Shown: positions 1 to 33,624 of the stretch, piece by piece
Numbering within the stretch: position 1 is the first letter of the stretch
Layout: every line of letters begins with the position of its first letter
Assembly (NCBI GenBank): GCA_000739535.1
Contig: DF820476.1
Coordinates: 1 to 33,624 of the forward strand
DNA from: Candidatus Vecturithrix granuli
GTDB lineage: Bacteria; Moduliflexota; Moduliflexia; Moduliflexales; Moduliflexaceae
Direction: 5' to 3'
Length of the DNA: 33,624 nt
Translations under genes and position numbers: made by a program
The notes under the pieces: model-generated
Told to the model about the DNA's origin: nothing
Databases searched by the model: none
What the model saw: the letters and a program-made list of their open reading frames with translations, nothing else

Positions 1-215
1 CTGCGGGCGAGGCGACAGCCGCCCGCCGCTGCGCGTGCGATAGCCGCGCAGCGCGAAAAATTTTTTTGAGGCCCCTGGCAGAGAGAGGTCTGGGAATTCA
101 TCTTCGCGAACGCCGGGTTATGATTGGAAAACTCCACGTCGAACTGATGCGGCGCTGGATCCTTCGCAACCGACAGTAAAGCAAAGCGGTAAGAGTGTTC
201 TTCTTGACAGGCAGC
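1..215 (-). pseudogene. Possible 3' fragment of an unidentified gene
   Basis: On the minus strand one frame stays open from just after a TAA at 216-218 to the window edge. It reads like protein in its middle part (EEHSYRFALLSVAKD, then PHQFDVEFSNHNPAF). The same frame also reads without stops for some 20 codons upstream of that TAA (RHCDGSNSENLGYSPTMDCY). This suggests a gene interrupted by a nonsense mutation, or remnants of one. The end near the window edge is rich in Ala and Arg and low in information. I do not recognise a family. A carbohydrate-active enzyme next to the sugar transporter would make sense, but that is speculation. The call may be wrong and the stretch may be plain intergenic DNA. 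Confidence 0.2.
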
Positions 216-444
216 TTAATAACAGTCCATTGTGGGGCTATAGCCCAAGTTTTCAGAATTGCTGCCATCGCAATGGCGAAATGGAAATTTCTGAGTATTA
301 ATATTTTTTATTTTATGAAAAACCTTGCTATTCGGCAAAAGTCCGAAAATTCTTGATTATTCTTAATTCTTGTAGTGCATGATTTCGGAAATATTGAGAC
401 ATGACGTCCCTTCATCCTGAAGCGCTGCCGTTGCATCGCAAGCA

Positions 445-526
445 GACAACAGCGGATAGGAGGAATCAGCAGATGGGGGCTGACATGCCTCCTCCCATCC
501 GCTGATTCCTCCTATCCGCTGTTGTC
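445..526. repeat. Long perfect inverted repeat downstream of the sugar permease
   Basis: A 26-base left arm (445-470) is exactly complementary to the right arm (501-526). Pairing continues imperfectly inward, giving a stem of roughly 35 bp with a small loop. It begins 13 bases past the stop codon of the minus-strand permease. No T-run follows on that strand, so it is not a textbook rho-independent terminator. It could stabilise the 3' end of the transcript or be a small foldback element. The rest of 216-538 shows no further structure. Confidence 0.7.
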
Positions 527-538
527 CTCAACGCTGTA

Positions 539-1375
539 CTATTTTATCGCGCCGAAGGTCAGGCCGCGGATCAGGTATTTTTGCACTATGATGGCGAAAA
601 TCAGGATCGGAATGGTGGCGACCACGCCCACGGCAGCCATTTCGCCCCAAATCACGCCTAAGACGGTCAGGAAAAAGGTGACGGTGGTCGGCACGGTGCG
701 CGAATTGAAGCTGCTCAGGAAAAACGCCAGAGCGAATTCGTTCCAGGACTGAATCACGCAGAAGATCGCGGTGGCGACGATTCCTGGCATGGTCAGCGGA
801 AAAACGATCTTCATCAAGCCCTGAAAACGCGAGCAGCCGTCCACCCAGGCAGATTCTTCGATTTCCTGGGGAATATCTTCGATAAACCCGCGCATCATCC
901 AGATTGTGAAGGGAATGTTAAAACTGAGATAGACAATGATGAGAAAAATATGTTTATCCAACAAATAAAAGAACCTTCCCATCAGAAAAAACGGAATCAC
1001 CACCGCCATCGGCGGCAGCATACGCAGGGATAAAATCCAGAAGGCCAGGTCTTCTTTGCGATTAAAGCGAAAACGGGCGAATCCGTAGGCGGCCATGGTA
1101 CCCAGCACAATCGAAATCAGGGTGGTGAAAAACACGATAATCGCGCTGTTTTTGATGTAAAACAACAAATCCCGTTTCTGGAACACGGCGCGATAGTTGT
1201 CCAGGGTGGGTGTAAAGAACCAGACCGAAGGATCAATCGTTTGCACTCTCATTTTTAAAGAGGTCATAATGGTCCAGATAAAGGGAAACAGACAGACAAT
1301 AACTACCAGAGCAGTCAGGAGATTGAGGATGATCTTTACGGTTTTTTTTCTCTGGGAGATCGTTCGGAAAATCAT
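539..1375 (-). CDS. ABC sugar transporter inner-membrane permease, MalG type
   Basis: This 278-residue integral membrane protein forms half of the channel of a carbohydrate ABC importer. About six hydrophobic segments are visible, the first at residues 15-38. The cytoplasmic EAA loop that docks on the ATPase is at residues 171-198 (EIEESAWVDG followed by FPLTMPG), typical of the MalG/UgpE family in place and length. The ATG at 1373-1375 is preceded by AGAGGAAG. It starts one base after the stop of the MalF-type permease, so the two are translationally linked. It is the last gene of the transporter group, and a strong palindrome follows it. The substrate cannot be told from sequence. The oxidoreductase in the same group suggests a sugar or polyol. 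Confidence 0.95.
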   Translation of the reverse strand: MIFRTISQRKKTVKIILNLLTALVVIVCLFPFIWTIMTSLKMRVQTIDPSVWFFTPTLDNYRAVFQKRDLLFYIKNSAIIVFFTTLISIVLGTMAAYGFARFRFNRKEDLAFWILSLRMLPPMAVVIPFFLMGRFFYLLDKHIFLIIVYLSFNIPFTIWMMRGFIEDIPQEIEESAWVDGCSRFQGLMKIVFPLTMPGIVATAIFCVIQSWNEFALAFFLSSFNSRTVPTTVTFFLTVLGVIWGEMAAVGVVATIPILIFAIIVQKYLIRGLTFGAIK

Positions 1376-1376
1376 A

Positions 1377-2252
1377 TTACACTTCCTCTTTTTGCGAAGC
1401 TTTTAAGCTTTTTAACAGAATCGTGATGAGTGGAACGCTCAATAAGAGCAAAATAATGGCGTTGGCCGAGGCCCTGCCCATCCAATTGGTATGCCGGAAT
1501 CCCAGACGGAAGATGTGCAAACTCATCAACTCGGTAGCGTTGCCCGGTCCGCCCTGAGTCAGTCCGTAAATAATATCAAAAATTTTCAGCGCGTCAATCG
1601 AACGCAGTAAGAGCGCAATGGTGATAATCGGCTTGAGTAAGGGCAAGGTAATGTAATATAAAGACTGAGTAAAGGATGCACCGTCAACGCTGGCCGCATC
1701 AAAAGGTTCATGCGGCAGGGATTGCAGTCCGGCGTACAAAATCAGGGTCATAAAAGGCGTCCACTGCCAGATTTCGACCATCATAATCGAGAAAAACGCC
1801 TTTTCATAGCCAAGCCAGTTCACCTTGCCAATTGCAAGCCAGGAGAGCAGGTAATTTAACACCCCGTATTCGGTATTGAGCATCAATTTCCACATCAACG
1901 AGGCAATCGCCGGAGTCATGACCATCGGGACAATCAAACAGGCAATCCACACCCGTTTCCATTTCAGCGGACGGTTAAACAACAGAGCGATCAGAAAGCC
2001 CAGCACCAGTTCGACGGCGACCGTGATGAACATAAACGACAAACTTAATTTTACAGAATTCCAGAAATCTTTATCCTGTCTGAATAGATAGAGAAAGTTT
2101 TCAATCCCAACCAATTTTTTACTTTCCCAGCCCATGGTCAGATCATAGTTGGTAAAACTGATGTACCACAAGAATATCGTGGGAAAGATGACGATCAGAG
2201 CCAGGACAATGACCGAAGGGAGAATATAAATATAATGTTCTTTTATCTTCAC
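1377..2252 (-). CDS. ABC sugar transporter inner-membrane permease, MalF/UgpA type
   Basis: This 291-residue permease is the partner of the MalG-type protein next to it. The N-terminal membrane segment is at residues 8-32. The EAA loop is at residues 182-208 (EPFDAASVDGAS, then ITLPLLKP), as in the MalF/UgpA/LacF branch. The large periplasmic loop of enteric MalF is absent, which is usual for this branch. The start is GTG at 2250-2252, supported by AGGAA seven bases upstream. No ATP-binding subunit is encoded nearby, so a shared MsmK/UgpC-like ATPase elsewhere probably powers the pair. A 320-base, palindrome-rich gap separates it from the binding-protein gene upstream. Confidence 0.95.
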   Translation of the reverse strand: MKIKEHYIYILPSVIVLALIVIFPTIFLWYISFTNYDLTMGWESKKLVGIENFLYLFRQDKDFWNSVKLSLSFMFITVAVELVLGFLIALLFNRPLKWKRVWIACLIVPMVMTPAIASLMWKLMLNTEYGVLNYLLSWLAIGKVNWLGYEKAFFSIMMVEIWQWTPFMTLILYAGLQSLPHEPFDAASVDGASFTQSLYYITLPLLKPIITIALLLRSIDALKIFDIIYGLTQGGPGNATELMSLHIFRLGFRHTNWMGRASANAIILLLLSVPLITILLKSLKASQKEEV

Positions 2253-2572
2253 TGACGGTTCCTGAAAAAATGAGAGAGATGCGACTTTTGCGGAAAAGAT
2301 GACATCTCCTGATTTGAAGAACGTCGTGTTCTGTCAAGTTATCATTGACGGGTTGACCTGTACCCCGGACATCCCCCAGGGCTGTTAAGTTCTTGTAAAA
2401 CATGCCCGTCTCGACTTCGCTCGACGTGCGGTGTTCCGGTCATCGAGCGAAGTCGAGATGACAAACATCCAGAGAACTTTACAGCCCTGCGGACATCCCC
2501 TGTTCGGGGATTGCGGACAAGGATGTCCGTGGTACGAACTCCTCAGTTACACCTTGACAAAGCAGTAATTGG
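2253..2572. other. Intercistronic region rich in nested palindromes
   Basis: This 320-base gap between the binding-protein gene and its permeases holds three nested or adjacent inverted repeats. A 16-bp perfect stem, 2409-2424 with 2443-2458, has arms reading TCTCGACTTCGCTCGA. Weaker outer arms surround it, near 2374-2390 and 2472-2488 (CAGGGCTGT..AAGTTCT type). Another hairpin is 2490-2498 with 2521-2529 (CGGACATCC/GGATGTCCG), which encloses CCCC..GGGG at 2497-2509. Such structures 3' of a binding-protein cistron commonly reduce readthrough or protect the upstream mRNA, giving more binding protein than permease. That role is inferred here. No gene is credible in this stretch. Confidence 0.7.
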
Positions 2573-3904
2573 TTATTCTGCCATAATAGCCTCTACATCT
2601 TTCTGGGCTTTATCCATGGCTTCCTGCGCCGTCATCTGCCCTGCAAGCACGTCTGAGCCGTAATCGCCGACCACTTCCAGTACTTTCATGGTTTTCACAT
2701 GCGGCGGAATCCAGGTAATTCCGGCTTCGACCAGATTTGCGGCGCGTTCCAGAGCCGCCAATTGAAGCGGGAAGGTCCAGTTTTGTGCAACGAATTCAGG
2801 ATCGTTATAGACCGATTCGCGCACCGGGGTGCCGCCAAGCTGCACATACTGTTTGGCGTTTTTCTTACTCGTCATCCACACAATAAAGGCCCAGGCCGCT
2901 TGCTGGCGATCTTCAGGAACATCACTGGAAATCCCGACATTCCACCCGGCCAATGCGCCATACGCTCCTGCTGGTCCTTCGGGCGGCGGAACAAAACCGA
3001 CTTTATCCACCACCATAGATTTGGTTTCATCCAGAATCCAACTGGTCAGAGCCGTTGAATCGAACCACATCGCGCTTTTGCCGGACATGAACAGCGAGAC
3101 CGCTTCTTCATGGGTATAAACGCCGATGTCCGGCGGTCCCTGGCTCAGCAGATCAACGTAATATTCGAGTGATGAGACGGTTCCAGGAGAATTCACCAGT
3201 ACGTCCCAGGTTTTTTGATCCAGATATTGACCGCCATTCTGATACATGGTCGTCATCCAGCCCGATGCAAAGTGAATCCCTTTTTGTCCGCGCATCCCAA
3301 TGCCATACAAGCCTTCTTCTTTGCCTTTAAAGAATTTGGCGAGTTCCAACATTTCCGCCATAGTTTCCGGTGGTTTTTTGTCATATTTCTCGAATAAATC
3401 TTTTCTATAGCCGACATAGCGTGTTTCACCCGCCACCGGAATGCCGTAAATGACGCCATTGTATTTTCCGATGCCATCGCGATAGGCTGGCAGAATATCC
3501 TCATAATCAAACCATTCCGGGGTTAATTCGGCGTTTTGGATCAGAGGCGCAAGGTCAAGCGCCACGCCGCTCGGCGAATATTCCGCCATGTTGAAGGCGT
3601 CGATCAGGAGCACATCATACACCCCGGTTTTGGCTTCATGTTCCAAAAGGAGTTTTTGGCGCAGATACCCCTCTTCAATAATATCCCAGCGCACTTTGAT
3701 GCCGGTGAGTTGGGTAAATTCGTCCACCATGGCCTGAAACGCATCGGTGGTCGGATGCGGTACAAAAGCACAAGTAATCGTCATATTGCCGTATTTTTCT
3801 TTCACCATGTTTGTCCAGGCGTCATCCTGTGCAAAGGCAGGCAGAGCCATCAGGCTCAACAAAATAAGACTGACGATGCTGATTTGAGTCATTTTTATTC
3901 TCAT
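2573..3904 (-). CDS. ABC transporter extracellular sugar-binding protein
   Basis: This is a periplasmic family 1 solute-binding protein of 443 residues. It has a clear Sec signal peptide: basic MRIKMTQ, a hydrophobic stretch, and a likely cut after LPAFA. Family-typical features include early VPHPTTDAFQAMVDEF, central GIPVAGETRYVGYRKDLF and late AAWAFIVWMTSKKNAKQY. I chose the ATG at 3902-3904. The in-frame GTG at 3911-3913 lies one base from AAGGAG (3915-3920) and cannot use it, whereas the ATG is ten bases away. It captures the sugar and hands it to the MalF/MalG-type pair encoded just downstream. No lipobox is present, so the mature protein should be soluble. Confidence 0.93.
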   Translation of the reverse strand: MRIKMTQISIVSLILLSLMALPAFAQDDAWTNMVKEKYGNMTITCAFVPHPTTDAFQAMVDEFTQLTGIKVRWDIIEEGYLRQKLLLEHEAKTGVYDVLLIDAFNMAEYSPSGVALDLAPLIQNAELTPEWFDYEDILPAYRDGIGKYNGVIYGIPVAGETRYVGYRKDLFEKYDKKPPETMAEMLELAKFFKGKEEGLYGIGMRGQKGIHFASGWMTTMYQNGGQYLDQKTWDVLVNSPGTVSSLEYYVDLLSQGPPDIGVYTHEEAVSLFMSGKSAMWFDSTALTSWILDETKSMVVDKVGFVPPPEGPAGAYGALAGWNVGISSDVPEDRQQAAWAFIVWMTSKKNAKQYVQLGGTPVRESVYNDPEFVAQNWTFPLQLAALERAANLVEAGITWIPPHVKTMKVLEVVGDYGSDVLAGQMTAQEAMDKAQKDVEAIMAE

Positions 3905-3994
3905 GGTACACACTCTCCTTGAAAAAAGTTGAAAGATCCACGAAAAACTTCACGATTCAATTTACGCGTGTTCTCCCAGGCATCACCTCCTTTG

Positions 3995-4065
3995 AAAATG
4001 TAGCGCGAAACTCCAGTTTCGCGCATCGTTGGCAACCGCGAAACTGGAGTTTCGCGGTACATTTT
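3995..4065. repeat. Nested palindrome (two self-palindromic arms)
   Basis: The arms 3995-4023 and 4037-4065 are complementary over 29 bases with a single mismatch. Each arm also holds its own near-perfect 20-base palindrome of the form CGCGAAACT-CC-AGTTTCGCG (4004-4023 and 4037-4056). The DNA can therefore fold as one long stem or as two side-by-side hairpins. It lies between the oxidoreductase stop and the binding-protein start, like a REP/BIME-type intercistronic element. An AAAGGAGGTGATG string at 3979-3991 on the minus strand precedes an eight-codon reading frame. I do not treat that as a gene. Confidence 0.75.
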
Positions 4066-4075
4066 CTTTGCCTGC

Positions 4076-5104
4076 TCAATCGTACACGACTTCTACCGGC
4101 TGCCGGTTTTGGGCAGATTCCATAATCGCCAGCAGCACTTTGCTGACGCGATAGCCGTCTTCAAATCCGACAATAAATTCTTCGCCGCTGACCAGGCGTT
4201 CGATGAAATCGCGGATGCTTTCGTAAGCAAAACCGGTAGGTTTGCCGTGAATCGTCGGCATAATCAGAATATCAGGATGATCGCTTTTATTCTCAAGATA
4301 GCGTTCGATGGCCTGATTTCCGGTCAAATCCATATTGAACATGCCGGCGCTTCCTAAAATATTGAGCTTAATATCGTTCCAATGAGGGTTCGAGTTCGGG
4401 ATAATCCAGCAATTTTCGATGGTAGCGATCACCCCATTTTCAAATTCCAGAATGCTCTGGTAAATATCAGGAACATTGATGCCTTTTTTCACCAGCACTT
4501 CCGAGCGTGACACCGAATAGACACGCTTGACTTCACTCTCAGCGAAAAAGCGCAAGGTATCCACCGTATGGCTTCCCAAAAACCAGAGGATTGAGGATTT
4601 TTCCGCCCAGGAGAGCATTTGGGTGGGGACAAAAATGGCGTCATTCAGGCGATAATACATTGAAATCAGGTCACCGATCTGATTGGCGCGGATATTATCA
4701 CGCGCTACAACGAAGGGCGGATTCCAACGGGCATGAAAATCAACCATCACGCGCACATTCGCGGCTTGATAGGCTGTGCGCATGGCCTGGAGATCTTCAT
4801 GCGTGGTCGCAAGCGGTTTTTCAAGGAGAATGTGTTTTCCGGCCTGACAGGCCGCAATGAACGGTTCGCAGTGTGCAAAATCCGGGGTCACGATGCCGAC
4901 GGCCTGGACTCCCGGATTTTTCAACATTTCGTGAAAATCAGTATAATACGCTGTCGCGCCGAACTTTTCAGCAATCTGTTGCGCTCGTTCTTCGACCAGA
5001 TCACAAACCGCTACAAGCTGCGCTAAGGGATGCGCCGCCATAATCCGGGCATGCGTTTCGCCCCATAATCCGCCTCCGATAATTCCATAGCCGATTTTTT
5101 CCAT
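4076..5104 (-). CDS. Gfo/Idh/MocA-family NAD(P)-dependent oxidoreductase
   Basis: This 342-residue cytoplasmic oxidoreductase probably acts on a sugar, inositol or derivative. The N-terminal Rossmann fold is clear: GIIGGGLWG at residues 7-15, then an acidic VCDLVEER after the second strand. The family signature E95-K96-P97 (LLEKPLA) carries the catalytic lysine. In the C-terminal half, GSHTVDTLRFF (His179, Asp182) matches the second active-site motif of the family. The ATG at 5102-5104 follows a strong AAGGAGGGA. It is the first gene of the minus-strand group that includes the sugar importer, so it likely oxidises the imported compound. The exact substrate cannot be assigned. Confidence 0.93.
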   Translation of the reverse strand: MEKIGYGIIGGGLWGETHARIMAAHPLAQLVAVCDLVEERAQQIAEKFGATAYYTDFHEMLKNPGVQAVGIVTPDFAHCEPFIAACQAGKHILLEKPLATTHEDLQAMRTAYQAANVRVMVDFHARWNPPFVVARDNIRANQIGDLISMYYRLNDAIFVPTQMLSWAEKSSILWFLGSHTVDTLRFFAESEVKRVYSVSRSEVLVKKGINVPDIYQSILEFENGVIATIENCWIIPNSNPHWNDIKLNILGSAGMFNMDLTGNQAIERYLENKSDHPDILIMPTIHGKPTGFAYESIRDFIERLVSGEEFIVGFEDGYRVSKVLLAIMESAQNRQPVEVVYD

Positions 5105-5205
5105 GTTCCCTCCTTCTTTAACTGTTGCTGAAGAGATATACTTCTTGACAAATTTTCAAGTTTCTTCCGTGTTCTCTGGTGAAGGAGAGACAATCTTTTC
5201 TGAGT

Positions 5206-5271
5206 TGTCAAGTAATTTGTAGGGAATTTCATTCTATTGTTTTGAGAATGAGGGATAAATTCTCGAAACAA
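5206..5271 (-). promoter_or_regulatory. Inverted repeat plus TTGACA box upstream of the oxidoreductase gene
   Basis: An inverted repeat (TTGTTTTGAGAAT at 5237-5249 with ATTCTCGAAACAA at 5259-5271) lies upstream, on the minus strand, of an ACTTGACA box (TTGACA complement 5206-5211). A closely similar arrangement occurs at 20991-21058 ahead of the peptidase gene. I see no good -10 hexamer here, so the promoter role is uncertain. The conserved arrangement suggests a regulator site or a dispersed repeat. Confidence 0.4.
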
Positions 5272-5286
5272 CAGAAATCGAAGTAA

Positions 5287-6489
5287 TTGAAAACAAGATA
5301 TTTTTTTCCACATACCTCTCAAAAAATTCTATTTGCGTTGGGACTGGGAACGGCGTTTTCGCTGTTCGGAGACGCGACGATGTACACGGTGCTGCCTACA
5401 CATACGGCAGAAGCGGGCATCACGCTGGCGCTGGTCGGCATTTTATTGGGCGTTAACCGGGCGGTGCGCCTGGTGTTTAACGGCGTGGCCGGCTGGTGTT
5501 ACGATCGGATCACGCAGCGCGGATTATTTCTGGGCGGTCTGGCGTTAGGGGCGTTTTCAACCGCTTGCTGTGCGGCGGCATACCAGTTCTGGCTCTTATT
5601 TGTTGGCAGAACCTTGTGGGGCGTGGCCTGGTCTTTGATCTGGATCGGTGGCGGCGTGATTTTGCTGAATCTTGCTGAGTCGGCTGAACGAGGCCGTTGG
5701 ACTGGCTGGTATCAGACCTGGTTCTTTTTTGGAGCGGGCAGCGGGGCTTTTCTGGGAGGCATGCTGACGGATCTGATGGGTTATCATCCGACCTTATGGA
5801 TCATTACCGCAATTCAGGCATGTAGTGTTGTTGTGGTCGCCATGTTTTTGCCCTCGATTCCAGATCGAATGCCTGCGATAAGGAAAGAACAACCCTCGCA
5901 ATCTTTGAAAACATTTTTTACGCATGACTTTGGCCTCACGGTTTTCCTTCAGGGAATCAACCGCTTCTGCATCCCCGGAATGCTGGCCGCTACGTTAGGT
6001 TTGCTGGTGAAAGAACGTCTGGTTTCGCCGCAGTTTGTGTTAGGGGCAGGAACAATCACAGGCTTGTTGATCGCCGGACGTACCGTACTGAGCATGGCGA
6101 TTGCCCCGCTGTCAGGGTATCTTTCAGATCGGCTGAAAAGCCGCTGGTCTGTTTTGAGTTTCGCCTTGATCATTGGCATCGCCGCGATGCTGTTTTTGAC
6201 ATCTCACATCGTCCTTCTGATCGTCATTGGATTTTTGTGCAGCGCGGTGATTACGAGTTCCGTCCAATCGCTGACGATAACGTTGACCGGCGATCTGGTC
6301 GCAGACGCTCATCGCGGCAAAGCAGTCAGCATCCTGCACACAGTGGGAGATCTGGGCAGCGCGCTCGGCCCGCCCTGCGCCTATACCTTGCTCTTATATA
6401 CGGGACTCTCAGAAGTGTATCTGGTATGCGCATTCCTGTTCGCTGTTCCATTGGGATTGATTGTATTGAAAATTCGGAGAAATAAGTAA
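5287..6489 (+). CDS. Major facilitator superfamily transporter
   Basis: This 400-residue integral membrane transporter shows about twelve hydrophobic segments in two halves. The MFS loop 2-3 signature GWCYDRITQRG is at residues 69-79. A matching GYLSDRLKSRW lies at the corresponding place in the second half. The pattern of many small and hydrophobic residues around it resembles drug or metabolite efflux members of the family, but the substrate is unknown. The frame opens with TTG at 5287-5289 and lacks a good ribosome site, so the true start could differ by a few codons. It diverges from the oxidoreductase gene across 182 bases and ends facing the giant kinase gene. Confidence 0.9.
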   Translation: MKTRYFFPHTSQKILFALGLGTAFSLFGDATMYTVLPTHTAEAGITLALVGILLGVNRAVRLVFNGVAGWCYDRITQRGLFLGGLALGAFSTACCAAAYQFWLLFVGRTLWGVAWSLIWIGGGVILLNLAESAERGRWTGWYQTWFFFGAGSGAFLGGMLTDLMGYHPTLWIITAIQACSVVVVAMFLPSIPDRMPAIRKEQPSQSLKTFFTHDFGLTVFLQGINRFCIPGMLAATLGLLVKERLVSPQFVLGAGTITGLLIAGRTVLSMAIAPLSGYLSDRLKSRWSVLSFALIIGIAAMLFLTSHIVLLIVIGFLCSAVITSSVQSLTITLTGDLVADAHRGKAVSILHTVGDLGSALGPPCAYTLLLYTGLSEVYLVCAFLFAVPLGLIVLKIRRNK

Positions 6490-6537
6490 CCGCAGATTTC
6501 GCAGATTTTACAGATTTCAGATATGACAGATGGTTTG

Positions 6538-6568
6538 AACCCCGGGTTTTTTCAAAAACCCGGGGGTT
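6538..6568. terminator. CCGGGTTT-family hairpin between convergent genes
   Basis: The arms CCCGGGTTTTT (6541-6551) and AAAAACCCGGG (6554-6564) pair perfectly, and pairing extends to AACC/GGTT at the base with one bulge. It sits between the ends of the MFS gene and the kinase gene and supplies a T-rich arm on each strand, so it can act in both directions. Just upstream, 6489-6518 carries three imperfect direct copies of a short unit, CAGATTTnG/A. Confidence 0.7.
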
Positions 6569-6573
6569 GTCAT

Positions 6574-9500
6574 TTATTTTTTCAGGATGTCATTCCCTTT
6601 TTTCAACGCATTAATCCAGTCCCACACTCCAGACCATTCTTCTGAAACGCCGTATTTTTCGATCTGTTGGCAGCGTTGATAGTAAATCCGGGCGACTTTA
6701 TCGTGCGGATTCACATGCAAAATTTCGTTGAAGAGTTCTTTGGCCTCGGCAATTTGCTTGATCTGGTCTTCAGGGCTGATATCTAACACCTCGGTAAATA
6801 ATTTTTGGGCAGCCGCAAATTTTGTGCGGTGATAGAGTTTAAAGCCCTGTTTAAAGAGCACCAGCGTTTTTAATTTTGATTCAATGATCTGCGGCGGATC
6901 CGCGTCAAACACTTCAAACACGGTCACCGGTTCTGATTTGCCTTTGGCCTGGACTTGATCGATAATGCGAATCGAATACTCCGAAGGATTTTTCAATTGG
7001 AAATACGTGGTTTCCCCGATCAAGAGTGAGGCGCCGTAGGTTTTGGTCATGTCTTCAATCCGGGCGGCTAAATTGACAGCGTCAGAAATCACCGTACCAT
7101 CCATGCGATGCTGATCGCCAACCGTGCCTAACATTAATGAACCGGTATTCAAGCCGATCCCAATCTGAATCGGCAGATACCCGGCCCGTTTTCGCCCCTG
7201 ATTATACTCTTTGAGTGTCTTGAGCATAGCTAACGAGCAGCGGACAGCGTCATCCGCATTGGTCGGAAATAAGGCCATAATCCCGTCGCCGATATATTTA
7301 TCAATAAATCCGCGATGCTCCTGAATGATCGGACTCATCCGGCTCAGATACGAATTAATGAAATTAAAATTTTCCTGGGGCGTCATTTGTTCGGAAATTG
7401 GAGTAAACCCGCGAATATCAGAGAACATCACGCTGATTTCTTTTTCGATTTGGTCACCAAGCTGCACCTCGACAATGCTCTTTTTACCGAGCAGACTCAA
7501 GAATTCTTTGGGGATAAAGCGGCTATAGCCGTTGGTCAGCTCAACTTGTTTCTTCGATAAGTCAATTTGCTGATTGAGCGATTCGCGTAATTGCTTATAG
7601 AGCGCGGCGTTTTCAATTGAGATCACCATTTGAGCCGAGAGCACGTTGAGCACTTTTAACCGAGATGGCGTAAAAACGCCAGTAGCAAGATCGTTCTCCA
7701 GATAAATGACTCCGCTGATTTTTCCGCGTTTGATGAGCGGAGTGCAGAGCACAGATTTCACCTGGTGCTGCGTGATATAAGGATCATGGGTAAAATGGCC
7801 TTCGCGGGCGGCATCCTGAAGCAGAACCGGCTCTTTTGTACGAATAACATAGTGAATAATTGAGGTCGGCAGGAAAGAAGGTTTCATGGATCCGACCGAT
7901 TCAAGCGGGATGCCATGCAGGACTTTCACTTCCTTGCTTTCAGCGTTTCCTTCAGCGTCAATCAACCATTCATCCTCTTTTTTGCGAATCAACCATCCTT
8001 TTTGTGCGCCAGCGCTTTCAATGACGATGCGCATCATCTGTTTGAGCAAATCAGTTAACACAAGATTTTCTGAAATCGCCTGAGATGCTTTCATGGTCGT
8101 ATTCAAATCCAGGAGGCTCAAGCCCTCATGGTCAATTTGAGTCGAAATACTGGTCGAATTCAGAGGTGTCGCCTTTCCCGCGGGTGTTACGGAAAATTTT
8201 GCCGAAAGATAGGGATAGGATTGCAGTAAATCCGTCATTTTCCGTTTTGCGCCCCACAGAGTGTAGGCGTGATAGGCATCTTTGATATACAGTTCGGCAA
8301 ATTCAGGTAACCCTTGTTTTTGATAAAATCTGGCGGCAATTTCCCAGGTGAGTGCCTTATGGTGGGGGAATTGCTGAACTTGCACCGCTTCAATCGCCTG
8401 GTGATACAATTGTATGGCCTCAAAGCGTTGTCCGGTCAAACGGGCCATTTCGGCCTGCACGAGCAGATAACAGTGTTGAAAATTTTCCGGGCAATGCTCC
8501 GCCCACTCTTGCATTTGTCGTTGGTTTTGGGTAAGAATTGTCCAATAATGTTGTTGTTGTTCCGCTGATGCTGCCGGATACAGCGCCGTCACGCTCAGGG
8601 AAACATAAAAATTATACGCCGCTCTGACGATAAAACTTTGGACGAGATCAAGCAAGGGTTCTATCTCTCTTGCCTGATGTAAGGCTTCTTGCGGATGTCC
8701 GTAGAGGTACAGGAGTTGGAGCTTCATAATCTGATACACGCTGAGAGCCATTCGATTCTGATGTTCCTGACATTGTTGCAGAAATTGGGCTTCACTCAGA
8801 GCGTCGGTATCAAAAGAGAGCGTTTCTGACGTGAATCCGGTCAGGTTCTCAAGAATCAACTGACAGCCCATCATGACATCTATCGCTGCCAAATTATGGG
8901 AGTGCTGGACAAATTCCAAAAATTGGGGAAAATCTTGCCGAATCTGTTCCAGGTTTGTGCCTTCGCAGAAGAGATTGAGCAGCCTGTGCATGAGCGCCAG
9001 ACCCGCGATATGAACTTCTCCGGCATCAATGGCGGTATGATATGCTTCATGTTCATACATATGGGCGAATTTCAGGTGTTTCACCCAACAGGTAAGCTCT
9101 CCAGCAAGGGTCAGGGCCGCCTCGCTTCTCTGCGCCAGATTGTTTATTTGTTCACTCAGTTGTATGGCAAATATGCCCAGGTCATATCCGGTTTGATACT
9201 TCCCATAGTATGTTCCAAGCAGAACACCATAATGAGCATAGCCAGACACAGATTCAGGGGTATGTCCGAAGGTCAAGGAAATCTTCATCATTCTGGCGAT
9301 AAGTATGGCATACATCAAGAAATTCGAAAAGCAAGCCGGGAAAATCAGGACATGTAAAATCTGCATGATCAGGTTCTGGTGTGAATCCGTGAGAAGAGGC
9401 GTTTGGAGCAATGCCGCAGGACTTTTCAAGCTGAAAAGATGTTGTACTTCAGACAGTTCTGCTTCAACGCGGTTCGCCATATTTTCACCAGGCCACTCCA

Positions 9501-12093
9501 TGCCTAAAATAGTCAGAGCATTTTCCCCTTCATGAAGGGCTTCGGCATATTTTCCCCGGCGCGTATAATGCAGGATCAATATTTTATAGGCAGCGATACG
9601 ATCATTGATGGTTTGCGCGTGTTCTAACAACGCACGCACAAGTTGTTCGGCCTGAGTGAAATTTCCGATAAGATTTTCGATGTCCGCCTGCTCTTTGACA
9701 AGTTCAAAAGTCAGCTCGTATTGGGTGCGCCAGCATTCTTTTTCCAGTAAAGCGACGCCTTCTGTGAAGTACTGCCGTGCAACCGTATAATTTGGGGCGG
9801 CTTTTGCCTGTCGTCCGGCTGATAAATTCAGTTGAACCAATTCACGCCGTTCTTCCTCGGTTTCAAGATACTCCGCGCCGAGATTCAGATGATCGACAAT
9901 TGCGGTCAGATGTTCTTCCCGGGTTTTCAGAGAACTGGGCTGATGCAGCAGATATTGACCGATTTTGAGATGGAATTTCCTTCCTGTTTCCGATGAGATC
10001 AGATCAAGAGCAGCTTCCTGAAAGCGGTGATGGACAAAATCGTAGAGCACATAAGGCGCAAAATCTTTTAGTTCGGAAGCCGGAAAAAACATGATATAAC
10101 GGTAGGATTCATCGGCCGGAAAAATAACGCCTTCTTGAATAGCCACGTCAATATCGCTGACGGTTTCATGTTCCGAACGATTCATGACAGCAGCTAAGGT
10201 TGAAAGATCAAACCGATTTCCGATACAGGCCGCGCATTGTAAGGTCTGTTGGATGTGCGCCGGGAGTTTTCGGATTTTCATGGTCATGAAGGCGGCCATA
10301 TTTTCAGGCATGGCCAGTCCCTGAATTTGCTCAAGATTCCATTGCCAGCATCCTGAGCGGGAATCGTAACTTAACAATCCTTCCGCATCAACCGTTTTCA
10401 AAAATTCCCTGATTGCAAAGGGATTTCCGGCCGTCTTTTCCAGCATCAGCCTGGCGAACGGCTCAAGTTTTTCCGGAGCATGGTGTAGGCTGTCAACAAG
10501 CAGTTGGGCGACATCTTGAAACGCTAACGGAGCAAGCGCAATGTGTGTGACCTTCGTCTGAGTCTTTTGCACCGTATTTACAAGATCATTCAAGCCGGAG
10601 ATCGCAGCTGCATCATCATCGCGGTATGCTCCGATGATGAGCAAGGCTTTTATTTGCTGACGGATCAGAAGATGTTGGACGAGTTGAAGGCTGGCCATAT
10701 CAGCCCATTGTAAATTATCCAGGAATATGACCAGTGGATGTTCCGGGGCGCTCAATGCCTGGATCAGATCTTGAAGGAGAAAATGAAGGCGATTTTGCGC
10801 TTCCTCCGGTGAGTTCTCTTCCTCTGTTCGCGTTGTTCCAAGAATCATCTCCACTTCGGGCAAAAATTCAGATAAGACCAGGGTATTATTTCCCACGGCT
10901 GCTGCAAGTTTTTCTCTCCACAAAGCCAGTCGGGATTCATTTTCAGTCAGCAATTGCCGCAGCAAACTTTGTAAGGCTTGAATCACTGCTGAATAAGCCA
11001 TGTTCTGTTTGAACTGTTCAAATTTTCCTGCGATGAAATATCCATGATGTTCGATAATCGTCTTTTGAAACTCATAGACCAGAGCGGTTTTGCCGATTCC
11101 GGAATAGCCTGATGCCAAAAAGAGTTCGCCGCGTCCCTGCCGGCTTCGATGAAACACTGTGAGCAAGGTATCAAGTTCTTTGGCTCGTCCATAAAGCTTT
11201 TGGGGAATCTCAAACGGTCTGGAGCGCTCATCCTGCCCGATGGCTACATATTGGATTGCGCCGGTGTGCTGAAGCTGTTCAAGGCACTTTTGTAAATCCG
11301 TGATCAGCCTGTCGGCGTGTTGATAGCGTTCTGTTGCTGTTTTGGCTAACAGTTTCATCACAATTTCTGAGACTGCTCTGGGAATCAGGTGATTGAGTTC
11401 ATTGGGGGAGCGAGGATGTTTGGCAAGATGGGCGTGAATCAGTTCCATCGTGTCATTGGTTTGAAAGGGCAAAAACCCCAGAAGTAATTCATAAAACGTC
11501 ACCCCGAGCGCATAGAAATCAGTGCGATAATCCACGATTCGATTCATCCGCCCTGTTTGTTCGGGGGAAATGTAGGCTAACGTGCCTTCAATGACGGCTG
11601 GATTCACGATCTCAGGTTGTTCGAAAGAAAAAGGCGCGGCAATGCCGAAATCAATCAGTCTGAGTCGATCAGTTTCCGGGTTCCATAAGAAATTTGAAGG
11701 GTTCAGATCTTTGTGCATGATATGCTGCTGGTGAATCGCCCCAACAATGGTACTCATGCGGATTGCAAGCTGCAAGAATTCTTCCAAATTGAATTTACGA
11801 ATCAGAAGGATCTCATTCAACGGCTGCCCACCAATATCTTCCAGCACCATCATCAAACTGTTCTGCCACAGTTCGATCCCATAGACACGGATCACACCAT
11901 CCACCTTCTGTAATGAACGTGTAATTTCATACTCGCGCTTAAAGCGGCTTATTTCCTGGGGAGATGGATATTCGCGATTCAGGGTTTTCAATATCACCGG
12001 ATGTTGATCGGTTGTACGTGTTCCGCGATATATCAGGCTATTGGCGCTTTCGTGAATTTTATAGATAGAGGTATATTCTGTACTGGAAATCAT
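6574..12093 (-). CDS. Giant Ser/Thr kinase - AAA ATPase - GAF - class III nucleotide cyclase protein
   Basis: This 1839-residue cytoplasmic signalling protein has several domains in order. The Ser/Thr kinase covers residues 8-275: Lys36 in VILKTL, catalytic HKDLNPSNF with Asp129, DFG at 148-150, SPE at 176-178. The STAND/AAA-like ATPase follows: Walker A GYSGIGKT at 329-336 and Walker B LVIFLDN near 454-460. A long helical-repeat region (about 640-1330) precedes a GAF domain (about 1336-1500). The class III cyclase covers about 1550-1735, with metal aspartates 1559 (FSDIRGF) and 1603 (IGDG), Lys1599 before IGD, and Asn1674/Arg1678 in NLAAR. A short repeat-like tail ends the protein. The key catalytic residues of all three enzymes are present. 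Lys1599 suggests adenylate rather than guanylate cyclase. The kinase-ATPase-GAF front is known from cyanobacterial-type multi-kinases that usually end in a histidine kinase. It is monocistronic. Confidence 0.93.
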   Translation of the reverse strand: MISSTEYTSIYKIHESANSLIYRGTRTTDQHPVILKTLNREYPSPQEISRFKREYEITRSLQKVDGVIRVYGIELWQNSLMMVLEDIGGQPLNEILLIRKFNLEEFLQLAIRMSTIVGAIHQQHIMHKDLNPSNFLWNPETDRLRLIDFGIAAPFSFEQPEIVNPAVIEGTLAYISPEQTGRMNRIVDYRTDFYALGVTFYELLLGFLPFQTNDTMELIHAHLAKHPRSPNELNHLIPRAVSEIVMKLLAKTATERYQHADRLITDLQKCLEQLQHTGAIQYVAIGQDERSRPFEIPQKLYGRAKELDTLLTVFHRSRQGRGELFLASGYSGIGKTALVYEFQKTIIEHHGYFIAGKFEQFKQNMAYSAVIQALQSLLRQLLTENESRLALWREKLAAAVGNNTLVLSEFLPEVEMILGTTRTEEENSPEEAQNRLHFLLQDLIQALSAPEHPLVIFLDNLQWADMASLQLVQHLLIRQQIKALLIIGAYRDDDAAAISGLNDLVNTVQKTQTKVTHIALAPLAFQDVAQLLVDSLHHAPEKLEPFARLMLEKTAGNPFAIREFLKTVDAEGLLSYDSRSGCWQWNLEQIQGLAMPENMAAFMTMKIRKLPAHIQQTLQCAACIGNRFDLSTLAAVMNRSEHETVSDIDVAIQEGVIFPADESYRYIMFFPASELKDFAPYVLYDFVHHRFQEAALDLISSETGRKFHLKIGQYLLHQPSSLKTREEHLTAIVDHLNLGAEYLETEEERRELVQLNLSAGRQAKAAPNYTVARQYFTEGVALLEKECWRTQYELTFELVKEQADIENLIGNFTQAEQLVRALLEHAQTINDRIAAYKILILHYTRRGKYAEALHEGENALTILGMEWPGENMANRVEAELSEVQHLFSLKSPAALLQTPLLTDSHQNLIMQILHVLIFPACFSNFLMYAILIARMMKISLTFGHTPESVSGYAHYGVLLGTYYGKYQTGYDLGIFAIQLSEQINNLAQRSEAALTLAGELTCWVKHLKFAHMYEHEAYHTAIDAGEVHIAGLALMHRLLNLFCEGTNLEQIRQDFPQFLEFVQHSHNLAAIDVMMGCQLILENLTGFTSETLSFDTDALSEAQFLQQCQEHQNRMALSVYQIMKLQLLYLYGHPQEALHQAREIEPLLDLVQSFIVRAAYNFYVSLSVTALYPAASAEQQQHYWTILTQNQRQMQEWAEHCPENFQHCYLLVQAEMARLTGQRFEAIQLYHQAIEAVQVQQFPHHKALTWEIAARFYQKQGLPEFAELYIKDAYHAYTLWGAKRKMTDLLQSYPYLSAKFSVTPAGKATPLNSTSISTQIDHEGLSLLDLNTTMKASQAISENLVLTDLLKQMMRIVIESAGAQKGWLIRKKEDEWLIDAEGNAESKEVKVLHGIPLESVGSMKPSFLPTSIIHYVIRTKEPVLLQDAAREGHFTHDPYITQHQVKSVLCTPLIKRGKISGVIYLENDLATGVFTPSRLKVLNVLSAQMVISIENAALYKQLRESLNQQIDLSKKQVELTNGYSRFIPKEFLSLLGKKSIVEVQLGDQIEKEISVMFSDIRGFTPISEQMTPQENFNFINSYLSRMSPIIQEHRGFIDKYIGDGIMALFPTNADDAVRCSLAMLKTLKEYNQGRKRAGYLPIQIGIGLNTGSLMLGTVGDQHRMDGTVISDAVNLAARIEDMTKTYGASLLIGETTYFQLKNPSEYSIRIIDQVQAKGKSEPVTVFEVFDADPPQIIESKLKTLVLFKQGFKLYHRTKFAAAQKLFTEVLDISPEDQIKQIAEAKELFNEILHVNPHDKVARIYYQRCQQIEKYGVSEEWSGVWDWINALKKGNDILKK

Positions 12094-12394
12094 ACGCTCT
12101 TATGGTTCATACCGGCCAGTTCGTTTGTATGCCGTTGTTTCTCATACTCCGAAATTGAGCAAACTTTACCAGAGGAACACGAAAAATGCAAGAAGATTCC
12201 AGAAAAAACACCAGAAATATGATAGTAATGCACTCTGCTATATGACAATCTTTGCGCCGGAAAGTCTATTTTTACCCCTAAAGATCTCATTTTTCCAGGT
12301 TCATTGCATTTTTTTCTTGATTGATGGGTATTTGTGGAATGGAGTGATCATCTCTTTGGACGCAGACACGGAAAATTAATAGAGGAAAATAATC
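12094..12394. other. Divergent intergenic region, no clear element
   Basis: This stretch of 301 bases separates the giant kinase gene from the alkyltransferase-like gene. I see no convincing promoter pair, palindrome or small gene. Short frames on both strands have no ribosome site and no recognisable composition. It presumably carries the promoters of both divergent genes. Confidence 0.5.
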
Positions 12395-12736
12395 ATGAAA
12401 AACTTTTACGAGCAGGTCTATGATCTTGTGGTGCGCATTCCCGCAGGACGAGTCATGACGTATGGGCAAATCGCTGTTTTACTTGGAAAACCCTCAGCCG
12501 CCAGAGCGGTAGGATATGCCTTGCACCTTACGCCGGCCGGAGTCAGAATTCCGTGGCAGCGAGTGATCAATTCACAAGGGAAAATTAGTCCCAGAGGGGC
12601 TTCAGACATCGTGCATGAGCCTCAATTACAACGGCTGCTTTTGGAGCAAGAGGGCGTTCACTTCGATTTGCAGGGCAAGATCGATCTTCAGAAGTATCTC
12701 TGGGAACCGGATGCAATGAGCCAATATGAATGGTAA
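12395..12736 (+). CDS. Alkyltransferase-like DNA-repair protein (ATL, MGMT family without catalytic Cys)
   Basis: This 113-residue protein matches the DNA-binding C-terminal domain of O6-alkylguanine-DNA alkyltransferases. It has VVRIPAGRVMTYGQIA, the helix-turn-helix region with the Arg finger (SAARAVGYAL), and then IPWQRVINSQGKIS. In true alkyltransferases the latter reads PCHR. Here Trp replaces the acceptor Cys, the hallmark of ATL proteins. ATLs bind O6-alkylguanine lesions and hand them to nucleotide excision repair without removing the alkyl group themselves. The ATG at 12395 has AGAGGA eight bases upstream. The gene ends about 100 bases before the perR-like gene, and a very small hairpin with T6 (12737-12754) may separate them. 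Confidence 0.9.
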   Translation: MKNFYEQVYDLVVRIPAGRVMTYGQIAVLLGKPSAARAVGYALHLTPAGVRIPWQRVINSQGKISPRGASDIVHEPQLQRLLLEQEGVHFDLQGKIDLQKYLWEPDAMSQYEW

Positions 12737-12767
12737 GAGAATTTCTCGTTTTTTAACAAGAAAAAGC

Positions 12768-12817
12768 TTGACAATCCATATTTGTTCTTATTTAGGATTA
12801 GATCATTTAATATGATC
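12768..12817 (+). promoter_or_regulatory. Promoter and candidate PerR operator
   Basis: TTGACA lies at 12768-12773, followed 17-19 bases later by a T/A-rich TTTAGGAT that could serve as -10. A perfect inverted repeat, GATCAT-TTAAT-ATGATC (12801-12817), overlaps the expected transcription start, 16 bases before the perR-like ATG. A second inverted repeat (TTTCTCGTT/AACAAGAAA, 12742-12763) lies just upstream of the -35. An A/T-rich palindrome at this place fits autoregulation by a Fur/PerR protein, although the sequence differs from the Bacillus PerR box. Confidence 0.5.
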
Positions 12818-12833
12818 AAGGTGGTGAAAGAAT

Positions 12834-13280
12834 ATGCAACAACGCGATAATCGTCTTACCGCTCTTAAACTTGAGCAATTTAAGGAAACGTGTAAATCCC
12901 ATCAAATAAAATTGACGCCGCAGCGCCTGCTGATTTATGAAGAACTCATGACCACAGATGAGCATCCCTCAACTGATATGCTCTATCAACGTGTGAGAAC
13001 TATCTTTCCGACAATTTCCTTTGATACGGTCAACAGAACGCTGTTAACCTTTCATGAGCTTGGATTGGCTGAGATTGTTGGGGGAACGGGTAACTCGAAA
13101 CGCTTCGATGGCGATACCACGAAGCATCACCATTTCCAATGTCTCAAATGTAAAAAAATATTTGATGTAAATTATGAACCCTATAACCAGTTAGAAGTTT
13201 CCCAGGAACTTGAGGAACGGTTTCAGGTGCTCAGGGCGAATGTGTATTTGGAAGGATATTGTGACCAGTGCAAAGAGTAA
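12834..13280 (+). CDS. perR: PerR-like Fur-family peroxide-sensing repressor
   Basis: This 148-residue repressor has an N-terminal winged helix (KLTPQRLLIYEEL, then SFDTVNRTLLTFHELGL). Two CxxC pairs (Cys103/106 and Cys143/146) bind structural zinc. The five residues that form the PerR regulatory metal site all have counterparts: His44 (EHPSTDMLY), Asp92 (KRFD), His98 and His100 (KHHHF), Asp111 (IFDV). The Asp at the last place, where Fur has Glu, favours peroxide sensing over iron sensing. The ATG at 12834 is preceded by AAGGTGGTGAAAG. The flavodiiron protein and rubrerythrin genes follow directly, so this is likely their local repressor, released when peroxide oxidises the metal-site histidines. 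Confidence 0.88.
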   Translation: MQQRDNRLTALKLEQFKETCKSHQIKLTPQRLLIYEELMTTDEHPSTDMLYQRVRTIFPTISFDTVNRTLLTFHELGLAEIVGGTGNSKRFDGDTTKHHHFQCLKCKKIFDVNYEPYNQLEVSQELEERFQVLRANVYLEGYCDQCKE

Positions 13281-13326
13281 ACCAGGGAATTGAAAATTGA
13301 GAATTGGATTCATAGAGGAGGGAAAT

Positions 13327-14490
13327 ATGAAACCCGTTGAGATCAAAAAAGGTATTTACTGGGTTGGAGGCATTGACTGGGATCTGCGCAATTTTCACGG
13401 ATATTTGACGCAACGAGGCTCAACCTACAATGCATATCTGATTGTGGATGAGAAGATTACGTTGGTGGATTCGGTGAAGTATTATCTGTGTGATGAAATG
13501 TTTGAGCGCATTTCGCATCTTATCGATCCGGCCAAAATTGATTACATCATTTCGAATCATGTCGAGATGGATCATTCAGGCAGTATCCCGATGATCAAAG
13601 AGGTTGCTAAAAACGCGGCTGTGATTACTTCCCCAAAAGGAGAGACCGGGTTAAAAGCTCATTTCAAGCGTGACATGGATTTTCAGGTGGTTAAAAGCGG
13701 CGATACCCTCAATATCGGCAAGCGCACGCTGCATTTTGTGTTAACACCTATGGTGCATTGGCCGGATAATATGGTGACGTATATTCCAGACGACAATGTC
13801 TTGCTCTCAAACGATGCCTTTGGCCAGCATTTAGCGAGTTCGGAACGTTTCGATGATGAATATCCACTCAATATCATCATTGAAGAAGCTCAGAAATACT
13901 ATGCCAACATCGTGCTGCCGTACAGCACCCAGGTGCAAAAAGCCCTGCAAGCCGTCGGGGGTTTGGAGATAGATGTGATCGCCCCAAGCCATGGCGTTAT
14001 CTGGCGTTCCCACATTCCAACGATTCTGGCGCACTATCAAAAATGGTCAGCGAATCAGACCAATGAGAAAGCCTTGATCGTGTATGACACCATGTGGAAT
14101 TCGACCAAGAAAGTCGCTTACTCGATTCAGCGCGCCTTTGAAGATAAGGGCATCCAGACACGGATGTTCAATCTTCAGTACAATCATATTTCCGATATTA
14201 TGACAGAAGCGATGACTGCCAAATATATTTGTGTTGGTTCTCCGACATTGAATAACGGTATGCTGCCCACCATGGGCGCATTTTTGACGTATTTTAAAGG
14301 GCTTGCCCCGAAAAATAGAATCGGTCTGGCGTTTGGTTCGTACGGATGGGGCGGACAAAGCGTCGGCTTGATCGAGGATGTACTCAAAGCCTGCGATTTT
14401 AAGATGCTGCCAGGCGTCAAAGTGCAGTACATCCCGGATGAGGAAACACTTCAAGCGATAACTGAGCAAGTGAAAGGAGCATTATTATGA
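13327..14490 (+). CDS. Flavodiiron protein (FprA-type O2/NO reductase)
   Basis: This 387-residue cytoplasmic enzyme reduces O2 to water, and sometimes NO, using a diiron centre and FMN. The N-terminal metallo-beta-lactamase-like domain carries the diiron ligands His78-Glu80-Asp82-His83 (HVEMDH), His144 (MVHWPDNM), Asp163 and His222 (APSHGVIW). The flavodoxin domain starts near residue 248 with the FMN phosphate loop YDTMWNST, and GSPTLNNGMLP follows as expected. Some class members carry an additional rubredoxin domain, absent here; electrons may come from a separate rubredoxin or from the neighbouring rubrerythrin. I use ATG 13327, preceded by GAGGAGGG. The frame could open ten codons earlier at TTG but without a ribosome site. 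It overlaps the rubrerythrin start by four bases (ATGA). Confidence 0.95.
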   Translation: MKPVEIKKGIYWVGGIDWDLRNFHGYLTQRGSTYNAYLIVDEKITLVDSVKYYLCDEMFERISHLIDPAKIDYIISNHVEMDHSGSIPMIKEVAKNAAVITSPKGETGLKAHFKRDMDFQVVKSGDTLNIGKRTLHFVLTPMVHWPDNMVTYIPDDNVLLSNDAFGQHLASSERFDDEYPLNIIIEEAQKYYANIVLPYSTQVQKALQAVGGLEIDVIAPSHGVIWRSHIPTILAHYQKWSANQTNEKALIVYDTMWNSTKKVAYSIQRAFEDKGIQTRMFNLQYNHISDIMTEAMTAKYICVGSPTLNNGMLPTMGAFLTYFKGLAPKNRIGLAFGSYGWGGQSVGLIEDVLKACDFKMLPGVKVQYIPDEETLQAITEQVKGALL

Positions 14491-15071
14491 CAGCATTTAA
14501 AGGATCAAAAACAGCAGAAAATTTAATGAAAGCCTTTGCCGGAGAATCTCAAGCCAAAAACCGCTACACCTTTTACGCCAAAGTGGCTGTAAAAGAGGGG
14601 TTTGAGCAAATTGCCGAAATTTTTCGCGAAACCGCTGATAATGAAGAAATGCACGCCAAACTCTATTTTCAGCATCTCGTCGAACACCTGAAAAAAGATG
14701 TTGTGGAAATCAACGCGGCCTATCCGGTAGCTCTGGCCGGAACAGCAGAAAATTTGCTGGCCGCGGCCGAAGGCGAACATGAAGAATGGACGGATCTGTA
14801 TCCGAGTTTTGCTAAGGTGGCTGAGGATGAAGGTTTTCCCGCCATTGCCAAAACCTTTACCAGAATCGCCGGCGTGGAAGAAAAACACGAAATTCGCTAT
14901 AATAAACTGTATGAAAACGTGAAAAATGGCGCGGTCTTTAAGAAAGAGACCAAAGTGTTCTGGAAATGCCGCCGTTGCGGATACATCACAGAATCACCCG
15001 TTGCGCCGCCGAAATGCCCCGTGTGCAATCATCCGCAAGCCTATTTTGAAGTCTTTGTTGAAACGTATTAA
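14487..15071 (+). CDS. rbr: Rubrerythrin
   Basis: This 194-residue peroxidase reduces H2O2 in anaerobes. The four-helix ferritin-like domain has the diiron ligands Glu20, the ExxH pair Glu53/His56, Glu97 and the second ExxH Glu131/His134. The C-terminal rubredoxin-like domain (from about residue 157) binds one iron through Cys161/Cys164 (CRRCG) and Cys177/Cys180 (CPVC). Length and domain order are standard for the family. Its ATG overlaps the flavodiiron stop, so the two are co-translated. Together with the PerR-like regulator upstream this is a compact O2/peroxide detoxification operon. A strong hairpin follows seven bases after the stop. Confidence 0.97.
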   Translation: MTAFKGSKTAENLMKAFAGESQAKNRYTFYAKVAVKEGFEQIAEIFRETADNEEMHAKLYFQHLVEHLKKDVVEINAAYPVALAGTAENLLAAAEGEHEEWTDLYPSFAKVAEDEGFPAIAKTFTRIAGVEEKHEIRYNKLYENVKNGAVFKKETKVFWKCRRCGYITESPVAPPKCPVCNHPQAYFEVFVETY

Positions 15072-15077
15072 TGGCAT

Positions 15078-15112
15078 GAAAAACCGGGTTTTTTCAAAAA
15101 ACCCGGTTTTTC
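15078..15112. terminator. Bidirectional terminator-like hairpin (CCGGGTTT family)
   Basis: The arms GAAAAACCGGGTTTTTT (15078-15094) and AAAAAACCCGGTTTTTC (15096-15112) are perfect complements of 17 bases around one base. The run of T at the end of each arm makes it usable on both strands. It separates the rubrerythrin gene from the convergent hydrolase gene and touches the latter's stop region. Confidence 0.8.
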
Positions 15113-15115
15113 TTG

Positions 15116-15856
15116 TTATGACGCTGTTGCAGCCTGAATAAATGCCTGAAACAGGCGTTGCGCATAGGTATCTTCTTGAAAAGATCCTTCCGGATGCCAT
15201 TGAACGCCGACCACAAATTTTCTTGATGGCAATTCAATCCCTTCAATAATGCCGTCTGTGGCGCGAGCTGTGATGCGAAAGTCTGGCGCAACATCTTTGA
15301 CGGCCTGATGATGATGGCTGTTGACCAGGATTGCCGTCTGTTGCAACATCTCGTGTAAGTGCGTTCCTGGTTCGATCTTCATTGAGTGAGTCAATGTTGT
15401 CATTGGTGCTTGCTGGCGGTGTTTGAGGAGCGGAGCGGTCGGAATCTCTGAGAAAATATCTTGATACAGGGTGCCTCCATTGGCGACATTGAGCACCTGA
15501 ATTCCCCGACAGATGCCTAAAATCGGGATATCGGCTTCCAGAGCCAATTTCGTGATGCGTAACTCAAGTTCATCCTTCTCTTGATCAATCAGACCGAGAT
15601 TCGGATGGGGTTCGCTGTGAAAATACAGCGGATTAATATCGGCTCCCCCGGTCAATAAAAGTCCATCAAGCTTTGTTATGAGACGTTCAATGACAGACTG
15701 TTCTCGTACCAAAGGGATAAAAAAGGGAGCGCCTCCGCTTGTCACTACAGCATGAACATACGTGCGATACCCAACTTCCTGAGTGGGTAACAAACGGGTT
15801 ATCCCCTGGTCAAAAGTGGTGGCGGTTGTCCCGGTCATTCCAATAATCGGACGCAT
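15116..15856 (-). CDS. Class I glutamine-amidotransferase-like hydrolase (peptidase C26, PuuD-like)
   Basis: This 246-residue cytoplasmic hydrolase belongs to the gamma-glutamyl-gamma-aminobutyrate hydrolase group. The nucleophile Cys116 sits in PILGICRGIQVLNV. The catalytic His221 and Glu223 are in VGVQWHPEGS. LLLTGGADINP near residues 67-76 is the usual oxyanion-side motif. Enzymes of this group cleave gamma-glutamyl bonds, for example in putrescine breakdown, but no other putrescine gene is present here. A related activity on another gamma-glutamyl compound is therefore as likely. The ATG at 15854-15856 has no strong ribosome site. A perfect palindrome lies 13-37 bases upstream and may be its operator. 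Confidence 0.92.
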   Translation of the reverse strand: MRPIIGMTGTTATTFDQGITRLLPTQEVGYRTYVHAVVTSGGAPFFIPLVREQSVIERLITKLDGLLLTGGADINPLYFHSEPHPNLGLIDQEKDELELRITKLALEADIPILGICRGIQVLNVANGGTLYQDIFSEIPTAPLLKHRQQAPMTTLTHSMKIEPGTHLHEMLQQTAILVNSHHHQAVKDVAPDFRITARATDGIIEGIELPSRKFVVGVQWHPEGSFQEDTYAQRLFQAFIQAATAS

Positions 15857-15868
15857 AGTATGATGTCG

Positions 15869-15893
15869 CTATACCATGAATTTCATGGTATAG
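15869..15893. promoter_or_regulatory. Operator-like perfect palindrome
   Basis: CTATACCATGA (15869-15879) and TCATGGTATAG (15883-15893) are perfect complements around three bases. The site lies just ahead of the hydrolase start codon, a typical place for a repressor site. It could also form a leader hairpin. The regulator is unknown. Confidence 0.5.
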
Positions 15894-15938
15894 TCGTTCT
15901 TTCAAGATAAAAATACAGGTTTGTAAATTTTCAGGCAT

Positions 15939-15971
15939 AAAAACCGGGTTTCTTGAAGAAACCCAGTTTTT
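15939..15971. repeat. CCGGGTTT-family palindrome
   Basis: The arms AAAAACCGGGTTTCTT (15939-15954) and AAGAAACCCAGTTTTT (15956-15971) pair with one mismatch. It is nearly the same sequence as the copy at 16123-16155 in the same gap, including the central TTCTTGAAGAA. Confidence 0.75.
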
Positions 15972-16074
15972 CTCCTATACAAATTTTCCCTCGGCAAAAA
16001 GTCAAAATAATTTTTTCAGAAGGCATATTTTCTCTGAAAATCCGACATTGGAACAAACTTACACTGTAAATTTC

Positions 16075-16103
16075 TTGACGCTGTCATCTTGTTTCGCTAC
16101 ATG
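16075..16103 (+). promoter_or_regulatory. Candidate promoter of the FGGY kinase gene
   Basis: TTGACG (16075-16080) and TACATG (16098-16103) are separated by 17 bases. The predicted start of transcription near 16110 would put the following palindrome inside the leader. Confidence 0.45.
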
Positions 16104-16122
16104 TTCAGCAGAGAATCCTCAA

Positions 16123-16155
16123 AAAAACCGTGTTTCTTGAAGAAACCCGGTTTTT
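16123..16155. repeat. CCGGGTTT-family palindrome in the kinase leader
   Basis: The arms AAAAACCGTGTTTCTT (16123-16138) and AAGAAACCCGGTTTTT (16140-16155) pair with one mismatch and end in a T-run. Being downstream of the candidate promoter and upstream of the ribosome site, it could act as an attenuator. It may equally be just another copy of a dispersed repeat. Confidence 0.7.
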
Positions 16156-16197
16156 AAAAGAGAAATGGCTTTACAATTAATCCGGAGGTGAATATAA

Positions 16198-17709
16198 ATG
16201 AGTCTATTAGGTGTTGATGTCGGAACGAGCGGGTGTAAATCGGTCGTCTTTTCAGAAACAGGTACGATCCTGGCTTCGGCCTATCAAGAATATGATTTTC
16301 AGGCCGCGCAGCCGGGCTGGGCGGAACTGGACAGCAACGAGGTCTGGGAAAACATTCAGCAGACGATTCACGCCGCGGCGTCGCAAACGACCTCAGATCC
16401 GATTAAGGCGGTCTGCGCGTCTTCCTGCGGCGAGGCAGTGGTGCCGGTTTCAGAGGATCGGCAGATTTTAGGGGCCTCCTTGCTTAATTTTGATGTGCGT
16501 GGTTTAGACTATGTGAATGAATTACGCCATAAGTTTGACGCGGAAACATTTTATCAAGTGAATGGCAATACCATCGGGAACAATTATACCCTCCCTAAAC
16601 TCTTATGGATCCGGGATCATCAACCGGAACTGTATGCCCGCACCTATAAATTTCTGCACTGGGGCAGTTTTGTCCCCTTTATGCTTGGCAGCGAGCCTTC
16701 GATTGATTTCTCACTGGCGAATCGCTCGCTGCTCTTTGATCTTGAGCGCGAAACCTGGTCAGAAACGATCGCGCAGCAAACAGACATTGATCTGACCAAA
16801 CTTCCGGTCACAGTGCCATCAGGAACGGTGATCGGCGCAGTGGATTCCAAAATTGCCAGGCAGCTTGGCTTACCCCCAAACATTCCGATTGTCGCCGGGG
16901 CGCACGATCAGTGTTCAAATGCAGTCGGCTGTGGCGTGATCAAAGAAGGCTTCGCCATGTATGGCATGGGCACGTTTATCTGCATTGTGCCGGTATTTCA
17001 TCAACGCAAAGACCCTCAACTCATGCTGGAACGCGGCTTAAATACAGAACATCACGCCGCTCCCGGTGCGTATGTCAGTTTCATTTACAATGACGGCGGT
17101 TCGCTGGTCAAATGGTTTCGCGACACCTTTGCTCGTCTGGATAAGCAGCGTGCTCAGCAGGAAGGATACGAAGTGTATGATCACCTGTTTGCTGAAATGC
17201 CTGAGCGTCAGAGCAAAGTGATGGTGCTTCCTCATTTTTCCGTGACCGGCCCGCCGCAGTTTCTCACAGATTCCTGTGGATTGATGGCCGGACTCAAACT
17301 CGAAACTTCGCGGGGCGAGATATTGAAAGGCATCATCGAGGGCGCCACATTTTACATCAAAGAGTGCGTCAACGCGCTGCCGGCGACGGGGACTGAGATT
17401 CAAGATTTCCGAGCGGTGGGCGGCGGGAGTAAATCGGATACATGGATCCAAATCAGCGCGGATATTCTGGGACGACCGTTTATTCGTCCCAAAATTACGG
17501 AAGCAGGGGCATTGGGCGCGGCGATCATGGCCGGCGCAGGCTGTGGGATTTTTGCGTCAGTGCAAGAGGGGGTTGCGGCGATGGTGCAATTGGATAAAGC
17601 GTTTGAACCGGACATGAAAAAGCATGAGGCGTATCAGCGCCGCTTTGAAATTTATCAAAAGACTTGGCCCTTATTGCGAGAGTATTTGCAAGAATTAGCC
17701 GCCGAATGA
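16198..17709 (+). CDS. FGGY-family carbohydrate kinase (xylulokinase-like)
   Basis: This 503-residue cytoplasmic kinase phosphorylates a sugar or polyol with ATP. The N-terminal phosphate motif GVDVGTSGCKSVVF is at residues 5-18. The catalytic base Asp237 sits in AGAHDQCSNAVGCG. The C-terminal ATP site is seen in AVGGGSKSDTWIQISADIL and EAGALGAAIMAG. Length fits the family (about 490-520). These patterns are closest in style to the xylulose/gluconate branch, but substrate calls within FGGY kinases are unreliable, so I leave it open. The ATG at 16198 follows CCGGAGGTGAAT. It is a single-gene unit ended by a strong hairpin. Confidence 0.93.
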   Translation: MSLLGVDVGTSGCKSVVFSETGTILASAYQEYDFQAAQPGWAELDSNEVWENIQQTIHAAASQTTSDPIKAVCASSCGEAVVPVSEDRQILGASLLNFDVRGLDYVNELRHKFDAETFYQVNGNTIGNNYTLPKLLWIRDHQPELYARTYKFLHWGSFVPFMLGSEPSIDFSLANRSLLFDLERETWSETIAQQTDIDLTKLPVTVPSGTVIGAVDSKIARQLGLPPNIPIVAGAHDQCSNAVGCGVIKEGFAMYGMGTFICIVPVFHQRKDPQLMLERGLNTEHHAAPGAYVSFIYNDGGSLVKWFRDTFARLDKQRAQQEGYEVYDHLFAEMPERQSKVMVLPHFSVTGPPQFLTDSCGLMAGLKLETSRGEILKGIIEGATFYIKECVNALPATGTEIQDFRAVGGGSKSDTWIQISADILGRPFIRPKITEAGALGAAIMAGAGCGIFASVQEGVAAMVQLDKAFEPDMKKHEAYQRRFEIYQKTWPLLREYLQELAAE

Positions 17710-17711
17710 GA

Positions 17712-17744
17712 AAAAACCGGGTTTTTTCAAAAAACCCGGTTTTT
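17712..17744. terminator. Bidirectional terminator-like hairpin (CCGGGTTT family)
   Basis: The arms AAAAACCGGGTTTTTT (17712-17727) and AAAAAACCCGGTTTTT (17729-17744) are perfect complements. It is almost identical to the hairpin at 15078-15112 and lies, like it, between two convergent genes, three bases after the kinase stop. Confidence 0.8.
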
Positions 17745-17755
17745 CCCAACTGTTC

Positions 17756-19126
17756 TTACACCGCCACATCCACAGGCGGGTGCAGTTCGTGTTCGCTTTC
17801 AGCTACAACCACAGCTACACAAGAATCGCCGGTGACATTGATGCAGGTGCGAGCCATGTCAAGAATTCGGTCAACACCCGCAATCAACGCCACGCCTTCC
17901 AGAGGCAGGCCGACTTGCTGCAACACCAAAGTTAACATGATCAGACCCGCGCCAGGCACGCCTGCGGTTCCAATTGATGCCAGAGTGGCCGTGATAATAA
18001 TCATGATGTATTGCCCGAAGGTTAAGGGGATGCCATAGACCTGAGCCACAAATAACGCACACACCCCTTGATATAAGGCGGTGCCGTCCATGTTAACCGT
18101 CGCTCCTAAGGGTAGTACGAAACTCGCCACGTCTTTTGAGACGCCCAGATTATCCTGCGTGCAACGCATTGTGATTGGCAGCGTGGCAGAACTGCTGGTG
18201 GTGGTAAATGCGACAATCATTGCATCCGAGACGCCTTTAAAAAAACGAAATGGATTTAAATGCGCCCAGACTTTGACCATGGTGCCGTACACCACGAGCG
18301 CGTGAATGATGCAGCCCACATAGACCAGCACAATCACTTTTGCCAGTGGGAGCAGCACGTCCAGCCCGTATTGTCCGGCGACCCCGGCAATCAGCGCAAA
18401 CACCCCGTAAGGCGCGTAATCCATGATAAACCCGGTCATTTTATACATCGTTTCCGCAAACGCATCGAAGAACGTTAAGACCGGTTTGGCCTTGACGCCG
18501 GCCAGCGTAATACTGATACCGACAAATAAGGCAAAGGCAATAATTGGCAGGATCTGAGCATTCGCTAAAGAGCTTACCGGGTTGCGCGGAATGATGTTGA
18601 GCAAGGTCTCCACAAGGCTCGGCGCTTCTTTGGCTTCAGCCGTCAAATCCGCTTGCAATGCCACTCCCGCACCTGGTTGGAAAAACGTTCCCAGGATCAA
18701 CCCAATCGTAATCGCGATCGCAGTCGTAATTAAATACAGGGCGATCGTTTTACCTCCGATCCGTCCTAATTTTTGCAAATCTCCGGTACTGGCAGCTCCG
18801 ACAACCAATGTCGAAAATACCAGGGGAACAATGAGCATGCTGATTAAATTAATGAATAAGGTCCCGACCGGTCGAATTGACGTGGCAAATCCTCCGACTA
18901 CCATCCCCACAATCAAGCCGGCAATCAAGGCTATCAGAATGCGCTGCCAGAGCGTTAACCCTCGGATAAACAAGAATCCGATAAACGGAATGGCCAGCAT
19001 CACAAAAATTTTGCCTAATTGCCCAACATCCTGAAGCACTCCTGCTCCTACTCCTAAAATGATGGTCAACGCGATCACCAGGAGTATTCTGTAAATAATC
19101 TGTTTTCCCATATCTGACTGTGCCAT
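17756..19126 (-). CDS. Dicarboxylate / acidic amino acid : cation symporter (DAACS family)
   Basis: This 456-residue membrane transporter belongs to the GltP/DctA family. It has the serine-rich motif TTTSSSATLP (residues 308-317), NMDGT (345-349) and the last-helix motif ILDMARTCINVTGD (421-434). Asp423, Arg426, Thr427, Asn430 and Asp434 match the substrate and cation residues of GltPh. The Arg indicates an acidic side chain, so glutamate, aspartate or C4-dicarboxylates. About 60 extra N-terminal residues add hydrophobic segments beyond the core. I use ATG 19124-19126. The in-frame GTG at 19133-19135 directly abuts AAGGAGGAG and is too close. It is downstream of an exported peptidase gene, suggesting uptake of released acidic amino acids. 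Confidence 0.93.
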   Translation of the reverse strand: MAQSDMGKQIIYRILLVIALTIILGVGAGVLQDVGQLGKIFVMLAIPFIGFLFIRGLTLWQRILIALIAGLIVGMVVGGFATSIRPVGTLFINLISMLIVPLVFSTLVVGAASTGDLQKLGRIGGKTIALYLITTAIAITIGLILGTFFQPGAGVALQADLTAEAKEAPSLVETLLNIIPRNPVSSLANAQILPIIAFALFVGISITLAGVKAKPVLTFFDAFAETMYKMTGFIMDYAPYGVFALIAGVAGQYGLDVLLPLAKVIVLVYVGCIIHALVVYGTMVKVWAHLNPFRFFKGVSDAMIVAFTTTSSSATLPITMRCTQDNLGVSKDVASFVLPLGATVNMDGTALYQGVCALFVAQVYGIPLTFGQYIMIIITATLASIGTAGVPGAGLIMLTLVLQQVGLPLEGVALIAGVDRILDMARTCINVTGDSCVAVVVAESEHELHPPVDVAV

Positions 19127-19300
19127 AATTACCACTCCTCCTTAAAAAACAATGCCTCTTACACAAATATGTGAACAACACACGACTATATCAGCTAAAA
19201 GAATCTTTACTTGAAGAAGATGTTAACGTCAAGAAAAATTATCGTAAATAAGCGGCAATCCCTGTAAGATACCAATCCGCCCCCCCTTCTTAACGATGAA

Positions 19301-19337
19301 AGGTGCTGTCAGAAAAACGCGCATTCTAACAACACCT
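19301..19337. repeat. Intercistronic hairpin between peptidase and symporter genes
   Basis: AGGTGCTGTCAGAA (19301-19314) pairs with TTCTAACAACACCT (19324-19337), allowing G-T pairs. No T-run follows on the minus strand, so it more likely modulates readthrough or mRNA decay than ends transcription fully. The remainder of the gap 19136-19381 shows nothing else clear. Confidence 0.5.
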
Positions 19338-19381
19338 TCATCCATTCAACAGCTCTGTCTTTTCACGAACAATTGCTCTCC

Positions 19382-20836
19382 TTACTTTTTATACATGTCA
19401 GGCACCGGTACTCCGGAAAATTCGTATGTATATCCCGAATTCTCCTTGAGTAATGGTTGTGTCACGCCATCCACACCCACCAGGCTCAATGTGGTGAGAA
19501 ACCCATATTGCGCGCCAAGATAGGCATCCGTCGGATCATAATATTCGTCCGGGGCGTGGGCCTTGCTGCCTTTGCCACCGCCTCCAATCGTCAAAGAAGG
19601 CACTCCCAAACTAATCGGCAGATTGGAATCGGTACTGCTCGCCTCTTCCAGCGTTGGCGTCTGTCCAAGAGCTTGCGCTGCCGCATACGCTACCTGCACA
19701 TGCGTGGCATCAGCCGGGAAAGACCCGGAGGGACGATCTCCAACCAGGGTAATATCTAAGGTGATATTATTTTTACTATCCCAGGGAATCGCCCAACGCA
19801 GATTCTCTTCAACTACTCCCATTCTGGCATAATTAACAAGCTCAGAAACAGTCAAATCCAGTTGTTCCGGGCTTACCGAACGGGTATCCGTCTGCATCAC
19901 AACATTAGCGGCAATCGAGTTGACAGAAGTTCCTCCGTTCACGACCGATACCGTGAAGGTCGTTCTCGGATCCTCCGGCACTTCCATGTCGGCAATTTTG
20001 CTGATGGCGCGTCCCATAGCATGAATCGGGCTGGGAACCTCTCCAAACGCGCTGAAGCTATGCCCGCCGGGGCCATTAAAAGCAAACTCAAAACGTTTGC
20101 TGCCAAGCCCCAGATACGTAATATCCCCTGCGCCGCCGCCATCAATCGAAATAAATCCATCGATCCCTTCGACTGCGCTGAACAGATACTTCACGCCGCG
20201 CAGATCGCCGCGCCCCTCTTCACCAACATCACCCACAAACATGATGTCGCCCACGGTTTTGATACCGGCTGCTTTGAAGGCGCGAACAATACTGAGCAAT
20301 GCAGCTAAGCCACAGCTATCATCACAAATTCCCGGGGCATGCAGCAGCCCCTTCTCGTCTTTAGTGACTTTCGTATCGTATCCTAAGGGAAACACTGTAT
20401 CCAGATGTGCCGCCACCACCAACAGAGGCCCATTACCAGAACCTTTCCAATACCCAATGGCATTACCTTCTTGATCAACAGAAACATTTTCCAGGCCTAA
20501 TTCGGTAAATCGCCGGGCATAATCTTTTGCACGTTCATCTTCATTAAACGGAGAGGCAGGAATTTCTGTGATAGCAATCTGTTCGGCAACGCGGTTGCCT
20601 TGATCGCTCTTGAGAAATTCCAATCCCTGCGCAATGGTTGGATTTGCCAGGAGCTGGTCGATCACACTTTTAACCTCCGGGGCAATGGTATAACCAGTTT
20701 CCGCTTCTCCGGGTTCTCCGGCATAGCGCGCTTGTTCGGCTTTCGTGTAGGCTTCTTGCGCCATCACTTGCGCACAGCAGAACAACCCAACCAACATGAA
20801 GATCGCCAGGAATCGTAGAAAAGATTTTTTGAACAT
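19382..20836 (-). CDS. Exported M20-family metallopeptidase
   Basis: This 484-residue zinc peptidase has a Sec signal peptide (MFKKSFLRF, hydrophobic to CCAQ, likely cut near VMA-QE). The M20 active site is intact: His144 and Asp146 in AAHLDTVFP, Asp172/173 in CDDSCGLAAL, catalytic Glu206-Glu207 in GEEGRG, and His427 in KAHAPDEYY. The dimerisation-domain motif GPGGHSFSAFGE is at 255-266. M20 enzymes are usually cytoplasmic aminopeptidases or carboxypeptidases, so the signal peptide points to periplasmic peptide trimming. The start ATG at 20834-20836 follows AAGGAGG; the reading frame is open 17 codons further but without a ribosome site. The downstream symporter may import the released amino acids. 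Confidence 0.92.
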   Translation of the reverse strand: MFKKSFLRFLAIFMLVGLFCCAQVMAQEAYTKAEQARYAGEPGEAETGYTIAPEVKSVIDQLLANPTIAQGLEFLKSDQGNRVAEQIAITEIPASPFNEDERAKDYARRFTELGLENVSVDQEGNAIGYWKGSGNGPLLVVAAHLDTVFPLGYDTKVTKDEKGLLHAPGICDDSCGLAALLSIVRAFKAAGIKTVGDIMFVGDVGEEGRGDLRGVKYLFSAVEGIDGFISIDGGGAGDITYLGLGSKRFEFAFNGPGGHSFSAFGEVPSPIHAMGRAISKIADMEVPEDPRTTFTVSVVNGGTSVNSIAANVVMQTDTRSVSPEQLDLTVSELVNYARMGVVEENLRWAIPWDSKNNITLDITLVGDRPSGSFPADATHVQVAYAAAQALGQTPTLEEASSTDSNLPISLGVPSLTIGGGGKGSKAHAPDEYYDPTDAYLGAQYGFLTTLSLVGVDGVTQPLLKENSGYTYEFSGVPVPDMYKK

Positions 20837-20966
20837 AAAGACCTCCTTGAGGATCATAGGGGATATGAGGAGTCTCAAATCTCCCATGATAAAACAGAAT
20901 GTCTTAATGGTGAAAAAGCAACAACGCTTTCCAGAAGTCTGAATGACCTTCTATAAGCGTACACCA

Positions 20967-20996
20967 TTTTTACAGTCTATTGAAAAAAGGTGTCAA
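20967..20996 (-). promoter_or_regulatory. Candidate promoter of the M20 peptidase gene
   Basis: On the minus strand TTGACA (complement of 20991-20996, within TTACTTGACA) is followed after 18 bases by TAAAAA (complement of 20967-20972). It lies about 130 bases ahead of the peptidase start. The TTTCGAGAAT-type inverted repeat at 21028-21058 sits just upstream. Confidence 0.35.
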
Positions 20997-21275
20997 GTAA
21001 AATTGTCACAATCTCAATTTTTGCGCCGTTTCGAGAATAAGGGGCAAATTCCCGAAACAGCAGAAAACTCGATCTGGGTTTTTCAAGAAACCAGGTTTTT
21101 AGAATACCCGAAAACTTTTCTTTTTAGTTCAAGAAAGAAATCTTCACAACATCTCTTTTGGGAAAATTCTGTTGACAACATTCGCCTCACAAAGCACATC
21201 TACTATTTCAGAAAAAAGTCATCTGAATGAAAACATTGTTTCGATTCGGCGTTATAGACGCAAGAAGGAGGAGAC
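20997..21275. other. Intergenic region ahead of tdk with two dispersed repeats
   Basis: Together with 20837-20996 this forms a gap of about 440 bases without a gene. It holds an inverted repeat GTTTCGAGAAT/ATTCCCGAAAC (21028-21038 and 21048-21058). A degenerate CCGGGTTT-family palindrome is at 21074-21094 (CTGGGTTTTT/AAGAAACCAG). A TTGACA at 21172-21177 may be the -35 of the tdk promoter, though the best TACTAT (21201-21206) is too far away at 23 bases. Confidence 0.55.
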
Positions 21276-21842
21276 ATGGGCAAAGTAGAAGTGATTGCCG
21301 GGAGCATGTTTTCCGGCAAAACCGAAGAATTAATTCGAAGGCTGACGCGGGCGGAAATTGCCAAGCAAAAGGTTGTAGTTTTTAAACCGGCCATTGATAA
21401 TCGTTATAGCGATCATCATATTGTTTCACATGACATCTCCAAGATGCCATGTATGACGATTAACACTGCGGATGAAATTCTTCCGAATATCGGCAAGGCG
21501 ACGGTAATAGGCATTGATGAAGCGCAATTTTTTGACGAATCGATCATCAACGTGGTCAATCAACTCGCAGAAAGAGGGAAACGGGTGATTCTGGCCGGAT
21601 GCGAGATGTATTCCAGCGGGGAACCTTTTGGACAAATGGGTGCGTTAATGTGCATTGCAGAAGAAGTCACCAAATTACGCGCGGTCTGCATGGTCTGCGG
21701 TGAAGAGGCGTATATTTCTTATCGCAAAGAACGCCCTCAAAATGGGAATATTCTGATTGGCAATTCAGATATTTATGAGGCTCGCTGCCGTAAGTGCGCT
21801 CATCTCAATGGCAAAAGTCAACTATCCGGCGACTTGAACTAA
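21276..21842 (+). CDS. tdk: Thymidine kinase (type II, TK1-like)
   Basis: This 188-residue cytoplasmic enzyme phosphorylates thymidine for nucleotide salvage. The P-loop GSMFSGKTEELI is at residues 9-20, the Walker B-like GIDEAQFF at 79-86 and the lasso-loop zinc ligands at Cys138, Cys141, Cys171 and Cys174. EPFGQMG near 116-122 and the late YEARCRKC fit the family. The usual AGLD before the thymidine loop reads AGCE here, a mild deviation. The ATG at 21276 follows AGAAGGAGGAGAC. A rho-independent terminator lies 16 bases after the stop, so it is transcribed alone. Confidence 0.96.
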   Translation: MGKVEVIAGSMFSGKTEELIRRLTRAEIAKQKVVVFKPAIDNRYSDHHIVSHDISKMPCMTINTADEILPNIGKATVIGIDEAQFFDESIINVVNQLAERGKRVILAGCEMYSSGEPFGQMGALMCIAEEVTKLRAVCMVCGEEAYISYRKERPQNGNILIGNSDIYEARCRKCAHLNGKSQLSGDLN

Positions 21843-21857
21843 CATGGATTCTATCGG

Positions 21858-21896
21858 GAACGCAGGCATAAAAAATTGACTGCCTGCGTTCTTTTT
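21858..21896 (+). terminator. Rho-independent terminator of tdk
   Basis: GAACGCAGGCA (21858-21868) pairs perfectly with TGCCTGCGTTC (21881-21891), followed by TTTTT. Next to it a second inverted repeat, CAAAGAGCACG (21903-21913) with CGTGCTCTTTG (21943-21953), lies between the convergent tdk and SCP2 genes. It lacks a T-run. Confidence 0.85.
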
Positions 21897-21977
21897 CATA
21901 GGCAAAGAGCACGAAAAATCTTCCATGTTCCACCTCTTTTTCCGTGCTCTTTGTCCGAGATTCCTGGGCTGGCATTT

Positions 21978-22634
21978 TTAAACTTCCGGCACTTCAAAAC
22001 ATTCCCTGACTGTGGCAATGGACGTTTTATCGCCTTTAATTCTAATCTTGCCCAACATAAATGCGACGCGTCCGTCAAGTTTACCCTGTGCTAATTTCAA
22101 GTACGTTTTTGAGGTCATCGTGGCATGACTTTTCGCCGTCGGATCTGCGCCCGGTCGAATTTCACAGGTGCCATTCTTGACAATTAAGGTCCATTGGCCG
22201 CCATCTTCGCCAGTAATATCATAGGAAATATGCGCATTGACTCCTTCCGCTTTTTCTGGAAGAAAACGCATAAACTGCGTTTCAAAAAAATCTTTGACTT
22301 TTAATGGACGCGGACGATCTTTCAATGGCACAACAGCAGGTTTCACTGGAGCAGTAGCTTGCCGTTCAACAGGAGGTGCTGATGGGGCTTTCGCTGTAGG
22401 TCGAGGCGTTGGGGCCGTTTTCGGTGGTTCCGGCTTTTTTATCGGAATCGCTTTCGGTGGTTCCGGTTTCTTAATCGGAGCCGCTTTTACGGGTTCCGGT
22501 TTGGCGGTGGCTTCCACGTCCTGGACCACAAACACTTCTTTGCACTTCGGACAACGAATCTTTTTCCCTAATTTCTCAGCATCTAATTTAAATTTTGCCT
22601 CACAACTCGAACATTGCGTGATTATTTTCTCCAC
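21978..22634 (-). CDS. Zinc-ribbon plus SCP2 sterol-carrier-like domain protein
   Basis: This 218-residue protein has three parts. Residues 6-35 form an MJ0042-type zinc ribbon with Cys8, Cys11, Cys28 and Cys31 (CSSC, CPKC). Residues 42-110 are a Pro/Lys/Ala-rich linker with the unit PIKKPEPPK repeated. Residues 112-218 resemble an SCP2 sterol-transfer domain (VNAHISYDITGEDGGQWTL, AKSHATMTSKTYLKLAQGK, LGKIRIKGD). SCP2 domains bind lipids or acyl-CoA in a hydrophobic cavity. No signal peptide is present, so it should be cytoplasmic. The start is GTG at 22632-22634 with GGAGG ten bases ahead. A good promoter lies 200 bases upstream. Function is unknown; lipid or membrane housekeeping is a guess. 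Confidence 0.85.
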   Translation of the reverse strand: MEKIITQCSSCEAKFKLDAEKLGKKIRCPKCKEVFVVQDVEATAKPEPVKAAPIKKPEPPKAIPIKKPEPPKTAPTPRPTAKAPSAPPVERQATAPVKPAVVPLKDRPRPLKVKDFFETQFMRFLPEKAEGVNAHISYDITGEDGGQWTLIVKNGTCEIRPGADPTAKSHATMTSKTYLKLAQGKLDGRVAFMLGKIRIKGDKTSIATVRECFEVPEV

Positions 22635-22833
22635 AGCTTTGTCACCTCCGATATTTTGATTCTATTTCAGATTATACACAAAACATACATTTATGGTGTT
22701 ATTTTAATTACTCGTTCTTTCTAAGAGAATATCAATAAATTCTTATGAGCGATTCAAGTTTAAGCAGTCAGGTTTTTTCTGAAAACGCTGGTTGCTGTTC
22801 TCAAAGAAATTATTGATACTTTTTAAATTATTA

Positions 22834-22863
22834 CTTATATCAGATGTGTGAAATTGCTGTCAA
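22834..22863 (-). promoter_or_regulatory. Sigma-70-type promoter for the zinc-ribbon/SCP2 gene
   Basis: On the minus strand TTGACA (complement of 22858-22863) is followed by 18 bases and TATAAG (22834-22839), or by 17 bases and ATATAA. It would give a leader of nearly 200 bases before the GTG start; that leader shows no obvious structure. Confidence 0.6.
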
Positions 22864-22904
22864 GTACTTTTCTCGTCTCTTCTTGAAATTTCTTATGAAA
22901 CTGA

Positions 22905-22933
22905 TTGACAAGACTCACAGGTTTTGTTAACGA
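22905..22933 (+). promoter_or_regulatory. Candidate promoter of radC
   Basis: TTGACA (22905-22910), a 17-base spacer and TAACGA (22928-22933) lie 65 bases before the radC start. With the minus-strand promoter above it this accounts for the 363-base gap 22635-22997, in which I see no gene. Confidence 0.45.
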
Positions 22934-22997
22934 ATCATAAAAATCCTAAATGATGATGTTCATAAAAACCTCTTTCCAAAAATGATGTGGAACGCTT

Positions 22998-23693
22998 ATG
23001 GAATACTTGACCATCAAAGAAATGCCAGAGGATGCACGCCCACGAGAACGATTGGAACGCTCCGGACCAGGCTCCCTGTCAAATCAAGAACTTCTAGCGA
23101 TTACGCTTTCGACCGGAGTAGTAAAAGATGGGCAAAAATATACGGCGATCGACTTAGCGACTCAGCTTCTCAGACATTTTGAGAGCCTTAAAGGCGTCGC
23201 CCAGGCTGATTTTGTGCAGCTCACCGAAGTAGCGGGAATCGGCCCGGCTAAAGCCTGCCAGATCATGGCCGCCTTTGAACTTGGCAAACGCGTTGCCATG
23301 TTTTCCGGCAATCTTAAACCGGTTATTCGGCAGCCAACCGATGTATTCGAATATTTTCGTGATCAGATGAGTTTGCTTCCGAAAGAAGTGTTTCGCGTCG
23401 TAGCCCTCGATACCAAGAATCGAATTATCAAGGATCAAATTGTCTCAGAAGGCACCTTGAACGCCAGCATTGTCCATCCACGCGACGTTTTTCGCGTTGC
23501 GGTGGTCAATTCTGCTGCGTCGCTCATTCTTCTTCATAATCATCCCAGTGGCGATCCCATGCCGAGCCAGGAAGATATTGCCATTACCAGACGCCTGGTT
23601 GAAGTGGGAAAGCTTATGGAAATTCCCATCCTTGATCATCTCATTATCGGAGGAGGAACCTTTGTCAGCTTGAAAGAGATGAATTTGTTGTAA
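22998..23693 (+). CDS. radC: RadC-family JAB/MPN-domain protein
   Basis: This 231-residue protein is of standard RadC length. The N-terminal part (LPEDARPRERL-like start, LLAITLSTG) is followed by a helix-hairpin-helix (LTEVAGIGPAKACQIMAAFELG, residues 76-97). The C-terminal JAMM domain has the metal motif His180-x-His182, Ser190 and Asp193 in LLHNHPSGDPMPSQED. The historical link to DNA repair is doubtful. The fold suggests a metal-dependent hydrolase, perhaps acting on DNA during replication or recombination. The ATG at 22998 lacks a clear ribosome site. It lies 55 bases ahead of priA on the same strand, so the two may be co-transcribed. Confidence 0.94.
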   Translation: MEYLTIKEMPEDARPRERLERSGPGSLSNQELLAITLSTGVVKDGQKYTAIDLATQLLRHFESLKGVAQADFVQLTEVAGIGPAKACQIMAAFELGKRVAMFSGNLKPVIRQPTDVFEYFRDQMSLLPKEVFRVVALDTKNRIIKDQIVSEGTLNASIVHPRDVFRVAVVNSAASLILLHNHPSGDPMPSQEDIAITRRLVEVGKLMEIPILDHLIIGGGTFVSLKEMNLL

Positions 23694-23748
23694 CCTGGAG
23701 CTTATTCGCTGAAATCCTTCAAATACGCTTTTTAGGGTACTGAAAATT

Positions 23749-26211
23749 ATGCAGTATATTGATGTCGCGGTTGCGCTTCCAGTCAATCACCTTTATACGT
23801 ATCGAGTACCGGAGGATGTCGAAGAACAGATTCAACCCGGACAGCGGGTACTGGTCGCGTTTGGGAAAAAATACCTGGCAGGCTATGTCGTCCGGCTGGC
23901 CGAGACACCAGAACTCGAGCACGTCAAAGATATTCTCGATATCCTGGATGCTGAACCGATTGTCACGCCCAATATTCTGCGCTTGACAGAATGGATTGCT
24001 GAGTATTATTGCTGTTCCTGGGGCATCGCGATTAAAGCGGCGCTGCCGACAGGAATTGATATACTGCACTCTATCCGTGTGCATCTCAGAATGCCTCCTG
24101 AATCTGACCGCGCTATGCAGGACTTTTTTGATGATCTTCCTCTTCGTGTCAGTGGAGGAATGCAAAAAAAAATTCTGGCTATTCTGCGACAATCGCCGAC
24201 AATCTCCCTTGCCGATTTGCAAAAAAAAGTAGGGAAAAAACGCTTGCACGCTTCGTTGCATGCACTGGAACGACAGGGGCTCATTGAACTTGAGGATGTA
24301 GTAGCGTTGGGCAAGATGCAAGCCAAAACCTTGCAACATGCCGTGCTCCTTGCTTCAGAAATTCTGCCGTCAGATCTGGATAACCTGGAAAACCATGCAC
24401 CGAATCAGATGGCGGTGCTAAACATACTCAGAGAACGCTTCCCGGATGGCCTTCCGATTGTGGACCTCCAGGAGATGGTGAAATTTGATCCGCGCAGCGC
24501 GCTGAAGGCACTGACGCAAAAAGGGTATGTTCAGACCTATCCGAAAGAAATTCAGCGACGCCCGGGTGGCTATTTTGCCTATCAAAAAACCCCTCCTCTG
24601 TTGTTGACGCCTGAGCAGCGGCAGGTATTCGAACAAATCCACGCCGCGATCAATTCCAATCAATTTGCGCCGATGCTTTTACACGGCGTCACTGGCAGTG
24701 GGAAAACGGAAATTTATATGCAGGCGATTGCCTATCTGTTGACCCTTAAACGTCGAGCGATTGTCCTGGTGCCCGAAATTTCTTTGACCCCCCTCCTGGT
24801 GAGCCGTTTTCTGTCGCGCTTTGAAAATAACGTGGCCGTGTTGCACAGCGGGCTGTCAACCGGAGAGCGTTATGATGAATGGCTGCGGATTAAACGGGGC
24901 GAAGTGGATGTCGTGATCGGGGCCAGATCAGCGATTTTTGCGCCAATGGAACGCTTAGGATTGATTGTGGTTGATGAAGAACACGAAATGTCGTACAAGC
25001 AGGATTCAGAACCGCGCTATCATGGCCGGGATACCGCTGTGATGCGCGCGCGCCTGGAAAATATTCCAATTCTTTTAGGCAGTGCGACCCCCTCGCTGGA
25101 ATCTTATTACAACTCCCAGACCAACAAATATCAACTCCTGACGATTAAGGAACGGGTGGATGCGCGGCCATTGCCGACAGTCGAGATTATTGACCGACGT
25201 CGCGACCGAAGCCAACATCTCTTTTCCAATACCCTGGAACAAGCGATTCGTGACGTATTAGCTCGCGGCGAACAGGTACTTTTGTTTCTCAATTTGCGGG
25301 GATTTGCAAATTTTTATCTGTGCCAGGAATGCGGTTTTGTCTATGACTGTCCGCGCTGTAATGTCACTCTGACCTATCATGCGAGTACCCATCGCTTACA
25401 GTGCCATTATTGCGATTTCTCAAGACTTCCTCCGGTTGCCTGTGAGCAGTGCGGCAGCCCAAATGTGCAATATCGCGGAATCGGGACGGAGCGGATCGAG
25501 CAAGATGCGCAACTCTTGTTTCCTGAAGCCGTCGTGACCAGAATGGATCGAGATACCGTGTCGGGCAAAAATGCGCATTACACGATTTTACGCCAATTTG
25601 ACCAGGGCGAGATTGATATTTTAATCGGCACGCAAATGGTCACAAAAGGCCATGATTTTCCTAATGTGACGCTGGTGGGCGTGATTGCGGCGGAAATCGG
25701 CCTGAATCTGCCGGATTTTCGATCCAGTGAGCGTACCTTTCAAATTCTGACCCAGGTTGCCGGGCGAACCGGGCGCGGACACCTGGGAGGGCATGTGATT
25801 ATCCAAACCTATAATCCGTTGCATTATGCCATTTTAGCGGCTCAACAGCATGATTATCTGACTTTTTATGCACGTGAGATCGTGTTTCGACAACAACTCA
25901 ATTATCCGCCATTTTCCCGGATGATCAATATCGTGTTACAAGGGGAAGATGAATTGTTTACCCGCGATCTTGCCCAAAGACTCTGCGAGGATCTCCGCCG
26001 CGCAGATTCGCGCAAATTAACCGTATTGGGGCCCGCGCCTGCTGCGCTAACCAGGCTGCGCAATAAATACCGGTATCAAATTTTGCTGAAAAGTCAACAA
26101 TCGCTCTATATGCGAACTTTTGCGAAAGAACAGGTTGAACTTTTTCGTAAAACTGTCGCGCTGAAGGACGTGCAGATTCTTGTTGACGTCGATCCGGTGA
26201 GTTTGTTATAA
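23749..26211 (+). CDS. priA: Primosomal protein N' (replication restart helicase)
   Basis: This 820-residue helicase reloads the replisome at stalled forks. The 3'-DNA-binding domain is at the N-terminus (YIDVAVALPVNHLYTYRVP). The helicase core follows, with Walker A GVTGSGKTE near residue 313, DEEHE near 408 and GSATPSLES. Between the core halves is the zinc-binding insert with paired cysteines (CQEC, CPRC, CHYC, CEQC, about 525-568). The second lobe has IGTQMVTKGHDFPNVTLVG and VAGRTGRG. All parts of a functional PriA are present and the length is somewhat above the usual 730. The extra residues appear to lie in the winged-helix region (about 120-260). No strong ribosome site precedes the ATG. 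Confidence 0.97.
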   Translation: MQYIDVAVALPVNHLYTYRVPEDVEEQIQPGQRVLVAFGKKYLAGYVVRLAETPELEHVKDILDILDAEPIVTPNILRLTEWIAEYYCCSWGIAIKAALPTGIDILHSIRVHLRMPPESDRAMQDFFDDLPLRVSGGMQKKILAILRQSPTISLADLQKKVGKKRLHASLHALERQGLIELEDVVALGKMQAKTLQHAVLLASEILPSDLDNLENHAPNQMAVLNILRERFPDGLPIVDLQEMVKFDPRSALKALTQKGYVQTYPKEIQRRPGGYFAYQKTPPLLLTPEQRQVFEQIHAAINSNQFAPMLLHGVTGSGKTEIYMQAIAYLLTLKRRAIVLVPEISLTPLLVSRFLSRFENNVAVLHSGLSTGERYDEWLRIKRGEVDVVIGARSAIFAPMERLGLIVVDEEHEMSYKQDSEPRYHGRDTAVMRARLENIPILLGSATPSLESYYNSQTNKYQLLTIKERVDARPLPTVEIIDRRRDRSQHLFSNTLEQAIRDVLARGEQVLLFLNLRGFANFYLCQECGFVYDCPRCNVTLTYHASTHRLQCHYCDFSRLPPVACEQCGSPNVQYRGIGTERIEQDAQLLFPEAVVTRMDRDTVSGKNAHYTILRQFDQGEIDILIGTQMVTKGHDFPNVTLVGVIAAEIGLNLPDFRSSERTFQILTQVAGRTGRGHLGGHVIIQTYNPLHYAILAAQQHDYLTFYAREIVFRQQLNYPPFSRMINIVLQGEDELFTRDLAQRLCEDLRRADSRKLTVLGPAPAALTRLRNKYRYQILLKSQQSLYMRTFAKEQVELFRKTVALKDVQILVDVDPVSLL

Positions 26212-26212
26212 G

Positions 26213-26329
26213 CAGGACTTACGCAATACCCCCCTCAGTCCCCCCGTAAACGGGGGGAAGCTCGTAGAAGAACGTCACGTCTCTTCCCCCCGCTTGCGGG
26301 GGGAGAAAGGGGGGTGTGCGTAAGTCCTG
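26213..26329. mobile_element. Foldback MITE-like element
   Basis: The terminal arms CAGGACTTACGCA (26213-26225) and TGCGTAAGTCCTG (26317-26329) are perfect inverted repeats, and complementarity extends inward through C-runs and G-runs. Inside are two smaller hairpins: CCCCCC-GTAAAC-GGGGGG (26240-26257) and CCCCCCGC-TT-GCGGGGGG (26286-26303). The 117-base unit begins right after the priA stop and codes for nothing. The termini resemble non-autonomous foldback elements that end in AGGACTTACGCA in other bacterial genomes. No transposase is in the window. Confidence 0.65.
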
Positions 26330-26372
26330 ATAAGGATGTTGTTGCTAATTTCTTGACAAAAACAGAGGAATC

Positions 26373-26846
26373 GTGCCTAATATCATCATGTCACATACAC
26401 GTACATATCCCAAATTTCCCATTCCTGCCGTAGGAGCGATTGTGCTACACCGCGACCAGGTGTTGCTGATTCAACGCGGGCAAGCGCCGTCCAAAGGAAA
26501 ATGGACGCTTCCCGGCGGTGTGATTGAAGTGGGTGAATCTCCTGAAGAAGCACTTGTGCGCGAGATTAAAGAAGAATGCCAGGTGAAAATTTGTGTTCAG
26601 GAGATTGTTGAAGTCGTAAACAGAGTATTGTATGATGATCAGAGAAAAGTTCTGTATCATTATGTTATTTTGGACTATTTGGCATATTGTCAATCTGACG
26701 ACGACTGTCAGGCTAAATCTGTGCAAGCGGGTTCGGATGTGATGAACGCCCGCTGGGTTTCAGTCCATGAATTGGAAGACTACGATACAACCGATGGCGT
26801 GATTGATGTGATTCATAAAGCCATCGCGTTTCGAGATAAGAGGTAA
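26373..26846 (+). CDS. Nudix hydrolase
   Basis: This 157-residue cytoplasmic pyrophosphohydrolase has the Nudix box at residues 49-71: Gly49, Glu55, then REIKEEC with the metal-binding glutamates 64, 67 and 68. The box deviates at its penultimate position, where the usual Gly is Gln70 (EECQV). The arrangement AVGAIVLHRDQVLLIQRG..GKWTLPGG resembles ADP-ribose or nucleotide-sugar pyrophosphatases, but substrate is not assignable. The frame starts with GTG at 26373; ATG at 26388 (MSHTRTYPKFP) is an equal candidate, as AGAGGA at 26364-26369 suits neither well. It is followed after six bases by the next gene, so these form an operon. Confidence 0.92.
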   Translation: MPNIIMSHTRTYPKFPIPAVGAIVLHRDQVLLIQRGQAPSKGKWTLPGGVIEVGESPEEALVREIKEECQVKICVQEIVEVVNRVLYDDQRKVLYHYVILDYLAYCQSDDDCQAKSVQAGSDVMNARWVSVHELEDYDTTDGVIDVIHKAIAFRDKR

Positions 26847-26852
26847 AATACT

Positions 26853-27884
26853 ATGCGACAAGAAAGATGTCAAAAATTGATCTCTGCTATACTGCTCTTA
26901 TGGGGTTGTGTGATCGGACTTGTTTTTCTTTCAGAGGATAGCCTGGGGATTCAACCAGGAACAGAACTCGGACAAACTCAGACGGGCGACCAGGTCCCGA
27001 TGGTGCCGGAGCAGCGTCCGGAACGCCCGATTCCTTCATCTCAGCCAGCGATGGAAACACGGGCGATTACAGAATATCCTCGTCCCCCGATTGTGCAGAC
27101 CCAGCGAGTGTTTGCCGATGCTTTTTTACCCAAATCCGTCTGGCGCGTCACGGATCCACAAGACGGACTCCGCAAAGACGGCCGGGTCGCCGTCTTGGAA
27201 GGGTTGAATGCGCAGGTGGTGTATCATTTTTACAAAGATCATCGCATCCTGAATGTGCCCAATGAACCGGATTTAACGATTTATACTCATGATAAAGGCG
27301 GATTTGACGGCCCTTACAATGTCTTTGCCGCAAATTTCGGCGATTCCACCTGGATGCAGTTAGGATCCAATGCGGTTGGCACCTCGTCGTTCGATCTGCC
27401 CCCGACAATCGAAGCGATTGAGCTAGTGCTGATTATCAACCAAAATAACGGCGCAACCTATATTGAAGCGGTTGAAGGGGTTTCGTTTGCCCGCGGGGAA
27501 ATGCAAGGAACTTTTACCTATGCCCCTGAAGAATTGATTGGTTTACGCGTAGAACGTCTGGATTGCGCTGAAGTGGAACGCGCCCGCATCGTCTTAACCG
27601 GCAGTGGAATGGGGTATCAACTGACTCCGTTGGGGGAAATCGAAGTGAAATGGAATACGCCGATTAAAAATGAATGGAAAAATGAAGAGTTCCATATCGA
27701 AGCCGAAGGAGAGTACGAAATCTATGCCAGTGACAATCGCGGCATGGAGAATTTTATTGGGCGGCGCGCCGGATCTCAGAGCATCGATCTCCCCCAAAAC
27801 ATGACCGATTTGACCCGTGTTCGTATTCGTAATCCCAATAATAATCGTCCGGTAATGATCTATGCCATTCGTGGGCGGCGCTAA
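26853..27884 (+). CDS. Exported protein of unknown function with a duplicated domain
   Basis: I do not recognise a family for this 343-residue protein. A signal-peptide-like or anchor segment (residues 8-27) is followed by a Pro/Gln/Glu-rich linker (about 33-85). The rest looks like two related beta-rich modules. GPYNVFAANFGDSTWMQLG..SSFDLPP..YIEAVEGV (153-210) can be aligned with GEYEIYASDNRGMENFIGRR..QSIDLPQ..MIYAIRGR (286-342). Shared points are the G-x-Y start, FA/YA, SxDLP, I-x-N-x-N-N and a closing YxxA-x-G pattern. This suggests tandem carbohydrate- or surface-binding modules in the periplasm or at the envelope. It sits between a Nudix gene and a lytic transglycosylase gene. A hairpin follows the stop. 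Confidence 0.75.
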   Translation: MRQERCQKLISAILLLWGCVIGLVFLSEDSLGIQPGTELGQTQTGDQVPMVPEQRPERPIPSSQPAMETRAITEYPRPPIVQTQRVFADAFLPKSVWRVTDPQDGLRKDGRVAVLEGLNAQVVYHFYKDHRILNVPNEPDLTIYTHDKGGFDGPYNVFAANFGDSTWMQLGSNAVGTSSFDLPPTIEAIELVLIINQNNGATYIEAVEGVSFARGEMQGTFTYAPEELIGLRVERLDCAEVERARIVLTGSGMGYQLTPLGEIEVKWNTPIKNEWKNEEFHIEAEGEYEIYASDNRGMENFIGRRAGSQSIDLPQNMTDLTRVRIRNPNNNRPVMIYAIRGRR

Positions 27885-27899
27885 GCGGTTTGCGTGTTC

Positions 27900-27931
27900 A
27901 AAAACCAGGTTTTTCTCCAAACCTGGTTTTT
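27900..27931 (+). terminator. Terminator-like hairpin directly ahead of the transglycosylase start
   Basis: AAAAACCAGGTTT (27900-27912) pairs perfectly with AAACCTGGTTTTT (27919-27931) across a six-base loop and ends in T. It is a variant of the CCGGGTTT family with CCAGG in place of CCGGG. It ends only six bases before the next ATG. Confidence 0.7.
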
Positions 27932-27937
27932 TCGTTT

Positions 27938-28630
27938 ATGCTGAAGAAACTGGTTGTAATCACATTGCTGCTCTTGCTGCTGTATGTTGTGTTTGTGGAT
28001 AGCATCACCTCCCGCATTATCTTTTCCAATCGTTCGTTCAGTGTGAAACTGATGGAATTGGCGAAATATTTCTTACGCAGCCTGCTGCGTTTGATTTGGC
28101 GAATACTCAGGGCCATCTTTTTTCTTCTGCTCGATTTGTGGCATCGCATGACGGAATATTCATCGCCTTCATACAATATCCATGATTTTGAGGAGTTGTA
28201 TCAACTCTATCAGCGCGTCTCGGCCTGGTCAGACCTTCCCTGGCAGGTATTTTGGGGAATTCATGCCGAAGAAACGAATTTGGGGCGAAATTTAGGATCA
28301 ACGACCGTGCTGTCTGTTCTTCCAGGGGATCAAAAGTCCTTTTTCTACCAGATCTGTCGAGAACTGAAATGGGACCCGGAAAAAATCCAGGGTTCCCATA
28401 AAGGTGCGATCGGGCCGTTTCAATTTATTCCTGAAACCTGGGTGCGTAATGCTATTGACGCCAATCAAGATGGTCGCAAAGATCCCTTTGACGTGGAAGA
28501 CGCCGCATATTCCGCGGCAAATTATCTCCTGAGTCGAGGCGCATTGACGGATTTACGCAAAGCTCTCTGGCATTATAATCAGGATTATCGCTATGTTAAC
28601 CGGGTCATGCGTTATTTAGACTATCAATAA
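27938..28630 (+). CDS. Membrane-anchored lytic transglycosylase (SLT-like)
   Basis: This 230-residue protein has an N-terminal membrane anchor (residues 4-20), a basic-hydrophobic stretch to about 70 and then a lysozyme-like domain. The likely catalytic Glu is Glu111 or Glu112 in WGIHAEETNLG. Supporting motifs are GAIGPFQFIPETW (156-168), NQDGRKDPFDVEDAAYSAANYL (MltB-like) and HYN at 212-214. Lytic transglycosylases cut the glycan strands of peptidoglycan, releasing anhydro-muropeptides in the periplasm. I chose ATG 27938. The frame opens 16 codons earlier at TTG (27890), but those codons are just the hairpin. No ribosome site fits between hairpin and ATG, so expression may depend on structure or on upstream translation. 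Confidence 0.87.
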   Translation: MLKKLVVITLLLLLLYVVFVDSITSRIIFSNRSFSVKLMELAKYFLRSLLRLIWRILRAIFFLLLDLWHRMTEYSSPSYNIHDFEELYQLYQRVSAWSDLPWQVFWGIHAEETNLGRNLGSTTVLSVLPGDQKSFFYQICRELKWDPEKIQGSHKGAIGPFQFIPETWVRNAIDANQDGRKDPFDVEDAAYSAANYLLSRGALTDLRKALWHYNQDYRYVNRVMRYLDYQ

Positions 28631-28642
28631 TTCTTCTTGACA

Positions 28643-28681
28643 AATCTGCAACAAACCATTCACGGTTGCAGCGTTATTTTT
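28643..28681 (+). terminator. Rho-independent terminator after the transglycosylase gene
   Basis: CTGCAAC (28643-28649) pairs with GTTGCAG (28662-28668), followed by CGTTA and a T-run. It lies 12 bases after the stop. A CTTGACA box between the stop and the hairpin has no matching -10. Confidence 0.6.
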
Positions 28682-28763
28682 TTGTGTAACATACACATAT
28701 CAAATCTCAAAATCGCCCATGAAATTGGCAGTATCGGATACAACATGAAAAAAGGACACTACC

Positions 28764-29876
28764 ATGAAAACCTGTTTAGTTACCGGCGGGGCCGGCTTCA
28801 TCGGATCCTTTCTGGTTGATGAATTGATCCGACGTGGATATTCTGTCAGAATATATGATAATTTAGAACCGCAAGTCCATCCGGGCGGCAAAACTCCGCA
28901 ATATTTGAATCCAGAGGCTGAATTCATTCAGGCTGACATTCGCGACTATGATCGTTTGAAAAACGCGATGGAAGGAATTGACGTTATCTTCCATCAGGCA
29001 GCCATGGTCGGAGTCGGACAATCGCAATATCAGGTCAAACGCTATGTTGATGTTAATATCGGCGGCACGGCCAATGTCCTTGATATTCTCGCCAATGAAC
29101 GCACAAAAGTTTCCAAAATCATTGTGGCGGCTTCTATGAGCAGTTATGGCGAAGGACAATATGAGTGCGAGGAGTGCGGCACTGTCACGCCGGCCTTACG
29201 CTCAGAAGAACAGATGGCTGAGCAAGTCTGGGAGCTTATCTGTCCTCTCTGTCTGGAAAAAGTCACTCCCATGCCGACCAATGAGGAAAAAAAACTGGAA
29301 TGTCAGTCAACCTACGCCATCACCAAAAAAAATCAGGAAGAGATGGTCTTAAATGTCGGCGCAACGTACGGCATCCCGGCCGTCGCGCTACGATACTTCA
29401 ATGTCTATGGCCCGCGTCAATCCTTATCGAATCCCTATACTGGCGTGGCGGCAATTTTTTTGAGTCGTATCAAACACGGGCAGTCGCCGGTTGTGTTTGA
29501 GGACGGCTTGCAAACCCGGGATTTTGTTTCGGTCCATGATATTGTGCAAGCCAATATTCTGGCGATGGAAGATGAAACCCTCTCCGGCTATTTCAATATC
29601 GGCACAGGTCAGCCGCGGACGATTCGCGGGATCGCGGAAACCTTAACAACCTTGTATGGAAAGAAAGTTTCACCGGAAATCACGGGAAAATTCCGAAAAG
29701 GGGATATTCGCCATTGTGTGGCCGACATCAGTAAGGCAAAAATGCTGCTTGAGTACGAGCCGCAGGTAACATTTGAACAGGGAATGCAGGAATTGATTGC
29801 ATGGTCAACCACTGCGGAATCTCTTGACAAATTCGAAGAAGCGCGTCAGGAACTTGAAAAACGCGGTCTGGTGTAG
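28764..29876 (+). CDS. NAD-dependent nucleotide-sugar epimerase with a four-cysteine insert
   Basis: This 370-residue short-chain-type epimerase/dehydratase has the NAD motif TGGAGFIG at residues 7-14. The catalytic Tyr184-x3-Lys188 (STYAITKK) and the preceding Ser-rich SMSSYGEG (124-131) complete the active site. The region NVYGPRQSLSNPYTGVAAIF is typical of the sugar-nucleotide epimerase family. An insert between residues 132 and 180 carries Cys135, Cys138 (CEEC), Cys160 and Cys163 (CPLC), likely a small zinc-binding knuckle. The same style of insert occurs in dTDP-L-rhamnose 4-epimerase-type enzymes, so that is my best guess. Product: an envelope or exopolysaccharide sugar. The ATG at 28764 has only a weak ribosome site. 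Confidence 0.88.
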   Translation: MKTCLVTGGAGFIGSFLVDELIRRGYSVRIYDNLEPQVHPGGKTPQYLNPEAEFIQADIRDYDRLKNAMEGIDVIFHQAAMVGVGQSQYQVKRYVDVNIGGTANVLDILANERTKVSKIIVAASMSSYGEGQYECEECGTVTPALRSEEQMAEQVWELICPLCLEKVTPMPTNEEKKLECQSTYAITKKNQEEMVLNVGATYGIPAVALRYFNVYGPRQSLSNPYTGVAAIFLSRIKHGQSPVVFEDGLQTRDFVSVHDIVQANILAMEDETLSGYFNIGTGQPRTIRGIAETLTTLYGKKVSPEITGKFRKGDIRHCVADISKAKMLLEYEPQVTFEQGMQELIAWSTTAESLDKFEEARQELEKRGLV

Positions 29877-29884
29877 CATACTGA

Positions 29885-29923
29885 GTTATTTCGGGAAATT
29901 GCTGTGCTCATTCCCGAAATAAC
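29885..29923. terminator. Inverted repeat between the epimerase gene and the TRAP genes
   Basis: GTTATTTCGGGAA (29885-29897) pairs perfectly with TTCCCGAAATAAC (29911-29923), followed by CTTTTC. It may end the epimerase transcript, whose stop is at 29874-29876. Its core TTTCGGGAA resembles the repeats at 5237-5271 and 21028-21058. Confidence 0.6.
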
Positions 29924-29945
29924 CTTTTCACGAACGGGCAGAATC

Positions 29946-30434
29946 ATGAAAAAAATTTTGTATGTGCTCGACAATGCTGAAGAATATACAGCCGGATTCG
30001 GATTGTTATTGATGGCTATCCTGTATTTTATTGAAGTGGTCTTGCGCTATGCGTTTGGACGCTCAAATGCCTGGGTCGAGGAATTTTTGCGCTACATGAT
30101 GGTGTTTATCACTTTTTTTGGGGCGAGCGTCGCCATCAAATCCGGAGCGCACATGTCAGTCAATGTAATTGAATATATTCCGTCAAAACGGCTTAAACAG
30201 GTGATTGATCTGTTTGTAGCTTTGATGGGGATACTCTTTTCAGTTCTCATTGTGTATTTCAGTTGGCACCTGGTCTTACGCATTCAAGGCTTTGGACAGC
30301 AAACCCCAGCCATGCAGATCCCGATGTACATCCCGTATGCCATTATCCCGTTGGGATTTCTGTCCATGCTGCTTCGTTTTTCCTACCGACTGGTTCTATC
30401 AATCAAAACGATGTTTCAAAAAGGTGACACATGA
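29946..30434 (+). CDS. TRAP transporter small permease subunit (DctQ-like)
   Basis: This 162-residue membrane protein shows four hydrophobic segments (about residues 16-32, 50-66, 86-108 and 128-147). The family motif region AWVEEFLRYMMVFITFFGA..KSGAHMSV is typical of DctQ. It pairs with the large permease to form a cation-driven importer of carboxylates, sialic-acid-like sugars or related acids. I start at ATG 29946. The frame is open 14 codons further upstream, but that stretch is the inverted repeat region. Its stop overlaps the DctM start by four bases (ATGA). No DctP-type binding protein is present on either side. Confidence 0.92.
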   Translation: MKKILYVLDNAEEYTAGFGLLLMAILYFIEVVLRYAFGRSNAWVEEFLRYMMVFITFFGASVAIKSGAHMSVNVIEYIPSKRLKQVIDLFVALMGILFSVLIVYFSWHLVLRIQGFGQQTPAMQIPMYIPYAIIPLGFLSMLLRFSYRLVLSIKTMFQKGDT

Positions 30435-31708
30435 TAACACTCGTTATTCTCATCTTTGTGATCTTGCTGCTGAGTAGTACGCCAATCGCCATCGTGATCG
30501 GCCTCACGTCGATCGCGGCCATGAGTTTCCTGACAAATGTACCGTTACGAGTGATTCCGCAGCAATTATTTACCGCAGTTGATTCTTCAGCTCTCATGGC
30601 GGTACCGCTCTTTGTTCTGGCCGGGCAAATCATGACGGCCGGCAAAATTTCCGACCGGCTGATTAAAGTGGCGAGTAATCTGGTTAGTTCCATTCGCGGC
30701 GGCATGGCGATTGCGGCTGTGCTGGCCTGCGCGTTTTTTGCCGCCATTTCCGGCTCAAGCCCGGCGACGGTGGTGGCGGTTGGTAGCATCATGATTCCGG
30801 CTCTGATGGATCGCGGGTATCATAAGAATTTTTCCACCGGCTTATTGACCACGGCCGGATCATTGGGAATTATGATTCCACCAAGCATTCCCATGATCAT
30901 CTATGCGTTAATCATGAATGTCTCCGTCACCAGAGAATTTCTGGCCGGCATTGTGCCTGGAATTGTTATCAGTCTGCTTTTTATTGCTTACAGCTATGTG
31001 CAAGCTCGGAAGCATAATTGGGGGTCAGCCGAACCCGCCTCTTTACGGGAAATTCTGCTCTCGATCAAAAGAGGGGTCTGGGGACTGTTGCTGCCGGTGC
31101 TCGTGTTAGGCGGAATTTACGGCGGCATTTTTACGCCGACTGAAGCCGCTGCAGTCTCGGTGGTGTATGCGTTAGGGTGTGAACTGTTTTTGTATCGAGG
31201 TTTAACCTTTGCCCAACTCCCTAAAATTCTGCGTGAAGCCGCTCTGCTTTCGGCGGTGCTATTGTTTATTGTGGCAAACGCCTCGTGCCTGTCCTGGTTT
31301 TTAGCCAGCCAGCAAGTGCCGAATAAAGTCGCGCTGTATATCGGCGAGGTCGTCACCTCGCGCTGGATGTTCCTGCTGCTGGTCAACCTGCTCTTTCTCT
31401 TCCTGGGCACGCTGATGGATATTGTCTCGGCCATGATTATTTTGTGCCCCATCTTTTTTCCGATGCTGCAAAAATTCGAGATTGATTTGGTACACTTTGG
31501 CATCATCATGATCGTCAATATCGAAATCGGCTTTCTGTCGCCGCCCTTTGGCCTGAACCTGTTTGTGGCGAGCGGTATCACCAAACGTTCCGTGATCGAC
31601 GTAGCGCGCTCTGTGCTCCCTTTTCTGATCATCATGCTGCTGGTTTTGCTGCTGATCACCTACTTGCCCTTCATCTCGCTTTCGCTGCCCGATTTGTTGA
31701 TGAAATAG
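30431..31708 (+). CDS. TRAP transporter large permease subunit (DctM-like)
   Basis: This 425-residue membrane protein has about eleven to twelve hydrophobic segments, as expected for DctM. Typical motifs are VPLFVLAGQIMTAGKISDRL, AAISGSSPATVVAVGSIMIPAL, GSLGIMIPPSIPMIIYALI and GIFTPTEAAAVSVVYAL. It is the transport-active subunit that binds the coupling cation and substrate. It is co-translated with the small permease. Because the periplasmic binding protein is missing from the group, substrate identity is open; an unlinked DctP must exist for function. It ends 99 bases before the toxin-antitoxin pair. Confidence 0.95.
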   Translation: MITLVILIFVILLLSSTPIAIVIGLTSIAAMSFLTNVPLRVIPQQLFTAVDSSALMAVPLFVLAGQIMTAGKISDRLIKVASNLVSSIRGGMAIAAVLACAFFAAISGSSPATVVAVGSIMIPALMDRGYHKNFSTGLLTTAGSLGIMIPPSIPMIIYALIMNVSVTREFLAGIVPGIVISLLFIAYSYVQARKHNWGSAEPASLREILLSIKRGVWGLLLPVLVLGGIYGGIFTPTEAAAVSVVYALGCELFLYRGLTFAQLPKILREAALLSAVLLFIVANASCLSWFLASQQVPNKVALYIGEVVTSRWMFLLLVNLLFLFLGTLMDIVSAMIILCPIFFPMLQKFEIDLVHFGIIMIVNIEIGFLSPPFGLNLFVASGITKRSVIDVARSVLPFLIIMLLVLLLITYLPFISLSLPDLLMK

Positions 31709-31720
31709 GAACGCCAGTTC

Positions 31721-31748
31721 TTGACAATTCCTCTGTATGCTATTATTT
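31721..31748 (+). promoter_or_regulatory. Candidate promoter of the toxin-antitoxin pair
   Basis: TTGACA (31721-31726) with an A/T-rich TTATTT (31743-31748) 16 bases later lies 60 bases ahead of the antitoxin start. A TATTAT repeat further on could also contribute. Confidence 0.4.
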
Positions 31749-31807
31749 TAGGAGTATTATAGAACGAATGTATTTGTAAGACGATCCTGAGAAGGAGAAT
31801 ATTCCTT

Positions 31808-32050
31808 ATGCAACATACCCAGACACTAAAATTCGATATTATCTCTGCCTTAGACAGCCTTCCGGAAGAGAGCCTGCAACTGTTATTTGATTTTGTGGCT
31901 TTTTTACAAGTACGGTCAAAACCCGCTACACAACAAAAGCCTGTGATTAAATTAGGTGGATTATGGGAAGGGACTGCAACAATTACTGACGAGGATATCG
32001 CAGAAGCCAGACTCGAAATGTGGGGAAACCTGGGAGAACGTGAATTATGA
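31808..32050 (+). CDS. Antitoxin of a VapBC-type pair (DUF2281-like)
   Basis: This 80-residue, mostly acidic small protein begins with a helical part (LDSLPEESLQLLFDFVAFLQ, about 17-36). The flexible C-terminal tail (KLGGLWEGTATITDEDIAEARLEMWG) would wrap the toxin. The pattern matches DUF2281/VapB-like antitoxins found next to PIN toxins. The ATG at 31808 follows AAGGAG at ten bases. The stop overlaps the toxin start by four bases, the usual arrangement, so that antitoxin is made first. The antitoxin would neutralise the ribonuclease and repress the operon. Confidence 0.85.
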   Translation: MQHTQTLKFDIISALDSLPEESLQLLFDFVAFLQVRSKPATQQKPVIKLGGLWEGTATITDEDIAEARLEMWGNLGEREL

Positions 32051-32454
32051 AAGCTCTGTATGTTGTCGATAGTCACGCCTTGATTTGGCATCTTCAGAAT
32101 GCTAGAGCTCTTTCATCTAAAGTACGGCAGATATTCCTGCAAGTTGATCATGGACAGGCTACTGCTGTTATTCCAACGATTGTTCTGGTTGAGATGACCT
32201 ATTTGGCAGAGAAGAAGCGTATTGCTGAGACATTAGTGCAAACAGTGTTCACACTTTTAGGAACAGGAAGTGAGAATTACCAACTTGCTCCATTAGACCT
32301 CGAAATTGTAACAAATTTGACGAATATTCCTCGTGTTGTAGTCCCTGATATGCCTGACCGCTTGATTGCCGCCACAGCTCTCACCTTGAATCTGCCTCTG
32401 ATAAGCCGGGATATGAAAATCATGAATCTAACGGAAATTGAGGTTATTTGGTGA
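32047..32454 (+). CDS. vapC: PIN-domain ribonuclease toxin, VapC type
   Basis: This 135-residue toxin has a PIN domain with the four acidic residues that hold the metal ions: Asp8 (YVVDSHALIW), Glu49 (IVLVEMTY), Asp104 (PDMPDRLIAATAL) and Asp122 (LISRDMKI). VapC toxins cut specific RNAs such as initiator tRNA or the 23S sarcin-ricin loop when freed from their antitoxin. Length and motif spacing are standard, and it is probably active. It forms an operon with the antitoxin upstream. A 23-base inverted repeat lies 42 bases after the stop and could end the transcript. Confidence 0.93.
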   Translation: MKALYVVDSHALIWHLQNARALSSKVRQIFLQVDHGQATAVIPTIVLVEMTYLAEKKRIAETLVQTVFTLLGTGSENYQLAPLDLEIVTNLTNIPRVVVPDMPDRLIAATALTLNLPLISRDMKIMNLTEIEVIW

Positions 32455-32495
32455 AAAATCCGATGATGAAATCAAAAATAAGACAATTTCAACCA

Positions 32496-32561
32496 CAGAT
32501 TACACAAATTTCACAGATTCTTTTCTTGTTATGCTTTCATCTGTGGAATTCGTGTAATCTG
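32496..32561. repeat. Inverted repeat overlapping the 3' end of the nuclease gene
   Basis: The arms 32496-32518 and 32539-32561 are complementary at 21 of 23 positions, with a 20-base loop. The arm unit (CACAGATTACACAAATT) resembles the CAGATTT repeats after the MFS gene near 6490-6518. The stop of the minus-strand nuclease gene falls inside the loop, so the repeat encodes its last residues (SQITRIPQMKA). Confidence 0.7.
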
Positions 32562-33590
32562 GGATTCCGCCTCGCGTTCCAATCTTTTCAAGCCGAGTTT
32601 GGTAAGCATCTCTATGGCTGTATCTTCGTGTCCATCCCAACTATGCGGCACTTCAATCAGGGTAATTCCATGTTGTCGGCAGGCGTTTTTTTTCTCTTCA
32701 TCTCGCTGCTGAGTCTCTTTCAGTGCCGGAATTCCACCCCAGATTGTTTTGGGCAGGACATGTTGTTCCCCTTGATATTCAAAAGCCAAATAGAGTGACG
32801 GAATAAAAATATCGAGTTCCATCTTCTGATTTGTTTCAATAAACCGCATGTCAGGATGTTTAAAATCCCATTTTATGACGTACTTTGAGAAGATTTTTTT
32901 AATGATGCGATATAGCTGTTTCTGTTGTTTCTTCCCATAGGCAAATCGCTCAGGTTGCCATTTATACTCTGGGAAGGTTGCTATTACGGCGGCTGAAGGA
33001 GAAGCATGAAAATAGTCAAGAAACCCGCCTCCATTATGCGATTCAAACAATTTTTGGGTAATCTCATACCAATCTTCATATTTTCTAAAATTAAGTTGCT
33101 TTCCTAACCATTGCATGTATCTAAGCCGATTATCTGGGCTTTTCCAGAAATTTTTGGGAGCAGACGCGAATAACCACTCTTTCCAATCATTTTCTGGAAA
33201 ACATTTCATTACAGCGGCAGAAGGAGAGCTTCGGTAAAAATGGGTAAGAAATCCACTTCCATTATGTAACTCAAAGTCTTTTTGTGTAATATTGTACCAA
33301 TCATCAAGGGTTTTATAGCCAAGTTGTTTTCCTAACCATTGCATGTATTGAATATGTCTATCTGGGTTTTTCCAGCAAATTTGAGGAGTTTTATCAAATA
33401 ACCATTCTTTCCACTCATATTCAGGGAAACATGATATAACAGCGATTGCAGGAGAATCCTGATAGTAATTCAGAAGCGTTCTCCCATAATACTCGTTAAA
33501 ATCTTTCAGAGTGATCCTGTACCGATCTTCAAAAGACTTACATCCAAGTTGGGTAGTGGTTAAATTGTAAGTGATGGGGACCCGGAACAC
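32529..33590 (-). CDS. Three Trp-rich repeats fused to a Vsr/DUF559-like nuclease domain
   Basis: This 353-residue protein is not assigned to a named family. Three repeats of about 65-75 residues cover 8-65, 76-141 and 153-216. Each reads roughly QWLGKQLG..DWYxIT..F..HNGxGFL..FYxSSPSAAV..FPExxWKEWLF; the first copy is shortened and altered at its start. The C-terminal part (about 225-320) has a PD-(D/E)XK-style core: ELDIFIP with Asp260, then AFEYQGEQH with Glu271 and Gln273, then RDEEKKNACRQHGITLIEVPHSWDG. Vsr and DUF559 nucleases share this layout. The frame starts at GTG 33588-33590, with an in-frame stop two codons upstream. Loss of an N-terminal piece, or a start outside the window after a frameshift, is possible. 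DNA cleavage guided by the repeats is only a hypothesis. Confidence 0.72.
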   Translation of the reverse strand: MFRVPITYNLTTTQLGCKSFEDRYRITLKDFNEYYGRTLLNYYQDSPAIAVISCFPEYEWKEWLFDKTPQICWKNPDRHIQYMQWLGKQLGYKTLDDWYNITQKDFELHNGSGFLTHFYRSSPSAAVMKCFPENDWKEWLFASAPKNFWKSPDNRLRYMQWLGKQLNFRKYEDWYEITQKLFESHNGGGFLDYFHASPSAAVIATFPEYKWQPERFAYGKKQQKQLYRIIKKIFSKYVIKWDFKHPDMRFIETNQKMELDIFIPSLYLAFEYQGEQHVLPKTIWGGIPALKETQQRDEEKKNACRQHGITLIEVPHSWDGHEDTAIEMLTKLGLKRLEREAESQITRIPQMKA

Positions 33591-33624
33591 TGCTCAACAG
33601 ACAGGAGGGCGATGAGGTCATCGC

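Follow-up and report, generated by a model that had tools for sequence, protein, structure and literature searches.

The gene at the end of the window, as we call the whole 33,624-nucleotide stretch of Candidatus Vecturithrix granuli DNA that we analysed, probably had as its ancestor a free-standing homing endonuclease, a member of the EDxHD (Vsr-like, I-Bth0305I-like) superfamily with a row of putative DNA-binding modules. The gene was interrupted by a MITE, and the copy in the window is most likely inactive, a recent fossil. Computation shows the modules, the fold of the nuclease, its conserved catalytic residues and the MITE, whose positions are given in Table 1.

Table 1. Features of the interrupted nuclease gene, in positions of the window.
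Feature	Position	Strand	Remarks
ORF as read	32529..33590	-	353 aa, GTG start; native gene sequence from codon 14 (33551)
Right-hand 73 bp of 185-bp MITE	33552..33624		imperfect 25-bp terminal inverted repeats GGTAGTGGTTAAATAGTAAGTGATG / CATCACTTACAATTTAACCACTACC; runs into assembly gap at 33625
Presumed target-site duplication CAACTTGG	33544..33551		same bases in module 2: AAACAACTTGG, codons K-Q-L-G
Module 1	33396..33551	-	residues 14-65; first ~20 positions absent; 53 bits, profile positions 21-72
Module 2	33168..33386	-	residues 69-141, complete; 99.5 bits
Module 3	32943..33158	-	residues 145-216, complete; 97 bits
Vsr-like / EDxHD nuclease domain	32589..32939	-	residues 218-334 (117 residues); HMM, conservation, fold
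Q223, at helix-1 Glu position	32922..32924	-	Glu in 117/124 relatives
D260	32811..32813	-	invariant
E271	32778..32780	-	invariant
H277	32760..32762	-	invariant
D297	32700..32702	-	invariant
Dispersed palindrome	32491..32566		28-nt arms 32491-32518 and 32539-32566, 86% complementary; gives last codons and stop

The ORF on the minus strand encodes three tandem modules ahead of a nuclease domain, an arrangement already recognised in a preliminary description and borne out here. In the DNA of the window the modules appear as a 219-nt repeat, 73% identical, with a spacing of 228 nt. A module HMM made from other proteins only, with the window protein left out to avoid circularity, found all three modules with E 1.6e-74, the best of 999 shuffles having reached E 0.044. 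Across 35 modules the consensus reads P-x-x-F/Y-W-x4-N-R-x-x-Y-M-x-W-L-G-x-x-L-G ... D-W-Y-x-I/V ... D-F ... G-x-G ... Y-x-S/G-S ... P-x-x-x-W-x-E/P-W-x-F. A structure model of two modules was all-helical (pLDDT 94) and had no convincing fold match in the PDB: Foldseek gave nothing better than E 3.5, an absence that does not prove a new fold, and the best VIA-align Z among 34 chains was 2.5. Profile searches of the PDB with 25 module pairs yielded chance matches only, the window modules matched no Pfam family, and searches of Pfam, NCBIfam and PDB sequences with the whole protein returned nothing above cut-off.

A link to DUF4046 (PF13255) was nevertheless found. With a module profile free of DUF4046 sequences, an Alicyclobacillus DUF4046 protein (P0002) scored 45 bits (E 4e-13) and one from Priestia 25 bits, against 10 bits or less in 1000 shuffles, and the modules are therefore distant kin of DUF4046; the window protein itself had no match to this family at the Pfam curated cut-off of 22.8 bits. 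Unlike the window protein, the DUF4046 proteins, encoded on Alicyclobacillus and Priestia plasmids (Bacillales), carry no nuclease. Three of them lie beside spore-germination genes (L017 3614-4654, L103 3734-4486, L104 2770-3522), which offers a lead that DUF4046 proteins regulate germinant receptor genes. A survey for DUF4046 in one Bacillales family gave no signal anywhere and was uninformative.

The modules of most relatives have a net charge of +10 to +47 (L167 only +3), and nuclease-free modules are strongly basic in most planctomycetes (+25 to +47). This charge would fit nucleic acid binding; the window modules, unlike those of the relatives, are neutral (net 0, pI 7.1). The helical modules are probably DNA-binding, with DNA as the presumed polymer, and their array is rare and uncatalogued. 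A TAL-like code in the tandem modules was considered and rejected as a likely reading, since mean identity between modules of one protein is only 35 to 46%; the array is thus unlikely to be a simple code of the TAL effector type.

The C-terminal domain was detected at E 6.5e-26 by a nuclease HMM built without the window protein (best shuffle, E 0.021). In an AlphaFold2 model made from 83 sequences (pLDDT 89, pTM 0.70), residues 220-338 align with Vsr (1cw0) at Z 10.2 over 107 residues (rmsd 2.8), and the model aligns with the I-Bth0305I catalytic domain (3r3p) at Z 9.8 over 97 residues (rmsd 3.1) and with 3hrl at Z 9.3. Other PD-(D/E)XK folds scored Z 5 to 7, so the margin of the Vsr-type matches is modest but consistent. 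The model contains an alpha-beta core of the Vsr type, as expected of an EDxHD / Vsr-like fold and of the PD-(D/E)XK core foreseen in the preliminary description. Of the Vsr/DUF559 likeness proposed there, the Vsr half held; DUF559 (PF04480) gave no Pfam match up to E 1, and DUF2726 (PF10881) scored the window protein at 15.8 bits, under its Pfam curated cut-off of 24.7 bits.

Foldseek of the model against the PDB was weak (best E 0.33), and a PDB profile search with 47 nuclease domains gave chance matches only. Against predicted viral proteins, Foldseek returned clear matches, several of them named homing endonucleases. The sequence of the nuclease domain matched phrog_559 (E 3.6e-18), phrog_9084, 'homing endonuclease' (E 3.7e-11), and phrog_7140, 'intron encoded nuclease' (E 1.2e-7). 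Kinship with phage homing endonucleases is accordingly firmer from sequence (phrog_559, phrog_9084) than from Foldseek of the PDB, and judged by such matches the domain is of a known kind and belongs with these phage enzymes. The absence of any described function for the architecture, noted earlier, thus applies to the combination and not to its cutting domain: modules joined to a Vsr-like nuclease are in no curated library that we searched, and the module array is likewise absent from them, linked only distantly to DUF4046.

D260, E271, G274, H277 and D297 are invariant among the aligned relatives (131/131 or 130/130). The Asp, His and Asp of the EDxHD motif are present (D260 and H277 in 131/131, D297 in 130/130), and Q276 and K300 are nearly invariant among about 131 nuclease domains. 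Of the catalytic layout first put forward, D260...E271-x-Q273, the Asp and Glu are present; position 273 varies among relatives (Gln in 95, Asp in 32), and 'E-x-Q' is therefore not the motif. In place of the motif's first Glu the protein has Gln223. The fold alignment pairs model residue 220 with Vsr residue 22, by which Gln223 would fall at Vsr Glu25, a residue that we take to have a role in Vsr. Mapped from the Vsr fold, the catalytic set would be Q223/D260/H277/D297, of the EDxHD type. Because Gln223 replaces the first Glu, we describe the protein as family-like and descended from EDxHD homing endonucleases, not as a canonical member. Among 124 nuclease domains, the helix-1 Gln is found only in the window protein and in that of a viral contig, L015, though the pair is just 39% identical; it may reflect either shared ancestry or a functional variant.

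Modules and nuclease occur together in four proteins, with 3 to 6 modules: the window protein (three, the first broken), L015 (four, the protein being cut by the contig end), the 577-aa L212 of a deltaproteobacterial MAG (six, with the canonical Glu) and L016 of a Flammeovirga plasmid (about four, diverged). The closest full-length relative (39%) is L015, which precedes a DnaB-like helicase gene by 7 bp. A site next to such a gene on a viral contig is a usual kind of place for homing endonuclease genes. A relative of the nuclease domain sits between pieces of the terminase large subunit gene of Staphylococcus phage PSU4. Eight further proteins, from planctomycetes as far as they are named, carry modules and no nuclease, four modules each in L165, L166, L191, L215, L237 and L276 and three in L167 and L270. 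From this distribution it follows that the modules form a part of their own, which is joined to a nuclease in some proteins only. Loss of D260 or E271 from homologues that retain the modules had been named as evidence against a nuclease; there are module proteins from which the whole nuclease is missing, and every homologue that has the nuclease keeps both residues.

Occurrence is patchy: one of the four genomes searched in the organism's own phylum, one of 195 in the phylum of L212, and one viral contig; in the planctomycete group 2/392 genomes have modules, one being the query genome. Peptide patterns taken from a two-row alignment gave no hits when genomes were scanned, and a DNA-pattern scan for W-Y-x-I/V-T ... 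P-E/K-x-x-W-x-x-W gave 90 stretches, with 7 loci confirmed by HMM. Two of the four-module nuclease-free planctomycete proteins (L191 6041-7045, L166 480-1481) overlap the start of a pabB/trpE-like gene, in at least two genomes, and are perhaps a vertically kept regulator. A second EDxHD-like C-terminal domain, with a canonical S-E-T-E-L-Y helix and an unrelated N-terminal part, is found at L014 3070-4212 (contig C15) and L020 2614-3600; a Sphingobium plasmid relative of this C15-type protein adjoins an error-prone DNA polymerase gene.

It seems unlikely that the nuclease serves its host in restriction, defence or repair, as DUF559 or Vsr proteins do, instead of being a selfish homing gene. A VapBC-like pair adjoins the gene, and from this toxin-antitoxin neighbour the preliminary description had drawn a possible defence role; yet PADLOC gives no match for the protein, and neighbours differ at each of the four loci that combine modules and nuclease, so that none is conserved. 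Vsr itself is a repair enzyme, the L212 and window copies lie outside introns, and the C15 protein of the same genome joins an EDxHD-like C-terminal domain to a different N-terminal part. Against these points, no methylase or partner gene is present, and the closest relatives of the nuclease domain are homing endonucleases of phages.

The front end of the ORF testifies to the interruption. Since the MITE end supplies the GTG start and the first 13 codons, the native protein differs from the ORF as read; an in-frame TGA stands two codons before the GTG, and native sequence begins at Gln14. The worn start of module 1 had been noticed correctly, and it is worn because the MITE inserted in this module. 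The genome has at least 38 further sites with 65 bases or more of the MITE, the closest being 96-99% identical. Copies with two ends are mostly 185 bp long, starting with GGTAGTGGTTAAATAGTAAGTGATG and finishing with CATCACTTACAATTTAACCACTACC, and exact 8-bp target duplications accompany 5/7 full-length copies, one more copy differing in an eighth base. Directly after the MITE end in the window, CAACTTGG forms the codons Q-L-G of a module. Copies of the family in the query genome include L248-L253, L003 and L011, and others (L247, L251, L254) also end in assembly gaps.

In contig C8 a run of 339 N bases, an assembly gap, starts where the window ends. A gap beginning inside the MITE would explain the broken assembly and, if sized right, would fit about 112 bases of MITE, a second 8-base copy and some 219 bases of gene. 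The lost 5' end of the gene probably lies within this gap; frames beyond it on contig C8 showed no module. Also beyond the gap, an HNH endonuclease gene survives as a remnant with a broken frame (L008 2502-2768, minus strand, contig C8 34501-34767; HNH_5 E 3e-6), after which comes another piece of an ORF; this makes a second decayed nuclease within 1 kb. A 990-aa protein by the gap (L008 2692-5664, minus strand) has a 72% identical paralogue on contig C15 (382722-385688); the three relatives compared contained nothing that matched it strongly. Elsewhere in the window, at 6574-12093 on the minus strand, an 1839-aa protein combines protein kinase, AAA ATPase, GAF and guanylate cyclase domains in one chain.

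At the tail of the ORF, residues 342-353 and the stop codon lie inside a dispersed palindrome, as had been supposed; the genome has similar sequence at 13 further sites, and the nuclease core ends ahead of the palindrome.

A shortened ORF might still work, with two and a half modules and the nuclease expressed from the start supplied by the MITE, and the frame is indeed open over 340 codons without a stop. We regard this as quite improbable, for the sequence ahead of the GTG (GCCCTCCTGTCTGTTGAGCA) has no visible ribosome-binding site, promoter-like sites are at no more than chance level, and the MITE is 96-99% identical to other copies. Given this identity, the open frame may reflect a recent insertion whose decay is perhaps not yet visible. 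Internal starts could still yield a shortened protein.

Very unlikely is a protein directed at RNA in the manner of mitochondrial RAP proteins, which also have a Vsr-like fold behind a helical part. The model does match RAP domains at Z about 9 to 10 (FASTKD4, Z 8.9; Toxoplasma gondii mitoribosomal chains, Z about 10), and FASTKD4 is Vsr-like (PMC11879112). Yet every relative here retains the nuclease residues, which FASTKD4 does not keep, having Asn570 at the place of Vsr His69 (PMC11879112); the sequence matches are DNA homing endonucleases, and the best relative lies beside a phage DNA replication gene. RAP proteins also differ in their RNA role and their repeats.

Descent from a homing endonuclease is in keeping with what is known of related enzymes. 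EDxHD enzymes consist of a nuclease tethered to extended DNA-binding modules, and the target of I-Bth0305I is near 60 bp (PMC3943268). Like I-Bth0305I, the window protein has a C-terminal Vsr-like catalytic domain in an extended multi-module protein, with the D, H and D of the motif; the two share 11% identity over the fold alignment, and the window protein differs in its helical DUF4046-like modules, in Gln223 for the helix-1 Glu and in not being found in an intron. The phrog_559 proteins are VSR-type and intron-encoded, in Bastillevirinae terminase genes (PMC11878797), and members of phrog_559 and phrog_9084 share the nuclease domain family; P0003 and P0004 among them bear treble-clef-like zinc modules instead. 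Escherichia coli Vsr has the same fold, but it is a single-domain mismatch repair enzyme of 10% identity without repeat modules.

Homing as the biology of the gene, DNA as what the modules bind, cutting and loss of function are what we infer. The ancestor would have been a free-standing homing endonuclease of the EDxHD superfamily, whose N-terminal row of all-helical modules of about 75 residues, distant kin of DUF4046, would bind a long DNA target; the C-terminal Vsr-like domain would cut it, and repair would copy the nuclease gene into the cut site. Later the 185-bp MITE would have inserted in module 1, parting the N-terminal start from the remainder. Counted against homing are the neutral window modules and the Gln at the first motif position. 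An intron was looked for at the window locus and not found, Rfam detected none in 19 related loci, and no empty site was found, the flanking gene being without a match in the three relatives compared.

It is doubtful, though conceivable, that the modules form a new class of modular DNA-reading repeat, of a fold without a solved relative. Each unit of about 75 residues would then touch a fixed length of DNA, the number of modules (3 to 6) would decide how long the target is, and the planctomycete and DUF4046 proteins that lack a nuclease would be regulators with the same reader.

The window copy warns that automatic gene calls can mistake the end of a mobile element for the start of a protein. 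If descent from an EDxHD homing endonuclease is true, this class of phage homing nucleases has gained a DNA-binding array of a third kind, in addition to NUMOD and zinc modules. The array would be common to stand-alone proteins, DUF4046 and an unnamed planctomycete family, giving these a testable DNA-binding role, and structural biologists would gain a small helical fold to which no solved structure clearly corresponds.
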